Positions 1 to 64,000 of a stretch of 64,000 nt of DNA are shown here, one piece after another. The notes below the pieces were generated by a model. The model was not told the origin of the DNA, did no database searches, and worked only from the letters and a program-made list of their open reading frames with translations. Made by a program: the position numbers and the translations under genes. This stretch comes from Planctomycetaceae bacterium (GTDB lineage: Bacteria > Planctomycetota > Planctomycetia > Planctomycetales > Planctomycetaceae): assembly GCA_021732785.1 (NCBI GenBank), contig JAKFUG010000022.1, positions 124,001 through 188,000 on the forward strand. The letters are read 5' to 3'. The stretch's first letter is position 1, and the number at the start of each line of letters is the position of its first letter.

Positions 1-161
1 AGCAACTGGTAACACGTCTGCAACAATTCCACCCCGCGGCCGAAGTCTTTCAGACCCTGTTCGAGGCCATTGCCGCCGTCTTCGAGCCGTGCCGCGATCT
101 TCTGCAACTCGGCGAGCGCCGCTTCAAACGATAACGGGGCGGATTCGGCGTCAGCAGTCAT
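1..161 (-). CDS. xseB: Exodeoxyribonuclease VII small subunit (partial, C-terminus off window)
   Basis: Reading the minus strand from an ATG at 161 gives 53 codons that run off the left edge. The peptide begins MTADAESAPLSFEAALAELQ and continues with KIAARLEDGG, GLEQGLKDFGRGVELLQTC. This is the XseB pattern (FEEALxELExIVxxLExGxLxLExSLxxFExGxxLxxxC), a short two-helix protein that binds the large subunit XseA to form exonuclease VII, which degrades single-stranded DNA. Family members are about 75-90 residues, so roughly the last third is missing. It lies upstream of nothing visible on its own strand except purD, which is transcribed towards it; XseA would be expected beyond the window or elsewhere. 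Confidence 0.85.
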   Translation of the reverse strand, partial: MTADAESAPLSFEAALAELQKIAARLEDGGNGLEQGLKDFGRGVELLQTCYQL

Positions 162-213
162 GATGGAAACGTTTTCCAGGCGAGCGTCGCGGCGTCAGCC
201 CGACGTGAAATTG

Positions 214-306
214 GGTTGAGGGTCTAAGGTCGAGAGTTGAGGGTCAGAGAAGATGGCCGAAGTCGCGTTTTTCTGACCCTCAACCTTCGACTCTCAACCC
301 TCAACC
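214..306. repeat. Inverted repeat pair, GGTTGAGGGTC family (H)
   Basis: A 35-base arm at 214-248 (begins GGTTGAGGGTCTAAGGTCGA) is repeated in inverted orientation at 272-306 with only a few mismatches, separated by 23 bases. The arms are built from GGTTGAGGGTC-like words repeated within each arm. It sits between xseB and purD. It can fold as a long hairpin but has no terminator T-tract, and I read it as one of the paired mobile palindromic elements seen throughout the window. Confidence 0.75.
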
Positions 307-318
307 GTTTTCTCGCCG

Positions 319-1596
319 TTACGAAATCACGGCCTTGTCCGAAATATCTTTCCGGCACCACGCCCCGTCCCAGCGGATGCACTTCACGGCCTGATAGGCG
401 TGCAGCTTGGCTTCGCTGACGGTATCTCCCAGCGCGGTGACACCGAGGACGCGGCCGCCGTCGGTGAGGACTTGGCCGTCGACCAGTTTGGTCCCCGCGT
501 GGAAAACCTTCGCATCGGGAAGCAGTGCGGCGTCATCGAGACCGCGAATCGGCAAGTCCTTGGCGTAGTCGCCAGGGTACCCTTCTGCGGCCATGACGAC
601 GCAGACCGACGGCCGCGGGTCCCATTCCAAGGCTTCGATCGCTTCGAGCTTCCCTTCTGCGGCGGCCATGAGAATCGCCGCGAGATCGGACTTCAGCCGC
701 ATCAACACGGCCTGCGTTTCCGGGTCGCCAAAACGTACGTTGAATTCCAGAACTTTCGGCCCGTTGTTCGTGAGCATCAGCCCGGCGTACAGACATCCGC
801 GGAAACTGCGACCGTCTTTGCGGAGTTCATGCACGATGGGGATCAGAATTTTTTCGACGGCCGTGTCGATGAGTTCCGGTGTGAGGACGGGCGTCGGGCA
901 GTACGAGCCCATGCCGCCGGTGTTCGGGCCGGTGTCGCCATCGAAGGCCGCTTTGTGATCCTGGGCGGCTTCCAGCGGAATGATTGTGTGACCGTCGACA
1001 ATCGCCAGCAGGCTCGCTTCCTGACCTTCGAGCCGTTCCTCGATCACGATCCGCTCACCGGCCGCGCCGAATTCCTTGTTGATGAGCATCCGTTTGATGG
1101 CGTCGCGCGTTTCGTCTTTCGAGCTGCAAACGATCACGCCTTTCCCGGCGGCGAGACCGTCCGCCTTCACCACGAAGCGCTCGATCTCCCGTTCGTCAAT
1201 GTAGCTGATCGCTTCCGCCGTGTTGGTGAAGACACGGAAGTCGGCGGTGGGCACGGCGGCTTTCCGCATCAGTTCCTTCGCGAATTTTTTGCTGCCCTCA
1301 AGCTCCGCGGCTTTCTTCGTCGGTCCGAAGACTTTCAGGCCGGCTTTGATGAACTCGTCGACGATCCCGGCGACCAGCGGGACTTCCGGGCCGACGACGG
1401 TCAGGTCGATCTGTTCTTTCTTCGCGAACTTGAGCAGCCCGGCGAAGTCCATCGCGGAGATGTTGACGTTCGTCGCTTCGAGGGCCGTCCCGGCATTTCC
1501 TGGGGCGCAGAAGAGGTGCGTGACCAGCGGCGACTGCTTCAGTTTCCACGCCAGCGCATGTTCGCGACCACCCTGTCCGATGAGCAGAATCTTCAT
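319..1596 (-). CDS. purD: Phosphoribosylamine--glycine ligase (GAR synthetase)
   Basis: 425 residues, the usual PurD length. It catalyses the ATP-dependent joining of glycine to 5-phosphoribosylamine, step 2 of de novo purine synthesis, in the cytosol. The N-terminus MKILLIGQGGREHALAWKL is the Rossmann-like GGREHA signature; an ATP-grasp domain follows with FVVKADGLAAGKGV (about residues 140-153), and the PurD hallmark FNVRFGDPETQ lies near residue 288. Complete and with no odd residues seen. No strong Shine-Dalgarno precedes the ATG at 1596. It is followed downstream by xseB on the same strand with a repeat pair between them, and it is divergent from asd across a gap filled with four REP-like hairpins. 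Confidence 0.97.
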   Translation of the reverse strand: MKILLIGQGGREHALAWKLKQSPLVTHLFCAPGNAGTALEATNVNISAMDFAGLLKFAKKEQIDLTVVGPEVPLVAGIVDEFIKAGLKVFGPTKKAAELEGSKKFAKELMRKAAVPTADFRVFTNTAEAISYIDEREIERFVVKADGLAAGKGVIVCSSKDETRDAIKRMLINKEFGAAGERIVIEERLEGQEASLLAIVDGHTIIPLEAAQDHKAAFDGDTGPNTGGMGSYCPTPVLTPELIDTAVEKILIPIVHELRKDGRSFRGCLYAGLMLTNNGPKVLEFNVRFGDPETQAVLMRLKSDLAAILMAAAEGKLEAIEALEWDPRPSVCVVMAAEGYPGDYAKDLPIRGLDDAALLPDAKVFHAGTKLVDGQVLTDGGRVLGVTALGDTVSEAKLHAYQAVKCIRWDGAWCRKDISDKAVIS

Positions 1597-1630
1597 GAAG
1601 CAATCAATCTCTGGCGGTGCGAGGAACGTC

Positions 1631-1722
1631 GCATCCCGGCTGCTTCCTGGCAGCCGGGATGCTGGATTTCAAGGGACGACTCACCATCGAGCACCCCGGC
1701 TGCGAAGAAGCAGCCGGGGTGC
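1631..1722. repeat. REPIN-like doublet, family A (CCGGCTGC/GCAGCCGG)
   Basis: Two 32-base hairpins at 1631-1662 and 1691-1722, each with stem GCAYCCCGGCTGC / GCAGCCGGGRTGC. The loops differ by strand (TTCCTG type in the left, GAAGAA in the right), showing that the two units are in inverted orientation. Lies in the purD-asd divergent gap. Confidence 0.9.
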
Positions 1723-1891
1723 GGCGTGTGGCGTGCGACCGAACGGGCGAGTATACCGCGGCGGGCGAACCATCTGTAGCGATTGCGCGTCCGTGGGACG
1801 AGATCGCTGCGATCGCATCGGGACCGGACGATGTTAACCCCGTTGCGAGCCACAACTTTCGGCGGGTATGATGGTGAGACAGGTTGCGACC

Positions 1892-1983
1892 GCATCCCGG
1901 CTGCTTCCTCGCAGCCGGGATGCTTTCCTACTTCCATACGTGTTGACAAAAGCACCCCGGCTGTGAAGAAACAGCCGGGGTGC
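1892..1983. repeat. REPIN-like doublet, family A, second copy
   Basis: Hairpins at 1892-1923 and 1952-1983 with the same 32-base unit and inverted loops as the copy at 1631-1722; the unit-to-unit spacing differs by one base. The right hairpin ends 22 bases before the asd start codon, so it may also fold in the asd mRNA leader. Confidence 0.9.
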
Positions 1984-2005
1984 GACTCTCTTAAGGACTT
2001 CTCGC

Positions 2006-3013
2006 GTGTTTGGAACGATGGCGGTTGTGGGGGCCACCGGAGCGGTGGGGCGGATTGCGTTGGAACTGCTCGAACAGCGGCCCGATCTGGCAAAAACGTA
2101 CAAGTTTCTCGCCTCGGCCCGGTCGGTGGGGATGACGATCCGTTTCAAAGGCCACGATCACAAAATCGAACTCCTCGATCACAACGCCTTCAAGGGAATC
2201 GATCTCGTGCTCGCCAGCACGCCCGATGACGTCGCCGCGGAATTTCTGCCGTCAGCGGTTGCCGCCGGGTGCAAGGTGATCGACGAGTCGGGCTATTTCC
2301 GCATGCAGCCCGATGTGGCGCTGGTCATCCCGGAGATCAACCCGCAGGATGCGCTGAATGCCAAAGGGATCATCGCCAGCCCGAATTGCAGCACCACGCA
2401 AATGGTGATGGCCCTGAAGCCGCTGCATGACGCTGCCAAAGTGAAGCGTGTGGTGGTCAGCACGTATCAGGCCGTCAGCGGAGCCGGGGTGCAGGGGACG
2501 GAAGACCTCGTGGAAGGAACCAAGGCGTACCTCGCCGGGCAGCCGTATCAGCAGAAGGCGTTCAAGGCACCGATCCCGTTCAATGCGATCCCGCAGATCG
2601 GCGGCTTCAAGGACGACGGGTACACCAGCGAAGAACTGAAAATGGTGTACGAAACCCGCAAAATCCTCGGCGACGAATCCATTCTCGTCTGCCCGACATG
2701 TGTCCGCATCCCAGTGGCGAACTGTCACAGCGAAACGATTCTGGTGGAGACCGAACGCCCGGTCAGCGTGGAGGAAGCCCGCAAATTGTTCAGCGCGTTT
2801 CCGGGGATCAAAGTCGTCGACGATCCCGATCTGGGCAGCTATCCGATGCCCCACACCTGCACTGGCAGCGATCTCGTCTTCATCGGCCGCATCCGCAAGG
2901 ATTTGTCGCATCCCAACGGTCTGACGTTCTGGTGCGTGAGCGATAACTTGAGAAAGGGCGCGGCCACCAACGCCGTCCAGATCGCGGAGTTGCTGGCGAA
3001 ACACGCGCTCTAA
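2006..3013 (+). CDS. asd: Aspartate-semialdehyde dehydrogenase
   Basis: 335 residues. It reduces aspartyl-4-phosphate to aspartate semialdehyde with NADPH, the branch-point step to lysine/diaminopimelate, threonine and methionine. The N-terminal nucleotide motif MAVVGATGAVG, the active-site stretch ASPNCSTTQM with nucleophile Cys128, and the conserved GYFRMQPDVALVIPEIN and QAVSGAGVQG segments place it in the shorter Gram-positive/archaeal-like USG-1/Asd branch. I prefer the GTG at 2006 because AAGGA lies eight bases upstream; an internal ATG at 2018 would also preserve the Rossmann motif. The leader carries a family-A hairpin. Confidence 0.96.
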   Translation: MFGTMAVVGATGAVGRIALELLEQRPDLAKTYKFLASARSVGMTIRFKGHDHKIELLDHNAFKGIDLVLASTPDDVAAEFLPSAVAAGCKVIDESGYFRMQPDVALVIPEINPQDALNAKGIIASPNCSTTQMVMALKPLHDAAKVKRVVVSTYQAVSGAGVQGTEDLVEGTKAYLAGQPYQQKAFKAPIPFNAIPQIGGFKDDGYTSEELKMVYETRKILGDESILVCPTCVRIPVANCHSETILVETERPVSVEEARKLFSAFPGIKVVDDPDLGSYPMPHTCTGSDLVFIGRIRKDLSHPNGLTFWCVSDNLRKGAATNAVQIAELLAKHAL

Positions 3014-3061
3014 CTTTTATCGAACGCCATCGCTGGAATCCGCCAAGCGCACCGGTTGGAG

Positions 3062-4273
3062 TTACTCTTTCGCGGCGGTTTCCGAGGTCGACAGAATCAA
3101 CGGGACTTCGATCTTTTTCCCGCCGCGCATCACCGTCAGCACGACTTCATCGCCTGGCGATTTCTGCTCGATGTAACTCAGCAGGTCCGCCGTCGAGGCC
3201 ACTTTCTCGGCATCGACGGCGACAATGAGATCCCCCGCTGTGCGGTCGATGACTTCACTTGTAAACGGTCCGCGGCGGGTCCGTTTGACTTCGGCACCGC
3301 GAAGGCCGGCTTTCGCAGCGGGGCCGTCCGGTCGAATTTTCGTGATCCGCAGCCCGGTTTCCGTCGGAAGGACATCAATAATCCCCGTTTCCGGACGGAT
3401 GACGCGGCCGCGGGTCAACAACTGCGGCACCACGCGGGAGATGATGCTCACGGGAATCGCAAACCCGACACCCGCCGATTGTCCGCTGGTGGTTGCAATG
3501 GCGGTATTGATGCCAATCAGACGACCATGCGTGTTGAGCAGCGGTCCGCCGGAACTACCGGGATTGATCGCGGCATCGATCTGAATGATCGTCTTGATTT
3601 CCCAGTTGCCGTGAATCTGCAGCGAGCGATCCAGACTGGAAATAATGCCGGTGGTCAGCGTGCGTTCCAGTCCGAACGGATTGCCGAGCGCGAAGACCCG
3701 CATGCCGACTTTCAGGTGCTTCGAATCGCCGAATTCGACGGGGAACAGTTCGTCTGCCGCAGCGTCGATTTTGATGACCGCGAGATCGTTGAGCGGATCG
3801 GCACCGACTTTCGTTGCCGTGTAGCTTTCACCGTTGAAGAGGGCCACATCGATTTGCTTGGCATCTTTGACCACATGGTAATTGGTAACGATGTGGCCTT
3901 CGGTGTCGATCACGGCTCCCGATCCGGCACCCTCTCCCTGCACGGACAGAACGAGCCCGTTGCGGACGATCTTCGAGGTGATGTTCACCACGCTGCGGTT
4001 GACGGCTTCGTAAACCGCCGTGTTGACTTGCTCTTCCGCGGTCAGGCCACCGGCGTCCATGGTCCGCGACAGACCCGGATAAATACGGTCAATCGGGGCG
4101 ATCATCGGGGCGGATCGATCCTGGGCATCCGCATGATCCAAGGAGCGGCCATTCACCAGCCAGACCGTCAGGAGGCTGCTGAGACAACCGGTAATCAAGC
4201 AAGGGGCAAGCCAGCGCATGGGTGAAGGTTTCCTCTCGGCCGCATCCGGCACGGCAGTTGCGGATGCGGACAT
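3062..4273 (-). CDS. HtrA/DegQ-like trypsin-family serine protease, membrane-anchored
   Basis: About 403 residues from the ATG at 4273. One hydrophobic segment (PCLITGCLSSLLTVWLV) near the N-terminus acts as signal anchor, putting the protease domain outside the cytoplasmic membrane. Catalytic triad: His133 in TNYHVV, Asp163 in NDLAVIKI, Ser241 in NPGSSGGPL. A single C-terminal PDZ domain follows (about residues 280-400), so the layout is DegS-like rather than DegP-like. The serine motif is GSSGG instead of the commoner GNSGG. A second start, ATG 4219 (MRWLAPC), has a GAGAGGA-type ribosome site and is equally plausible. Divergent from the phosphofructokinase gene. A two-PDZ relative lies at 36815-38305. 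Confidence 0.92.
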   Translation of the reverse strand: MSASATAVPDAAERKPSPMRWLAPCLITGCLSSLLTVWLVNGRSLDHADAQDRSAPMIAPIDRIYPGLSRTMDAGGLTAEEQVNTAVYEAVNRSVVNITSKIVRNGLVLSVQGEGAGSGAVIDTEGHIVTNYHVVKDAKQIDVALFNGESYTATKVGADPLNDLAVIKIDAAADELFPVEFGDSKHLKVGMRVFALGNPFGLERTLTTGIISSLDRSLQIHGNWEIKTIIQIDAAINPGSSGGPLLNTHGRLIGINTAIATTSGQSAGVGFAIPVSIISRVVPQLLTRGRVIRPETGIIDVLPTETGLRITKIRPDGPAAKAGLRGAEVKRTRRGPFTSEVIDRTAGDLIVAVDAEKVASTADLLSYIEQKSPGDEVVLTVMRGGKKIEVPLILSTSETAAKE

Positions 4274-4609
4274 TGCTGCCGCGGGGAGCGCGAAGAAGTG
4301 ACCGCCCCGGCGCAGGCAGGAGCCGATATAAACCCTCGAACAGAAACACTCAAGGTGGATTTCCGCGAATCGGACGACGATCGCTGAAGCCCCCACATCG
4401 CTGTGCCTGACAATTGGGCTACAAACGCCCGGTTTTCTCGCATTTTCGTATCTGACAAGTCTTATCCTTACAAACACTTACGGGAAGTCCCTTGCGGACT
4501 TTCCCAAACCTTGCAGACAATAGTCGCACGGGGCGGTGGAAAAAAAACGGCACGCGGCGGTGTTCAACCCTGCCGTTGCATTTGGTCATGACGAGAATGG
4601 GAAAACGGT

Positions 4610-5989
4610 ATGCGTCGCATCGCGATTTTAACGGCCGGTGGAGACACCCCTGCGCTGAACTCCACGATCTTCGGGGCCGTGGAACGGGCCAATGAACGCG
4701 GCATCGAAATGATGGGCATCATTCGCGGTTTCGCCGGAGTGGTCGACCCCCGCCTGCCGCATGTACGGCTGAATCCGTTGCTGTCGACCATTCCCGAACT
4801 CGATCCAACCCACGGCGGTTCGCTGCTCGGGTCGTCGCGAACGTACGTCGATCCCGAGCAACTGGAACTCCTGGCGGAAATCACGCCGCGTCTCAAAAAA
4901 CTGGGAATCGAAGGCCTGATTTGCGTCGGCGGCGACGGCACCATTGCCGGGATGCAGCCCCTGTCGGAACACTTCCCCTGCGTCCTGGCACCGAAGACCA
5001 TCGATAACGATCTCGGTTTGAACTATATCGATGAACCCAACGAGTGGACCAAGGAAGACAGCGATAACGGCGGCAAGAACGTCTTTCTCCGCCCGCCGCG
5101 ACGGGAAGTGATCGAACTCGAAGACATCGTCAACTTCGCCACGCCGGGGTATGCGACCGCCGTGTTCGTGGTGGTGCAAGGGATCGAACGCATCCGTACG
5201 ACGGCGGAAAGCCATCGCCGGATTGCGATCATCGAAGTGATGGGACGCGATTCCGGATTCATTCCGCTCGGGTCCGCATACGGTCAGCCGGATATCATTC
5301 TGATCCCCGAAGTCCCGCTCGATATGGATCATCTCGAACAACGGGTCGCGGAATTGTACGACCTGCAGAAGCACGTGGTGATCGTCGTTGGCGAAGGCGT
5401 CCGCGATCAATCGGGCCGGCAACTTGGCGCTCAGACCAAGAGCTACGACCCCGCTGGCAATGTGGTCTACAGCGGTGCCGCGGAAGAATTGAAGCGGCTG
5501 CTGGCCATGCGGTTCGGCGATGAATTCTTCGGCAGCCGCCGGAAACACGAATCCGCCGACTCGGTGATTTTCACTCGTAAAGTCGGCCACACCCAGCGGG
5601 GCGGACGGCCGATCAAGTTCGATCGCTTCTTCGCGGCGCAACTCGGCGGCAAGGCGGTCGATCTCATCGCCGAGAACCAGAATAATCACATCGCGACATT
5701 GCAGTGGTCGCGGACGCAGGGCTTCACGCTCGCATCGCTGGCGGCCAACAAATTGCGCGATCAGTGGAAGAAAATTCATCCGCGGCGAGTCCATCCGTCG
5801 TTGTACGACCCCCAGCGCTTCCAGCCGTCACGGCTCGGCAAAGAGTACCTGATGACGATTCTGTCGAACGCCATCGGCAACGATGACATGGAAGAATTGC
5901 GGGTGGAAATGTTCGCCCCCGGGAAACTGTCGACCCGCTATCAAAGCGTGAATATCGACATCCAACGCCGGATCGAGACGCTGAAGTAA
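4610..5989 (+). CDS. pfkA: 6-phosphofructokinase, long form with ATP-type glycine and PPi-clade lysine
   Basis: 459 residues, about 140 longer than E. coli PfkA. It phosphorylates fructose 6-phosphate in glycolysis. The N-terminal MRRIAILTAGGDTPALNSTI, GGDGT at 107-111 and PKTIDND at 128-134 are the phosphoryl-donor and substrate loops. Glycine in GGDGT (E. coli position 104) is the ATP-type residue, whereas lysine in PKTIDND (position 124) is found in PPi-type enzymes and in plant ATP-PFKs; the combination resembles the plant-type, ATP-dependent branch of the PPi clade. Donor preference is therefore inferred as ATP but not certain. MGRDSGFI and the GHTQRGG-like VGHTQRGGRP are also present. 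Divergent from the HtrA gene. Confidence 0.92.
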   Translation: MRRIAILTAGGDTPALNSTIFGAVERANERGIEMMGIIRGFAGVVDPRLPHVRLNPLLSTIPELDPTHGGSLLGSSRTYVDPEQLELLAEITPRLKKLGIEGLICVGGDGTIAGMQPLSEHFPCVLAPKTIDNDLGLNYIDEPNEWTKEDSDNGGKNVFLRPPRREVIELEDIVNFATPGYATAVFVVVQGIERIRTTAESHRRIAIIEVMGRDSGFIPLGSAYGQPDIILIPEVPLDMDHLEQRVAELYDLQKHVVIVVGEGVRDQSGRQLGAQTKSYDPAGNVVYSGAAEELKRLLAMRFGDEFFGSRRKHESADSVIFTRKVGHTQRGGRPIKFDRFFAAQLGGKAVDLIAENQNNHIATLQWSRTQGFTLASLAANKLRDQWKKIHPRRVHPSLYDPQRFQPSRLGKEYLMTILSNAIGNDDMEELRVEMFAPGKLSTRYQSVNIDIQRRIETLK

Positions 5990-6027
5990 GCGATCACGGC
6001 CGTCACTTTCCCGCTGATTGTAAAGAT

Positions 6028-6051
6028 GCCGCGAAAGACGAATTTCGCGGC
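6028..6051 (+). terminator. Hairpin downstream of phosphofructokinase
   Basis: Perfect 9-base stem GCCGCGAAA / TTTCGCGGC with a 6-base loop, 39 bases after the pfkA stop. It lacks a run of T, so termination there is only suggested by position. Confidence 0.4.
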
Positions 6052-6241
6052 GTTGAGCATTTCCGTTACGCGTGTTTGACGGACAGCCGCGGGCAAGTTC
6101 GCGACGCATTTCGAATCCTGAGACGCGGCCCATTGCCGCCACACGCACGCATCGGTAATCTTGGATCGAACCGAACGGAGAACCGCGCTCTGGGGCTGTT
6201 CCTCGTTCCGCAAGATTGAAGGTTTCGATGGGAGTCTGTCT

Positions 6242-7462
6242 GTGATCCGATTTGCTTTCCTCTGGTTGTGTTGCGTCTCCGCAGCAAGCGCCGGCGACTG
6301 GCCCGAGTTCCGCGGTCCCGGTCAGCAGGGCCATTCCGACGAAAAGAATCTGCCGGTCACGTGGAGTGAAACCGAGAACGTTGCGTGGAAGACCGACATT
6401 GACGGGTTGGGATGGTCGTCCCCGTCGATCGTGGGCAAAGGCGTCTGGATCACCACCGCACTCGAGAACGGCAAGTCGTTGCGGCTCGTCGGCCTCGATC
6501 GCGACACCGGCAAAATTGTCCGTGATGTCGAAGTCTTTCAGAAAGAAGAGCCGGGCAAAATCCACGGGAAGAACAGCCATGCGTCGCCGTCACCGGTCAT
6601 TGAAGGGGATCGCATCTATCTTCATTACGGTCGGCATGGCACCGCGTGCTACACCACCAGCGGCGAAGAAGTCTGGAAGACCGAACTGACGTATGAACAT
6701 CGTCACGGCCCCGGAGGTTCGCCGGTGTTATTCCAGGACTTGCTGATCATCAATTGCGACGGGACCGACACGCAGTATGTGGTCGCGCTCAACAAGCATA
6801 CGGGCAAGGAAGTCTGGAAAAAGCTCCGCAGCGAGAACAAGGAAGATCCCGGACGGATGGCGTATTCCACACCAATTCTCACGATGGTCGACGGACAGCC
6901 ACAACTCATCAGCAGCGGCGGGGAATGGACCATCGCGTACGAACCGGCCACCGGCAACGAAATCTGGCGGTTCCGCTATCCGAAGGGTTACTCGAACGTC
7001 CCGCGCCCGGTCACCGGCTTCAACATGACGTTCGTGAGTTCGGGGTACGACAACCCCGTCTTTTACGCCCTGAAGCTCGGCGGTCAAGGCGATATCACCG
7101 ACACACACGTCGCCTGGAAGATCACTAAGGGTGCCCCGCGGAATGCGTCTCCCATCATTGTTGGCGAGGAAATCTACATCGTGAACGACAACGGCATTGC
7201 CACGTGTTTCGATGCGAAATCGGGTGAACAACACTGGCAGCAGCGGATCGGCGGCGATTTCTCCGCGTCTCCGCTGTATGCCGATGGTCGCATTTATCTG
7301 CTCGACGAAAAGGGCAAGACGACAGTGATTGCCCCCGGCAAGGAATACACGGCGCTCGCGGAAAACGAACTCCCCGGCCGGACGTTGGCGTCGATCTCCA
7401 CGGCCGATGGGTCCCTCTTTTTTCGCACCGATACCGCGTTGTATCGGTTGCAGAAGAAGTAG
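6242..7462 (+). CDS. Exported PQQ-like beta-propeller protein
   Basis: 406 residues from a GTG at 6242, chosen because GGGAG lies seven bases upstream and the protein then begins with a classical signal peptide (IRFAFLWLCCVSAASAG) followed by the planctomycete opening DWPEFRGPGQQG. Repeated blades carry PQQ-type motifs such as YALKLGGQGD, LNKHTGKEVWK, YEPATGNEIWR and FDAKSGEQHWQ. Relatives are annotated as PQQ-binding-like or BamB-like propellers; there is no dehydrogenase catalytic set here, so it is more likely a binding or scaffold protein outside the cytoplasm. Substrate unknown. Same direction as the GDSL hydrolase 183 bases downstream. Confidence 0.88.
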   Translation: MIRFAFLWLCCVSAASAGDWPEFRGPGQQGHSDEKNLPVTWSETENVAWKTDIDGLGWSSPSIVGKGVWITTALENGKSLRLVGLDRDTGKIVRDVEVFQKEEPGKIHGKNSHASPSPVIEGDRIYLHYGRHGTACYTTSGEEVWKTELTYEHRHGPGGSPVLFQDLLIINCDGTDTQYVVALNKHTGKEVWKKLRSENKEDPGRMAYSTPILTMVDGQPQLISSGGEWTIAYEPATGNEIWRFRYPKGYSNVPRPVTGFNMTFVSSGYDNPVFYALKLGGQGDITDTHVAWKITKGAPRNASPIIVGEEIYIVNDNGIATCFDAKSGEQHWQQRIGGDFSASPLYADGRIYLLDEKGKTTVIAPGKEYTALAENELPGRTLASISTADGSLFFRTDTALYRLQKK

Positions 7463-7524
7463 GCGGTACTAATGATCCCGCAGAGATCAATGATGCTGGC
7501 CGTTGGTTGATCGCTGCGTATTCC

Positions 7525-7570
7525 GGCCCAACGGGCCATCCGTTCCCATAGCCAGGGCCATCGGCCCTGG
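7525..7570. repeat. Two-hairpin palindromic element, GGCCC family (M)
   Basis: Adjacent hairpins GGCCCAACGGGCC (7525-7537) and CCAGGGCCATCGGCCCTGG (7552-7570) in the gap between the PQQ protein and the GDSL hydrolase. No T-tract follows. Arms are less alike than in other families, so classing it with the REPIN-like elements is tentative. Confidence 0.6.
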
Positions 7571-7645
7571 ATTTCATGTCGCGAGTTTTGTTTTTCAGCA
7601 AAATATCGCCCGATTCCCCAAGAGATTCTCACACGAAGGCCGCTC

Positions 7646-8899
7646 ATGATCACCCGATGGACACACAGTCTGGCATGGTTTCTGGTGGCGCTCGTCGCCG
7701 TGAACGTTGCCTCGGCTCAGGATTTCTTCTTCAAGCCGAACGACCGCATTGTCTTCCTTGGCGACAGCATCACCGAACAGTATCAGTACTCGACCGACAT
7801 CGAGCTCTACCTCACCACGCGGTTTCCGGAATGGAATCTCACGTTCATCAATGCGGGCATCAGTGGCGATACGGCTACAGGCGGCGCGGGCCGGTTTGCA
7901 TCGCATGTGCTGGCTGAAAAGCCGACCTGTATCACGATCAACTTCGGCATGAACGACGGCGGATACGGGGCATTCGACGCCAACCGCAACAAGCAATATG
8001 TGGACAACACCGTGAAGATGCTCACCGCGGCGAAGGAGGCCGGCGTGCGCGTCGGGCTGGTGTCGCCGAATGCCGTCGACCGCCGCGTGCAGGAACGGTT
8101 CAAACTGTATCTGGAAACCCAGAAAGAGTTCTATGCGCCGCTGAAAGACTTGGCCGCCATGAACGGTGCGGCATTCGCCGATCAGTATGCGACCACGCGC
8201 AAGGCTCTGGAAAAGATGGAAGCGGACAAGGCGGATAAGGTCATTCCGTTCGGCGATGGTTTCCACACCTCGCCCAACGGCGGGATGTTCATGGCGCATG
8301 CGATTCTCACCGGGCTCAATGCTCCAGCACTCGTCAGCAATGCGACGGTCGATTTTGCCGCGGGGTCAGTCACTGGTGAGAACTGCAAAGTCGCCGGATT
8401 TGCAAAGACGGCACCCGATGCGGCGAAAGGATTTGTCTTCCAAAGGACCGATCATGCTTTGCCGCTGCCCATTCAGCCCGATTGGCAATCTCTGTTGCCG
8501 TACATGAATGAATTGAGCGATCTGAACGTGTACGGTTTGAAAGTCGCGGGATTGGAAGCGGGCAATTATGTCGTTGGGATTGATGGTGTCGAAGTTGCAA
8601 CATTCACCGCCGAGGAACTTGGCAAAGGGGTGAATCTCGGCAACATCTCCAAGGGGCCGGTGTTCGATCAGGCGCAGAAGGTGTTCAATCTGATCAATCA
8701 GAAGAACGGCATCGTCCATCAGCGCTTCCGGGGCGTGGTGATGTTCAGCAACCCGCCCGATTGGCTCGCCGATGTTGCGGCTGAACGGAAGCCGATCGAA
8801 CTCAAAAAGCGGATGGACATGATCGAGGCGAAGCAGGCCGAGATTTATGCCGCCGTCAAACCAGTGCAGCGCCAATTCACCGTGAAGAAGGCGAATTGA
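7646..8899 (+). CDS. Secreted SGNH/GDSL-type hydrolase
   Basis: 417 residues with a signal peptide (HSLAWFLVALVAVNVASA) and cleavage before QDFFF. The GDSL block is IVFLGDSITEQ, with the nucleophile Ser41; block III is NFGMNDGGY and the catalytic Asp/His block is GDGFHTSPNGG. The SGNH fold occupies roughly residues 30-235; the remaining 180 residues form a second, all-beta looking region with no recognised catalytic motif (contains LNVYGLKVAGLEAGNY). Such exported esterases in planctomycetes are thought to act on acylated polysaccharides, but substrate cannot be read from the sequence. It is followed by a bidirectional terminator and the convergent tolC-family gene. Confidence 0.92.
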   Translation: MITRWTHSLAWFLVALVAVNVASAQDFFFKPNDRIVFLGDSITEQYQYSTDIELYLTTRFPEWNLTFINAGISGDTATGGAGRFASHVLAEKPTCITINFGMNDGGYGAFDANRNKQYVDNTVKMLTAAKEAGVRVGLVSPNAVDRRVQERFKLYLETQKEFYAPLKDLAAMNGAAFADQYATTRKALEKMEADKADKVIPFGDGFHTSPNGGMFMAHAILTGLNAPALVSNATVDFAAGSVTGENCKVAGFAKTAPDAAKGFVFQRTDHALPLPIQPDWQSLLPYMNELSDLNVYGLKVAGLEAGNYVVGIDGVEVATFTAEELGKGVNLGNISKGPVFDQAQKVFNLINQKNGIVHQRFRGVVMFSNPPDWLADVAAERKPIELKKRMDMIEAKQAEIYAAVKPVQRQFTVKKAN

Positions 8900-8930
8900 T
8901 TTCCGCGACGGTCCATCATGGCCAATGAAG

Positions 8931-8965
8931 AACGCCCGGCATGATCACAATGCCGGGCGTTTCTT
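8931..8965. terminator. Bidirectional rho-independent terminator
   Basis: 12-base stem AACGCCCGGCAT / ATGCCGGGCGTT with a 7-base loop, followed by TTCTT on plus and AATGG/TTCATTGG-side on minus. It lies between the convergent GDSL hydrolase and TolC-family genes. Confidence 0.8.
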
Positions 8966-8986
8966 GATTGAATGGTCGCAGCAGTG

Positions 8987-11062
8987 CTAGGGAGTGGCCA
9001 TCGGCGGCAGGGCTTCATCCGCGGTTTCCGGCACCCAATCGGATGTGGCGGGCAGGGTCGAGACGCCGCCATACGTCGGTGGATACGGCGACGCGAATGC
9101 GGGCGGTTCGGCTTCCAGCTTGTCGTTTTCGAAGGCGAAGCTGCGGGCCCACGCGCGTCGCAAGGCTTCGTCGTAAGCCGCGGGAGTCCAGCCCCCTTCG
9201 GCCATATGAATGTTGTTGTCGTCGAGCAATGATCCCTTCCGCGCTCGCAGATCGGTCAATGCCTGATTGTATTTCACGAGGGCGTTGTAGTAACCGACTT
9301 CGGCGGCCGCGACGTTGGCCTGGCTGCGAAGGACCAGGTCGACCGGAATGCGACCCGCTTCATATTCCCTTTGAACCGCATCGACTTCCGTTTTTGCCGC
9401 ATCGCGACGGAAGAGATTCGACTGGGCCACCTGATACCACCAATCCATCATCTGGAAGGCACTGCTCAATTCGTGGCTGATTTCCAGTTCCTGCGCGGCG
9501 AGCACGGCCCGCGATTTCGCCAGCCGGAATTCGAGATTGTGTTTCTGTGCGAGCGCCTGGCGGAATCCGATCGGCATCGAGAATTCGAGACCGACGTCCC
9601 AACTCGCCTGGTTGCCGCGCAACAACGAACCGTACGCGCTGTTGTAACCGCGTGCCGTGATGCCATCGTTGTTGGTGCCGGCGAGCAAGTCGTCACCGAA
9701 GCCGTTGAGTTGGTAGCCGCCCGCTGCGTCCAGACGGGGTTTAACGAGGCTCTCCGCCGCGGTCAGTTGCAGTTCGATACTTTTGATCGACCATTTCTGT
9801 CGGCGAAGTTCCACACGGCGAACGAGCGATTCCGAGAGTGCCATCCGCCAATCGCTAACGAATTCCGCAGCGAGCGGTTCGTCTGCTGGTCGCAAGATGC
9901 GCCCGTCATTCACCGGTAAACCGATCAGTCGCCGGAGTTGTCCTTCGGTGGAATACAGCGTTCCGACGGCGTTTTCGAGGCGAATGCGGCTCGCGAAATA
10001 GTTTTGTCGCGCCTGGGCTTCGTCGACAATCGTCCCGCCTTTGGACCCCGCTTCCATCCGCTTCCGCGCAGAACGCCAGACCGTATGAGCGGCATCGCGG
10101 GCGGTCTGTTCGGCATCGTACGTGCGATAGGCGAGGTACAGTTCCCAGTACAAATCTTCTACATCGCGCACGAGATTCGTAACGTTCAATTCCATGTCGG
10201 CGAGGGTGATGTCGGTGTTGATGCGGGCAATAATCACGCCACCATCGGTCTGCGAGATTCCGGGAACCGTTCGCAGAATGGGACCGGCGGTCCGCGTGTA
10301 ATCGACCCCGGCTCCGGCCCACAACGGTTGACGATAATCGGCACGCAGAGAGCCGCGGTAGTTCGACGGGAACAACTGGAACAGTTGGTTCGCCGAGTTA
10401 TAGCCCCAATTCTGACTGACTTCGAACGCGCCCCCGTTGGCCATGACTTTCTGTAATGACGTGTTCCACTGGCCGCTGTCGACTTGCAGCGTTTGACCGG
10501 TACCAATGGCACCGAGCAGGAAGTTGTTCTGCACCAGGGCGCTGCGGCTGGTTGAGAGCGAGGTTTTGAACTGGGCATCGAAGGCGGACAGTGCCGCTTC
10601 CGGTCCGCGTTGGAAGAACCCGGAATTCGTTTCCTGAATGGCCGTATCGTAGTTCGAGGCCACTCGATCGGGGCTCGTCATCAGCGGGTTCGCCGGCGAC
10701 TTAAACGTGCCGCGGGCGCGGATGATTTTGTTGTTATGGAGTGCTTGCTCGAGGGCCTCCGCGAGCGAGATCTCGAACGGTGCCATCTTTGCCGGATCAC
10801 GAACCGTTGCCGGTCGTTCGCTGTAGTCCAGAATCGGGTCAATATCCGAGTGGACGTGCGCGTATTCAATTTCGGTGGCGGTCTGCTTGTAGTGCTTCAG
10901 GTCCGCATCCCCCAGATAGTGAATCTGCTTGGGGGAATGGCAGCCGACGAGTTGACCGGCCACACAGGCAGCGGCGATCCAACCCCGGCAAGCGCGGGTC
11001 GATGGAAACCATCGTGTTCGCCACAATCGCATGGGCCTGAAGACCTTGTGAGAAAGCGTCAT
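8987..11062 (-). CDS. TolC-family outer-membrane efflux lipoprotein
   Basis: 691 residues, longer than classical TolC (about 490). The N-terminus has a signal sequence ending in the lipobox LVGC at Cys41, so the mature protein is probably lipid-anchored in the outer membrane. Two outer-membrane efflux protein repeats follow, with the usual helical signatures (VRDVEDLYWELYLAYRT; ELSSAFQMMDWWYQVAQS; AAAEVGYYNALVKYNQALTDL near the C-terminus). It would form the trimeric exit channel for an RND, ABC or MFS export system, but no adaptor or pump gene is adjacent, so the partner is unknown. Divergent from the pterin dehydratase gene across about 200 bases. Confidence 0.93.
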   Translation of the reverse strand: MTLSHKVFRPMRLWRTRWFPSTRACRGWIAAACVAGQLVGCHSPKQIHYLGDADLKHYKQTATEIEYAHVHSDIDPILDYSERPATVRDPAKMAPFEISLAEALEQALHNNKIIRARGTFKSPANPLMTSPDRVASNYDTAIQETNSGFFQRGPEAALSAFDAQFKTSLSTSRSALVQNNFLLGAIGTGQTLQVDSGQWNTSLQKVMANGGAFEVSQNWGYNSANQLFQLFPSNYRGSLRADYRQPLWAGAGVDYTRTAGPILRTVPGISQTDGGVIIARINTDITLADMELNVTNLVRDVEDLYWELYLAYRTYDAEQTARDAAHTVWRSARKRMEAGSKGGTIVDEAQARQNYFASRIRLENAVGTLYSTEGQLRRLIGLPVNDGRILRPADEPLAAEFVSDWRMALSESLVRRVELRRQKWSIKSIELQLTAAESLVKPRLDAAGGYQLNGFGDDLLAGTNNDGITARGYNSAYGSLLRGNQASWDVGLEFSMPIGFRQALAQKHNLEFRLAKSRAVLAAQELEISHELSSAFQMMDWWYQVAQSNLFRRDAAKTEVDAVQREYEAGRIPVDLVLRSQANVAAAEVGYYNALVKYNQALTDLRARKGSLLDDNNIHMAEGGWTPAAYDEALRRAWARSFAFENDKLEAEPPAFASPYPPTYGGVSTLPATSDWVPETADEALPPMATP

Positions 11063-11264
11063 CGTGCAAACTCAGTCGTACGGAGAGCCACCGGCGCTGA
11101 GCGCGTTCCGAATCACAAAGGTTGCGCAACCCTCACGGGTGTTATCGTCGTTAAAGTCCACTGCGCTTCGGAAATTCTTCTTGAGATCGTGCGTTTTCGT
11201 TGTAAGATGATTTAAGTAAAAGAGATGCGTTCATCGGGCCGTCCATCCACGCAAAGGGATCCGG

Positions 11265-11633
11265 ATGACAGCGACCGCACTTTGCAGCAAAAGATGCGTT
11301 CCGTGCGAAGGGGGCGTGGCTCCGCTCACCGCTCTCGAAGCCGCGGAATTCTGTCGTCAGCTCACCGGCTGGACGATCACCGCCGATGGGCAGCGGATTC
11401 GTAAAGAATGGGTGGTCAAGCACTTCGACGCCGCAATGGCCTTTTTTCACCGCATCGCGACGGTCGCCAATGCAGAGGGGCATCATCCGGACTTGCACCT
11501 GGTTGGTTTCCGCAACGTTGCGGTTGAAATCTGGACGCACGCCATCGGCGGATTGTCCGAAAACGATTTCATTCTCGCAGCGAAGATCGATGAATTGCCC
11601 GTGGAGCGCAAGCTGCCTCCGAGCCCGAAATAG
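11265..11633 (+). CDS. phhB: Pterin-4a-carbinolamine dehydratase
   Basis: 122 residues. The conserved core EGHHPDLHLVGFRNVAVEIW followed by TH is the PCD/DCoH motif with the catalytic histidines; it dehydrates 4a-hydroxytetrahydropterin and so recycles tetrahydrobiopterin-type cofactor. The typical N-terminal GWTITADGQRIRKEW segment is present. The first about 20 residues, including CSKRCVPCEGG, are an extension often seen in bacterial members. AGGG lies six bases before the ATG. No phenylalanine hydroxylase gene is nearby, so the role here may be the molybdopterin- or folate-related one suggested for orphan PCDs; that is inference. Confidence 0.95.
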   Translation: MTATALCSKRCVPCEGGVAPLTALEAAEFCRQLTGWTITADGQRIRKEWVVKHFDAAMAFFHRIATVANAEGHHPDLHLVGFRNVAVEIWTHAIGGLSENDFILAAKIDELPVERKLPPSPK

Positions 11634-11984
11634 CGACGGTCATCTACCCGTTGCACGATTGTGCATCTTTTTTGCGCAATCAAGAGGCGCTGTCCCCACG
11701 CTGTCGGAGGGGTCGCGAACCAACTCGCTTTGGTTTCTACCTACGTCGCGTCTCTTTTAGGTAGATCGGTGCCATCCCAATTGGGTAAAAATGCCCAATT
11801 TCACGAATTCTGAGTCATCGGTACGCTGCTTGCTGCCGTATTTCTGACGGGGGAGGGTTCTTTCTCCTCCGTCCTTCATTTTTTGGCTGCCGCGGTTGAC
11901 GGCCCTTCCATTTTCAACCGCAACGGGAGGCTCCTCAGCGAGTCTCAAAAACGTCTTAGTCTCTTCTCATTCAGGGGTTACGAA
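11634..11984. other. Intergenic gap with one small hairpin, no gene seen
   Basis: About 350 bases between phhB and the STAS gene. The only structure noticed is the inverted repeat AATTGGG / CCCAATT at 11779-11800 (8-base loop). The sequence is more AT-rich than the flanking genes and includes GGTAG words around 11740 and 11760, but no coding frame with a convincing start is present. The STAS promoter presumably lies here. Confidence 0.5.
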
Positions 11985-12308
11985 ATGCTGGCTGTCGGAA
12001 ATCTGGAAGTCTATGAAGCCGGGCCGTTGACGGTCGTCGGCTTCGGCGGTCGGGAAGTCCTCGATCATGTGAATGTGGCAGAATGCCGCGATGAGTTGGT
12101 GAATTTGATCCAAGAGAACCAATGCGAGTCGCTCGCGGTCGATCTGACCGGGGTGCGATTGATTCCCAGCGGATTGTTGGGCTTGCTCGCGTCGATTCAC
12201 AAACTCGGCGTGGAACTGCACCTCTACAATGCCTGCGACGATATCCGGGAAGTGCTGGAGATCACCAAGTTGAATCGGATGATTCAGCTTCACGAAGTGG
12301 CCGTGTAA
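11985..12308 (+). CDS. STAS-domain anti-sigma-factor antagonist-like protein
   Basis: 107 residues from the ATG at 11985 (AGGGG eight bases upstream). The whole protein is one STAS domain: LEVYEAGPLTVVGFGGREVL, then SLAVDLTGVRLIPSGLLGLL, where Ser62 stands at the position phosphorylated in SpoIIAA/RsbV. Such proteins bind a partner anti-sigma kinase and release a sigma factor when dephosphorylated. No RsbW-like kinase, phosphatase or sigma gene is adjacent, so it is an orphan switch. The longer frame reading back to 11883 is unlikely to be translated because it lacks a ribosome site. Confidence 0.88.
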   Translation: MLAVGNLEVYEAGPLTVVGFGGREVLDHVNVAECRDELVNLIQENQCESLAVDLTGVRLIPSGLLGLLASIHKLGVELHLYNACDDIREVLEITKLNRMIQLHEVAV

Positions 12309-12318
12309 CCGCGGTTTC

Positions 12319-12390
12319 ATTCCGGTCTCGGCCGGAATCGCGAGCACATTCAACCGCCCGCGGGGTGACACCCGCGGGCGGTTTCGTTTT
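12319..12390 (+). terminator. Tandem hairpins with T-tract after the STAS gene
   Basis: A first hairpin ATTCCGG / CCGGAAT at 12319-12338 is followed by an 11-base GC-only stem CCGCCCGCGGG / CCCGCGGGCGG at 12354-12381 and then TTTCGTTTT. The second hairpin is a good rho-independent terminator, eleven bases or more after the STAS stop. Confidence 0.85.
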
Positions 12391-12489
12391 GGTGTTCGAT
12401 TGACGTCCGTCCTGCCATTGACGACGCTACGCCATCCGCTAAGGGAAATCCATGGAGGCGCGATGCCTCCCCGTGAAGTAGGAATTCGG

Positions 12490-14289
12490 ATGGGCTGGGA
12501 AGCGTGGCTGGTTCTGGGTGTAGTTCTGCTGCTGGTACTCGCGCTCGCGCAGGAAATTGCCGGGGCCGACATTCTCTGTTTGAGCGCCTTGGCGATCTTT
12601 CTCGCCGTGAGCGAGGCCATGCGCGCGGTGGGACTGAAATCCACCTTGCCGAAAGTGGGTGAAATCGTCCGGGACTTCGGCAGTCCGGGCCTCATTACCG
12701 TCGGCCTGCTCTTTGTCGTTGTCGCCGGCCTCATTCAAACCGGGGCGATGAGCATTCTCACGGAGCCGTTTTTAGGACGCCCCAAGACCGTCTTCTCTGC
12801 GCAACTCCGATTGCTGATTCCCGTCACATCGATGAGTGCGTTTCTGAACAACACGCCGATTGTGGCGATGTTCATGCCGGTCTGCGACGACATCTGCAAG
12901 AAGGCCAACATCAGCCCGTCGAAGCTCTTCATGCCGATGGCCTTTGCCGCGACATTCGGCGGCGTCTGCACCATCATCGGGACGAGTACCAACATCGTCG
13001 TGAATCTGGCGCTCAAATCGTCCGGTCGCGAACCGTTTTCCATGTGGGAAATCTCGTGGGTCGGTATCCCGTGCGCACTCGCGGGTGTTGTTTACATGCT
13101 GACCTTGAGCCAATGGTTGCTTCCCGATCGCAAACCCGCCGTCAGCCTCAGCGACGACCCCCGCCAGTACACGGTTGAAATGGAAGTGGAAGCCGGCGGC
13201 ACGCTCGAAGGCAAAAGTATTGAACAAGCCGGGCTGCGGCATCTCCCCGGCTTATATCTGGTCGAGATCGAACGGGGCATGGACATCATTCCCGCGGTCA
13301 GTCCGAAAGAACGCCTGCAAGCGAATGATCGGCTGGTCTTTGTCGGCATCGTCGAATCGGTGGTCGACTTGCGGAAGATGCGCGGGTTGCGTCCCGCAAC
13401 GAATCAGGTCTTCAAGCTCGATGCGCCGGATACACACCGTTCGCTGATTGAAGCCGTCGTCTCCAATCGTTGCCCGCTCGTGGGAAAGAACATTCGTGAA
13501 GGCCGCTTCCGATCGACCTATGATGCGGCGGTGATTGCCGTCGGCCGCGGCGGACAGCGTATCCCCGGCAAAATCGGGGATATTGTGCTCCAACCGGGCG
13601 ATACGTTGTTACTGGAAGCCCACCAGGATTTCGTTCGGCAACAGCGCAATTCGAACCACTTTTTTCTCGTCAGCAGCGTCGAGAACTCGACGCCCATGCG
13701 GCATCAAAAAGCGTGGACGGCATTGATCATTCTCGGGGCGATGGTCTTTGCCAGCAGCATTGCGAACATCGATATTCTGGCCGCGGCGTTGTGTGCCGGG
13801 ATCGCCATGCTGGTGACGCGGTGTGTCACGGGAACGGAGGCCCGGCAGTCCATCGACTGGCCGGTGTTAACAACCATCGGTGCCGCCGCCGGGATTGCCA
13901 AGGCCATTGAATCGACGGGGCTGGCCGCGGCGGTCACGGATCGCATGATCTCGATCGGCGGAGACAATGCCTGGGTGCAACTGGGCTTGCTCTATTTCAT
14001 TACGATGATCTTGACCGAACTGGTGACCAACAATGCTGCCGCCCAGTTGATGTTCCCGCTGGCGATGGCGACGGTGACCCGGTTGAATGTCAACTACATG
14101 CCATTCGCAGCGGCGATCATGATTGCCGCTTCCATGGGGTTTGCCACGCCGTTCGGGTATCAAACGAATCTGATGGTTTACGGCCCGGGGGGATACAAGT
14201 TTTCCGATTATCTGCGCGTCGGTATCCCGCTCGATCTCCTGATGATGGTGGTGACCGTCGCGCTCGCGCCGTTGGTGTGGCCGTTTTGA
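12490..14289 (+). CDS. SLC13-type divalent-anion:sodium symporter with two RCK_C domains
   Basis: 599 residues from ATG 12490 (TAGGAA seven bases upstream; an ATG at 12463 sits inside a GGAGGC/GCCTCC hairpin). N- and C-terminal blocks of hydrophobic helices flank a soluble centre of two TrkA-C/RCK_C domains (about residues 205-290 and 320-400; VEMEVEAGGTLEGKSI, NDRLVFVGI, LQPGDTLLLEAH). The paired transport loops are SAFLNNTPIVAMFMPVC and LTELVTNNAAAQLMFPLA, the SNT/SLC13 signature. Proteins of this layout move sulfate or other anions or dicarboxylates; the ligand of the RCK domains is unknown. The downstream sulfur-amino-acid enzyme starting 25 bases later makes sulfate a reasonable guess. 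Confidence 0.9.
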   Translation: MGWEAWLVLGVVLLLVLALAQEIAGADILCLSALAIFLAVSEAMRAVGLKSTLPKVGEIVRDFGSPGLITVGLLFVVVAGLIQTGAMSILTEPFLGRPKTVFSAQLRLLIPVTSMSAFLNNTPIVAMFMPVCDDICKKANISPSKLFMPMAFAATFGGVCTIIGTSTNIVVNLALKSSGREPFSMWEISWVGIPCALAGVVYMLTLSQWLLPDRKPAVSLSDDPRQYTVEMEVEAGGTLEGKSIEQAGLRHLPGLYLVEIERGMDIIPAVSPKERLQANDRLVFVGIVESVVDLRKMRGLRPATNQVFKLDAPDTHRSLIEAVVSNRCPLVGKNIREGRFRSTYDAAVIAVGRGGQRIPGKIGDIVLQPGDTLLLEAHQDFVRQQRNSNHFFLVSSVENSTPMRHQKAWTALIILGAMVFASSIANIDILAAALCAGIAMLVTRCVTGTEARQSIDWPVLTTIGAAAGIAKAIESTGLAAAVTDRMISIGGDNAWVQLGLLYFITMILTELVTNNAAAQLMFPLAMATVTRLNVNYMPFAAAIMIAASMGFATPFGYQTNLMVYGPGGYKFSDYLRVGIPLDLLMMVVTVALAPLVWPF

Positions 14290-14313
14290 AGCGCACTCCA
14301 CCGAGGATTGATC

Positions 14314-15510
14314 ATGTCCCATGAAGTCCCGAAGACAAGTTCCGACGCCACGATTGCCGCTCGCGGGGGGTGGGTGCCCGAATTCGTCACGCGCCCCAGC
14401 GCGCCGCCGATCTACATGACCACGGCGTTCGATCTGGATGACCTTTCACAGTTGGACTCGGTCGCCTCCGGTCGCGAGGCGGGGTACATCTACACGCGCG
14501 ATGGCAACCCCAATCATGAAGCCTTCGCGGCGGATGTCGCCAAGTTGGAAGGGGCCAATGCGGGAATCGCCTGTGCGTCGGGGATGGGTGCGCTCACCGC
14601 CGCTCTGCTGGCCATGGTGAAGACCGGCGATCACATCGTCGCCGCCCGCGTTCTCTACGGCCGGACGGGGCAACTGATCAATCATCTCTGCTCTTCGTTC
14701 GGCGTGACGGTGACGTACGTGGATATCACGGACGTTGCCGCCATTCGTGCGGCCTGTACGCCGAAGACGCAGTTGGCACTCATCGAAAGCGTGTCGAATC
14801 CACTGGTGGAAGTGGCCGACATCCCGGCCGTCGTGCAGGCATTGGGATCGGTTCCGTTGCTGGTCGATAACACGTTCGCGACACCGAGCCTGCTCCGTCC
14901 GATCGATCATGGTGCTCAACTGGTGTGGCACAGCGCATCGAAATATCTGAATGGTCACGGCGACGTGATGCTCGGGGTCATGGTGGGCGCGAATGCTCTG
15001 ATGCGGAAGATCAGAGGGGCCTTGTCGCTGTATGGGATGAACAGCAATCCGATGGAATCGTGGCTCGGGTCACGCGGACTACGCACGTTGCCATTGCGGA
15101 TGGCGCGAGTTTCGGAGACGGCGCTCACCGTGGCGCAGGATCTGGAAAAGCAGTCGGCGATCAATCGCGTGTTCTATCCAGGGCTGTCGTCACACGCGAC
15201 GCATGCGCTTGCGAAGCGGTTGATGCCGCGCGGTCAGGGGGGCATGCTGGCTTTCGATTTGAAAGGGGGCCGGAACGCCGTCGATGCGTTGTTCCGCTTG
15301 CTGGCGGAGACGATTCCATTTTCGCCGACGCTCGCCGATGCCCGGACCACGTTGTCTTATCCCGCGGGGACATCACACAAGTTCATGACCGCTGCGGAAC
15401 GCGCTGCCTGCGGGATCACCGACGGGCTCGTGCGGCTATCGGTCGGCCTGGAAGATGCGAACGATCTCATGAAAGAACTCGGCGCGGCGCTCGGACGAAT
15501 CGCCCAGTGA
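14314..15510 (+). CDS. Cys/Met-metabolism PLP-dependent enzyme (methionine gamma-lyase / O-acetylhomoserine sulfhydrylase type)
   Basis: 398 residues from ATG 14314, with GAGG seven bases upstream, 24 bases after the transporter stop and so probably in one operon with it. PLP fold type I of the trans-sulfuration family: YTRDGNPNHEAFAADVAKLE, ASGMGALTAALLAMVKTGDH, VDNTFATPSLLRP and the Schiff-base lysine in HSASKYLNGHGDVMLG. It would act on a sulfur amino acid or O-acyl-homoserine; lyase and synthase members cannot be told apart confidently by eye. A second member of the family starts at 63540. Confidence 0.92.
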   Translation: MSHEVPKTSSDATIAARGGWVPEFVTRPSAPPIYMTTAFDLDDLSQLDSVASGREAGYIYTRDGNPNHEAFAADVAKLEGANAGIACASGMGALTAALLAMVKTGDHIVAARVLYGRTGQLINHLCSSFGVTVTYVDITDVAAIRAACTPKTQLALIESVSNPLVEVADIPAVVQALGSVPLLVDNTFATPSLLRPIDHGAQLVWHSASKYLNGHGDVMLGVMVGANALMRKIRGALSLYGMNSNPMESWLGSRGLRTLPLRMARVSETALTVAQDLEKQSAINRVFYPGLSSHATHALAKRLMPRGQGGMLAFDLKGGRNAVDALFRLLAETIPFSPTLADARTTLSYPAGTSHKFMTAAERAACGITDGLVRLSVGLEDANDLMKELGAALGRIAQ

Positions 15511-15532
15511 GAATTGGCGGTGTCGCTGGTGT

Positions 15533-16243
15533 TCAGTTCTTGGTGAGAGCGGGAGCGCGTCCCCCCGAACGCAGAGTTTCCGCGGCAATCTCCAGCGCTT
15601 CACCGGCGAGACCTGCCTCCTGCATCTGCGCGATCGCCCGGTCGATGTCGTATTCGACCCGCCGGAATTCGAGTCGGCCGTTTTCAATCACGGCATACGC
15701 CGCCCGTGGGTCACCGTCGCGCGGCTGCCCGACACTTCCCGGATTGATCACTTTGCAGCGTTCGAGTTCCACGCACATGGGAACATGGGTGTGACCCACG
15801 CACACATAGTCGGCTTCGATGTCTTTCAATCGCAGTGACCAGGCCAGCGGATCATTCGTCAGATACTCGTCCAGCGGGTCGCGCGGGGTGGCATGCACGA
15901 GATGAAACGTGCGGCCGTCCAGTTGGAGGGTTTGCGTCACCGGCAATCGTGCCAGAAACTTGATGTGCGACGGCATCAGCGATTGCCAGTGCAGCGTGCG
16001 TGTCGCGGCGGCGAGCATACGAAAACCGCTGCCCTGGGTCATCGGAACCCGCTGAGCCGTTGAATGATCGTGATTGCCGCGAACGGCTGCGTGCGCGTGG
16101 TGACGGACCCAATCGATACAAGGGGCGGCATCGGTGCCATATTCGACGATATCGCCGAGGCACAGGCACGCATCAAACGATTCGCGAATTGCGGACAGAG
16201 CAATACTGTTGGCGTGAATATCAGCCAGCAACAGAATCTTCAT
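15533..16243 (-). CDS. YfcE/MJ0936-type metallophosphoesterase
   Basis: 236 residues from ATG 16243 (GAGG five bases upstream). All calcineurin-like metal motifs are visible in order: ADIHAN (about 7-12), GDIVEYG, GNHDHS and GHTHVP, with a final phosphodiesterase-type VINPGSVGQPRDGDPRAAY. A binuclear metal site hydrolysing a phosphoester is expected in the cytosol; the physiological substrate of this subfamily is generally not known. It converges on the PLP enzyme gene with 22 bases between stops. Confidence 0.92.
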   Translation of the reverse strand: MKILLLADIHANSIALSAIRESFDACLCLGDIVEYGTDAAPCIDWVRHHAHAAVRGNHDHSTAQRVPMTQGSGFRMLAAATRTLHWQSLMPSHIKFLARLPVTQTLQLDGRTFHLVHATPRDPLDEYLTNDPLAWSLRLKDIEADYVCVGHTHVPMCVELERCKVINPGSVGQPRDGDPRAAYAVIENGRLEFRRVEYDIDRAIAQMQEAGLAGEALEIAAETLRSGGRAPALTKN

Positions 16244-16316
16244 GCCCACCTCGAGCGAGTTGAAACGATCATGAATTTCGGGAGAAAGGTCTGTCCGCGC
16301 GATCGGGAAAGTTTGT

Positions 16317-16322
16317 TATAAT
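16317..16322 (+). promoter_or_regulatory. Possible -10 element (TATAAT)
   Basis: A perfect TATAAT in a small AT-rich patch, about 150 bases before the unknown gene at 16475. No convincing -35 box is present at the expected distance. Confidence 0.3.
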
Positions 16323-16474
16323 CGACGGCGCATTACCGAGCCAGCCGAAAGAGCGTGTTCGGTTGGAAGCGATCAGTCAACCAGACACCATGCCTGTGGT
16401 GCTTGATTCAAAACGGCGGTGAGACTCTGGCGAATGAGTTCACTGCAAGCCCCGAGTTGTAACGGAGGGAAATC

Positions 16475-16756
16475 TTGGACGCACGCAAGATCGAGTCGCT
16501 GACGCTCAGGGAAAAAATTCGCGACAGCCAGCAATTGGCGCGCGATCTGCATGAGCATCTGACGCAGAATTTTATCCCCAAGGTGGCCGAACTGGTGGCC
16601 GTCGCCATTCCCAATCCCGATGTGGAAGAACGCGTTGCGGATGTGACGATTCGCAATCAAGTCGCAATGGTTCTGGAAAGTGAGCGTTTTCTGGCTCAAA
16701 AGGAAGCCGACCTTTCCGCTTATGCCGTGGCGCTGGTGCGGGAAGCGATCCCGTGA
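16475..16756 (+). CDS. Small conserved-looking protein of unknown function
   Basis: 93 residues read from a TTG at 16475 that has an excellent GGAGGG ribosome site five bases upstream; no ATG or GTG is better placed. The sequence starts (M)DARKIESLTLREKIRDSQQ and is predicted mostly helical and charged, with no signal peptide, cysteines or membrane segment. I do not recognise a family. The codon use matches neighbouring genes. It precedes the Ser/Thr kinase in the same direction with a 331-base gap. Confidence 0.65.
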   Translation: MDARKIESLTLREKIRDSQQLARDLHEHLTQNFIPKVAELVAVAIPNPDVEERVADVTIRNQVAMVLESERFLAQKEADLSAYAVALVREAIP

Positions 16757-17087
16757 GGCGGTTAAGATTATTGATAAGTCTTAGCAGCTTCGCCAGTTAA
16801 GAGAGATTCCAATTGACAGTTACGGGATCGCGGCCAATAATTTGGGAATCTTCGTTTCTCTTTTCTCGTCTCTCCTGTCGTATTGATTCTGAATCCGAGT
16901 GGAAACGCTTGGAAGAGGTGATCTCCAATCCGGGTTTTATCGTTGTGGGCGGCAATTCGGTAGAGCCTAGGCGATACGCGTTGTTCTCGTGTTCGCTCCG
17001 CTTTTAGCCACATCTGTTTCTGCGGTAAGCAGCAGAAGCAGAGTGACCGACGAGCACCGCGGATTTTCCAGGGAGTGATTGCACATC
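16757..17087. other. Gap before the kinase gene, nothing certain
   Basis: 331 bases with lower GC than the surroundings. An open frame of 64 codons (16813-17007) starts without a ribosome site and has no recognisable features, so I leave it uncalled. The kinase promoter presumably lies here. Confidence 0.5.
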
Positions 17088-19976
17088 ATGCCGGCTTCAG
17101 GACAGAAGCAAGCGGTTGATCCGGCCTCCGGGAGTGGTCATGCGTTTCCGTTTGTCGGACGCGGCCCCGAGGCACGCCCGTCGGAGACGGTGCTTTCGGC
17201 CCCCCGCCGTGCAGACGACGAGGCCCGCGGCGACTCAACGCCCTCCGCGGTGGCCACGGCGGAAGTTTCGGAACTCTCGAATCGGTTGTTTCCTGCGCAA
17301 ATCACTCACGAGCTTGCGGAAGATTTAAGCGGATTAAAACTCGGCCACTTCCTCATTGAGGAACGGGTCGGCATGGGCGGGATGGGGACCGTTTTTCTTG
17401 CCACCGATGAACGGTTGCAACGTCCGGTGGCCCTGAAAATTCTCTCGCCCACGCAATTGAGCGACCCCGCCTCCATTCAACGCTTTCGCAATGAAGCCCG
17501 CGCGGCGGCACGCCTCGATCATGATCATGTGGCGCGCGTGTTCTTTTATGGTGAAGAACAAGGCCTGCATTTTATTGCGTTCGAGTTCGTCCAGGGCAAA
17601 AACCTGCGGGACGTCATTCGCGCGCGGGGACGGTTGGAACCGGCTGAGTCTGTGAGTTATGCCGTGCAACTGGCCGCCGCACTCTGCCATACGAGCGCGT
17701 GCGGCGTGGTGCATCGCGACATCAAGCCCTCGAACATCATCATTACGCCCCAGGGGAAAGCAAAGCTCGTCGACTTGGGTTTGGCGCGAAAAGAAAACCT
17801 GGAAGCCTCCGCGCAATTAACAGTGGCCGGAACGACGCTGGGCACCTTCGATTACATCGCTCCGGAACAGGCCAAGGATCCGCGGAATGTCGACGTTCGT
17901 AGCGACATCTACGCTCTCGGCGGCACCTTGTATCACATGCTGACGGGCGAGTTGCCCTATCCCGAAGGGACGGTGCTGCAACGGCTGCTGGATCATCAGG
18001 AGAAAGATCCGCCCGATCCGGCGCTGCGAAATCGTCGTGTCCCTCCGGGGTTGTCGGCGATTGTCAAAAAGATGCTCGCCGCCGATCCCCGTCGTCGTTA
18101 CCTGAACGCCGAAGACTTGCTGCGCGATCTGCTGCTCATGGCGAGTTCGCTCGGCCTGCAACCGATTCCGTCGGATTCCGCAGTCATGGCGGCGTGGTCG
18201 CCCCGGCGCGAAGCCTTCTGGACGCAAAACGGCGGCTGGATTTCGGCCGCGGTGATTCTGCTGGTCGCTGTGGGATTGTTGCAAGCATTTCCGGAGATGG
18301 TGCAGCGTTATTCCGGCGATTCCACGGACGCTCCCGAGCGCATCGTTGATTTAGGATTCGGACCCTCGACTCCCAAAACCGAGTCACCGTCCGCCACGGA
18401 GGCCTCGGTTTCCATCGTCCCGCCGTTTAGCGGCAGTGCCAACGACCCGCTCAATGGCCGCAGCCGAGGCCATTCCTCGAAGGAAACGATCATTGGGTCC
18501 GCGGGGGAAATGCCGAAGCACGAAAATGGTACGACGGGTTCGACAGTGGCCCGTACGGAGATTGAAGCACCGTTGGCCAGCACGGGTTCGGTCAATACCC
18601 TCGTGCCGATCAAGCCGCCGGGGGTCTTTGACGGAAAATTGCCGTTGATCAGCAGCGAGCTTCTCGCCAACGCGACATCGCTCAATGACGCGTTGCCGCT
18701 GCCGACGGCTCCGAGTCCATTCGCTCCCGTCGAACCGCAAAAAACAGAACCGCGGCCCGGAACCGTGGCAAGCCTTGGTGCCGACTCGGCGCGTTCCGCC
18801 GACATTGGCATCGACGTGCCGGGGTTGTTTCAGGTCGTCGGTACGGGAAAATCCTATTTCACGCTGGAAGCCGCGTGCTCTGAGGCGCGCGATCAGGCGA
18901 TCATTGAATTGAACTTCGATGGTCGTCTTGCCAAGCCCGAGAGTCCCCTGCGCTTGCGACAGAAGCGGTTGGTGATTCAGGCGGCGAAGGGGCGGCGACC
19001 GATTATCGTGTTTGCTCCCCCGAGTGGTGCGACCGACCCGGCGATGACGCGAATGGTGCATGTTTCCGGGGGGACGCTGAGTCTGAACAACGTTGGGCTG
19101 GAATTGAGAATTCCGGAAAATGCCGGCGGACAGGCCTGGTCGCTTTTCAGTCTGGCTCGTCCCGAACGCCTCCGTTTGCAAGGCGTGACGGCAACCATCA
19201 TCAATCCGCGCAACGCCCAAGCGATGTTTGTGGAATTCACCGCGCCGCTGGCGGAAGGCTTAACCAAGGGAGCCATGAAAGAAGGGGCGGCGGCACTGAT
19301 TACCGATTTCGGCATCGATCGCTGTCTGTTCCGGGGTGAAGGAAGCGGATTGGTCGTTCGCGATTCGGCTCCGCTCCGCTGTGAAATTAAGGAGTCGCTG
19401 TTCGGTCTCTCGGAATCGCTGGTGATGACCGATGTTTCGAGCCAAACCATGCAGGCACCGGGCGATATCTCGCTGGAGTTGAGTCGCAGCACGATTCTGC
19501 TCGGGGGCAGTCTGGTTTCGCTCGCGCATGGGGAAGAACTGGGCGCGCGCTCGGCGACGATCTCCATTACGTCGCGACACCTGATTGTGGCCTGTCCGAA
19601 AGATCGCCCCTTGCTGGAACAGACCGTTCCGGTGGAAGCCATGGAGTTCCGCAAGACGGTCAAATGGGTCGATGAAGCCAACGTCTTCGACGACATTCAA
19701 ACGTTTTGGAGCGTGCGTTCCTCTTTAACCGCGGCGACGCCGAAAACGTGGGATTTCATGGCGTGGAAAAGCTACTGGAGTGCGGGCGAAGAGTCCCGCA
19801 ATCTGACGGTTCCCTGGCGTCGCGATTGGCGGCGGCAAGCGTGGTCGGAATTGACCAAAGAAGAGGCTCGCTTTGATCCGCTGCCCGAAAACCTCGCGGC
19901 TCCAGCCGATGTGGTTCCCGGTGCGCCGCTCGATCAATTGCCGCTGGAGCCCGCGGTGGCCGTCCCCGCGCTCTGA
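17088..19976 (+). CDS. Transmembrane Ser/Thr protein kinase with large C-terminal ectodomain
   Basis: 962 residues from ATG 17088. After an 80-residue N-terminal tail comes a complete Hanks-type kinase (about 85-350): glycine loop VGMGGMGTVF, catalytic Lys117 in VALKIL, HRD 209-211 in VVHRDIKPSN, metal site DLGLA from 229, APEQA. A single membrane helix (about 384-402, AAVILLVAVGLLQAF) separates it from a 560-residue C-terminal part: a Pro/Ser/Thr-rich linker (to about 590), then a region resembling a right-handed beta-helix (LRLRQKRLVIQAAKGRRPII; LSLNNVGLELRI; CLFRGEGSGLVVRDSAPLRC). I infer an external sensor domain. It ends two bases before the convergent rhodanese gene. Confidence 0.93.
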   Translation: MPASGQKQAVDPASGSGHAFPFVGRGPEARPSETVLSAPRRADDEARGDSTPSAVATAEVSELSNRLFPAQITHELAEDLSGLKLGHFLIEERVGMGGMGTVFLATDERLQRPVALKILSPTQLSDPASIQRFRNEARAAARLDHDHVARVFFYGEEQGLHFIAFEFVQGKNLRDVIRARGRLEPAESVSYAVQLAAALCHTSACGVVHRDIKPSNIIITPQGKAKLVDLGLARKENLEASAQLTVAGTTLGTFDYIAPEQAKDPRNVDVRSDIYALGGTLYHMLTGELPYPEGTVLQRLLDHQEKDPPDPALRNRRVPPGLSAIVKKMLAADPRRRYLNAEDLLRDLLLMASSLGLQPIPSDSAVMAAWSPRREAFWTQNGGWISAAVILLVAVGLLQAFPEMVQRYSGDSTDAPERIVDLGFGPSTPKTESPSATEASVSIVPPFSGSANDPLNGRSRGHSSKETIIGSAGEMPKHENGTTGSTVARTEIEAPLASTGSVNTLVPIKPPGVFDGKLPLISSELLANATSLNDALPLPTAPSPFAPVEPQKTEPRPGTVASLGADSARSADIGIDVPGLFQVVGTGKSYFTLEAACSEARDQAIIELNFDGRLAKPESPLRLRQKRLVIQAAKGRRPIIVFAPPSGATDPAMTRMVHVSGGTLSLNNVGLELRIPENAGGQAWSLFSLARPERLRLQGVTATIINPRNAQAMFVEFTAPLAEGLTKGAMKEGAAALITDFGIDRCLFRGEGSGLVVRDSAPLRCEIKESLFGLSESLVMTDVSSQTMQAPGDISLELSRSTILLGGSLVSLAHGEELGARSATISITSRHLIVACPKDRPLLEQTVPVEAMEFRKTVKWVDEANVFDDIQTFWSVRSSLTAATPKTWDFMAWKSYWSAGEESRNLTVPWRRDWRRQAWSELTKEEARFDPLPENLAAPADVVPGAPLDQLPLEPAVAVPAL

Positions 19977-20327
19977 TCAGTAACGCGGGATCGCGGGATC
20001 GATCTGCTGCGACCACAGGTCGATGCCGCCGGCCATGCTGCAGGCCTGCGTAAAACCCTGCTTGCGCAGCCACATCGCCACGCGCAAGCTGCGGCCGCCG
20101 TGATGACAATGGACGACAACCATGTCGTTCTTGCGCGGTTCGAGTTCCGCCGCCCGGTCGGTCAGTTGGCTCATTGGCAGTAGCGTTGCCCCGGCAATCT
20201 TCGCGGTGGCGTACTCATCCGGTTCGCGGCAATCAATAAAGCAAAACGGCTCTCCCGCGGCGAGTTTCTGCTGTACCGTCTGGCACGTGATCTCCAGCGG
20301 AATCGAAGCGTCATGGGATGCGGTCAT
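19977..20327 (-). CDS. Single-domain rhodanese-like sulfurtransferase
   Basis: 116 residues from ATG 20327. One rhodanese domain: VQQKLAAGEPFCFIDCREPD, the CH2A motif region, and the active-site loop VVHCHHGGRS with the persulfide-forming Cys74. The protein is cytosolic (no signal). The six-residue loop CHHGGRS matches GlpE/PspE-like single-domain enzymes. Its stop abuts that of the kinase gene on the other strand. Physiological sulfur acceptor unknown. Confidence 0.92.
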   Translation of the reverse strand: MTASHDASIPLEITCQTVQQKLAAGEPFCFIDCREPDEYATAKIAGATLLPMSQLTDRAAELEPRKNDMVVVHCHHGGRSLRVAMWLRKQGFTQACSMAGGIDLWSQQIDPAIPRY

Positions 20328-20372
20328 TTTCAATGGTGTCCGAAAAGTTTTTTGCGGGTCGTGCGACTCAGG

Positions 20373-21956
20373 TTACTTCGCACCGAGTTCGTACAGCCGC
20401 GCGTGAATCATCATTTGAAAGACAAACGTGGCGACGATGAATAACGTCCAGGCAATCCCCAGCACGATGAGGTGTGCCGCGGCCCCGCCTTCCGAGGAAA
20501 TCATGATGAGGATCATGAAAATCGGACAGCAGTACATCGTGATCAGCATCACGAAAAATGCCAACGGCAACGCACCCCATTTCACGAATAGCGACAACAG
20601 CACCACCAGATGCAAGAAGACCGAAAACATGACGATCGGAAACCAGAAGCCCGGATGACCGGCAACTTTGAACCATTCGTCGGCATTCGGTGCCACCAGC
20701 ACGCTATCCGCGATGACAAACAGCAGCGTCGGCAACGCGCCGAGCAACATCCCCGCCAGTTTGGAATAAGCCACATAGGCGATCGATCGCGGCAGCATCA
20801 ACAGCGACGACAGCGTCTGCAAGCGGATTTCATCGTGAAACAACCGCGAAGCATAGATGCTGAGTTCGATCACCAGCACGGCAATCACAATCGCGAAGTG
20901 CGCCGGCACGACTTCCTGGTCCACATCCCACGGTTGGGGATCGCCCGCGATGATTCGCACGCCCGCCAGGATGGGATACATCAGAAAATAGAGCGCAAGA
21001 AAGCCGACGAGCTTGATGACGAGAAACACATTGCCCCCGGTGAGAAAGTTGTACTCTTTCCACACCAGCGCATTCCCCCAGGCGCGACCCGAGCCGGCCC
21101 AGGTCGCCCGACGCGTGGTTTGTGACAACATCCCGCGACTGATGCCCTGCACGTCCGCGGTGAGCGCGAATCGGTAGAACAAGGCCCACGACAAGAGAAA
21201 AAAGGCCAGACCGCCCCCCAGGTTGGTGATGACCTGGGTTGTAATAATGGCTTCATCAAAACCGGTTTGCAGAATGGCATACAGGCGCAGGATGACATCG
21301 GACTGAATCACGACGTCCATCGCGGAATTGAGCCATTTTCCGAAGATCGAGGAGGATCCCCAGGCCGAAGCCAGCAACACGGCTTTCGGGGCCTGCAACA
21401 AATGCGGCATGATGCTATGGACGATGAGCCACAGCGTGGTCAACCCGGCAGCCGTCCCGCTGCGACGACTGATCACGGAACAAAGTAGTCCCACATTCGA
21501 CATCAGCACGGTGAACGCCAGCAGCGCGACATACGCGGCCACCACCTGGTGCAACGTCACCCCGCCGAGCGTGATTGCCAGCAGCGTGAATGGAAACTGC
21601 ACGGTCAGCAGCAACAGCGCCTGAAACATCCGTGCGGTCGATTTCCCCAGCAAAATTCCCAGCGGATTGATCCCGGCCATCATCAGCAGGCCGATGGTGT
21701 CTTCCTCTTTCTCTTCGGTAATCGCCGACGAAAAAAAACTGATCCCCCCGAAGGCTATGAACGACACATTGAGAAAAATCATGTTCATGAAGAACTGCAA
21801 ACCGGGCGCGCCGTACATCATCGCCTGAACCTGCGCGATCATCATCATCATGTAGATAATGACGATGAACGCCAGGCGAAAGAGGTGCGTTTGCAACTGC
21901 CGCGCATCGAGTCGCAGCGATCGCCCCATCAGGGTTGCGATGCCGTGAAACATCAC
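20373..21956 (-). CDS. ABC-2 type transporter permease
   Basis: 527 residues with many hydrophobic helices (for example FIVIIYMMMMIAQVQAMMYG, LALYFLMYPILAGV, LIVLGIAWTLFIVATFVFQ). The N-terminal half has the ABC-2 permease pattern, including the cytoplasmic EEKEEDTIGLLMMAGINPLG coupling segment. Its ATG overlaps the stop of the ATPase gene by four bases (ATGA), so the two are translationally coupled and form one exporter. Together with the membrane protein at 23074 this three-gene order recalls the GldA-GldF-GldG arrangement. Substrate unknown. Confidence 0.9.
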   Translation of the reverse strand: MMFHGIATLMGRSLRLDARQLQTHLFRLAFIVIIYMMMMIAQVQAMMYGAPGLQFFMNMIFLNVSFIAFGGISFFSSAITEEKEEDTIGLLMMAGINPLGILLGKSTARMFQALLLLTVQFPFTLLAITLGGVTLHQVVAAYVALLAFTVLMSNVGLLCSVISRRSGTAAGLTTLWLIVHSIMPHLLQAPKAVLLASAWGSSSIFGKWLNSAMDVVIQSDVILRLYAILQTGFDEAIITTQVITNLGGGLAFFLLSWALFYRFALTADVQGISRGMLSQTTRRATWAGSGRAWGNALVWKEYNFLTGGNVFLVIKLVGFLALYFLMYPILAGVRIIAGDPQPWDVDQEVVPAHFAIVIAVLVIELSIYASRLFHDEIRLQTLSSLLMLPRSIAYVAYSKLAGMLLGALPTLLFVIADSVLVAPNADEWFKVAGHPGFWFPIVMFSVFLHLVVLLSLFVKWGALPLAFFVMLITMYCCPIFMILIMISSEGGAAAHLIVLGIAWTLFIVATFVFQMMIHARLYELGAK

Positions 21957-22948
21957 TTGACCCCGCGTTCGGTCAGGTCCATGAAGGCTTCATTGAGATG
22001 GCGCCGATCGGCGGTGAAGCCCGTCACCGGCACGTCCCATTCCACCAGTTGCCGCAAGAGAGCGTTGGTGTTGGTGACCGCGTCGTCAAACGTCAGCCGG
22101 TATTCCGGCCGGCCTTCAACCGGTTCCACCTTCAGCACGCCCGGCATTTGTTCCAGCCGCGGCTGCATGCCGTCCACGCCGGTGCCAAAAGCGATACGGT
22201 AGGTGGGGTGTTCCCCGGTATGGGCGAGCAGATCGTGCATGGACCCCGAGTATTTGATCTTGCCGCGGTCGATGATCGTCACGCTGTCGCACAATTCGGC
22301 GAGTTCACTGAGAATGTGCGAACTGATGAAGATCGTTTTTCCCATCGCTTTCAGCGCTTTGAGGATTTCCATCAGCTCGATGCGGGCCCGCGGATCGAGT
22401 CCCGATGCCGGTTCGTCGAGCAGCAGGACTTCGGGGTCATTCACCAGCACCCGCGCTAAGCTGACGCGCTGCTGCATCCCGCGGGACAGGCCGCCGATGA
22501 GGTCTTCCCGACGGCCGCCCATATCCGTCAGTGACAGGACGTCATCAATCACGCGGGTCCGTTCGACGAGCGACAATCCATATGCGGCGGCAAAAAAATC
22601 GAGGTATTCAAAAACGGTCATCTGCCGATAGGTGCTGAAATGATCGGGCATAAACCCGATTTTACGGCGGACCGCGCGGGTGTCGAAGACGACATCGTGT
22701 CCAAACACACGAACCGTGCCGAACTGCGGCCGCAACAGCGTGCAGATGATCCGCAGCGTGGTGGTTTTCCCGGCACCGTTGGGTCCGACGAAACCATGCA
22801 ACGATTGCGGTGCGACTTGAAACGTCACCCGGTCGAGGGCCCGGCGACCTTTGAAGCTCTGCACGAGTCCCTGCACGTCAATCACCGGCCGCAACCCCAT
22901 TGTCGGGGCCGGGGGCGGCATCTGCGGCGTGACTTCACTTTCACTCAT
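21953..22948 (-). CDS. ABC transporter ATP-binding protein
   Basis: 331 residues. Walker A GPNGAGKTT, Q-loop region, signature LSRGMQQRVSLARVL, Walker B VLLLDEPASGLDPRARIE and the switch histidine in TIFISSHILSEL are all intact. The subfamily is that of ABC-2 exporters (CcmA/NatA/GldA-like). About 100 residues follow the ATPase domain, as is usual in this group. It is encoded between the large membrane protein and the permease, all on the minus strand, and would energise the permease from the cytosolic side. Confidence 0.95.
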   Translation of the reverse strand: MSESEVTPQMPPPAPTMGLRPVIDVQGLVQSFKGRRALDRVTFQVAPQSLHGFVGPNGAGKTTTLRIICTLLRPQFGTVRVFGHDVVFDTRAVRRKIGFMPDHFSTYRQMTVFEYLDFFAAAYGLSLVERTRVIDDVLSLTDMGGRREDLIGGLSRGMQQRVSLARVLVNDPEVLLLDEPASGLDPRARIELMEILKALKAMGKTIFISSHILSELAELCDSVTIIDRGKIKYSGSMHDLLAHTGEHPTYRIAFGTGVDGMQPRLEQMPGVLKVEPVEGRPEYRLTFDDAVTNTNALLRQLVEWDVPVTGFTADRRHLNEAFMDLTERGVK

Positions 22949-22970
22949 CGGTCATCGATCCGTTTGAACA

Positions 22971-23042
22971 GTTGGGGCGGGGGCCCCAACCTATGAATGT
23001 GAAACTAACAAGGTACACATAGGTCGGGGCCCCTGCCCCAAC
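22971..23042. repeat. REPIN-like doublet, family E (GGGGCGGGGGCCCC)
   Basis: Arms GTTGGGGCGGGGGCCCCAAC plus CTATG at 22971-22995 and its inverse at 23018-23042, separated by 22 bases. A second copy of the family is at 61164-61232. It sits between two genes of the ABC-2 operon without an obvious terminator function. Confidence 0.9.
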
Positions 23043-23073
23043 GGATGGGCAATCAAATTGACCGCAGATCCCG

Positions 23074-24927
23074 TCATGGCGTCTCTTCCAGAGGCAGGTC
23101 GATCGAGTACAGCACCCAACCCTCCTGACGGCCCACGTGCGAGTCATTAACGAACAGCGCGTCGGTCATCGGGGCGACGTACATCAGCCGCACCATGCCG
23201 GGCGGTAAGCGAAAGGTCTGCGCATCCCCTTCGGTCGTCACACCCAACCGACGGGCCATGAGCGGATGAAACATCTCGCGGTATTGCTCGACCACCGGAC
23301 GGGTGTCGCCGCCGTAGTAGCCGCCCATGCGGTATTGCCAGTTGTTCTGAAAATCCTGCACGCGGAGAAACCCGGCCGCGGTTCCCATGCTGCCGACGGA
23401 TTGCAGCGTCCCGTCCAGCCGCGTCATGTTGTAGAACCGTTCGCCATGCAGCAGCGTGATCATCTCCGCCGTTGCGGGGAGTTCCCCTTCCCACGTCAAT
23501 TGCAGGGATTGCAGCGTCGTGCCGCTGTATTGCGGATTCACAATCTTGAACTTCGGCACGGGCACCCTGGCTTTGGTGCGGTGTGTGAATTCGCGCGATG
23601 AGAACGGCGGGATATCGGCCCGGAACAACGCCTCGGCTCCGTTGCGGATCCATTTCGAGACCGGTTCGGCAATGCTGCACGTCGAGTACAGCGTGCCGAT
23701 GCCGTTGTGGCTGATGTCGTAATCGCCCCCCGCGGTCACGAACACGTTCGACCACTGCGTTACATCGGCCTGACCATCGGGCAGCATGCGGGCAATCGCG
23801 ACGGAATGGACCGCCGTCGCTTCGCCATACCCGCGCTGGCCGACATAACCGAACAGCAGACTGAAGAGCAGCACTGTCCCGATTAGCGCGGCGTACACGG
23901 CTCGATAATCGGTCCAGCGTCGGCCGACGAGATAACACCCCGGAAAGACGAGCGCGATGTAAACCCAGAAGAGCAGATGCAGCAGCGGCCAATTGTGATC
24001 GGGCTTGGTCATGCCCTTCAGTCGCGACAGAAATGACGAGCTGCTGAGGATGTCGCTGCCATCCTGAAATTCGTTGCCGACCGATTGTTCCTGCTCGCCG
24101 CTGTCGAGCGCGGGAGATTCGAGAACCGTGCCATCGCCGCGGACGTGCCTGCGCGGGGGCATGACATTCAACGCTTCGGTCAGTTTCTCGGGCGAGGCTT
24201 CCGTCCGGGCAAACGCGACTCGAAAGACGCGCCCGGCTCCAAAACTGCGCTGGTCGAGCGGACCGTTCAGGACCCCCATCGTCGCTGGGAATTCGGGGAA
24301 ACTTCCATTGGTGTCGTGCATGACGAACGCTGTTCCGCCGAGCGTGAGCCAGTCGAGGAACGCCTGCCGCCGCGGTTCGTCCCAGTTGGGAACGCTGTCC
24401 AGGAAAACGGCCTGCAACCCATCGGTCGCGGTGACAAACGGCGGGAAGAGCACATCGGGCAATCGTTTCAGCGGCAGATTCTTTCGATTCAATCCGCCGC
24501 CATCAATCATGATGCGCGACGGCCAGCCAAAGCGGGCCTGCTGCACATCGATGGGCGGCATCATCTGACCGGACTTCGTGATGACGTCGAGTTGAAAGTC
24601 CTCGGAATCAGTCGAGATATACGGATAGAATTGCACCCAGCGCTCGCCAAACGGACTAACGAACGTGCTCTCGATGAGGGGGGCATCAACGCGATTGGCA
24701 TTCCACCGCTTGGTGAGCCGCAGTTCCCCTTCGAACGCCGTGGGCAACGGTTGATTGACGAGAATCGACAACATATTGAAACGGTTGCGGGTCAGCTTGC
24801 CGTCATAGCCCCAGCGGACTTCCACGATATCCAACGCCCGCGCGGGTACCGACGTCGTGAAGCACGCCAGCCCGCAGAGCGCTCCGAGCAGCATTCGGCC
24901 CTGGATCACATTCATCCGCGTCATCAT
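23074..24927 (-). CDS. Exported membrane protein of an ABC-2 export operon (GldG-like context)
   Basis: About 617 residues from ATG 24927; the start is uncertain because no ribosome site is clear (ATG 24915 gives the same signal peptide, MNVIQGRMLLGALCGLACF). The large N-terminal part is extracytoplasmic and begins LDIVEVRWGYDGKLTRNRFN. Residues around 200-260 (AVFLDSVPNWDEPRRQAFLD, then GGTAFVMHDTNG) resemble the GATase-like/IFT52-like fold seen in GldG-type partners of ABC-2 systems. Two membrane helices occur near the middle (LLHLLFWVYIALVFPGCYLV and AALIGTVLLFSLLFGYV). The fixed position upstream of the ATPase and permease suggests an accessory subunit. I do not recognise an exact family. 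Confidence 0.75.
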   Translation of the reverse strand: MMTRMNVIQGRMLLGALCGLACFTTSVPARALDIVEVRWGYDGKLTRNRFNMLSILVNQPLPTAFEGELRLTKRWNANRVDAPLIESTFVSPFGERWVQFYPYISTDSEDFQLDVITKSGQMMPPIDVQQARFGWPSRIMIDGGGLNRKNLPLKRLPDVLFPPFVTATDGLQAVFLDSVPNWDEPRRQAFLDWLTLGGTAFVMHDTNGSFPEFPATMGVLNGPLDQRSFGAGRVFRVAFARTEASPEKLTEALNVMPPRRHVRGDGTVLESPALDSGEQEQSVGNEFQDGSDILSSSSFLSRLKGMTKPDHNWPLLHLLFWVYIALVFPGCYLVGRRWTDYRAVYAALIGTVLLFSLLFGYVGQRGYGEATAVHSVAIARMLPDGQADVTQWSNVFVTAGGDYDISHNGIGTLYSTCSIAEPVSKWIRNGAEALFRADIPPFSSREFTHRTKARVPVPKFKIVNPQYSGTTLQSLQLTWEGELPATAEMITLLHGERFYNMTRLDGTLQSVGSMGTAAGFLRVQDFQNNWQYRMGGYYGGDTRPVVEQYREMFHPLMARRLGVTTEGDAQTFRLPPGMVRLMYVAPMTDALFVNDSHVGRQEGWVLYSIDLPLEETP

Positions 24928-25113
24928 TTTCGAGGAGCAAACCGTGAAGAATGAGCAGCGAACATCAGAACATGCGTGTGAACGAAAGGCAAATCCGTGC
25001 GTAACCCGACGGAGAAGGAGTGAAAAGTGCAAATCGCAAAATGGAGAAGACGAACAATCCACGCTTGCCGCTTAGCGGGTTTAACGGCGGGCAATTTCAT
25101 CCCGTTGCATCAA

Positions 25114-26406
25114 CTACAACCGCGTGATGCGATAACCCGGATGGTCTTCCCGGAACAATTCCGGCAACAATCGTGTCCCCAAACCCGGCCCCGTCGGCAA
25201 TTCCGCGTGTCCGTTCTTGATGACGACGTTGGTGTCGATGAGTTGCGGATACAGCGTGCGGATGTGGGCGCGGACGGTTTCCTGCCACATTACGTTCGGC
25301 ACCGCGGCGGCGACGTGCAGGCCGGAGAACAACGTCAGCGGTCCCGTGCAGTCGTGCATCAGCGTGGGGACATTGTCGATCTGTGCGAGTTCCGCGATCC
25401 GCTTCGTTTCGCTGATCCCGCCGACCCATGTCGGATCGGCCATGATGTAATCGGCTCCGCGGAGGGCGAGCGCCCGTTTGTAACTCTCGCGGGTGATGAG
25501 CATTTCGCTGATTGCCAGGGGAACGCCGCCGCGGTGCCGGAGTTCCGCCAGTGATTCGAGACAATCGGGTCGCAGCAGGTCTTCGCACCACAGGAGGCCA
25601 ACATCGCGCAAGACCTCGGCAATCCGTGTCGCCGCGGGGAGCGAAAAGAAACCGTGACCGTCGAGCATCAGTTCGATCTTGTCGCCGACGCGATCCCGGA
25701 TGGCGAACAGTGGTTTCAGCGCGGCTTTCAATGCGGGGAGTGCGAGGTAATGGCCGCCGTGGTTCTGATACAACCCGTCGAGCGTCCACACCTTCATCGC
25801 GGTGATTCCTTCGGCAAGCAGTTCTTCCGCGAGGTCCGCCGGTTCGTTGGCGCTGCGCCAGTTGTCTTCGAGCGGGCCCGATTTGCCGGGATCGCCATGA
25901 CCGGGCCAACCCTGCGCATCGGGGGCATCCAGCGGACGGCGTCCATACGACGGACCGCCGCAACTGTTATAGATGGGGACGCGATCCCGCACTGGGCCGC
26001 CAAGCAACCGCCACACCGGTTCCTGCCGCAGTTGCCCGGCGATGTCCCACAGCGCGAGATCGATCGCAGACATCGCCCGCATCTCAGCTCCGAACCCACC
26101 GAACGAGGCACACCGTTCGTACAGAAACCGCCAGTGACTTTCGATCGCGAGCGCATCGGCTCCGAGCAACCGCCGGGCCATCCAGTCGTGCAACACCGCC
26201 GCGACCGCATGCGGCAGGTAATACGATTCGCCATGCCCAATGACCGGCGTCCCGTTGACCGTCCCCGCATCGGTGTGCAGCCGCAACAGCACCAGCCCCG
26301 CCATCACTTCATGGGGAATGACCGTCTCCACCGCCGTAATCCGCGGCCCGCGCCGGTAAGCATGCTCCTGAATCGCACTAGAAGCCCGCACCGTGAAATC
26401 GGTCAT
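25114..26406 (-). CDS. Mandelate racemase / muconate lactonizing enzyme family protein
   Basis: 430 residues of the enolase superfamily: an N-terminal capping domain (to about 135) and a barrel. Metal ligands appear to be Asp249 in LMLDGHGF, Glu275 in WCEDLL and Glu301 in ISEMLI; Lys205 (TAMKVW) and His351 (LMHDCTGPL) are candidate acid/base residues. This pattern fits sugar-acid dehydratases (galactonate, mannonate or fuconate type) better than racemases, but the substrate is not readable by eye. No obvious sugar-acid genes adjoin it. A family-A doublet lies just upstream. Confidence 0.9.
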   Translation of the reverse strand: MTDFTVRASSAIQEHAYRRGPRITAVETVIPHEVMAGLVLLRLHTDAGTVNGTPVIGHGESYYLPHAVAAVLHDWMARRLLGADALAIESHWRFLYERCASFGGFGAEMRAMSAIDLALWDIAGQLRQEPVWRLLGGPVRDRVPIYNSCGGPSYGRRPLDAPDAQGWPGHGDPGKSGPLEDNWRSANEPADLAEELLAEGITAMKVWTLDGLYQNHGGHYLALPALKAALKPLFAIRDRVGDKIELMLDGHGFFSLPAATRIAEVLRDVGLLWCEDLLRPDCLESLAELRHRGGVPLAISEMLITRESYKRALALRGADYIMADPTWVGGISETKRIAELAQIDNVPTLMHDCTGPLTLFSGLHVAAAVPNVMWQETVRAHIRTLYPQLIDTNVVIKNGHAELPTGPGLGTRLLPELFREDHPGYRITRL

Positions 26407-26445
26407 CGATCAGAACTCCGGTATTCAAATGGAAGAGAGAAGTCT

Positions 26446-26536
26446 GCACCCCGGCTGCTTCCTGGCAGCCGGGGTGCTTGGATGGAGGCGTTGACTTTCC
26501 AAAAGCACCCCGGCTGCTCGGAAGCAGCCGGGGTGC
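26446..26536. repeat. REPIN-like doublet, family A, third copy
   Basis: 32-base hairpins at 26446-26477 and 26505-26536 with stem GCACCCCGGCTGC / GCAGCCGGGGTGC and loops of opposite orientation. Lies in the 158-base gap between two minus-strand genes. Confidence 0.9.
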
Positions 26537-26564
26537 GACGCCCTGCTTCCGTGGAAACCTGCTC

Positions 26565-27875
<1,311 letters not shown>

Positions 27876-27905
27876 GGGGTTTCGGATGCGGTGGAGTGGT
27901 GTTTT

Positions 27906-28114
27906 GATCCCCAAGGGATCGCAGAAGGTAGCCGGTGGTCGCAGCGCAGACCACCGGACGATGTCGTCAGTGAGTTTGCACCCCGGAGGGGTGCCAGAAG
28001 CGTTGCGTTCCACCGTCTGGCACCCCTCCGGGGTGCGGTTGCTCACCGCACAAAATCCGGTGGTCGCCGTCTGAACGGCGACCACCGGCTACCCTCTGTG
28101 ACCCCTTCAGGGTC
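27906..28114. repeat. Outer REPIN-like doublet (family J) containing another element
   Basis: Left arm 27906-27957 and right arm 28057-28114 are imperfect inverted copies. Both contain GGTAGCCGGTGGTCG and end in CCACCGG, and the outer ends match as GATCCCCAAGGGATCGCAGA versus GACCCTGAAGGGGTCACAGA. About 100 bases separate the arms, most of it occupied by the inner doublet at 27970-28045. Confidence 0.8.
27970..28045. repeat. Inner doublet nested inside family J (GCACCCCGGAGGGGTGC)
   Basis: Arms 27970-27998 and 28016-28045 share GCACCCCGGAGGGGTGCCAG in inverted orientation plus flanking GTGAG/CTCAC. Its sequence is unrelated to the enclosing arms, as expected if it inserted into an existing element. 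Confidence 0.85.
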
Positions 28115-28210
28115 GACGAAGCACACCGAACTTCGCAACCGTTGTGCTTCGGTGGCAATCCTACCGCATGCGGGCGCTCCCCGCACTCTCGGGACATGCT
28201 ACGATTCCAG

Positions 28211-28230
28211 TGTGCCACGGCCGTGGCACA
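28211..28230. repeat. Perfect 20-base palindrome
   Basis: TGTGCCACGGCCGTGGCACA is identical to its reverse complement. It shares the TGTGCCAC/GTGGCACA ends of family B (29840 and 50090), and a half copy CCGTGGCACA is at 54971-54980. Confidence 0.75.
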
Positions 28231-28273
28231 CATCACATTGACCATTGCCCGCCATTTCAAGCCGAGACCACTT

Positions 28274-30397
28274 GTGCCCGCCGCGTCTGAGACTGTTCGT
28301 TCTTCATCGCCGAACCCGTGGGCCATTCTGGGCGTGATCGGCCTTGGCTATCTGCTGGCCACCGCGAGCGTGCAGAGTTGGTTGATGTCGCCGGCGCTGG
28401 CGACCGGATTCATGAGCCGGCCGACGTATGAAGCGCTGTGTGTGCTGCTCGGTGTGATCGCGCTGCCGGATACGGAACCGCGCAATGTGCCGTGGATGAT
28501 GGCGTCGGTGATAGTCATCGGGGCGATGCTGTTGACGTGGGGTCTGGGCGCGATCGGACGGCGTCATCAACTCGCGCGGTGGTCATGGATCTGCGGGCTG
28601 TGCTGGTGTGCGCTCGGGGCGTGGGAACCGGTGCGAATTGTCATCGCGTTGACCGGCTTGCCATTGCTGGGTTCCGTGATTGAAGCGGTGCCGCCGTTAT
28701 GGGTGGCGATGTGTCTCGCCGCAGGGATGACGCTTTACCGTAGCCCTGTCGCTCCGCGACAGGAAAGCCGAGCGCTTCGGGAGTCTTCCTTACCGACGGC
28801 TTTCCTGTCGCAGAGCGACAGGGCGACTTTGGGGCTTGCCGCCATTTACAGCGTCATTTTCGTCACGATGAACTGGCGATTGTGGTTTAACCTCTTCATT
28901 CCGCACGGCGATTCCGCGATGTACGAAGAGCATCTGTGGAACGTGCTCCACGGCAAGGGTTTTCGCAGCGATCTCGATCAGGGCCTTTTTCTCGGCGAGC
29001 ACATTCAATTCGTGCATCTCGGGCTGATTCCGTTGTACGTGCTATGGCCATCGCATCTCCTGATGGAAGCCTGTGAATCCGTCGCACTGGCCCTCGGCGT
29101 TTTTCCGGTGGTGTGGATGACGCAGCGGCACACGCAGTCGGGCCGCGTCGCGATTTGTGCCGCGGCGGCGTACTTGCTCTATGTGCCGTTGCAGGCGCTC
29201 GACATCGAAATCGACCTGAAAACGTTTCGTCCCGAAGCGTTCGGCATCCCGCTGCTGTTGCTGACGCTGGACCAACTCGACCGTGGTCGCCTGTGGGGCT
29301 TTCTGCTGGGATTGGCGGCATGCCTCACCGTGAAAGAAGACTACGCGATCGTTATCGGCCCACTGGGGTTGTGGATTCTTGCATCATCATGGAAGCAGCC
29401 GCAGGTGTTAGGCCGTACGACGCCACGCCTGCGTTGGGCGATTCTCGGCGCTACGTTGATGGTCTTCAGCGTTTTCTATTTGTGGTTAGCCACGCGGGTG
29501 CTCATTCCGTGGTTTCGGCCTGGTGAAGAGATTCACTTTGCCCGGTATTTCAGCCACCTGGGTGATTCACCCGAAGCGATCGTGAGAACGATTCTTTTCC
29601 GGCCGGATATTGTCGCCGGGGAATTGATCACGCCGCAGACGGTGCTTTACGCCTTGCTGATGCTGTTGCCGGTGGGCGGTCTCGCGTTGCGATCGCCAGG
29701 GCGGCTTGCTGTCGGGATGCCGTTGTTCGGCGTGTTGTGCCTGAATGAACTCGCGCGCGATCCCCGGCATCATTTTCATGCCCCGCTGGTGGCGATTGTG
29801 TTCTGGGCGGTCGCCGGTGGACTCGGACGAATCGCCAGGTGTGCCACTGGCTCCGCCAGTGTCTTTCCGTTCTTGAACAGAACGTCAACATTAAAAGAGA
29901 AGACACTGGCAGAGCCAGTGGCACACGCAGAGGCTTCCGAGCGGTTGTTACGTGCGGGCCATTGGTTGTGGACCACTGCGTTCGCGACCGGTCTGTTCTT
30001 CAGCCTGTCGCCGTTCGGCATGCCGTTCTGGGATCCGGGTTCCACATGGCACTGGGCGAAGTTGTACGGTGATACGGACCGCGGTGTGGAGTTCGCGAAG
30101 ATCGCGCCATTGATTCCGGTGACCGCGCGCGTCGCTTCCACGGATTTCGTCCACCCGCGGTTCACGCACCATGCGCGATCGTATGATTACAGCCAATACG
30201 TGCGGAAAGTCAGCGGCTACGAACTCCGCGTTCCCGACGATACCGATTTCATCGTGATCGACACCACGCACCGTTACAGCACGTGGAAGACACCGCACGA
30301 CATCCCCGAATACCGCGACACACCGGAGCAATGGGAACTGCTGACCGATCCCGCAGGCTCGGCGTTCATCGTGTTGAAACGACGCAACAGGAACTGA
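28274..30397 (+). CDS. DUF2079 family polytopic membrane protein with two in-frame palindromic insertions
   Basis: About 707 residues if the GTG at 28274 is used; ATG 28196 is possible but would translate a palindrome, and no start has a good ribosome site. The core PHGDSAMYEEHLWNVLHGKG, then GEHIQFVHLGLIPLYVLWPS, is typical of DUF2079, a family of multi-helix proteins distantly like GT-C glycosyltransferases; function unknown. Two stretches do not fit the family and are encoded by repeat elements in frame: about SPVAPRQESRALRESSLPTA (element 28744-28823) and ATGSASVFPFLNRTSTLKEK (element 29840-29925). The reading frame survives both. Stop at 30397 overlaps nothing; the next gene starts two bases later and is likely co-transcribed. 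Confidence 0.85.
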   Translation: MPAASETVRSSSPNPWAILGVIGLGYLLATASVQSWLMSPALATGFMSRPTYEALCVLLGVIALPDTEPRNVPWMMASVIVIGAMLLTWGLGAIGRRHQLARWSWICGLCWCALGAWEPVRIVIALTGLPLLGSVIEAVPPLWVAMCLAAGMTLYRSPVAPRQESRALRESSLPTAFLSQSDRATLGLAAIYSVIFVTMNWRLWFNLFIPHGDSAMYEEHLWNVLHGKGFRSDLDQGLFLGEHIQFVHLGLIPLYVLWPSHLLMEACESVALALGVFPVVWMTQRHTQSGRVAICAAAAYLLYVPLQALDIEIDLKTFRPEAFGIPLLLLTLDQLDRGRLWGFLLGLAACLTVKEDYAIVIGPLGLWILASSWKQPQVLGRTTPRLRWAILGATLMVFSVFYLWLATRVLIPWFRPGEEIHFARYFSHLGDSPEAIVRTILFRPDIVAGELITPQTVLYALLMLLPVGGLALRSPGRLAVGMPLFGVLCLNELARDPRHHFHAPLVAIVFWAVAGGLGRIARCATGSASVFPFLNRTSTLKEKTLAEPVAHAEASERLLRAGHWLWTTAFATGLFFSLSPFGMPFWDPGSTWHWAKLYGDTDRGVEFAKIAPLIPVTARVASTDFVHPRFTHHARSYDYSQYVRKVSGYELRVPDDTDFIVIDTTHRYSTWKTPHDIPEYRDTPEQWELLTDPAGSAFIVLKRRNRN
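28744..28823. repeat. REPIN-like doublet, family C, inside a coding region
   Basis: 27-base arms 28744-28770 (begins CCCTGTCGCTCCGCGACAGG) and 28797-28823 match in inverted orientation at 26 of 27 positions, with a 26-base spacer. Each arm is itself a hairpin (CTGTCGC / GCGACAG). The element is read through in frame by the DUF2079 gene. Confidence 0.92.
29840..29925. repeat. REPIN-like doublet, family B, inside a coding region
   Basis: 26-base arms 29840-29865 (begins TGTGCCACTGGCTCCGCCAG) and 29900-29925 match in inverted orientation at 25 of 26 positions. The same family occurs between genes at 50090-50176. Here it lies in a loop-encoding part of the DUF2079 gene. Confidence 0.93.
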
Positions 30398-30399
30398 AT

Positions 30400-31845
30400 G
30401 TGGAATTGACCGCGTGGCAATGGGTGCTGGGCATATTGACGGTCCTGGGGTACGTGTTGACGCTCGCGCTAGTCCCGGTGGTGGTGCTGACCAAGAAACC
30501 CGCACCGGTGTCGACCGTGGCGTGGGTCATGGCGATCGTCACCATGCCGTATATTGGTGCGTTCCTGTTCCTCATTTTCGGGATTAATCGGGTGGGTCGC
30601 CGCGTCAGTCGACGTCAGGCTGCCGCACAAAAAATCACGCGGGGGTTGCCCCAACTGGCGAGCCATCATCTGATGGTGCGTGACCGTCTGGATCCCGTGC
30701 AGCGCGAAATGCTGGTGCTGACGGAACGCGTCGCCGAAACGCGCGCTACTGCGGGCAATCGCGTTACGCTCTTTGCAGAAACGTCGGAAGCCTTTGCCGC
30801 CATCGAGGCGGCGATTGACGCGGCGCAACGCTCGATTCATCTCGAATATTACATCTGGCAGCCCGATCGGGTCGGCACTCGGATTCGCGACCAACTCATC
30901 GCGCGGGCCAAAGCCGGGGTGGCGGTCCGGTTCCTGTACGACGCACTCGGTTCGATGCGGTTGACGGAACCCTTTCTGCAACCGATGCGCGACGCCGGGA
31001 TTCGGGTTGCACCCTTCGTTCCCGGCCGTTCTTTACGCGAACGGTGGTCGATCAATCTTCGCAGCCATCGCAAAATCGTATTGGTGGATGGCTGCATCGG
31101 CTTCACCGGCGGCATGAATGTCGGCGACGAGTACCTCGGTGAAAACGCCCATTTCGGTTACTGGCGTGACACTCATCTCCGGCTCGAAGGCCCCGCGGTG
31201 CTGCAATTGCAGGAGGTCTTCGCCACCGACTGGTTCTTTGCCACCGAAGAGGAAATTGACGTCAACGAACATTTTCCGATACCGGATAATCCGGGACAAA
31301 TCGACGCTCACGTCCTGGCAGGGGGACCGGACCGGAGTGAAAGCATTTACCATGCGGCATTTTTCGCCGCGATTAATTCGGCGCGCGATCGGGTCACCCT
31401 CGCGACATCGTACTTCGTTCCGACCGATGCGCTGAGTACGGCCCTCGAAATGGCGGCCTATCGCGGGGTGAAAGTCCGGGTGCTGGTCTCCGGGCCAGTC
31501 ACTTACTGGGCCACATATCATGCCTGCCGGTCGTTCTATGACGAACTGCTCACGGCCGGCGTGGAGATTTACGAATACACGCGCGGGCAGCAGCACGCGA
31601 AAACGATCACCATTGACGGTTGCTGGTCCTTGGTCGGGACCGCGAACTTCGATGCGCGGAGCGTGTTCCTCAACTTCGAAGTGGGGTTATCGCTGTACGA
31701 CACGGGCCTCGCGGAACAGTTGGAGTTCCATTTCGACAGCGATCTGACGTTCTCGAAGCGGATTGAGCTGGAACAATGGGAGCGCCGCGGGACATGGGAG
31801 CGGTTGAAAGAGAACGCGTGCCGAATGTTTTCGCCGGTGTTGTGA
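30400..31845 (+). CDS. cls: Cardiolipin synthase-like phospholipase D protein
   Basis: 481 residues from the GTG at 30400, which has AGGA eight bases upstream and begins right at the first membrane helix; two N-terminal helices (WVLGILTVLGYVLTLALVPV and VAWVMAIVTMPYIGAFLFLI) match the PLDc_N layout. Two HKD motifs are present: SHRKIVLVDGCIGFTGG and QQHAKTITIDGCWSLVGTAN. The enzyme joins phosphatidylglycerol molecules to make cardiolipin at the cytoplasmic membrane. The start lies two bases after the DUF2079 stop. Confidence 0.95.
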   Translation: MELTAWQWVLGILTVLGYVLTLALVPVVVLTKKPAPVSTVAWVMAIVTMPYIGAFLFLIFGINRVGRRVSRRQAAAQKITRGLPQLASHHLMVRDRLDPVQREMLVLTERVAETRATAGNRVTLFAETSEAFAAIEAAIDAAQRSIHLEYYIWQPDRVGTRIRDQLIARAKAGVAVRFLYDALGSMRLTEPFLQPMRDAGIRVAPFVPGRSLRERWSINLRSHRKIVLVDGCIGFTGGMNVGDEYLGENAHFGYWRDTHLRLEGPAVLQLQEVFATDWFFATEEEIDVNEHFPIPDNPGQIDAHVLAGGPDRSESIYHAAFFAAINSARDRVTLATSYFVPTDALSTALEMAAYRGVKVRVLVSGPVTYWATYHACRSFYDELLTAGVEIYEYTRGQQHAKTITIDGCWSLVGTANFDARSVFLNFEVGLSLYDTGLAEQLEFHFDSDLTFSKRIELEQWERRGTWERLKENACRMFSPVL

Positions 31846-31853
31846 GAATCTTT

Positions 31854-31933
31854 ACGAGCCCGAAGCGCGAGCGCCGGGTTCTTGGATTTAACGAAATCAA
31901 GGAATACACCCGGCGCTCGCGCTGCGGGCTCGT
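31854..31933. repeat. REPIN-like doublet, family K (GAGCCCGAAGCGCGAGCGCC)
   Basis: 26-base arms at 31854-31879 and 31908-31933 in inverted orientation with a 28-base spacer and two or three mismatches. A solo relative is at 51723-51747. It starts nine bases after the cls stop. Confidence 0.9.
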
Positions 31934-31939
31934 TAATGC

Positions 31940-31979
31940 AAAACGCCCGCGGACATTCATCCGCGGGCGTCTGCGTTTT
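31940..31979. terminator. Bidirectional terminator between cls and the YTV gene
   Basis: 11-base stem ACGCCCGCGGA / TCCGCGGGCGT with a 6-base loop (31943-31970), flanked by TTTT on both strands. Serves the convergent genes on either side. Confidence 0.85.
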
Positions 31980-32000
31980 CATCGTTGATCAGCGATCAAC

Positions 32001-33380
32001 TTACTGGATGCAACCACCCGGAGCCGAGCCGCAAGCCGTGGCGGCGGGAGCCGCACAGCCTGGATCGACGGGGCAGCAGGTCGCAACGGGCACCTGACGG
32101 CAAACCGTCCGCGGCACGCAGCGAACTTTCGTTTCGCAAATCTGACGCGGCGTGCAGTGCGTCTTGGTCGTCATCCGCGTTTCGCAGACCTGGCGGCAGG
32201 TCGTGTAAGGAACCTTGCGGGTCCGCGTTTCCTGCGTCATCGTGCAGGTGGTGTAAGGCACCTTCTTCGTCACCGTTTCGCAAGTCCACGAGCAGGTGGT
32301 GTAAGGAACACGCTTGGTAATACATTCTTCCGTCCACGAGCAGGTCGTGTAGGGAACTTTCTTGGTGATCGTTTCGCAGGTCCACGTGCAGGTCGTGTAA
32401 GGAACACGCTTCGTGCAGGTTTGCTGTTCGTGACGAACACAGGTGTAAGGAATGTTCTTCGTCACCGTGAACGGGACCTGGCGGCAGACCGTGTACGGCA
32501 CCTGGCACTGACGGACTTCTTGTTCCATCCGCGTGCAGCAAACCGTGCGGCATTCCATCCGCGGAACCCATTTGCGGCAGCAGACCGTCCGCATCGTTTG
32601 CTCGCACACCGTCCGGCAGCAGCCAGGCTTGTAGACGCAGCAGCAGGTGCAGGGATCCCATTCCCATGTCCCTTGATCCTGCACGCAACGGCTGACGATC
32701 GGGCCGGGAACTTGCTTCGATTCTTCCACCCAGTCGCCGGTGCAAACTTGCACTTGCTTCTGTTCGGTCACCGGCTTGCAGACCGTATAGCAGACGTTCT
32801 TGTAGCAGGTTTCCGATTCCGTCCGGTACTGCGTGCAGCAGACCTGGCGATAGTGCGTTTCGTAGATCGGCTTGCAGACCGTGTAGCAGACGTCGCGGTA
32901 GCAGGTTTGATAGCAGGGCTTGCGAACCGTGCAGCAGACATCGCGGTAGCACGTCTGATAGCACGGCTTGCGGACGCGGCAGCAAACGTCGCGGTAGCAC
33001 GTCTGGAAGCAGGGTTTGCGAACCGTGCAGCAGACATCGCGGTAGCACGTTTGATAGCACGGCTTGCAGACCGTGTAGCACTCGTCGCGCCAGCAGGTTT
33101 CGTACACGTTCCGCGTGCAGGTGACCGGCACCTGTTCGATGCACTGATCGTACACGGTCCGCGTGCAGGTGTAGGTTTGCGGTTCCCACACGGTTTCCTG
33201 AACGGTCTTGTAGCAGGTGGTGTTGCAGGCTTTTGCAGAGCAATAGTCTCCGCAAGGCGCGCACGCCTTTTTGGAGAGGGAGAAAAACCTCCCGGCCCCA
33301 CAGTAACCGGCGTTGGCGGTTTCGCCACTGACGAGTGCCACCACACTCATCAGGACGACCATCCAGGTTGCTTGTTTCAT
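32001..33380 (-). CDS. Cysteine-rich YTV-repeat secreted protein (planctomycete cell-wall type)
   Basis: 459 residues with a clear signal peptide (MKQATWMVVLMSVVALVSG, cleavage near Ala24) and a mature part with dozens of cysteines. Two repeat classes are visible. Residues about 97-205 repeat TCYRDVCCTVRKPCYQ-like units, with YTVCKP variants. Residues about 330-420 repeat KVPYTTCTWTCE-like units. This matches the planctomycete-specific YTV domain group (Pfam YTV), whose members were reported in cell-wall material of Rhodopirellula. A disulfide-linked structural role outside the cell is inferred. AAGGA lies seven bases before the ATG. The repeats make the gene prone to unit gain and loss. Confidence 0.9.
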   Translation of the reverse strand: MKQATWMVVLMSVVALVSGETANAGYCGAGRFFSLSKKACAPCGDYCSAKACNTTCYKTVQETVWEPQTYTCTRTVYDQCIEQVPVTCTRNVYETCWRDECYTVCKPCYQTCYRDVCCTVRKPCFQTCYRDVCCRVRKPCYQTCYRDVCCTVRKPCYQTCYRDVCYTVCKPIYETHYRQVCCTQYRTESETCYKNVCYTVCKPVTEQKQVQVCTGDWVEESKQVPGPIVSRCVQDQGTWEWDPCTCCCVYKPGCCRTVCEQTMRTVCCRKWVPRMECRTVCCTRMEQEVRQCQVPYTVCRQVPFTVTKNIPYTCVRHEQQTCTKRVPYTTCTWTCETITKKVPYTTCSWTEECITKRVPYTTCSWTCETVTKKVPYTTCTMTQETRTRKVPYTTCRQVCETRMTTKTHCTPRQICETKVRCVPRTVCRQVPVATCCPVDPGCAAPAATACGSAPGGCIQ

Positions 33381-33947
33381 GGAACTGTCCTTAATTCATT
33401 CCTTGCGTCGGTTGAGCGCGTTCGTGACCGCTTGAGTCGAGTTGTAAAACAATGGCTCGCATCCAGATCATCGACGGAAAAGCCGACGCTCTTGAGCCAA
33501 AGTCCGCAAAATACCCGACCGCTAAATCTTCCCAGACTCGCCAACTAACGTGGACTCATGAAAAGTGAGTCCTCAACCGGGGTCGTTCGCCGATCCAACC
33601 CGCCAAAAGTATCTTCCGTACAGGTCGGTTACTCGCTGTGCTGACACGGCACGCATTCTCAGTGAGTCAATCGGATCGGTAGCGACCTCAACTCTCCCCC
33701 GTCGCGTCAAACCCTTAGTGCGTCTGCAAAGCCCCCAAACTACCCCGTCCGCAAACTGACGATTCGTTTAGCCGCGACCCGAAGTCCGCGGAGGGAAGCG
33801 CTCGTTCGGAGTGGACGACGCGGGTGGTGGGCTCCACGCAGCGCTTCCCTGTCGGGTCGCGGCGAAACGGAGCGCTCGCATGCTCTCCCGCCGCGCTGGT
33901 ATCGTTTTCCAGGGTCATGTTGAAATCACCATTGCAGGAAGAGAGCC
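33381..33947. other. Divergent intergenic region with family-D repeat
   Basis: 567 bases between the divergent YTV and isomerase genes. Contents: the family-D doublet at 33765-33869, and otherwise no frame that looks coding. Promoters for both genes must lie here, but I could not identify boxes with confidence. Confidence 0.6.
33765..33869. repeat. REPIN-like doublet, family D, arms of unequal length
   Basis: Left arm 33765-33800 begins CGTTTAGCCGCGACCCGAAG and ends GGGAAGCG; right arm 33842-33869 is the inverse but lacks an internal GTCCGCGGAG-like block, being 28 bases instead of 36. The copy at 54860-54963 shows the same asymmetry. Confidence 0.88.
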
Positions 33948-34763
33948 ATGCGGTTTGCGATTTGTCAGGAGTTATTCGAAGGTTGGGACTGGGAACGACA
34001 ATGCCGGTTCATGGCCGAGACCGGATACACCGGCATCGAACTCGCCCCTTTCACACTCGCACCGCGAATCACCGATGTCAGCGCAACTCAGCGGCATGAA
34101 CTGCGCACGGTCGCTGAAAACTATGGACTGACGATCTGTGGTCTGCACTGGCTCCTTGCCAAGACGGAGGGGATGCACCTGACGACGCACGATGCGGGCA
34201 CGCGTGCGACGACGGCCGCTTACTTGCGCGACCTCGCCAATGCGTGCGGTGACCTCGGCGGAACGGTCCTTGTTTTCGGTTCGCCCAACCAGCGCAATGT
34301 CGAAGACGGGATGGATCGCGTGCAGGCTTATGCGAATGCGGCCGAAGTCTTTCGCGCGGCGATGCCCGTCTTCGGCGACCGGGGTGTGACGCTCTGCATG
34401 GAACCGCTCACGCCGAAAGAGACGAACTTTTGCAACACGTGCGCGGACGCCGCCGAGCTGATCGCACTCGTGGACCATCCCTGCTTTCAGTTGCATCAGG
34501 ATGTCAAAGCGATGCTCTCCGAAGCGACACCGATCCCCGCGCTCATCGAACAATACGCGTCCGTCACGAAACATTTTCACGTCAACGATAACAACCTGCT
34601 GGGACCAGGTATGGGACCAACACCGTACGAACCGATCTTCGCCGCGCTGCAGCGCACGAACTACGCTGGTTGGGTATCGGTCGAAGTGTTCGATTACAAA
34701 CCCGGCGCGGAATTCATCGCGCGCGAAAGCCTGCAATACATGCGCGATGTGTTGTCTCGGTAG
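33948..34763 (+). CDS. Sugar-phosphate/hydroxypyruvate isomerase-like TIM-barrel protein
   Basis: 271 residues of the xylose-isomerase-like TIM-barrel (AP endonuclease 2) superfamily. Sequence features: MRFAICQELFEGWDWERQCR, GYTGIELAPFTL, LCMEPLTPKETNF with a metal-binding glutamate, FQLHQDVKAM, HFHVNDNNLLGPG and WVSVEVFDYKPG with the C-terminal glutamate. No signal peptide, so probably cytosolic. Substrate cannot be fixed; relatives include hydroxypyruvate isomerase and various sugar epimerases. A family-D repeat lies in the promoter-proximal gap. Confidence 0.88.
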   Translation: MRFAICQELFEGWDWERQCRFMAETGYTGIELAPFTLAPRITDVSATQRHELRTVAENYGLTICGLHWLLAKTEGMHLTTHDAGTRATTAAYLRDLANACGDLGGTVLVFGSPNQRNVEDGMDRVQAYANAAEVFRAAMPVFGDRGVTLCMEPLTPKETNFCNTCADAAELIALVDHPCFQLHQDVKAMLSEATPIPALIEQYASVTKHFHVNDNNLLGPGMGPTPYEPIFAALQRTNYAGWVSVEVFDYKPGAEFIARESLQYMRDVLSR

Positions 34764-35502
34764 AGTGCGAAGCCCGATTGAACTGTCGTCTCGGTATTAT
34801 CGTAGCGATGAAAAAAGCCCGGAAAAACGGGGTTTTTTCGTCTTTCAGAATAGTCTGCATCGTCTTCCGTACCGGAAGTCTCTGGTCGCAAGTGGTCATC
34901 GCGAGATGACCGCGCGTCAGCGCGAGCAATTTTTTCGGTCTGCTGCGATCGACCCTGCGAAGGTTGTGTTGTGGGCTTGCGCGCGATGTCTGCGTGAGCA
35001 TGGAGTTCGTGGTGACGATGTCATTGAATGATCGCGGTCACAACGCGAGAGAAGCCTTTGAAGTCGTTTTTCTCGATGTTTTTGATCGGTTCACAATCGA
35101 CGATGAGGCTTCGTGCGCAAACATGATGAGAGCACCGCGAGCATGTCGAGATGCGCGTGGGCAACGCGCGTGCTGATGCGCCGCGCGAAACGATTTCTAA
35201 AAAAACATCAAATTTCTTCGCGCGAACGCGCACAAAAGGCTTGAAGTATTCTTTGAAATGCTTAGTATGCACGCCAGTTCTGTGACAGTTGAAACGTTGG
35301 ATTGAGTGTCAAGTGCAGGACACATTCGCTGCCGCGATTGTGCAACCCCGAGACTTGATCCTCGTACTCTGTCACGCGACTTGCCATGGTTGGCAGGTCG
35401 GAAGGGATTCGAAGTAAGTGACTCGTTAACGCCGAACAGCTTAGCCCGGTATGCCAGCGGCGAAGACGGTCACGATAGTCTCTCTGGAAGGAGGACCGTC
35501 AA
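34764..35502. other. 739-base gap with unusual composition, no confident gene
   Basis: Between the isomerase and the histone-like gene. A terminator-like hairpin is at 34811-34838. The rest is rich in CGCG, GATG and TTTTT words and changes from GC-rich to AT-rich near 35190-35260. A 41-codon frame at 34906-35031 (MTARQREQFFRSAAIDPAKV) has no ribosome site. No tRNA fold was seen. It could hold a long leader or a small RNA for the histone gene, which is speculation. Confidence 0.5.
34811..34838 (+). terminator. Terminator-like hairpin after the isomerase gene
   Basis: AAAAAAGCCCG / CGGGGTTTTTT stem with one mismatch and a 6-base loop, ending in six T. Located 48 bases after the stop of the isomerase gene. 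Confidence 0.7.
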
Positions 35503-35655
35503 GTGGCCAAGAAGAAAGCAGCGAAGAAGGCAGTGAAGAAGGCCGCCCCTAAGAAGGCCGCCAAGAAGGTCGCGAAGAAGGCTGCGACCAAGAAGGCCGT
35601 GAAGAAGACGGCGAAGAAGGCTGCAAAGAAGGCAGCACCATCGCCGACCATGTAA
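35503..35655 (+). CDS. Lysine/alanine-rich histone H1-like protein (50 residues)
   Basis: A GTG start at 35503 preceded by a perfect AAGGAGG eight bases upstream opens a 50-codon frame ending TAA at 35655. The product is almost entirely AKKAA/AKKAV units (MAKKKAAKKAVKKAAPKKAA at the N-terminus) and closes with APSPTM. This is the lysine-rich C-terminal-tail type of histone H1, as in chlamydial Hc1/Hc2 and other planctomycete small basic proteins, and should bind DNA non-specifically. There is no globular domain. A strong terminator follows (35683-35720), so it is a one-gene unit. It is too short for many gene callers. Confidence 0.9.
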   Translation: MAKKKAAKKAVKKAAPKKAAKKVAKKAATKKAVKKTAKKAAKKAAPSPTM

Positions 35656-35682
35656 GCGGTCGATGAACTCGATGTTTTCGCG

Positions 35683-35720
35683 AGAGGTGGCTGGATTCGT
35701 CCAGCCACCTCTTGTTTTTT
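35683..35720 (+). terminator. Rho-independent terminator of the histone-like gene
   Basis: 12-base perfect stem AGAGGTGGCTGG / CCAGCCACCTCT with a 6-base loop followed by TGTTTTTT. Confidence 0.92.
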
Positions 35721-35788
35721 GAACCACGGTCAGAAATTCCAGCGAAAATCGAGATCGCACTTCCGCCTTTTCGACCGAGCAGAGTGTC

Positions 35789-36511
35789 TTATTCGGACTC
35801 GTTCGGCGCTGGTTCGCCCTGCAACTGATGCCAGGCATTTTCCGCCGCCCGTTGCTCGGCTTCTTTCTTGTTGGGTCCCCAGGCCGCGAGGAAGACCTCC
35901 GCACCCACGGCCGCAGCGACCTTGAAGCACTTCGAGTGATCCGGGCCTTTCTCGTCGAGCAACTGATACACCGGCGTCGCCCCGAGACTTTTCTGCGCGA
36001 ATTGTTGCAGCAGACTTTTATAATTCTTCCCATGAGTCGACTGCAGCGCGTGTTCGATCTCCTGCGTGGCCCACGGTTCGACAAACGCCTTCGTGGCTTC
36101 CAGGCCGCCGTCGAGATACACGCCGGCCACCAACGACTCGAACACCGCCGCCATCACCGAACTGGGGACCGCATCCGCCAGGCTCAGCCCCTTACCAAGA
36201 ATGAGGTAGCGACTGAGTCCCGATTCCAAACTGATCCGCGCACAGGCCGAACGACTGACGACAATCGACTTGATGCGTGTCAGTTCGCCTTCGGCTTCTT
36301 CCGGCAATCGATCGAACAGCAACTCGCAGACGATCGCCCCCAGAATGGCGTCGCCGAGAAACTCGAGTCGCTCGTTGGAATCGAGGCGCGTCCGCGCAAT
36401 CGAAGCGTGCGTCAGACAGCGCTGCAACAGACTGCGATCACGAAAGTGATATCCCATCACCTCTTCGCAACCGCGGAGATGATCTTCGATGTTCAACGAC
36501 TCCACCGACAT
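35789..36511 (-). CDS. rnc: Ribonuclease III
   Basis: 240 residues from ATG 36511, the usual size; the longer frame to 36781 has no family match upstream. The endonuclease domain carries the signature NERLEFLGDAILG with catalytic Glu/Asp residues, GELTRIKSIVVSR and the second acidic cluster VMAAVFESLVAGVYLDGG. A C-terminal double-stranded-RNA-binding domain follows (about 165-235; GPDHSKCFKVAAAVG, KKEAEQRAAENAWHQL). It processes rRNA precursors and other duplex RNA. Given how many hairpin repeats are transcribed in this genome, its substrate range could include them (inference). Convergent with the histone-like gene. Confidence 0.96.
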   Translation of the reverse strand: MSVESLNIEDHLRGCEEVMGYHFRDRSLLQRCLTHASIARTRLDSNERLEFLGDAILGAIVCELLFDRLPEEAEGELTRIKSIVVSRSACARISLESGLSRYLILGKGLSLADAVPSSVMAAVFESLVAGVYLDGGLEATKAFVEPWATQEIEHALQSTHGKNYKSLLQQFAQKSLGATPVYQLLDEKGPDHSKCFKVAAAVGAEVFLAAWGPNKKEAEQRAAENAWHQLQGEPAPNESE

Positions 36512-36814
36512 CCACGAAATCTCAAAATGCGCGTTCTCCAGGTCAATCGGAACCGGCCGATGGATTCCTGGAGAACGCCGAACTCCCAGCGACGTTCGCC
36601 GCCTCAGACACGAGACTATCGCCGCAGCGAATTCGCTGTCAATTCGTAATGGGGCTTTGGCGGAGCTGAAGCCAATGTTAGCGAGACTTTCCAACACCCC
36701 TTGCCCGCCCGGCGTAAAATGAGAAGACGTCCGCCGCAACTGTGGCGAAGACGTTGGGATTATCAGCATGCGTCGGGTCACCGGCGCTGAAAACTTGCGA
36801 GGAGGACAGGGGAA

Positions 36815-38305
36815 ATGACGAAGGTGGTGCAGACAACAAGACAGTATGGAACTGGGATCGTGTTAGGGGCGGCTCTCGCCGTGGCAGCCTTGGGATGGGG
36901 AACACGACGGGAAGCCGCCGCCGTGCCCACGGTTCCCGAAGCGGCGATCGATCTTTCGATGGCGTTCCGGCGAATTGCCGCCGACGTCACGCCAGGCATT
37001 GTTTCGATCGAAACGATGACCAAGCCCCGGCAAGTCGACATGGGTGATGGGGGCGACGGATCTCCCTTCCGGCAATTTCGCGATGATCCGCGCTTTCAGG
37101 ACTTCTTCCGCGGCCAACAGCGCGGGGGAATGACGCCCCGCAAACGGGTTGGTGGATCGGGCTTCGTGATCGATTCGTCGGGCGTCATCATGACGAATAA
37201 CCACGTCGTCAGCGGGGCCGATGAAGTCCAGGTGCGGTTCCATGATGGTCGGGTCTTCACGGCCAAAGACATCAAGACCGACCCGCGCACCGACGTCGCC
37301 ATTCTGCGGATTGAAGGGGCGGGAGATTTGAAGCCACTCAAAATGGGCAACAGCCTCGACATGCAGGTCGGCGATTGGGTGCTGGCGATCGGTACTCCGT
37401 ACGGGCTGGAAAGCACGGTCACGCAGGGGATCATCAGCGCGAAAAGCCGTTCGCGTGAACTCGCCGATCGCGAAGACTTCCTGCAAACCGACGCCGCTAT
37501 CAATCCGGGTAACAGCGGCGGACCGCTCATCAATCTGAAGGGCGAAGTCATCGGCATCAATACCGCGATTGCTTCGGCGAGTGGTGGTTACGACGGCATC
37601 GGCTTCGCGATCCCCACGCACATTGCGGGTTGGGTCGGCGATCAACTCGTGAAATCGGGAACCGTGAAGCGTGGTTACCTCGGCACGGCCATTGCCGCCG
37701 TGGATGCGGAAACAGCGAAGCACTTCAACGTGTCGGTGCGGGAAGGGGCGATCGTGAAAACCGTAATGCCGAACTCGCCTGCCGACAAAGCCGGACTGGA
37801 ACCGAGCGATGTGATCCTCACCTTGAACGGCAAGAAAGTCTCCGATCCGGCCAATCTGCAAGGCATTGTGGAACGGCTCGATATCGGCAAGGCTTACCCG
37901 CTGGAAATCGTCCGGGGGGGCAAGCATGAGACTTTGAATATCAAGATTGAGGAAATGCCGGCCTCGTTCTCGTCGCATGGCAATGGTCGCGAACGCCCGG
38001 AAGCGTCGCCGGCATCATTCGATGCCCTTGGCTTACAGCTCAAATCTTTGACGAAAGACCTCGCCCGCCAATTGGGCGTCGAGAACATCAAGGGTGTTGT
38101 GGTCTCTGGCGTGAAAGAAGATAGCCCGGCGAGCGAAGCGGGCGTTCACAGCGGCGATGTGATCGAACGCGTCGGCAATACCGGCGTCACATCGGTCGAA
38201 GAATACCGCAAGGCCGTCGACAGCCTGTCATTGCAGGAAGGGATTGTCCTCCACCTGCGAAACCAGGAAGGCAAACGGTACGTGGTCTTGAAGTCGCAGG
38301 AATAG
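36815..38305 (+). CDS. degP: DegP/Do-type periplasmic serine protease with two PDZ domains
   Basis: 496 residues, preceded by GAGGAGG. N-terminal signal region (GIVLGAALAVAALGWG). Triad His130 (MTNNHVV), Asp160 (RTDVAILRI) and Ser234 (NPGNSGGPL). The LA-loop segment between about 75 and 105 is rich in Asp/Phe/Arg (FRDDPRFQDFFRG), as in Do-type enzymes. PDZ1 spans about 285-375 and PDZ2 about 395-490. This is the two-PDZ quality-control protease/chaperone of the periplasm. It is distinct in motif (GNSGG) and layout from the one-PDZ relative at 3062-4273. Confidence 0.96.
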   Translation: MTKVVQTTRQYGTGIVLGAALAVAALGWGTRREAAAVPTVPEAAIDLSMAFRRIAADVTPGIVSIETMTKPRQVDMGDGGDGSPFRQFRDDPRFQDFFRGQQRGGMTPRKRVGGSGFVIDSSGVIMTNNHVVSGADEVQVRFHDGRVFTAKDIKTDPRTDVAILRIEGAGDLKPLKMGNSLDMQVGDWVLAIGTPYGLESTVTQGIISAKSRSRELADREDFLQTDAAINPGNSGGPLINLKGEVIGINTAIASASGGYDGIGFAIPTHIAGWVGDQLVKSGTVKRGYLGTAIAAVDAETAKHFNVSVREGAIVKTVMPNSPADKAGLEPSDVILTLNGKKVSDPANLQGIVERLDIGKAYPLEIVRGGKHETLNIKIEEMPASFSSHGNGRERPEASPASFDALGLQLKSLTKDLARQLGVENIKGVVVSGVKEDSPASEAGVHSGDVIERVGNTGVTSVEEYRKAVDSLSLQEGIVLHLRNQEGKRYVVLKSQE

Positions 38306-38334
38306 TTTCCTGGGCCTTCAACGGTCGGAAAGGA

Positions 38335-39921
38335 TCACGCGGCGGCGGATGTTGGTATCGACTTCGCCGCCGCGATCCATTCCTGGACCTCTTTCAGATC
38401 GGGAGCTGCGCTGTCGCGCAGAATCCGTAGCCCGGATGGTGATTGGGCGAAGGCTTCGACGGCGCGGTGCAGATCACCGGCATGCGCCTCCGCCAGATCG
38501 CGACGAGTTCCGACGCTGCAGGCGACCAGTAATTGTGCATCGTGTCCGCGCAGCTTTGGCACTTCGCACACCAGCCGCGCTTGTTGTTGCCAGCCGCGAA
38601 CGATGGTGGTGTCCATGTGTTTCTGGTTGAGTTTTGCGGCGATGGTCGCGGCCGGTTGATCGAGTAAATCCCCAACTGTCTTCACCCCGATACGTTCCAG
38701 TTGCGAAGCCGATTTCGGACCAATCGACGGGGCCTTTTCCACCGGTTGACTCGCATCGAGATAGAACCGCAGCCCTGCGTCTTTCGCAACCGTTTTTTCT
38801 ATGACGGTCGGTGGCGTGACGGCGGCTTTGGCCGGGGCTTCGACGTTGCGAACCGGGGGGGAGGCCGTCGGTGTGAGCACCTTCACCGTGGGTTCGGCCG
38901 TGGCGATGGGTTTGGGTTGCGCGACAGCCGCAGGCATCGGCGAGGCCGAAACGTGGGCTTGCCCCGGCGCTGGCGGAATCTCCGCATCGAGTTTCGCCAG
39001 CGGAATCTTCGAGACTTCTTCCGCATGCAGGGCACGAATGATTTTGTCATCTTCCGGCAGCGTGTTCAGCACTTTCCCGGTTTTTTGAAACTCGTTGTAC
39101 ATCGCCAGCACAACGGCTTTCTCTTTGGAATCCTTCATTTTCTTCGTGATGAAAAAAATCGGGACCGTCAATTGGGCCATGACGCCGAGCAGGGTCACGT
39201 TCGTGTTGGGAGGCGTGACGCCCGTTTCGGCAATCGCACGGTCGAGAATCTTCGCAAACCCCACCACCGCGCTGCCGAGCAGCGGAGCAATCCGGCGGCG
39301 CAGATCGTCGTCCAATCCCGTCGGCGGGTCCTTCGTTCCCTTTTTCAGATCGTAATGATCGATGCTCGCCTGATAATGCACATTGGAGGTCCTGGCCGCG
39401 TGACGAACCATGTCACCCAGCCAATCGCTGCCGGTCGGCATGGGAACGTCCGGGTAACCGGAATCGTTAGCTTCCAGAAGGGCCTGCAATTCCTGATACG
39501 CGCAGGCAATGCTCCATTCCGCCGCACGATGGACGATCCCTTCCTGTTCGGTTTGGCCGGTATGAAAGGGTTGCCACGGGTCGGAGTAGTAGTGACTAAG
39601 CACGCCCGCGCTGTAGACCGCCTCGGCCCAGTTGCGAACGGCGAGGGCCGATTTCGTGTGTTCGTACCATTTTTGCGTCGCGGCGACCGCTCCGCCCCAG
39701 TAGTTGTCTTTCACATGCAGCACATGATTTTTGAAGTCTTTGAACTTGTTGTCGGGGGCTTTGGCACCATCGAGATACGTTTCGATGTGCGCGAGGAACA
39801 GGTTCATCCACTGGTCGGCAGCAGGTGATTCCAAATGCCGGAGCGCGTCCATCGCCAGCTTGTGATGCGTGCTGGAACACTTCCAGGCGAAAATGACGTT
39901 GTAAAGCAGCGGCGTCGACAT
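38335..39921 (-). CDS. Zinc-dependent phospholipase C/S1-P1 nuclease-like domain fused to DUF4332
   Basis: 528 residues from ATG 39921 (CGGAG nine bases upstream). The N-terminal about 250 residues resemble zinc-dependent phospholipase C: STHHKLAMDALRHL, FLAHIETYLDGA, DNYWGGAVAATQKWYEHT and LSHYYSDPWQPFHTGQT supply conserved His/Asp metal ligands. A Pro/Ala/Val-rich linker (about 330-400) leads to a C-terminal DUF4332 helix-hairpin-helix region (APSIGPKSASQLERIGVKTV; LLDQPAATIAAKLNQK). No signal peptide is visible, which is unusual for a phospholipase C and suggests an intracellular role. Activity unproven. Confidence 0.8.
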   Translation of the reverse strand: MSTPLLYNVIFAWKCSSTHHKLAMDALRHLESPAADQWMNLFLAHIETYLDGAKAPDNKFKDFKNHVLHVKDNYWGGAVAATQKWYEHTKSALAVRNWAEAVYSAGVLSHYYSDPWQPFHTGQTEQEGIVHRAAEWSIACAYQELQALLEANDSGYPDVPMPTGSDWLGDMVRHAARTSNVHYQASIDHYDLKKGTKDPPTGLDDDLRRRIAPLLGSAVVGFAKILDRAIAETGVTPPNTNVTLLGVMAQLTVPIFFITKKMKDSKEKAVVLAMYNEFQKTGKVLNTLPEDDKIIRALHAEEVSKIPLAKLDAEIPPAPGQAHVSASPMPAAVAQPKPIATAEPTVKVLTPTASPPVRNVEAPAKAAVTPPTVIEKTVAKDAGLRFYLDASQPVEKAPSIGPKSASQLERIGVKTVGDLLDQPAATIAAKLNQKHMDTTIVRGWQQQARLVCEVPKLRGHDAQLLVACSVGTRRDLAEAHAGDLHRAVEAFAQSPSGLRILRDSAAPDLKEVQEWIAAAKSIPTSAAA

Positions 39922-40011
39922 GCGGGCGCACTCCGGGCGCAGAAAGGATTCCGTGAGCGCGTGTTCTCGCAAAAGTCCCGCATTTCGGCAAGATCGGTTA
40001 CGGACGCGAAG

Positions 40012-41826
40012 TCACCGCGCATCCAGCGTGTTCGTGTTGATCCACGCGAGCCAGGCTTGCAGAAACGCATGGAGGTCCGCGTCGGCGGCAGCGCGGACCG
40101 AAGTCAATTGCGTGCGGTCGACAGGGGCCGTTCGGCCGTAGGCGTAAAACTTGATCTTGGGTTCGGTCCCGGATGGCCGCACGGCAATTTTGATGCTCGC
40201 ATCGGCACGGGTCGTTTCAAAGATCAGCAGATTCCCCGTCGGTTCGGACAGGGGCGCGACGTGCTGGTTTTCCGGCAGCGAGCGAATCTCGTGGCGGGCA
40301 AAATCACGCACCTCGCAAAATCGAAATCCAGCTAATTCCTCCGGGGGCGATGTACGCAAGACAGCCATGAGGGCGGCGATCGCGGCCTGACCGTCGGCAC
40401 CTTCGCGCGTCAACGATGCTTGGGATTCGACGTGGTAGCCATGCGCGGCGTAGAGACCGTCCAGCCGGTCCAGCAGTGTCCGTCCGCGAACCTTGTCTTC
40501 CGCCGCCGCTTCGCACAGCCACAGTGCGGCGATGGACGCGTCTTTGTCGCGGCAATGCGTGCCGCCGAGAAATCCGTGCGATTCTTCGCAGGCGTACACG
40601 AATTTCTCGGGACCTTCGGCTTCCATGCGGGCCCCGATATGTTTGAAGCCCACATAAAGGTCATCGATCACCCGCAATCCGGCCCGCCGCGCGACCGCAC
40701 CCACCAGCGGCGTGGTGATCACCGTCGTTAAAATGTAATGCTGCGGTGTGAGATTTCTCTGCGCATGGCGTTGTTGCGACACATAATCGATCAGCAGCGC
40801 GGCCAACTGGTTGCCGGTCACGTAGACGTAATCGCCTTCATGATGGCGAACCATCGCCCCGAGCCGATCCGCATCGGGATCGCTGGCGATGATCAGATCG
40901 GCGTGCAATTCCTTCGCCCGCGGCACCATCGGCGGGAAGACCGCCGGGCGTTCGGGATTCGGTAGCTGATCGGGCACGTTCGAGAAATCACCGTCGGGTT
41001 GCCGTTGCGGTTCGTAGAGATGCAGCCCCGAAAATCCGGCGCGCTGCAACGTCACGGCGACGGATGTCTCCCCCACCCCGTGCAGCGGTGAATAGAGCAC
41101 CGTCAAATCACGCTCGGGTGACAGGCTGAGTGAGACCACGGCATCGACATAGGCGTCATCGACGGACTTGTCGACCATCTGAATGCCGCCGGATTTCACC
41201 GTCGCCGCGAAATCAACTTCGGGGAGTTCCCCCACATCGGCGACGGCATCAATGATGCCTTGATCGTGCGGCGGCAGCACCTGTCCCCCGTGCGACCAGT
41301 ACGCTTTGATCCCGTTGTCACTGGGCGGGTTGTGCGACGCGGAAATCATCACTCCCGTATCGCACTGCAGATGTCGCACGGCGAACGACAACTCCGGAGT
41401 GCTGCGATGGCCGTCGAACAGAAACGTCGTGAAACCTTCGGCAGCAAAAATTCCGGCGGCGATGTGAGCGAATTCCGTGGAGCGATGCCGCGTATCGTAG
41501 GCAATCACCACGCGCCACGGCCCGGCGGGTTTCGTCTGTTTGACATACCGGGCCATGCCCATGGCCGATTCACCGACCGTGCGCGGATTGAGTGTCGCCG
41601 AACCGAGATCCGCCATGAGTCCACGGCGGCCACCCGTTCCGAACGGCAATACTTCCCAGAACCAGCGCTGCAGGTCCTCCCAGCGGCCAGTATCCACCAG
41701 GGCCATTACGACTGGGGCTTCGCGGTGGTATCCGGGTTCGGTCAACCAGCGGCAAATGTTGTCCCGCGCCGCCGGGGTGAGTTTCCCTGCCGCGACGGCA
41801 TCGTCCAGTTGCTTCATCTCAGTCAT
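40012..41826 (-). CDS. Phosphoglucomutase/phosphomannomutase family protein
   Basis: 604 residues of the alpha-D-phosphohexomutase superfamily. An approximately 50-residue N-terminal extension precedes FGTGGRRGLM; the phosphoserine loop is VMISASHNPPSDNGIKAYW, the metal loop IIASDPDADRLGAMV, the sugar-specificity loop CEESHGFLGGTH and the phosphate-binding loop VRPSGTEPKIKFY. The GTGGRRG start and CEESHG are closer to bacterial phosphoglucomutase PgcA types. It interconverts hexose 1- and 6-phosphates. Its ATG overlaps the stop of the upstream membrane-protein gene by eight bases, so translation is probably coupled. Confidence 0.94.
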   Translation of the reverse strand: MTEMKQLDDAVAAGKLTPAARDNICRWLTEPGYHREAPVVMALVDTGRWEDLQRWFWEVLPFGTGGRRGLMADLGSATLNPRTVGESAMGMARYVKQTKPAGPWRVVIAYDTRHRSTEFAHIAAGIFAAEGFTTFLFDGHRSTPELSFAVRHLQCDTGVMISASHNPPSDNGIKAYWSHGGQVLPPHDQGIIDAVADVGELPEVDFAATVKSGGIQMVDKSVDDAYVDAVVSLSLSPERDLTVLYSPLHGVGETSVAVTLQRAGFSGLHLYEPQRQPDGDFSNVPDQLPNPERPAVFPPMVPRAKELHADLIIASDPDADRLGAMVRHHEGDYVYVTGNQLAALLIDYVSQQRHAQRNLTPQHYILTTVITTPLVGAVARRAGLRVIDDLYVGFKHIGARMEAEGPEKFVYACEESHGFLGGTHCRDKDASIAALWLCEAAAEDKVRGRTLLDRLDGLYAAHGYHVESQASLTREGADGQAAIAALMAVLRTSPPEELAGFRFCEVRDFARHEIRSLPENQHVAPLSEPTGNLLIFETTRADASIKIAVRPSGTEPKIKFYAYGRTAPVDRTQLTSVRAAADADLHAFLQAWLAWINTNTLDAR

Positions 41827-42361
41827 CTCGCAATCGCTTCCCCACGTGATCCGATAACGCTTCGCGGTTTCGCGCCCCGTGCAGAACCCACCGCGTAATC
41901 GCCAACATCACCACCCATCCGAACAACACCCAGGACCACCTTTGCGGTCCGAAGACCACGGTAGCATTGAACATCATGAACGCGAAGAAGACGTGAAGCG
42001 ACCAATACGCCCCCCGATTTTCCGGCCACGCGGAATTTCGCCACCACAAGACGGCGTCGGCGACCCACCACACCGCCATCAGTTCGTTGAGATACAGCCC
42101 GAACCCGGAATCGAAGCCGGTGAGTAACAGCGTTTGTTTCCGCACATGCTCGAACGCCGTCGCGTGGCTCCAGCCGTGATAGAAATGAAACGCTGCCGCC
42201 ACATGGGCGAGAAAAATCATGCAACCGACGGTCCAGATGATGCGATTCCAGCGTTGGGCGATACGATTCCGTGGCGCGAGAACATCGACGCTGACTCGTG
42301 CCAAATACGCTGCTGCGGCAATGCGGGCCGTCCAGCGGACGATTGCTTCACCGGGTGTCAT
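41819..42361 (-). CDS. Small polytopic membrane protein of unknown function
   Basis: 180 residues with about four to five hydrophobic helices (IIWTVGCMIFLAHVAAAFHF, LNELMAVWWVADAVLWW, WSLHVFFAFMMFNATVVFG, WVLFGWVVMLAITRWVL). Notable motifs are HFYHGWSHATAFEH and the tryptophan-rich WWVADAVLWWRNSAW. I do not recognise a family with certainty. It is translationally coupled to the downstream phosphohexomutase through an 8-base overlap. Confidence 0.75.
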   Translation of the reverse strand: MTPGEAIVRWTARIAAAAYLARVSVDVLAPRNRIAQRWNRIIWTVGCMIFLAHVAAAFHFYHGWSHATAFEHVRKQTLLLTGFDSGFGLYLNELMAVWWVADAVLWWRNSAWPENRGAYWSLHVFFAFMMFNATVVFGPQRWSWVLFGWVVMLAITRWVLHGARNREALSDHVGKRLRDD

Positions 42362-42394
42362 GTCAATTCACCTTGAATGCGGACAGCGCGGAAA

Positions 42395-42426
42395 GCACCC
42401 CGGCTGCTCAGAAGCAGCCGGGGTGC
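42395..42426. repeat. Solo family-A hairpin
   Basis: One 32-base unit GCACCCCGGCTGC / GCAGCCGGGGTGC with loop TCAGAA; no second unit nearby. It lies in the gap between the divergent membrane-protein and phosphodiesterase genes. Confidence 0.88.
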
Positions 42427-42488
42427 TGGAGCCGCCGCCGCCAGCGCTCACTTGCGGTTTCTGCGGGACACCCGCCATCATTCGCAGC

Positions 42489-43874
42489 ATGACGAAACCA
42501 TTGCTGATTCTGAATATCGTCGGCCTCACCCACGAAATGCTCGGGCCGAACACGCCGCACTTGAAACGCCTTGCGGATGACGGCTTCGCGCGGCCGATGG
42601 GGACGGTCCTCCCCGCGGTGACGTGTTCCGCCCAAGCGACGATTCTCACCGGGACGCTGCCGCGTGAACACGGCATTGTGGCGAACGGCTGGTATTTTCG
42701 CGATCTCGCCGAAGTCCTGTTCTGGAAACAATCCAACCGTCTGGTTCACGGCGAGCGGATTTACGACGTCGGCGAGCAGCGCGACCCGCTCTATACCACC
42801 GCGAAAATGTTCTGGTGGTACAACATGTACTCGACCGTTGATTATTCGATGACGCCGCGGCCGAGTTATCCCGCCGATGGTCGCAAGGTGATGGATTCCT
42901 ACAGTTTTCCCCCTGACTTGCGGGACGAACTACAAAGCAAGCTCGGGGTTTTCCCGCTGTTCAAATTCTGGGGACCGGGGGCGGACATCACCAGTTCGCG
43001 CTGGATCGCCGATGCCAGCATTGAAGTGATGCAACGACACAAGCCATCGCTGACCCTCGTTTACCTGCCGCATCTCGATTACAACCTGCAGCGGCTCGGG
43101 CCGGATGATCCGCGAATTGCGGAGGACATTCGGCTCGTCGATGCGGAAGCAGGTAAGCTGATCGACGCGGCGCGGGCGCTCGACACGGACATCATCGCAC
43201 TCTCGGAGTACGCCATCACGCCGGTGAATCAGGCCGTGCATATCAACCGCGTGCTGCGGCATCACGGTTATCTCACCGTGCGACGCGAACCGCTCGGCTG
43301 GGAAACGCTCGATTGCGGGGCCTCCCGCGCATTCGCCGTCGCGGATCATCAGGTGGCCCATGTTTACGTGCGGAACTACGAAGACATCAAAGCGGTGAAA
43401 CTGGTTCTTGGCATGACGGACGGCATTGACGGCGTGTTCGATCGCGCGGAACAACGCCAGTTCGGGTTGGATCACGAACGCTCCGGAGACTTGATCGCCG
43501 TCGCCGCACCGGGAGCATGGTTCACCTATTACTTCTGGGAAGACGACGCCCTCGCCCCGGATTACGCCCGCACCGTCGACATTCACCGCAAACCGGGCTA
43601 CGACCCCGTCGAGTTGTTCGTCGATCCGCAACTCATGTTTCCAAAACTGCGGATTGCCCGGCGGTTGGCCCAAAAGTTTCTTGGCTTCCGTTACTACATG
43701 GACGTCATCGGGCTGGATGCGTCGATCGTGAAAGGCTCGCACGGCCGTTTACCGACGCCGGATCAAGAGGCCCGCGAAGCACCGGTGTTCATCTCATCCA
43801 ACCGCAGCATCGAGCAGGATGACATCCCCATGACCGCGGTGAAAGAACTGGCGCTGCGATTGCAGTTCGGGTAG
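42489..43874 (+). CDS. Alkaline-phosphatase superfamily nucleotide pyrophosphatase/phosphodiesterase
   Basis: 461 residues from ATG 42489; the frame further upstream is repeat DNA. The fold is that of type I phosphodiesterases: LLILNIVGLTHEMLGPNTPH gives the first metal region, and AVTCSAQATILTGTLPREHG carries the nucleophile Thr followed by the typical TILTG. Later metal ligands are in YLPHLDYNLQRLGPDDPRIA, SEYAITPV and FAVADHQVAHVYV. No signal peptide, so it is probably cytosolic. Members act on nucleotide sugars or phosphonates; the substrate is unknown. Confidence 0.88.
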   Translation: MTKPLLILNIVGLTHEMLGPNTPHLKRLADDGFARPMGTVLPAVTCSAQATILTGTLPREHGIVANGWYFRDLAEVLFWKQSNRLVHGERIYDVGEQRDPLYTTAKMFWWYNMYSTVDYSMTPRPSYPADGRKVMDSYSFPPDLRDELQSKLGVFPLFKFWGPGADITSSRWIADASIEVMQRHKPSLTLVYLPHLDYNLQRLGPDDPRIAEDIRLVDAEAGKLIDAARALDTDIIALSEYAITPVNQAVHINRVLRHHGYLTVRREPLGWETLDCGASRAFAVADHQVAHVYVRNYEDIKAVKLVLGMTDGIDGVFDRAEQRQFGLDHERSGDLIAVAAPGAWFTYYFWEDDALAPDYARTVDIHRKPGYDPVELFVDPQLMFPKLRIARRLAQKFLGFRYYMDVIGLDASIVKGSHGRLPTPDQEAREAPVFISSNRSIEQDDIPMTAVKELALRLQFG

Positions 43875-43907
43875 GGCAGGCTCCTTCTCGGAGCGTTACA
43901 CGTTTTC

Positions 43908-43973
43908 GTGAGCGGCAAGGCGCTAGCCGCCGGTTTCCTCCGAAGAACCGGCGGCTAGCGCCTTGCCGCTCAC
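43908..43973. repeat. Perfect 28-base inverted repeat (family L)
   Basis: Arms 43908-43935 and 43946-43973 are exact reverse complements (begin GTGAGCGGCAAGGCGCTAGC), with a 10-base loop. It has no T-tract and does not resemble the terminators elsewhere in the window. Confidence 0.93.
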
Positions 43974-44067
43974 TGCGATCATGTGTCAATATGGCGAATC
44001 ATTCCGCGTCCGTTTATGCTGCGTTCACATTGAATCACCCCGGAATCATCACCTCAAGGATTGTGTC

Positions 44068-45279
44068 ATGGTGCGTTGGATTTTGTTGAGCTTGTTGACC
44101 TTGAACGCCGCAACGGCGCTGACCGCGGAGACGAAGTGGAAGCGGATTCAAATTGACGGCGTCTTTCGTGCGGAAGGCGTGGCCGCGGGCGACTTCAACA
44201 AAGATGGGCAGATGGATGTCGCCGCGGGGGATTACTGGTTCGCCGCGCCGGACTGGAAGCGGCACGAAATTCGCCAGCCGCTCGATCGCATGGCGAAGCC
44301 GACCGAAGGGTATGACGGCACCACGGGCTACAGCAACACCTTCGCCAGTTGGGCCTACGATGTGAACGGCGACGGCTGGACCGACGTCATCAACATCGGG
44401 TACCCCGGGGCACCGTGTTATTGGTACGAGAACCCCAAGAACGCGGACGGTCTGTGGAAGCAGACCGAAATCTGGCACAGCGCCTGCAACGAAACACCCC
44501 TGTTCACGGATGTGACCGGCGACGGGAAGCCGGAACTCATCATGGGTTCGCAACCCGAACGGCAACTCGGGTATCTGTCCGTCCCGCCGGTTGAAAAGTG
44601 TTATGAAAAATGGAAGTTCGTCCCCATCAACGAAGCGGGCGAACCGAACCAGAACGGCACATTCATGTACTACCACGGCCTCGGCACTGGCGATGTCAAC
44701 CAGGACGGCCGCCTTGATGTCATCATCCCGCACGGTTGGTACGAAGCCCCGGAAAAACGCGACGCCGGTTTGTGGGCGTTTCATCCGTTGATGCTGAGCG
44801 AGAACAACGACGGCAAAGTGCTGCCGGCATCAAACATCCATGTCCTCGATCTCGATCTCGATGGCGATCAGGACATTGTAATGAGTTCGGCGCACGCCTT
44901 TGGCATCTGGTGGTTCGAGAATCCGGGGCTGAATACCACCGAGCCGTTTAAGTACCATCTGATCGACAAGTCGTTTTCGCAGACCCATGCGCTGGCGCTG
45001 GTCGATCTCGCCGGGGATGGCAAGCTGAGTTTCGTCACCGGCAAACGCTACTTCGCCCACCAGGGTTCCGATCCCGGCGGACGCGATCCCGTGGTGATGT
45101 ACCAGATCGGTTTTCAACGGGGAAAAGGCCAGCCGCCCAAGTTCGATCTGCAGGAAATTATCGCGGGGAAAGACACCGGCGTTGGTACCCAGTTCGAGAT
45201 GATCGACTTCAACAAAGATGGGAAGCTCGACATCGTGCTGTCGAACAAAAAGGGTGTGAATGTGCTGATTCAAGAATAG
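44068..45279 (+). CDS. Secreted FG-GAP/VCBS repeat protein
   Basis: 403 residues from ATG 44068 (AAGGA seven bases upstream) with a signal peptide (MVRWILLSLLTLNAATALTA). The mature part is a beta-propeller with calcium-binding DxNxDGxxD loops: DFNKDGQMDV, DVNGDGWTDV, DVTGDGKPEL, DVNQDGRLDV, DLDLDGDQDI and DFNKDGKLDI. About seven blades can be counted. Integrin-like propellers of this kind are common extracellular modules in planctomycetes; a binding function is inferred, and no catalytic motif was seen. Confidence 0.9.
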   Translation: MVRWILLSLLTLNAATALTAETKWKRIQIDGVFRAEGVAAGDFNKDGQMDVAAGDYWFAAPDWKRHEIRQPLDRMAKPTEGYDGTTGYSNTFASWAYDVNGDGWTDVINIGYPGAPCYWYENPKNADGLWKQTEIWHSACNETPLFTDVTGDGKPELIMGSQPERQLGYLSVPPVEKCYEKWKFVPINEAGEPNQNGTFMYYHGLGTGDVNQDGRLDVIIPHGWYEAPEKRDAGLWAFHPLMLSENNDGKVLPASNIHVLDLDLDGDQDIVMSSAHAFGIWWFENPGLNTTEPFKYHLIDKSFSQTHALALVDLAGDGKLSFVTGKRYFAHQGSDPGGRDPVVMYQIGFQRGKGQPPKFDLQEIIAGKDTGVGTQFEMIDFNKDGKLDIVLSNKKGVNVLIQE

Positions 45280-45359
45280 TTGATCATCATTCGCTTGCGC
45301 TTTGCAGGATGACCAGGGATTGCGATCTTTGGGATCTGCAAACCGCAAGCGGGGATCGA

Positions 45360-46109
45360 CTACTTCTTCAACAATTCCAGCGCCGCGCGCGCTACATTCG
45401 CCACTTCGACATCATCATCACTCAATGCCATCGTCAGCGCTTCGACGATGTTGAGCGATGTCATCCCAATGCGTCCCAGTGCCAGTGCGGCTTGCTCGCG
45501 GACGACGGGCTCTTCGTCATCGAGCGCCGTAATTAACGTGGTGACCTGCAGCGTCGCCTCCGCTCCCAGCGACGCCAGCGCCGTCGCGGCAGCTTCGCGC
45601 ACCTCGCCGTGGTCATCGCCGAGCCATCTGCCGAGCAGCGGGGCGGTGACATCGACGTGCGCAGTCAACGGGGCAATCAACTTTGCCAGTCGGGCGATCG
45701 TGAGCGGTTCGAGATCGTCGCGGTGGGCTAATTCCAACAGCGTGGACGCCGCTGCGGCATGCCCCGATTGGAAATGAATCAACGTTGCCGCCGCTTCGAG
45801 TTGCACGTCGGGATCTTCGGCCGTGAGCAATTTGACGGCGTGCGCTTTCACGGTCACGGCGTGATCGCCGGTCGCATCGACATCCGGTGACTGCCACCAT
45901 CTCAACGCCGCGGCTTGCAGTTCCGCCGTGGGATCGGTCAACAGTTCGACGGTCACCGGCGCGACTTTGTCCGCCGGGCCGAGTTGGGTCAGCGCAAGGA
46001 ACGCCTGATAGCGCTGTTCGATGGCCGTTGCAAACCGTAATTGCCGCAGCCAGTCGTCCCACGACCGCTCCGCATACCACTTCACCGGAATTGAACGCCC
46101 CGCCATCAT
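45360..46109 (-). CDS. HEAT-repeat protein
   Basis: About 249 residues; two successive ATGs (46109 and 46106) follow a GGGGGT ribosome site. The protein is a stack of HEAT/PBS-lyase-like helical repeats: DDHGEVREAAATALASLGAE, DEEPVVREQAALALGRIGMT and SDDDVEVANVARAALELLKK at the C-terminus, with less regular repeats before. No signal peptide. A scaffold or phycobilin-lyase-like repeat protein without identifiable activity. Same strand as the SDR gene, whose stop is 46 bases upstream. Confidence 0.88.
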   Translation of the reverse strand: MMAGRSIPVKWYAERSWDDWLRQLRFATAIEQRYQAFLALTQLGPADKVAPVTVELLTDPTAELQAAALRWWQSPDVDATGDHAVTVKAHAVKLLTAEDPDVQLEAAATLIHFQSGHAAAASTLLELAHRDDLEPLTIARLAKLIAPLTAHVDVTAPLLGRWLGDDHGEVREAAATALASLGAEATLQVTTLITALDDEEPVVREQAALALGRIGMTSLNIVEALTMALSDDDVEVANVARAALELLKK

Positions 46110-46154
46110 CACCCCCGAAAGCCCAGTGATTCCGATCCCTGGGTCTCTTCAATT

Positions 46155-46934
46155 TCACCAATGCATCACAAATCCGCCATCGACATTGATTGTCTGCCCC
46201 GTTACCTGTGCGGCTCGGAGTGACGACAGAAACACGATCATGTTGGCGATGTCCGCGGCCGACTGCCAGCGTCCGAGCGGAACCACGGTTCGCACTTTTT
46301 CGTCCGCCCAGTCTTCGTACGACTTCCGCAACTCGGGTGGTTGCCGATCGTGCCAACCTTGCCACACGCGGCGATTGAGGGGCGTCTGCACCATCCCCGG
46401 ACAGACCGTGTTGACCCGCACGCCGAACGGGGCCAGATCCTTCGCCATGCACTGTGCGAAATTGATGTTCGCCGCTTTACTCGCACTGTACGGCGGATCG
46501 GTCGGCGACCCGATCTGTCCTGCGACGGACGCCACAAACACGCATGTCCCCGACTTGCGCTCCCGCATCCCCGGTGCCACGACATGGGCGACGTGCGTCA
46601 TCCCCATGATGTTCACCTCCAGCACCCGCGGCCAGGCCTCCACGGGCACTTCGGTAAACGGAAACCCAAAATGCCCCGACCCGACCGCCGCCGCGTGAAC
46701 CAGATGGTCGACCGGCCCGAGCGTTTTATCCGTTTCGTTTAATGCTCGCTGGACGTCTTCCCGTTTGGAGACATCGCACGGGACAAAGAAATCGCCTTGA
46801 AGATCCGTCGGCGGTTGCAAATCCCACACGGCGACACGGCAACCCTCGGCACGAAAGCCATCCGCCGCCGCGCGACCGATCCCGCTGGCTCCCCCGGTGA
46901 CGACGGCGACGTGGTTTTCGAGATCAAGCTGCAT
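46155..46934 (-). CDS. Short-chain dehydrogenase/reductase
   Basis: 259 residues from ATG 46934 (GAAGGA five bases upstream). Classical SDR: cofactor loop VVTGGASGIGRA, NNAG-equivalent HAAAVG, catalytic serine in VASVAGQIGS and YSASKAAN for Tyr/Lys. The typical asparagine-alanine-glycine is replaced by HAAAV, a modest deviation. The acidic residue after the second beta strand (VWDLQ) suggests NAD(H). Oxidises or reduces a secondary alcohol, perhaps a sugar, since a sugar ABC transporter is divergently encoded; that link is inference. Confidence 0.93.
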   Translation of the reverse strand: MQLDLENHVAVVTGGASGIGRAAADGFRAEGCRVAVWDLQPPTDLQGDFFVPCDVSKREDVQRALNETDKTLGPVDHLVHAAAVGSGHFGFPFTEVPVEAWPRVLEVNIMGMTHVAHVVAPGMRERKSGTCVFVASVAGQIGSPTDPPYSASKAANINFAQCMAKDLAPFGVRVNTVCPGMVQTPLNRRVWQGWHDRQPPELRKSYEDWADEKVRTVVPLGRWQSAADIANMIVFLSSLRAAQVTGQTINVDGGFVMHW

Positions 46935-46966
46935 CGTGGTCCTTCGTCTGCGATTGTCAGTCGGCC

Positions 46967-47065
46967 GCACCCCGGCTGCTTCCGGGCAGCCGGGGTGCTG
47001 GAGTTGGCAGCCAGCACCTGTTGCCACCATTGAGCGTCCCGGCTGCGAAGAAGCAGCCGGGACGC
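46967..47065. repeat. REPIN-like doublet, family A, fourth doublet
   Basis: Hairpins 46967-46998 (GCACCCCGGCTGC / GCAGCCGGGGTGC) and 47034-47065 (GCGTCCCGGCTGC / GCAGCCGGGACGC). The right unit carries compensatory changes in both stem strands, which supports selection or copying as a paired structure. Confidence 0.9.
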
Positions 47066-47181
47066 GATCATCATTCACCGCCGCTTGACCGATGTTCGTT
47101 GACGTCGGTATCGTTGGCGATTCACCCCAATCCGTCATCATACTCTTGACCGGCGCGTTTCGCCCCCCGGAGTCGCTCATC

Positions 47182-48303
47182 ATGTTACAACCGTCGCGTT
47201 GGTCCTCCCTGCTGTGCCTGACCGTTTTCGCCCTTGGCTGTGCTTCCGAAATTCCGAAAGAAGTGGCGAAATCTTCGGACGGTCCAACCGCTGCGGGGAC
47301 CACCGGCGGGAAAGCGACCAAGCGGATCATCGTTCTCACCAACGGCAACTCGCCTTACTGGGATGCCTGCCGGGCGGGGGTGCAGGATGCGAATACGCAG
47401 TTGAAACTCGCGGACGCCGGACTCGTCGCGGAGATGGAAGTCAACGACGGCACGCCGCAGGGGCAGATCGACAAGCTGCGTCAATACGGCAGCCAGAGCG
47501 ATATCGCCGGTGTCGGTGTTTCGGCGATCGACGCCAGCAACGCCGCGGTCGCCGACGAACTGCGCGCTCTCCGAAAGAAGGGAATTGCGGTCATCACCAT
47601 CGATTCCGATCTCGATCGCGAAAAATTTCGGGATGCCCGGTCCGCCTTTGTGGGAACCGATAACCTCGCCGGGGGGAAAGTCCTCGGAATGTGTGCCGCG
47701 GCTTTGAAACCGGACGGCGGCGAATACGTCACGTTTGTCGGCCGGACGGGGGCGCAGAACGCGATTGAACGGATCGGCGGCTTCGGCGAAGGTGCCGGGG
47801 CGAAGTACACGGCGAAAGATTCGATGGGCGATGATCTCGACCGGACGCGGGCCAAGGACAACGTCCGCAACGCCATCGGCAACCACCCGAATCTCAACAC
47901 GCTGGTCGGCATCTGGTCGTACAACGCCCCGGCGATTGTGGATGTCGTCCGCGAACTGAAAGCCCGCGAGAAATACAGCATCGTCGTCTTCGATGCCGAG
48001 CCGAGCACCATCCAGGCGATGGCCGATGGCGACGTCGATGTGATGGTCGTGCAGGATCCGTATCGTATGGGCTTCGATGGCGTGAAATTGCTCAAGGCGA
48101 TTATTGAAAATGACGACCACACGCAGAACACGCTGATTTGGGAATTCGTCAAAGGCATGGACATTCTCGACACGGGGCTCAAGGTCGTGGTGCCCAACGA
48201 TGCGTCACCGGTGATGAAGCAGTCGCTGGGTGAGAAGGTCAAGGTCCTCACGCTTTCCGATTTCAAAGCGTGGCTGGAAAAATACGGCCTTGCCGGTTCC
48301 TGA
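47182..48303 (+). CDS. Sugar ABC transporter substrate-binding lipoprotein (CUT2 type)
   Basis: 373 residues from ATG 47182. A lipoprotein signal ends FALGCASE with Cys16 or so as the anchor. The mature part is a type I periplasmic-binding fold of the RbsB group: IIVLTNGNSPYWDACRAGVQ, then DGTPQGQIDKLRQYGSQSDI, FVGTDNLAGGKVLG and IVVFDAEPSTIQAMADGDVD. It should deliver a monosaccharide to the permease and ATPase encoded next. A family-F repeat follows the stop. Confidence 0.93.
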   Translation: MLQPSRWSSLLCLTVFALGCASEIPKEVAKSSDGPTAAGTTGGKATKRIIVLTNGNSPYWDACRAGVQDANTQLKLADAGLVAEMEVNDGTPQGQIDKLRQYGSQSDIAGVGVSAIDASNAAVADELRALRKKGIAVITIDSDLDREKFRDARSAFVGTDNLAGGKVLGMCAAALKPDGGEYVTFVGRTGAQNAIERIGGFGEGAGAKYTAKDSMGDDLDRTRAKDNVRNAIGNHPNLNTLVGIWSYNAPAIVDVVRELKAREKYSIVVFDAEPSTIQAMADGDVDVMVVQDPYRMGFDGVKLLKAIIENDDHTQNTLIWEFVKGMDILDTGLKVVVPNDASPVMKQSLGEKVKVLTLSDFKAWLEKYGLAGS

Positions 48304-48307
48304 AACT

Positions 48308-48429
48308 CGTTCCCACGCTCTGCGTGGGAACGCACGGCCGCGACGCTCTGCGTCGCCTGACACAACACGACGTACAAAGACGACGCGGAGCGTCGAAAAC
48401 CCGGCGTTCCCACGCAGAGCATGGGAACG
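48308..48429. repeat. REPIN-like doublet, family F (GTTCCCACGCTCTGCGTGGG)
   Basis: Hairpin units at 48308-48333 and 48404-48429 in inverted orientation, each a palindrome of GTTCCCACGC / GCGTGGGAAC. Inside lie second-order hairpins CGACGCTCTGCGTCG and CGACGCGGAGCGTCG. A solo unit occurs at 63327-63349. It separates the binding-protein and permease genes. Confidence 0.92.
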
Positions 48430-48449
48430 AGTGAGAAAGAGAATCCGCT

Positions 48450-50060
48450 GTGTCCGCACCGTCTTTCTGGCGTCGTCATGAATTCAGCCTGTTGCTGGCG
48501 ATTCTCTGCGTCGTCATCGCCACCGCCGTCCTCGATGCCCAGCACAACTATGTGACCGATCCGGCGAACAGCGGCTGGCAATTGCTGCGGCAATGGTCCA
48601 TGCTCAGTCTCTTCGCCCTCGGCGCCGCGGTGGTGATCATTACCGGCGGGATAGATCTCTCGACGGGATCGGTGATCGCGCTGAGCGGCACCGTCTGCGC
48701 CACGATCATGCTGCTTCTCGCTCCGGAAGCGCTGACCACGCCCAACGCACCGATGCCGATGTGGGTTGCGGGAGCGGCGATCGGTGGCACCGTCTTCGTC
48801 GGTTTCCTCATCGGCAGTCTGCACGCGTGGCTGATCACCGTTGTGGGACTGCCGCCGTTTGTCGCCACGCTCGCCACGTTGGTCGGACTCCGCAGCCTCG
48901 CCCGCGCGCTGTGCGAATCGGTCACCCTCGCCGTCAACGGCGGTGTGACGACGCAGATTTATGTCGCGAACGAGCAGTTCCGTTACCTCGCGAATTCAGT
49001 GTGGATTCCCGCGGTGCTGGTCGTGGTGCTCAGCCTCGCGTTGTGGATCATGCTAAGCCGGTCGGTGCTTGGGCGGCATCTGTATGCTCTCGGTGGGAAC
49101 GAACAGGCTGCGCGACTCAGCGGCATCCAGACCGATCATCTCAAATGGGTGGCGTATTGCATCAGTGCAATCCTCAGTTCGCTCTCCGGCATTCTCTATG
49201 TCTGTGACCAGTCCGTCGCCGAACCACAAACGCTCGGGCGCGGTTATGAACTCAATTCGATTGCTGCCTCGGTCGTCGGCGGTTGTTCGCTGCAGGGTGG
49301 CGTGGGGACGGTGCAGGGAACGTTGTTCGGGGCGTTGTTTCTCCGCGTGGTGATCGATGGCGTGGCGAAGATCATCGATACCCAGGCCGATGTGTTTGAA
49401 GGATTGATCGTCGGCGTGGTCGTCGTTTTCGCGGTCACGTTCTCGCACAGTTCGGCCACGTTCTCGCATCGTCGCGGCTTATTCGCGGGCAGTCTCGGCG
49501 GGGTGACGATTCTCAACCTCACGATTCTCGCCGGAGTGCTCACCGCGCTGCTGGGAATCAAGTTCACGCAGGGCCGTTTGAACATGGATGCCCTGTGGTT
49601 GTCATCGCTGGCAATGCTCAGCACGGTGGCCTTGTTGCTCATTGCGCGACAGGGATGGTCTTCCTCCACACGACGTCGTGCTGGCATTGCGTGGGCGGTC
49701 GCAACCCTGGTGCTGGTGATTGGTCTCGATCGCGCCTATCCCGCGGTGCAGACCAATTCCGCGATCGCCGCCGTGCAACGTCTGGGCGGCCGCGTCATTC
49801 AGAACGAGAACGGCATCGTGGTCGATCTCACCGACACGAGGATCGATGACGACGCTTTCCGTCAGATCACCGGGAAGCTCGATCATCTCCGTCCGCTCGG
49901 CGAATTGCGGCTCGCCAACACCGCGGTGACCGATCGCACGTTGCGGGCGTTGTCGAAGTTCAAAACGCTCAAAGCGGTTCATGTCCAGGGGACGAAGGTC
50001 ACCTCCGGCGGTGTTGTCGGCTTGAAACGAGCATTATCCGAAGCCGTGGTAACCGAATGA
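48450..50060 (+). CDS. Sugar ABC transporter permease (RbsC-like) with C-terminal leucine-rich-repeat extension
   Basis: 536 residues from a GTG at 48450, against about 320 for E. coli RbsC. The N-terminal part is a normal CUT2 permease: VIITGGIDLSTGSVIALSGT, LGRHLYALGGNEQAARLSGI and GRGYELNSIAASVVGGCSLQ. Beyond about residue 330 come additional hydrophobic helices (VTILNLTILAGVLTALLGI; AIAWAVATLVLVIGLDR-type segment) and then a soluble tail (about 440-536) of leucine-rich repeats: VDLTDTRIDDDAFRQITG, LGELRLANTAVTDRTLRALS, LKAVHVQGTKVTSGGVVGL. The LRR style is that common in planctomycetes. The tail is probably periplasmic, though topology is uncertain. Confidence 0.92.
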   Translation: MSAPSFWRRHEFSLLLAILCVVIATAVLDAQHNYVTDPANSGWQLLRQWSMLSLFALGAAVVIITGGIDLSTGSVIALSGTVCATIMLLLAPEALTTPNAPMPMWVAGAAIGGTVFVGFLIGSLHAWLITVVGLPPFVATLATLVGLRSLARALCESVTLAVNGGVTTQIYVANEQFRYLANSVWIPAVLVVVLSLALWIMLSRSVLGRHLYALGGNEQAARLSGIQTDHLKWVAYCISAILSSLSGILYVCDQSVAEPQTLGRGYELNSIAASVVGGCSLQGGVGTVQGTLFGALFLRVVIDGVAKIIDTQADVFEGLIVGVVVVFAVTFSHSSATFSHRRGLFAGSLGGVTILNLTILAGVLTALLGIKFTQGRLNMDALWLSSLAMLSTVALLLIARQGWSSSTRRRAGIAWAVATLVLVIGLDRAYPAVQTNSAIAAVQRLGGRVIQNENGIVVDLTDTRIDDDAFRQITGKLDHLRPLGELRLANTAVTDRTLRALSKFKTLKAVHVQGTKVTSGGVVGLKRALSEAVVTE

Positions 50061-50089
50061 TGGCACAGGGCGCATCGTTAACGATGTTG

Positions 50090-50176
50090 TGTGCCACTGG
50101 CTCTGCCAGTGTCTTCTTCATCGATGTCATCGTCGCAGCCAACGAATATCAAGACACTGGCAGAGCCAGTGGCACA
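50090..50176. repeat. REPIN-like doublet, family B, intergenic copy
   Basis: Arms 50090-50115 (begins TGTGCCACTGGCTCTGCCAG) and 50151-50176 are perfect inverted copies over 26 bases. Same family as the in-gene element at 29840-29925. Lies between the permease and ATPase genes. Confidence 0.95.
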
Positions 50177-50199
50177 CGGCCAACACGAGTGGTTCGCAG

Positions 50200-51714
50200 A
50201 TGACTGATCTCGCGCGAATTCAGTTCTCCCACGTGACGAAGCGCTTCTTTGCCGTCACCGCGCTGGATGACGTCTCGTTCGATGTCCGCCCCGGTGAGTT
50301 GCTCGCGCTGTGCGGCGAAAACGGTGCCGGTAAAAGCACGCTGATGAAAATCCTGTCGGGGGTCATCGCCGACTATGAGGGCACCATCGAACTCGATGGC
50401 CAACCCGTCCGCTTCACCGGCACGCGCGACGCCGAGCGACAGGGCGTCAGTATTATTCATCAGGAACTGAACCTCGTTGGCGACCTTTCGGCAGCCGCGA
50501 ACATTTTTCTCGGACGAGAACTCACTCGGTACGGCGTCTGGCTCGATGAAGCGGCGATGCGCACCCAGGCCGCGGAGTTGTTCGCACAGTTGGATTGCTC
50601 AATTCGACCAGACGATTTGATCCGGACCTTACGGATCGGCGATCAGCAACTCGTCGAAATCGCGAAAGCGCTGGCATTGCAGGCCCGCATTCTCATCATG
50701 GACGAGCCGACGAGTGCGCTCACGGAAAGCGAAGTCGCGCGGCTGTACCGGATCATTGCCAAGTTGCGCGAGCGCGGCGTCACGATCATCTACATCTCGC
50801 ACAAAATGGACGAGGTTTTCCGTCTGGCGGATCGCATCACCGTCCTGCGTGACGGCAAGGTGATTCAGACGCTGGACCGCATGACGACCTCGCCGAAGGA
50901 CATCACGCGGCTGATGGTCGGCCGCGACATCAACACCGCCGGGTTTCGCACACCGCAACCGGTGGGTGACGAAGTCCTGCACGTTGAAAATCTGTCGCTG
51001 CCGTGGCCGGGGCATGCCCGCGGCTGGCGATTGCAGAAGGTGTCGCTCAAAGTTCATCGCGGCGAAGTCCTTGGCATCGCCGGGTTGATGGGAGCCGGGC
51101 GGACGGAACTGCTCGAATGTTTGTACGGCAGCAGTGCCGACGAGCCGCAGGGCGAAATCAAGCTACGCGGTGAACCGGTGACGTTCGCCGATCCGCAAGC
51201 CGCCCTGCAAGCCGGGGTGGCGATGGTCACCGAGGATCGCAAGCGCTACGGCGTGATTGCGACGATGAATGTCCGCGAACATATCACGCTGTCGAGCCTG
51301 GACAAATCCGCGATCGCCGGGCTGATTCAATTCGGTCGCGAGGCCGACGCCGGGCACGAGTCGATCCGGCAACTCCGCATTAAAACGGCCGGAGGCGAAG
51401 CCGCGATCAACTCCCTCAGCGGCGGTAATCAGCAGAAGAGCCTCATCGCCCGCGCATTGCGAACGAACCCCGCGCTCCTCTTGCTCGATGATCCCACGCG
51501 CGGCATCGATGTTGGTGCGAAGGCGGAGATTTATCGGCTCATCGACGAACTCTGTCAGCAGGGACTCGCGATCATCATCACGTCGAGCGAATTGCCGGAA
51601 TTGCTCACCGTGTGCGATCGCATCGTCGTCCTGTGTGAAGGCCGCATGACGGGTGAATTTCAGCGCGAAGAGTTTTCCGAAGCGGCGCTGATGGAAGCCG
51701 CGACAGGAAATTAG
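50200..51714 (+). CDS. Sugar ABC transporter ATP-binding protein (RbsA-like, duplicated ATPase)
   Basis: 504 residues from ATG 50200; the frame upstream is repeat DNA. Two ATPase halves. First: Walker A CGENGAGKST, signature replaced by RIGDQQLVEIAKAL, Walker B ILIMDEPTSALTESE. Second: a degenerate Walker A GLMGAGRTE, NSLSGGNQQKSLIARAL and LLLLDDPTRGIDVGAKAE. This asymmetry is normal for CUT2 ATPases. Together with the two upstream genes it completes a monosaccharide importer; the repeats between the three genes do not break co-orientation. Confidence 0.94.
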   Translation: MTDLARIQFSHVTKRFFAVTALDDVSFDVRPGELLALCGENGAGKSTLMKILSGVIADYEGTIELDGQPVRFTGTRDAERQGVSIIHQELNLVGDLSAAANIFLGRELTRYGVWLDEAAMRTQAAELFAQLDCSIRPDDLIRTLRIGDQQLVEIAKALALQARILIMDEPTSALTESEVARLYRIIAKLRERGVTIIYISHKMDEVFRLADRITVLRDGKVIQTLDRMTTSPKDITRLMVGRDINTAGFRTPQPVGDEVLHVENLSLPWPGHARGWRLQKVSLKVHRGEVLGIAGLMGAGRTELLECLYGSSADEPQGEIKLRGEPVTFADPQAALQAGVAMVTEDRKRYGVIATMNVREHITLSSLDKSAIAGLIQFGREADAGHESIRQLRIKTAGGEAAINSLSGGNQQKSLIARALRTNPALLLLDDPTRGIDVGAKAEIYRLIDELCQQGLAIIITSSELPELLTVCDRIVVLCEGRMTGEFQREEFSEAALMEAATGN

Positions 51715-51722
51715 CCTTTCAT

Positions 51723-51747
51723 GAACCCGAAGCGCAATCGCCGGGTA
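51723..51747. repeat. Solo family-K unit
   Basis: AACCCGAAGCGCAATCGCCG plus GGTA, a diverged single copy of the 31854-31879 arm. No inverted partner nearby. Lies between convergent genes. Confidence 0.65.
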
Positions 51748-51753
51748 CATTGT

Positions 51754-52251
51754 TTACTGCACGCGGCGAAAATACTCGCGAGATGTACTCAAGCCGGGGA
51801 TGATCCAGTACGAGTCAGAACCATCAAAATGGATGTGCGTGATCTCAGACTGTTCGATTCCCAACGACTTGAGTACGGACGGTTTCAATTCGATTTCTCG
51901 TATCGCCACCGAATGAGAGTCGCGTCCTAAAATTTCAAAACGACCCTTCTCCGCTGGGTCGTTTGAAGTCAACTGACATGTGTACGTTCCATCGCCGACG
52001 TAAGTAATCCGCAGGGTTCCGAATAAATTGCGTAGTTTGGCTAGCTGCTCTTCGCTGAGAGTGCGATTCTCTTGCAGATCGGCGATGGTTCGTTCGGCAT
52101 CAGATTGCCAGGTTCCTAACAACCGCTCATCCGTGACCCGCCTCGGAATCAGCACCAAGGCAATCACGGCGAATAGAAGTGACGCGAAGAGTGCTAATCC
52201 GAATGCGAGTTGCTTCCACTGCGTCATCGACAGTTCGACAGCGACTGCCAT
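51754..52251 (-). CDS. Small membrane-anchored protein of unknown function
   Basis: 165 residues from ATG 52251, with AGAGGA seven bases upstream. One N-terminal hydrophobic helix (LAFGLALFASLLFAVIALVL) is followed by a soluble part of about 125 residues: LLGTWQSDAERTIADLQ, then VGDGTYTCQLTSNDPAEKGR and HFDGSDSYWIIPGLSTSREY. The layout recalls lipocalin-like or DUF4864-type stress proteins that start with GTW, but I cannot name a family. It lies 22 bases after pyrG on the same strand and may be co-transcribed. Confidence 0.75.
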   Translation of the reverse strand: MAVAVELSMTQWKQLAFGLALFASLLFAVIALVLIPRRVTDERLLGTWQSDAERTIADLQENRTLSEEQLAKLRNLFGTLRITYVGDGTYTCQLTSNDPAEKGRFEILGRDSHSVAIREIELKPSVLKSLGIEQSEITHIHFDGSDSYWIIPGLSTSREYFRRVQ

Positions 52252-52273
52252 CTCACGGTCCTCTTTCCATCCA

Positions 52274-54010
<1,737 letters not shown>

Positions 54011-54011
54011 C

Positions 54012-54761
54012 CTACCCCAACTGACGACTGACAAACCGAGCATAATCTTCCGGCGTGTCGATGCCAACGGAGGGCTGATCGACGACGCCCACCGCAATCC
54101 GCACGCCGGCTTCGAGCGCCCGTAATTGCTCCAGTTTTTCCTGATTTTCCAGGCGCGAAGGGGGTTGCTGCGTGATGTTCAGCAGGAAATCGCGGCGGTA
54201 GGCATAAATCCCCAGATGCAGATGCCACGGCCGTTCACCACTGGCCAGGACGGCGGCGATGTCACGATCGCGCAGATGCGGAATCGGCGATCGGCTGAAA
54301 TAGAGGGCTTGCCCGTTCGCGCCGCACACCACTTTCACGCACGAAGTTGCCAATACCTGCTCGGCGTGATGGATCGGTGTTGCGAGAGTCGCCATCGGCG
54401 CGGTCGGATCGTCGATCAGTAACTGCACGACGCGATCGATCTGCGCGGGGTTCAACTCGGGCTCGTCGCCTTGGATGTTGACGATGATGTCGGCGTCTGG
54501 AAGTGAACGCCGCGCGACTTCGGCGATGCGGTCGGTCCCGCTGGGATGATCGCCCGTCATTTCCGCGCGGCCGCCGAAGCCACGGACAACATCGGCAATC
54601 TCGGTGCTGTCGGTGGCGATGAGCACACCTGCCAGCGACTTCGCTTTCTGTGCCGATTCCCACACATATTGAATGAGCGGCTGGCCTGTTTCTGACAGCA
54701 ACAACTTCCGCGGCAACCGCGTCGATTGCAACCGCCCGGGAATGACACCGTAAACCTTCAT
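54012..54761 (-). CDS. kdsB: 3-deoxy-manno-octulosonate cytidylyltransferase
   Basis: 249 residues from ATG 54761, with GGAGG five bases upstream. It activates Kdo with CTP to CMP-Kdo for lipopolysaccharide core synthesis. Nucleotide motif VIPGRLQSTRLPRKLL (GRLQSTRLP for the usual ARYxSTRLP), GDHPSGTDRIAE, NIQGDEPELNP, FSRSPIPH and HLGIYAYRRDFL are all in place. The presence of kdsB supports a Gram-negative envelope with LPS, as known for planctomycetes. It is followed by pyrG, which supplies the CTP. Confidence 0.97.
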   Translation of the reverse strand: MKVYGVIPGRLQSTRLPRKLLLSETGQPLIQYVWESAQKAKSLAGVLIATDSTEIADVVRGFGGRAEMTGDHPSGTDRIAEVARRSLPDADIIVNIQGDEPELNPAQIDRVVQLLIDDPTAPMATLATPIHHAEQVLATSCVKVVCGANGQALYFSRSPIPHLRDRDIAAVLASGERPWHLHLGIYAYRRDFLLNITQQPPSRLENQEKLEQLRALEAGVRIAVGVVDQPSVGIDTPEDYARFVSRQLG

Positions 54762-54859
54762 TGCGACCTCCATGTCGTGTGCGCAGTGATCGCTGCGAAG
54801 TCATCAAGATGCCGGAAGCGGTAGTTCGCGTCAATGTCGTTCCACAGACCCCACCCGTT

Positions 54860-54963
54860 CGTTTAGCCGCGACCCGGAGTCCGCGGAGGGGAGCGTGAAG
54901 TGAACCGCGCCACACGGGTCGCCCAATCCGCGCAGCGCTCCCCTGTCGGGTCGCGGCGAAACG
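54860..54963. repeat. REPIN-like doublet, family D, second copy
   Basis: Left arm 54860-54895 (begins CGTTTAGCCGCGACCCGGAG) and right arm 54936-54963, inverse but lacking the same internal block as in the copy at 33765-33869. A half palindrome CCGTGGCACA follows at 54971. It lies between kdsB and the DUF1553 gene. Confidence 0.9.
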
Positions 54964-54983
54964 GTTCCGGCCGTGGCACACTT

Positions 54984-57900
54984 TTATCGCACGGTGATGA
55001 AATCGTTGTGATTGAGTAGCGCCTGCACGAGCGATCCGCGCGCTTGCTGCGTGGGATCGGAGCGATTCGCGGTTTTCGCTAGAACCGTCCATGCCGCGAG
55101 GGCTTCGCGGCTGGCGATGATTTCATTCTCTGTGGGTTCAACTGACAGGATCGTTTGAAACGCGCTGCGGATGAATTCCTCGTCGTCGGTCGCCGTGATG
55201 CGCGCGGCGATTTTCTCCGCGGCGGCTGCGGCCAGCGGGCTGTTTTCAAGGGCGAGCGCCTGCTGCGGGACGATGCTTTCGGCACGGCGGTAACATTCGA
55301 GGACGTTCGCATCATCGAACGTCGACAGAAACTTCTGATGCTCGTTGTGCGAATGGACGTAGTACAAACTCCGGCGGCGGGAGCCATCGTTGCTGACGGG
55401 AATCGACGGTCCACTCAGCGTAAGATCGAGTTCCCCAGACAGCGACAGCAAACCATCGCGCACGAGTTGCGCTTCCATACGGCGCGGGTTCGCTCGCCAG
55501 AGAAATCGGTTGTCGGGATCTTTCGCCGCTGTCGGTTTGGGGATATCCGCGTTCGATGACGACAGCCGGTAGGTGTGCGAGGTCACAATCAACCGATGGA
55601 TGTGCTTCATACTCCAGTCGTGTTCGACGAATTCCACGGCGAGCCAATCGAGCAGTTCCGGATGCGTCGTCGGCGCCCCTTTGCGGCCGAAATCGAACAC
55701 CGTCGGCACCAACGGGCGACCGAAGTGCCGATTCCAAATGTGATTCACCGCCACCCGCGCCGGCAGCGGATTCGCGGAGTCCGTCATCCAGTGGGCCAGG
55801 GCCGTCCGTCGACCTGTGCTGGTGGACGGAAACGGCTTGCGGCGGGATTCTTCGCTCTCCAGATTATTTTCGAGTGTCTTCAGTGATCCGACCAGAGGCG
55901 TATATGATTCCCCCGGCGTTTCCGTCGCTTTGTGAGCCGTTTCCAGAATTGCTGTCGCGGCGATCACCTTCTTCTCGGCGTCCGCCTTTTTGTCAGGAGC
56001 GACTTTCAATCGTTCGAGCTCAGCACGAGACACCTCTTCGTCGGCTTGTGACACTGCAACCAAACATTCGGCCCGTGCGGCGGCTTGATTCGACGATATG
56101 TCTTCCACGCCGCTGAGTCGCAACCGATCGGCGGTTCCTTTCGCCTCAATCGCGGCGATCTGAGCCGTGATGGTCGCGATTTTTTTCTCAGCAATCACCA
56201 CTTCCAGCCGTGCTTGATCGACGGGCGAGGGCCCTTCGGACGGTTTACCGGCGGGTTCGATCAACTTCACGGCGTCGGGCAACGCGCGAAGTTCAAAGTG
56301 ATGAAAATCGGCTTGGGCATCGAACGTGATGACTTCCACATGCCCCGCTTTCCGCATGATCGGCAGGCGATAGGCGACCGAATGCTGACCATCCACCGTA
56401 AGATTCGCCAACGTGCCGCGGACACGCAGGATCATTTCGTGCGGCTGGTTCAGGTCGATCTTTCGTCCTTGTGCGGACTCGCTCGGATAGACGTAATTCG
56501 GCCCGCTCTTGTATGCGATTTGAGCTTTCGGACCATCGGCGTAGGAACTGAGATAAGCCAGGATTTCCTGCTCGTCGGCGGTGGCATCGAAGGTGATGCC
56601 GACGGACTTCCACATATCTCCGCCGGTGGGGGTGTACTTCAATGTCGCTTCAAAATTTTCCGGCGGCAGGGGCTTCCAGCGCAAGGCCGTGCGTGTGGCA
56701 CCCACTTGCGATTGCCGCACTTTGCCATCGACGTACTCCCATTGTCCGTTGCGGATCTCCCACACGTCCGGCCTTGCGGCGGCGAAATCGTCTTTGATGA
56801 GTGGGGCTGCGTTTTCCTCGACGGGCACTGCCGGCTTGCTCGCCGCTTCTTCCGCCTCCATGAGTTTCTTCTTCGCGCCGACCATCGCCGCTTCCGCATC
56901 GCGACGGCGTTGCTCCGCGGCTTTGAGATGCGCCTCCGCCACAAACGCCCGCATCCCCGGTTGCACGGCCTCCGATGGCAACGTGATCGGTTCGATCTTC
57001 AGCGGTGCGAATGCCAGAAAGGTCGGGATCGCCGGTTCGATCACACGGTTTTTGTCCGGGTTACGGTCATCGCCGCGGATATGAAGAAATGTCTGCGCGT
57101 CGAGGTTGCAGTCGAACGCCCGTGGGAGGCCGTCCTTCTCGAAATCGATCTCCCCCGGCACCGCATCCGTCCGCACCTGATACGGCTCGAAGATTGCCCG
57201 CATCTGGTAATAATTGACCTGCGAGAACGGATCGTACTTGTGATCGTGGCACTTCGCACAGTTGAACGTCAGACCGAGGAACGACTTCGCCGTGTGCTCC
57301 ACGGTTTCGTCCAGCCAACTGGTGCGGTTGAACTTGAAATACTGTCGGGCGAGGAAGCCGGACGCCCGCAGTCTGTCGAGATCGTTCGGATACAATTCAT
57401 CTGCGGCGAGCATCTCGCGGACCATTTGGTCGTAACCCTTGTCGGCGTTCAGCGATTCAATGATCCAGTCGCGCCAATGCCAGATGTGCTTCTGCGAATT
57501 ACGGACTTCGGCCCCCAACCCCCACCAATCGCTGTACCGCCAAATGTCCATCCAGTGCCGGCCCCAGCGTTCGCCGTATTGCGGACTGTCGAGCAGCCGC
57601 GTGACAATTCTGTCGTAGGCTTCCGGACTGTTGTCCGCCAGGAAGGCTTCACGCTCGGCAAGAGTCGGAGGAAGCCCGATGAGATCCAGCGACACCCGCC
57701 GCAACCAGACGCCTTTGTCGGCGGCACGTTGCGGTGTGAGTCCCAACTCGTGATGCTTGGTGGCGATGAACGCATCAATCGGATTCTGTGACCACACGGG
57801 ATCGGCGACCACTGGGACTGTCGGTCGCACCGGGGCTTTGAACGCCCAGTGTTCGCGCGGATCACGTTCGGGTTGCTCATCGACCGGGGCTTGCGCACCA

Positions 57901-58244
57901 CTGGCGATCCACGCCCGAATCGCCGCGATTTCCGTGGATTTGAGCGGTTCCCCTTCCGGCGGCATCCGTTCGGATTCTTCGGTCGCCGACACTCGTTTCA
58001 GCAACCGGCTGGTATCCGCGTCACTTGCCACAACCGCCGGGCCGCTGTCACCGCCTTTGATCGCCAACGCCGCGGTGTCGAGCCGTAATCCCGCTTCTTG
58101 TTTCAGCACGCCATGACAGGCGTAACAGCGGGCCTGCAGCACGGGTTTGATCTGCCGGGCGTAATCGATGGTCTCATTGGCTTTGGCCACCGTCATCGAC
58201 AATAGGAAGCAGACGGCCAGTGTCAACCACAGCATTCGCATCAC
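54984..58244 (-). CDS. Planctomycete cytochrome-type PSCyt1/DUF1549/DUF1553 protein
   Basis: 1086 residues with a signal peptide (MLWLTLAVCFLLSMTVAKA). Domains in order: PSCyt1 heme-c-like motif CYACH at 40-44 with MPPEGEPL as possible axial methionine; DUF1549 (about 145-370; NPIDAFIATKHHELGLTPQR, WLRRVSLDLIGLPPTLAE, FNCAKCHDHKYDPFSQVNYY); a charged helical stretch; a concanavalin/LamG-like beta-sandwich (about 490-665); another coiled segment; and DUF1553 (about 790-1060; ALAHWMTDSANPLPARVAVN, HIWNRHFGRPLVPTVFDFGR). The CHD motif offers a second heme or metal site. Family function unproven, presumed extracytoplasmic. A DUF1501 gene, the usual partner, is 1.5 kb away on the other strand. Confidence 0.93.
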   Translation of the reverse strand: MMRMLWLTLAVCFLLSMTVAKANETIDYARQIKPVLQARCYACHGVLKQEAGLRLDTAALAIKGGDSGPAVVASDADTSRLLKRVSATEESERMPPEGEPLKSTEIAAIRAWIASGAQAPVDEQPERDPREHWAFKAPVRPTVPVVADPVWSQNPIDAFIATKHHELGLTPQRAADKGVWLRRVSLDLIGLPPTLAEREAFLADNSPEAYDRIVTRLLDSPQYGERWGRHWMDIWRYSDWWGLGAEVRNSQKHIWHWRDWIIESLNADKGYDQMVREMLAADELYPNDLDRLRASGFLARQYFKFNRTSWLDETVEHTAKSFLGLTFNCAKCHDHKYDPFSQVNYYQMRAIFEPYQVRTDAVPGEIDFEKDGLPRAFDCNLDAQTFLHIRGDDRNPDKNRVIEPAIPTFLAFAPLKIEPITLPSEAVQPGMRAFVAEAHLKAAEQRRRDAEAAMVGAKKKLMEAEEAASKPAVPVEENAAPLIKDDFAAARPDVWEIRNGQWEYVDGKVRQSQVGATRTALRWKPLPPENFEATLKYTPTGGDMWKSVGITFDATADEQEILAYLSSYADGPKAQIAYKSGPNYVYPSESAQGRKIDLNQPHEMILRVRGTLANLTVDGQHSVAYRLPIMRKAGHVEVITFDAQADFHHFELRALPDAVKLIEPAGKPSEGPSPVDQARLEVVIAEKKIATITAQIAAIEAKGTADRLRLSGVEDISSNQAAARAECLVAVSQADEEVSRAELERLKVAPDKKADAEKKVIAATAILETAHKATETPGESYTPLVGSLKTLENNLESEESRRKPFPSTSTGRRTALAHWMTDSANPLPARVAVNHIWNRHFGRPLVPTVFDFGRKGAPTTHPELLDWLAVEFVEHDWSMKHIHRLIVTSHTYRLSSSNADIPKPTAAKDPDNRFLWRANPRRMEAQLVRDGLLSLSGELDLTLSGPSIPVSNDGSRRRSLYYVHSHNEHQKFLSTFDDANVLECYRRAESIVPQQALALENSPLAAAAAEKIAARITATDDEEFIRSAFQTILSVEPTENEIIASREALAAWTVLAKTANRSDPTQQARGSLVQALLNHNDFITVR

Positions 58245-58264
58245 TCACCCCGCCTCGAAACGCA

Positions 58265-58600
58265 TCAATCGTTCTGCATAATACCGTGGCTTGGCGGTGG
58301 AAGGGACTCTCGCTCGGCGAATCGCATTCGGATGCGAAACCTGGTGTCAGCGCACATGATCGCAAATAGCGAAAATGCCCAGACGAAGAATACGGTCTTA
58401 GTCGTTGTCCCGAACAGTGCAATCGTTGGATGGTTGGATTGGCCTGCGAGACCCGCAATAAGCCCCATGGCCAACCAAGGCGATTGGCGAAAGAGCGTTT
58501 TCAACTTGATGATGGCCGGAGCATCCAACTTCACAAAACGATAAACCACCCAAACTGTCAAGGTGCTACCGAGGGCGGCGGGGCCGAGTCCATCCCACAT
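58265..58600 (-). CDS. Small membrane protein of unknown function
   Basis: 111 residues from ATG 58600 (GGAG six bases upstream). Three hydrophobic segments: GSTLTVWVVYRFV, PWLAMGLIAGLAGQS and TVFFVWAFSLFAIMCAD, then a basic C-terminal tail (RFRIRMRFAERES). No family recognised. It lies 20 bases upstream of the DUF1553 gene in the same direction. Confidence 0.6.
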   Translation of the reverse strand: MWDGLGPAALGSTLTVWVVYRFVKLDAPAIIKLKTLFRQSPWLAMGLIAGLAGQSNHPTIALFGTTTKTVFFVWAFSLFAIMCADTRFRIRMRFAERESLPPPSHGIMQND

Positions 58601-58825
58601 GATGTTCTCCGCAAGGGAAGTGATCGATCATATCGCGATGGTCGTCTCTCCGCGAATTTTTCCGCGACAAGACGGCCCAACAATTCTCGGAGTCGGGGGC
58701 GTGGGGATCCGCTAAGCGGCAAGCGGGGGAGGTTCGTCGTCATCTACGATGGTGAACAATCCCCTCTCACGGCATAATACATCAGCAACGGTTGTCGTGA
58801 CATTTCGGACCGAAGGACTTCTTGT

Positions 58826-59698
58826 ATGCTGAACCGTGTCTGTTCGTTCTCCGCGGTGCTTGCCGCTTTGGCGGCATCGGGGTTATTTGCCGGGGAAATC
58901 GTCTTCGAAAAGGATGTCGAATACTCCAATCCCGACGGCCAGCATCTGCAGTTGAACATCGCCCGGCCCAAAGAAGGCGATGGCTTGCGGCCCGCGGTGC
59001 TGTGCATTCATGGCGGCGGTTTCCGGGCTGGCAAGCGCGAACGGTGGGATGGTCTGTGTCAAAAACTGGCGGGGGATGGTTACGTCGCGGCGACGGTCAC
59101 CTATCGTCTCGCCCCGAAGTATCAATTCCCCGCGGCGGTGTATGACGTGAAAGCGGCCGTGCGATGGCTGCGGAAGAACGCCGCGGCGTATCAGATCGAC
59201 CCGGAGCGCATCGGCGTCGTTGGCGATTCCGCGGGCGGGCATCTTGCCCAGTTCCTCGGTGTGACCGGCGACTTGCCGGACTTCGAGGGGCTTGAAGATC
59301 TTGTCGACGCGCTCGACTCGAGCGCGGTGACTTGCGTCGTGAATTACTACGGTCCCAGCGATTTCACGAAATCGTACGGCAAGAGCGTCGATGCGGCGGA
59401 AGTGCTGCCGCTGTGGCTGGGGGGCGACGTCACGAAGGAACGCCGCAAACACATCGTGGCCAGTCCGCTGTATTGGGTGACGCCGAACGCCGCGCCGACA
59501 CTGTTCATTCACGGCACCGAAGACAAGCACGTTGCCTTTGAGCAGGCCGAGTGGATTTACGACCGCATGAAAGCCGCGGAGGTCGACGTCGAAATGCTGA
59601 AACTCGAAGGAGCCGGTCACGGTTTCAAAGGGGCCGACGCTGAAAAAGCCGAGGCGGCGATGCTGGCGTTCTTCAAGAAACATCTTGAGGCCGAATGA
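58826..59698 (+). CDS. Secreted alpha/beta-hydrolase (carbohydrate esterase/lipase-like)
   Basis: 290 residues with a signal peptide (RVCSFSAVLAALAASGLFA). Alpha/beta-hydrolase of the BD-FAE/hormone-sensitive-lipase-like group: oxyanion motif CIHGGGFRAGKRE, nucleophile elbow GVVGDSAGGHLAQ, acid in FIHGTEDKHVAFEQ and histidine in EGAGHGFKG. Likely an exported esterase acting on acyl or feruloyl groups of polysaccharides, by family precedent. Same direction as the DUF1501 gene 43 bases downstream. Confidence 0.93.
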   Translation: MLNRVCSFSAVLAALAASGLFAGEIVFEKDVEYSNPDGQHLQLNIARPKEGDGLRPAVLCIHGGGFRAGKRERWDGLCQKLAGDGYVAATVTYRLAPKYQFPAAVYDVKAAVRWLRKNAAAYQIDPERIGVVGDSAGGHLAQFLGVTGDLPDFEGLEDLVDALDSSAVTCVVNYYGPSDFTKSYGKSVDAAEVLPLWLGGDVTKERRKHIVASPLYWVTPNAAPTLFIHGTEDKHVAFEQAEWIYDRMKAAEVDVEMLKLEGAGHGFKGADAEKAEAAMLAFFKKHLEAE

Positions 59699-59741
59699 AG
59701 CCCAGGGAATGCGTTCCCTGGGACGTTAGCGGAGATTCACG

Positions 59742-61133
59742 ATGCCCGATCATTCCCTCTTCACCCGGCGGCAATTGATCCAGTTCACGGGCACCGGTGC
59801 GCTCGGCCTGCATCTCGGCGGATTGTGGCGGGCTGCGGAGGCACAATCGCCCGGTGCGAAGCCCTCGGCGAAGATCAAGGCGTGCATCCTCGTTTTCTAT
59901 TATGGTGGTCCGAGTCAGCTCGAAACGTATGACCTGAAACCGTTCGCGCCGGCGGAAGTCCGCGGCGAGTTTCAACCGATTGCAACATCCGCACCGGGAG
60001 TTTACATCTCGGAACATCTGCCTCACATGGCGAAGTGGATGCACAAAGCGGCAATCATCCGCAGCGTCACCCATCAGGCCCGGCTGCACGATTCCGCATC
60101 AATTCATGCACTCACGGGGCGACCGCTCGCCGGACCGGATCGCGAGCTGTTCGAGCCGACGCCGCAGTTTTATCCGAGCTACGGCAGCGTGGTCGCGCAC
60201 AGCCAGCGTCACTCCCAGCGCGATGTCCCCTTTGCGGCGTTGCCGTTTCCCTTCCGCAACGTGCATGAAGTCCCCGCACAAGGGGGAGGGTTTCTCGGCA
60301 CGACTTACGATCCGCTGTGGATCGATGTCAAACCCGACGAGAAACGTTACGCCGCGGAGTTGCTGCAACGCGCCCAGGCCTTGACCGATCAACGGCTGCG
60401 CGATCGGCGGCGGTTGCTCGGCGGTCTGGATCAGATCGCGTCCGCCGATTTGTTGCCGCGGCCCTATTATGAGCGGGCCTATCGCCTGCTGGAATCGGAC
60501 GCCATCCGCAAAGCGGCAGAAATCGGCGAAGAACCGACGGACGTGCGCGAACGCTATGGCTTCGATACCGTCCCGGCAGCAACGGGAGGCAATGGAGCAG
60601 AATTGGCCTATGCCCGGCAGATGCGCGGTCAGAACCTGTTGCTCGCTCGGCGGCTCATCGAAGCCGGTGTGCCGTTCGTCAATGTGAATGATTGTCGCCA
60701 ACAAGGACAAAATTGGGACGCGCACTCCGCCTGTATGGATCAGCACAAGAAGTGGCTCCTTCCGCAGGCGGACCGCGGATTGGCAGCACTCGTGGAAGAC
60801 CTCGAAAATCGAGGGTTGCTCGATTCCACGCTCATCGTGGCGATGGGAGAATTTGGACGGACCCCGAGGATTAACGCCAATGCCGGCCGCGATCACTGGC
60901 CCGATTGTTACTCGGCATTGCTCATCGGCGGCGGTGTGACGGGTGGGGCAATTTACGGAGCCAGTGACCGTCTCGCCGCGTACCCCGAAGTCGATCCGGT
61001 CACGCCGGGGGACATCGCCGCGACCATCTTTTGGCGGTTCGGTCTCGATCCGGCGTCGGAAATCCATGATCAAACCGGCCGCCCGCATCGTCTGGCCGCT
61101 GGTGAACCGTTGATGCGGTTGTTCGGCGCGTGA
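59742..61133 (+). CDS. DUF1501 protein with Tat signal
   Basis: 463 residues. The N-terminus has a twin-arginine signal (FTRRQLIQFTGTGALGLHLG). The rest is DUF1501, an alkaline-phosphatase/sulfatase-like fold: ILVFYYGGPSQLETYDLKP, HAACMDQHKK-like region (HSACMDQHKKWLLPQADRG), LIVAMGEFGRTPRINANAGR and DHWPDCYSALLIGGGVTGG. Members occur almost only in planctomycetes and allies and normally sit next to a DUF1549/DUF1553 gene; here that gene is nearby but on the opposite strand. Function unknown. Confidence 0.93.
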   Translation: MPDHSLFTRRQLIQFTGTGALGLHLGGLWRAAEAQSPGAKPSAKIKACILVFYYGGPSQLETYDLKPFAPAEVRGEFQPIATSAPGVYISEHLPHMAKWMHKAAIIRSVTHQARLHDSASIHALTGRPLAGPDRELFEPTPQFYPSYGSVVAHSQRHSQRDVPFAALPFPFRNVHEVPAQGGGFLGTTYDPLWIDVKPDEKRYAAELLQRAQALTDQRLRDRRRLLGGLDQIASADLLPRPYYERAYRLLESDAIRKAAEIGEEPTDVRERYGFDTVPAATGGNGAELAYARQMRGQNLLLARRLIEAGVPFVNVNDCRQQGQNWDAHSACMDQHKKWLLPQADRGLAALVEDLENRGLLDSTLIVAMGEFGRTPRINANAGRDHWPDCYSALLIGGGVTGGAIYGASDRLAAYPEVDPVTPGDIAATIFWRFGLDPASEIHDQTGRPHRLAAGEPLMRLFGA

Positions 61134-61163
61134 GTTCCCTTGGTTGTCGATCAGTTTGAAGAG

Positions 61164-61232
61164 TCGGGGCGGGGGTCCCGACCTATGGATGAGAAATTCA
61201 CCTCAATTCATAGATCGGGGCCCCTGCCCCGA
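61164..61232. repeat. REPIN-like doublet, family E, second copy
   Basis: Arms TCGGGGCGGGGGTCCCGACC plus TAT at 61164-61186 and the inverse at 61209-61232. Compared with 22971-23042 the stem base pair changes from A/T to G/C on both sides (compensatory). Confidence 0.9.
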
Positions 61233-61408
61233 TGCCTTTGGATTCAAATTGACCCATACCGTTCCTTGGCTGAAGGCGTTCCGCTCTAGCCGGTCGGTTT
61301 GAATCGCGATAAAGTGTGTTTTGCAGCGGGGCTGAGAGTCGATCCGCGATGTGTGAGCGGATGCAGTTGCCGTGGCGGGCTTTCAAACCGGTTCAGGAAG
61401 GTGCAACC

Positions 61409-61912
61409 ATGGCGGGACAGAATGCGGATCGACGAACAGGCTGGCTTCTCGCGGGACTGGTCGGAGGCATCGCCCTCTCGTACCTCTGGCCGGCAGAAAA
61501 CGTGCAGGCCGTGGCGACCGATCGTGAAGAACGCTTTGCCATCGCCACGACGGATACCGGACTGGGCGCACCGGAGTCGGTCTTCGTGCTCGATTTCCTC
61601 ACGGGCCGATTGGTGGGGGCGACACTCAATCAGCAAACGGCTCAGTTCACGAATTTTTATGCCCGGAACATCGCCGCCGATTTTCAGGCCGATGCGGCTG
61701 CCAAACCCAAGTTTGTGATGATTCCCGGTCGCGCGGATTTGAACAGCCGCAGCGGTGCAACCACATCCGCGGGCGTGCTCTACATTGGTGAACTGACGAC
61801 CGGTAAGGTCATTGCGTACCGCTTCCCGTTCCGTAATTCGCCGAAGCCGTTGCCGATCCAACCACTGGAAGCGTTTGCCTTCTTCCCCTTCCGCGAAGCG
61901 GTGCAGGAATAG
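61409..61912 (+). CDS. Membrane-anchored or exported protein of unknown function
   Basis: 167 residues from ATG 61409 (AGGAAGG seven bases upstream). One N-terminal hydrophobic segment (GWLLAGLVGGIALSYLW) could be a signal anchor. The remainder is a small beta-rich domain: FAIATTDTGLGAPESVFVLD, LVGATLNQQTAQFTNFYARN, and AGVLYIGELTTGKVIAYRFP. I recognise the overall look from conserved planctomycete hypotheticals but no named family. The alternating strand pattern resembles a few propeller blades. Confidence 0.8.
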   Translation: MAGQNADRRTGWLLAGLVGGIALSYLWPAENVQAVATDREERFAIATTDTGLGAPESVFVLDFLTGRLVGATLNQQTAQFTNFYARNIAADFQADAAAKPKFVMIPGRADLNSRSGATTSAGVLYIGELTTGKVIAYRFPFRNSPKPLPIQPLEAFAFFPFREAVQE

Positions 61913-61986
61913 CCGTTCCCGTTGGTGAGCTCGGCGACGCATTGAGTATGGGCGCGAAACCGCAAGCGGCGTGGGTATGCCGGAAT

Positions 61987-63192
61987 CTAGATCGGGGACA
62001 CGATGCGCTGTGCTAACACGCAGCGCGTTTTTCCGGCGATTCGCAGATAGAAAATCACGCCGGGGGTTTTGCCTTCCAGCGGCAGCTTCTTGCGGATTGA
62101 TTCCGCATCGATCGGGACATGGCGGCATTTGATCTCCACGGCCCCCCATTCGCGCCGCCGAACCGCATGCCGTAGCTCGCGATCGTTGTTCGGCAACTCT
62201 TCGAGCACCGAAAACGCCTGCACGAATGGCGATGAAATCGGCTGATCTCCCGTGAGATACTCTTCCGCCGGGTCGAGTCGACGGAGCGATAATCGCTCGG
62301 CGAGCAGGTCCACTAATCCCGCACGGACGACGGCGGGGTCGGGATCGAATACATACGCTCCGAGTCCCGATTGTTCGGCGACGGCATCGAGTGGATGACC
62401 GGCAATCGTTTCTCCGCTCGGCAACACGGTCGCGCGGAACGGCGTGCTGCCCATCAGGCTGCCGAACCAGAGCGTGGCTTCTTTGCATTCGCCATGCAGG
62501 CTGATGAGTTCCGTTTCGACGCTGCCGAACTTGCCGCCGAAGTTGCTCGCCGGACCGACTTTGATCGCCCCGCCGTCGACGCGCGACATCAGCACCAGCA
62601 GAAAGTCGACGCTCGGAACATAATCCTCGACGCGCGACATCCGCCCCGACGAAAACGGCCGGCGATCGGGGTCGATATGAACCAACCCGCGGACATCGCC
62701 CGGCAACGCATGCGCATCGGTGCAACGAACTCGCAACCGATCCGCAACGCCATAAAGTTCCGCGTTCCATAGGGTCCGCAGGCACATCGCGGGGGACAAA
62801 TCCACGGCCGTGACATCCGTCTGCCCGGCAATCGCGATTGCGTCACCACCCAATCCGCAGCACAAATCCCACGTTGAAGCGTGAAACCGTTTCGCTTTGT
62901 GACGGGCGACCAACTCGGCCGTCGATTGTTCGACGCTCACCCGATCGGCCCACAAGTCATCGGACTTCGAGAACTTTGCGGCCGCGCGTTGGCGAGCTTC
63001 GTGCAACCGCAAACCGGCCCGGACGAGATCGTCGGCATAGCGCTCGCGCAGCCACTTCTGTTGCGGCATGCCCGTTAACGATGTCGCCCTAATGTCCGTG
63101 AGCAATTGCGGCGTGACGCGCAACTGCGCCATCCACCGGCACTCTTCATCATCGACCGCCCATTCCGGCAGCGGATATGCCATCTCAGTCAT
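61987..63192 (-). CDS. THUMP-like class I SAM-dependent methyltransferase
   Basis: 401 residues (ATG 63183 is an alternative start). The Rossmann core has SAM motif I WDLCCGLGGDAIAIAG, motif II VDLSPAMCLRTLWNAE and FHID-like VHIDPDRR. A C-terminal THUMP-like domain follows, ending in a basic strand. The layout (helical N-terminus, methyltransferase, THUMP-like tail) is that of bacterial putative RNA methyltransferases; HIDPDRR after motif IV is characteristic. RNA target unknown. Divergent from the terminal PLP enzyme gene. Confidence 0.9.
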   Translation of the reverse strand: MTEMAYPLPEWAVDDEECRWMAQLRVTPQLLTDIRATSLTGMPQQKWLRERYADDLVRAGLRLHEARQRAAAKFSKSDDLWADRVSVEQSTAELVARHKAKRFHASTWDLCCGLGGDAIAIAGQTDVTAVDLSPAMCLRTLWNAELYGVADRLRVRCTDAHALPGDVRGLVHIDPDRRPFSSGRMSRVEDYVPSVDFLLVLMSRVDGGAIKVGPASNFGGKFGSVETELISLHGECKEATLWFGSLMGSTPFRATVLPSGETIAGHPLDAVAEQSGLGAYVFDPDPAVVRAGLVDLLAERLSLRRLDPAEEYLTGDQPISSPFVQAFSVLEELPNNDRELRHAVRRREWGAVEIKCRHVPIDAESIRKKLPLEGKTPGVIFYLRIAGKTRCVLAQRIVSPI

Positions 63193-63237
63193 TCACCAGC
63201 CCGTAACGCCAGCGAGGGCGTCCAAATCAAAAGAGGA

Positions 63238-63427
63238 GATTGGCAATTGAAAATTAGAAAATGAAAATTGCAAATTGGAATCCGGAGGGGCGTGCTTAGC
63301 GTGTACTGTCTCTCCGTCAATGACTTGTTCCCATGCTCCGCGTGGGAACACATGGCCAAGACGCTCCGCGTCGATCTCTCTTGCGTCAATTTGCAATTTT
63401 CATTTTCCAATTCCTAATTGCCAATCT
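63238..63427. repeat. AT-rich inverted repeat (family G) enclosing a family-F unit
   Basis: Arms 63238-63278 (begins AGATTGGCAATTGAAAATTA) and 63388-63427 are inverse with a few mismatches, and are strikingly AT-rich in a GC-rich genome. Between them is a solo family-F hairpin at 63327-63349, followed by ACGCTCCGCGT. Lies in the divergent methyltransferase/PLP-enzyme gap. Confidence 0.85.
63327..63349. repeat. Solo family-F hairpin nested in family G
   Basis: GTTCCCATGCTCCGCGTGGG plus AAC, the unit seen as a doublet at 48308-48429. Confidence 0.85.
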
Positions 63428-63539
63428 TTTCCTTGCAACTCATCAAACGGCATTGATCCTCGCGAACAGTTGTCCGCGAGCCGTGTCACAACGTACTATC
63501 TGGAGACGAATTTCGCCCTCAAACCGACTTGGAAGCGTC

Positions 63540-64000
63540 ATGCACTTTGAAACCCGTTGCGTCCACACGGGCGTCGACAAGGATGGCACGTACCTCAGCG
63601 CGACGACGCCGATTTATCCCACGTCCACCTTCCGCTGGGACGACCTCCAGACCAACCGCGGCTTCGACTATACCCGCAGCGGCAATCCGACGCGCCGGGC
63701 GCTCGAAGAAAACCTCGCGGAACTCGAAGGGGGCATCGACTGCCGGGCCACCTGCACCGGCATGTCCGCCATCACGGCGACGATGCACATGTTCAAACCC
63801 GGCGATCACATCATCGCCGGGCACGACATCTACGGCGGCACCTACCGCCTGTTCGACAGCCTCTTCCGCGGCATGGGGATCGAATTCTCCTTCGTCAAAA
63901 TGGGCGACCCGGAAAACATCCGCAAAGCCGCCAAGCCGAACACGAAGTGCGTATGGATTGAAACGCCGAGCAATCCGCTGCTGAATATCGTGGACATTGC
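63540..64000 (+). CDS. Trans-sulfuration PLP enzyme (cystathionine gamma-synthase/lyase type), 3-prime end off window
   Basis: 153 codons from ATG 63540 to the window edge, open throughout. N-terminal features of Cys/Met-metabolism enzymes: FETRCVHTGVDKDGTYLSAT, TPIYPTSTFRW, DYTRSGNPTRRALEENLAEL, TGMSAITATMHMFKPGDH, IYGGTYRLF and WIETPSNPLLNIVDI. The Schiff-base lysine lies beyond the edge. It would make or break cystathionine or act on O-acylhomoserine. It is clearly different from the relative at 14314, being closer to cystathionine gamma-synthase/lyase. Start chosen by homology; no strong ribosome site (GGAAG seven bases upstream is weak). Confidence 0.9.
   Translation, partial: MHFETRCVHTGVDKDGTYLSATTPIYPTSTFRWDDLQTNRGFDYTRSGNPTRRALEENLAELEGGIDCRATCTGMSAITATMHMFKPGDHIIAGHDIYGGTYRLFDSLFRGMGIEFSFVKMGDPENIRKAAKPNTKCVWIETPSNPLLNIVDI

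Follow-up and report, generated by a model that had tools for sequence, protein, structure and literature searches.

An importer operon with a permease-LRR fusion

The window, by which we mean the whole stretch of 64,000 nucleotides analysed here (Planctomycetaceae bacterium, contig JAKFUG010000022.1), carries an ABC importer operon encoded entirely on the forward strand. Its first gene (47182..48303, +) encodes a substrate-binding protein (SBP) of 373 aa with a Peripla_BP_4 domain (PF13407, E 2.1e-37, in a Pfam scan begun at residue 2) and a lipobox (FALGC, identified by eye), which marks it as a lipoprotein. Next comes the gene studied here (48450..50060, +), an open reading frame with a GTG start and zero internal stops that specifies a single chain of 536 residues, followed by an ABC ATPase of the RbsA/XylG type (50200..51714, +; 504 aa) in which Pfam finds two ABC_tran domains on one chain. 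The top NCBIfam match of the ATPase, PRK13549, scores 592.5 bits, below the cut-off of 699.

Paired palindromes, which we take to be REP-like, occupy both gaps flanking the permease gene (window 48305-48432 and 50089-50177), with arms of 29 nt (97% complementary) and 38 nt (87% complementary); their two cores occur in 44 and 267 copies across the genome at up to one mismatch, against 0 for reversed controls. Upstream of the operon lies a gene for a HEAT-like repeat protein (45360-46112, −; a by-eye reading of the translation), which has an FG-GAP protein gene (43963-45279, +) and a short-chain dehydrogenase gene on the reverse strand as neighbours.

The permease core

BPD_transp_2 is the sole Pfam match in the 536-residue protein (residues 45-328, window 48582..49433, +; E 1.4e-35; 123.2 bits against a cut-off of 26.8). 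The modelled core (residues 1-336) superposed on BtuC (1l7v_A; Z 17.4, rmsd 5.2 Å over 289 residues) and HmuU (4g1u_A; Z 17.4) in VIA-align, which compares only the top chains returned by Foldseek. With the whole two-domain model as query, Foldseek gave zero matches at E ≤ 0.001, its top rows including both type II importers and LRR proteins, and phmmer with the whole single sequence against PDB chains returned nothing at E ≤ 0.01. From its domain, its modelled fold and its partner genes, the protein is a CUT2, or RbsC-type, subunit of a type II ABC importer: the neighbouring genes encode a single-chain ATPase with two nucleotide-binding domains (NBDs) and a Peripla_BP_4 SBP, and these partners also occur in related genomes. 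Twelve NCBIfam models matched the permease, all below their cut-offs (best GguB, 161.5 bits against 450), and since the equivalog cut-offs of the named sugar permeases (ribose, allose, galactose, GguB and others) were not reached, the transported sugar is left without assignment.

Three further helices and a short leucine-rich-repeat domain

CUT2 permeases usually end near residue 330. Past residue ~340 of the window protein, hydropathy indicated three more hydrophobic helices, placed at residues 347-373, 381-400 and 405-444 in an AlphaFold2 model of the fusion built from 59 aligned sequences (mean pLDDT 91.4, pTM 0.84; the alignments used for structure models held 59 and 41 of 67 locus proteins, plus the window protein). 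The first two, TM11 and TM12, cover residues 347-400 (window 49488..49649, +). The third, TM13, is predicted to be long and, with its helical extension (residues 405-444, window 49662..49781, +), to run directly into a leucine-rich-repeat (LRR) domain at residues 445-536 (49782..50057, +), modelled as beta-alpha units with strands at 455-459, 483-487, 509-511 and 533-535. The modelled tail (residues 440-536) superposed on LRR structures, best on 4xa9_G (Z 11.0, 88 residues, 2.0 Å).

Pfam alone would have missed this domain. On the window tail LRR_6 reached 13.6 bits, below its gathering score of 23.4, and the last 201 residues by themselves gave no match at E ≤ 10, so that a routine domain search overlooks the LRR. 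A profile of ten orthologous tails searched against PDB chains recovered LRR proteins, among them 4r5d (E 9.5e-16) and ribonuclease inhibitor (1dfj; E 3.5e-12). From these profile matches and the modelled solenoid fold, the tail, ~90 residues long, is a short LRR. The preliminary description of this locus, which had read a CUT2 permease continuing into extra helices and an LRR tail, is thereby upheld, as is its remark that no standard family has this layout, none being found in Pfam or NCBIfam. The domain search it proposed succeeded for BPD_transp_2; for the LRR it failed with Pfam and succeeded with the tail profile.

Conserved tail positions among 22 sequences include P431, Q434, A438, G446, G447, D459, E485, T491, D495 and R527. 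The best-conserved columns look largely structural, and few of them could form a binding face. Few parts of the protein change faster than the LRR, whose mean majority-residue frequency is 0.59 against 0.81 in the core.

The fusion is real and under constraint

Orthologues (E ≤ 1e-70) were present in 75 of 170 genomes of the family, and in 22 of the 170, the window's own included, the alignment extended to query residue 503 or beyond, which was our definition of the fused form. Each of the 22 encodes the fusion in one open frame without stops, down to 52% identity with the window protein. In the remaining 53 orthologue-bearing genomes the alignment ended at residue 409 or before, three of them (G018, G102, G126) stopping early owing to a contig end. 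The fused set consisted of the three genomes listed for the window's genus, the 15 listed for group g66 (G151-G165, without a gap) and G003, G022, G093 and G106. We infer that g66 is Schlesneria, since Schlesneria loci share their match figures with g66 loci.

Nei-Gojobori estimates for 12 pairs, one of which was saturated for core and LRR, gave dN/dS of 0.007-0.065 for the core, 0.075-0.279 for TM11-13 and 0.063-0.26 for the LRR. These values are rough, several dS exceeding 1 and the pairs sharing genomes and so not being independent; the LRR value lay above that of the core in all 11 usable pairs. To judge from these substitution patterns, the LRR tail is under purifying selection, more weakly than the core.

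The same data bear on the possibility that a frameshift, a missed stop or two genes annotated as one had produced the fusion. The preliminary description had named a break near residue 330-440, or orthologues encoded as two genes, as grounds for abandoning it. Neither was found: 22 genomes carry one stop-free frame each across this region, and dN/dS is below 1 before the junction and after it, which rules the artefact out and leaves it a negligible probability. A tail HMM run on the 75 LRR-less loci, with at least 800 bases of downstream DNA at 73 of them and at least 3000 at 45, detected no LRR frame at 74; the exception, L071, has a 583-residue LRR frame ~2.4 kb downstream of the permease that is a distant match to the HMM.

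A history in two steps

Orthologues fall into size classes. Among 112 distinct rows, 12 were short (~320-350 residues), 75 two-helix (~390-425), 22 fused (530-557) and 3 cut by contig ends; the length outliers were L133, a short-class protein lengthened by an insert, and L092, a two-helix protein of 462 residues. The model of one LRR-less orthologue (L063, pLDDT 91.9) placed TM11 and TM12 as in the fusion, after which the chain ends. In a sample of 397 genomes of the class (threshold 1e-60, three candidates scored per genome), 106 matched, 49 of them outside the window's family. Of these 49, 44 aligned to query residue 362 or beyond and none past residue 445; 19 family genomes in the same sample reached residue 503 or beyond. 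From this sampling, the two extra helices appear widespread in the planctomycete class, and TM13 with the LRR appears only in Schlesneria and its relatives. The extension therefore arose in two steps, first two helices and then one helix with the LRR. The preliminary description had proposed to look for the layout in other planctomycetes and for its absence from outgroups; its treatment of helices and LRR as one addition survives in that the extension is real, and fails as a single event, TM11 and TM12 being widespread in orthologues that lack the LRR.

How often the second step occurred was addressed with trees that omitted two fragments (L097, L125); L006, L048 and L100, which contig ends cut short, were retained without being counted as fused. 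A tree of the core alone united 20 of the 22 fused rows in one clade (SH-aLRT 97), L118 and L047 branched nearby without resolution, and the fused label needed three changes; in a 38-row tree, 18 of 20 fused rows formed one clade (99/97) and two changes were needed. None of 200 bootstrap trees of the 38-row set placed all 20 fused rows on one side of a branch, and an AU test on the same 38 of the 112 rows did not reject a single fused clade (p 0.336). One gain of TM13 and the LRR would be the simplest reading. Two of the cut rows, L006 and L048, adjoin the fused clade, and either form is possible for them; L094, whose locus abuts the end of a contig, groups with the two-helix rows although its form is short.

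Long frames of outside-family genomes were checked in eleven regions for other fusions at the same place. Those of G404, G370, G429, G350, G358, G314 and G223 proved to hold an ordinary permease of ~390-440 residues, and most such frames extend upstream of the permease start. A frame of 917 residues in G404 was not borne out as a fusion: the permease stops and the ATPase then follows in the same frame. The regions of G310, G378, G360 and G285, where the long frames contain TGA, were left out of this check; that of G360 has the longest alignment (to residue 445). Other endings were seen among two-helix orthologues. L066 (identical to L147; family f19) has an extra hydrophobic segment at its very end and no LRR, and L092 ends in a low-complexity tail of ~50 residues rich in Ser, Gly and acidic residues in place of the LRR.

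Origin of the LRR module

Planctomycete LRR proteins are numerous and for the most part unexplained. A profile built from 18 sequences of TM13 and the tail found LRR matches at 1e-6 in the genomes of 22 of 25 relatives. One of them, L155 (151 aa, from the same class), has a hydrophobic start, an AIAATIEKLGGKV cap and LRRs; another, L135 (220 aa), is encoded in the window's own genome and has a signal-peptide-like start. The matches of L135 and L155 begin at profile positions 10 and 13, within the hydrophobic segment, and both exceed Pfam LRR cut-offs, while L138 and L139 fall below them. A crude hydropathy test, applied to frames taken from the best matches, showed a hydrophobic export segment before the LRR in 17 of 24 relatives and none in the other seven, one of which (L137) has a lipobox. 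TM13 and the LRR thus have the look of a small planctomycete LRR protein, anchored or exported, that was appended to a permease. LRR modules occur in other combinations as well: L165, a planctomycete frame of 711 residues, matches the tail profile and also bears WD40 repeats.

This abundance is one reason why we treat as a serious rival, though on balance a somewhat unlikely one, the view that chance brought a TM-LRR gene onto the end of the permease, where its product folds harmlessly, with at most a structural role in stability or dimer contact and with transport independent of it. Such a passenger would also fit the fast divergence and few conserved surface residues of the LRR, and the preponderance of LRR-less orthologues (75 two-helix against 22 fused among the 112 rows). 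Against it, dN/dS of the LRR is well below 1 in all 11 usable, non-independent pairs, and every genome listed for the window's genus (three) and for g66 (15) retains the fusion.

Predicted topology

The ends of a type II core lie in the cytoplasm. Extra helices are even in number in the modelled LRR-less form (L063) and odd in the modelled fused form, so the TM11-TM12 pair would bring the chain back to the cytoplasm and TM13 would take the LRR out. Loop charges agree: in fused sequences the mean numbers of K+R and D+E are 2.8 and 0.5 before TM11, 1.1 and 1.2 in the TM11-TM12 loop, and 3.5 and 0.4 before TM13. The helical stretch after TM13, predicted to be outside, is also positive (2.1 and 0.2), less so than the loop before TM13; that charge on its own does not speak for an outside location, and the difference across TM13 does so mildly. 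Taken together, helix parity, loop charges and the AlphaFold model indicate that the LRR should lie in the periplasm. According to passages of PMC11466899, the docking site for the SBP in type II importers is the top of the membrane domains, on the extracellular side, which would put a periplasmic LRR on the docking side; the same source gives the stoichiometry RbsAC2B, with a pair of permeases in the importer. As each operon has a single permease gene, the pair would be a homodimer, with two LRRs per transporter.

Partner genes and co-variation

The SBP gene lies beside the permease in 20 of the 22 fused genomes, the window included, and was not found there in G157 and G159. The ATPase gene is less tightly linked, adjacent in 8 of the 21 loci with room for it and non-adjacent in 13. 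An ATPase 57-100% identical was nonetheless found at E ≤ 1e-110 in 21 of the 22 genomes (the match in G022 carries one in-frame TAA), the exception at this threshold being G156, a genome 89% complete. In the single-contig genome G165 it lies ~1.5 Mb from the permease. Since the ATPase is found even where unlinked, the machine is apparently kept where the operon has split. The C-terminus of the SBP (window 48240-48303, and orthologues), read by eye, nearly always ends in Ser after a stretch containing W and L; the last residue is Ser in 18 of 19 SBPs of the fused clade, 65 of 65 accompanying two-helix permeases and 4 of 6 accompanying short forms.

Partial Mantel tests across 19 genomes, with the core removed, gave r 0.31 (p 0.034) between LRR and SBP and r 0.55 (p 0.0005) between LRR and ATPase; TM11-13 gave 0.68 with the ATPase and 0.03 with the SBP. 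Six ATPases entered this run as one domain of 154-158 residues, and that of G022 as 460 residues. Co-variation of the LRR is not specific for the SBP and is stronger with the cytoplasmic ATPase, a correlation that is not specific to the LRR since it holds for TM11-13 too. The suggestion in the preliminary description that the tail is a surface or partner-binding module thus finds agreement in the predicted periplasmic placement, and none in the co-variation, which does not single out the SBP.

The tie to the ATPase could instead point to a cytoplasmic LRR whose ligand is the ATPase or some other regulator on that side of the membrane, which would also sit well with the positive stretch after TM13 and with the seven of 24 LRR relatives without an obvious export segment. 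We regard this as very improbable, because helix parity and loop charges oppose it, extra helices being even in number in the LRR-less form and odd in the fused one, and because TM11-13 share the ATPase correlation.

A putative docking arm

The fold class of the LRR, its place and its conservation lead us to a reading that we hold to be about as probable as all its competitors together: the permease serves an RbsC-like sugar importer of type II and has acquired an arm for interactions in the periplasm, the LRR being a putative protein-docking arm. The type II core has an extra helix pair, common in planctomycete orthologues, that is predicted to lead back into the cytoplasm. One more helix, found in the Schlesneria group, is predicted to take a short LRR of four predicted strands across the membrane, and TM13 with the LRR may have been a small planctomycete LRR protein, anchored or exported, whose gene became joined to that of the permease at its end. 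Two permease copies per importer would then present two LRRs on the SBP-docking side, where they could keep the importer close to a partner in the periplasm; the most plausible one is its own SBP, a lipoprotein, and failing that another envelope protein. A fuller version, which we put forward tentatively, has a widespread planctomycete TM-LRR module joined to a permease that, having added an even number of helices, ended in the cytoplasm and needed only one further crossing; the resulting recognition arms, two per transporter, would dock a specific protein, either the SBP or an envelope complex, and so gate or localise sugar uptake.

Several observations tell against a docking arm. The majority of orthologues lack the LRR and have the same kind of SBP, so that transport does not require the arm; the LRR diverges fast; and its correlation with the ATPase exceeds that with the SBP. 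A passenger role is its serious competitor. In a further alternative, the periplasmic LRR does not touch the SBP and binds the cell wall or another envelope protein, which would hold the importer at one site or close to a complex that degrades polymers. As a lipoprotein the SBP would need no tether, specificity for it is not seen in the co-variation, and many LRR relatives have export segments; no candidate partner was found next to the operons inspected, however, and we consider this alternative rather unlikely.

Comparison with known systems

To our knowledge, extracytoplasmic domains fused to the membrane subunits of ABC importers are mainly substrate-binding domains, and the titles and abstract openings listed in searches of open-access PMC report neither an LRR-fused ABC permease nor a planctomycete LRR permease. 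At that position, a conserved LRR would offer an importer another way of recruiting a partner. With RbsC/CUT2 permeases of RbsABC-type importers the window protein shares the BPD_transp_2 domain, the BtuC-like type II fold, the two-NBD single-chain ATPase and the Peripla_BP_4 SBP; it differs in its three added helices and C-terminal LRR, and in lying below the cut-offs of all 12 matching NCBIfam models. Its LRR-less planctomycete orthologues (L063, L110), 43-63% identical over the aligned part, belong to the same SBP-permease(-ATPase) family and share TM11 and TM12, but end after TM12 at ~400 residues, without TM13 and the LRR. The ordered steps that separate these forms, two helices and then a helix with an LRR, show a transporter gaining a new domain.

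In OpuA and GlnPQ, according to PMC11065425 and PMC8025302, the permease is linked to a folded domain that lies outside the membrane. An outside domain fused to the transmembrane domain (TMD) is thus a shared feature, given the predicted placement in the window permease. The domain in OpuA and GlnPQ, however, is a substrate-binding domain, whereas here the tail is an LRR and the SBP a lipoprotein encoded by a separate gene, which places the fusion outside the class of TMD-fused substrate-binding domains; OpuA is moreover of type I, and the window permease has a type II fold. The stand-alone planctomycete LRR proteins L155, L135 and L138 resemble the end of the fusion in their hydrophobic segment and T.VTD-type LRRs, and L155 and L135, though not L138, also have its A..I..LGG..V cap. 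They differ in being separate proteins, some with more repeats, that are unjoined to a transporter, and it is for such proteins that the fusion provides a testable context.
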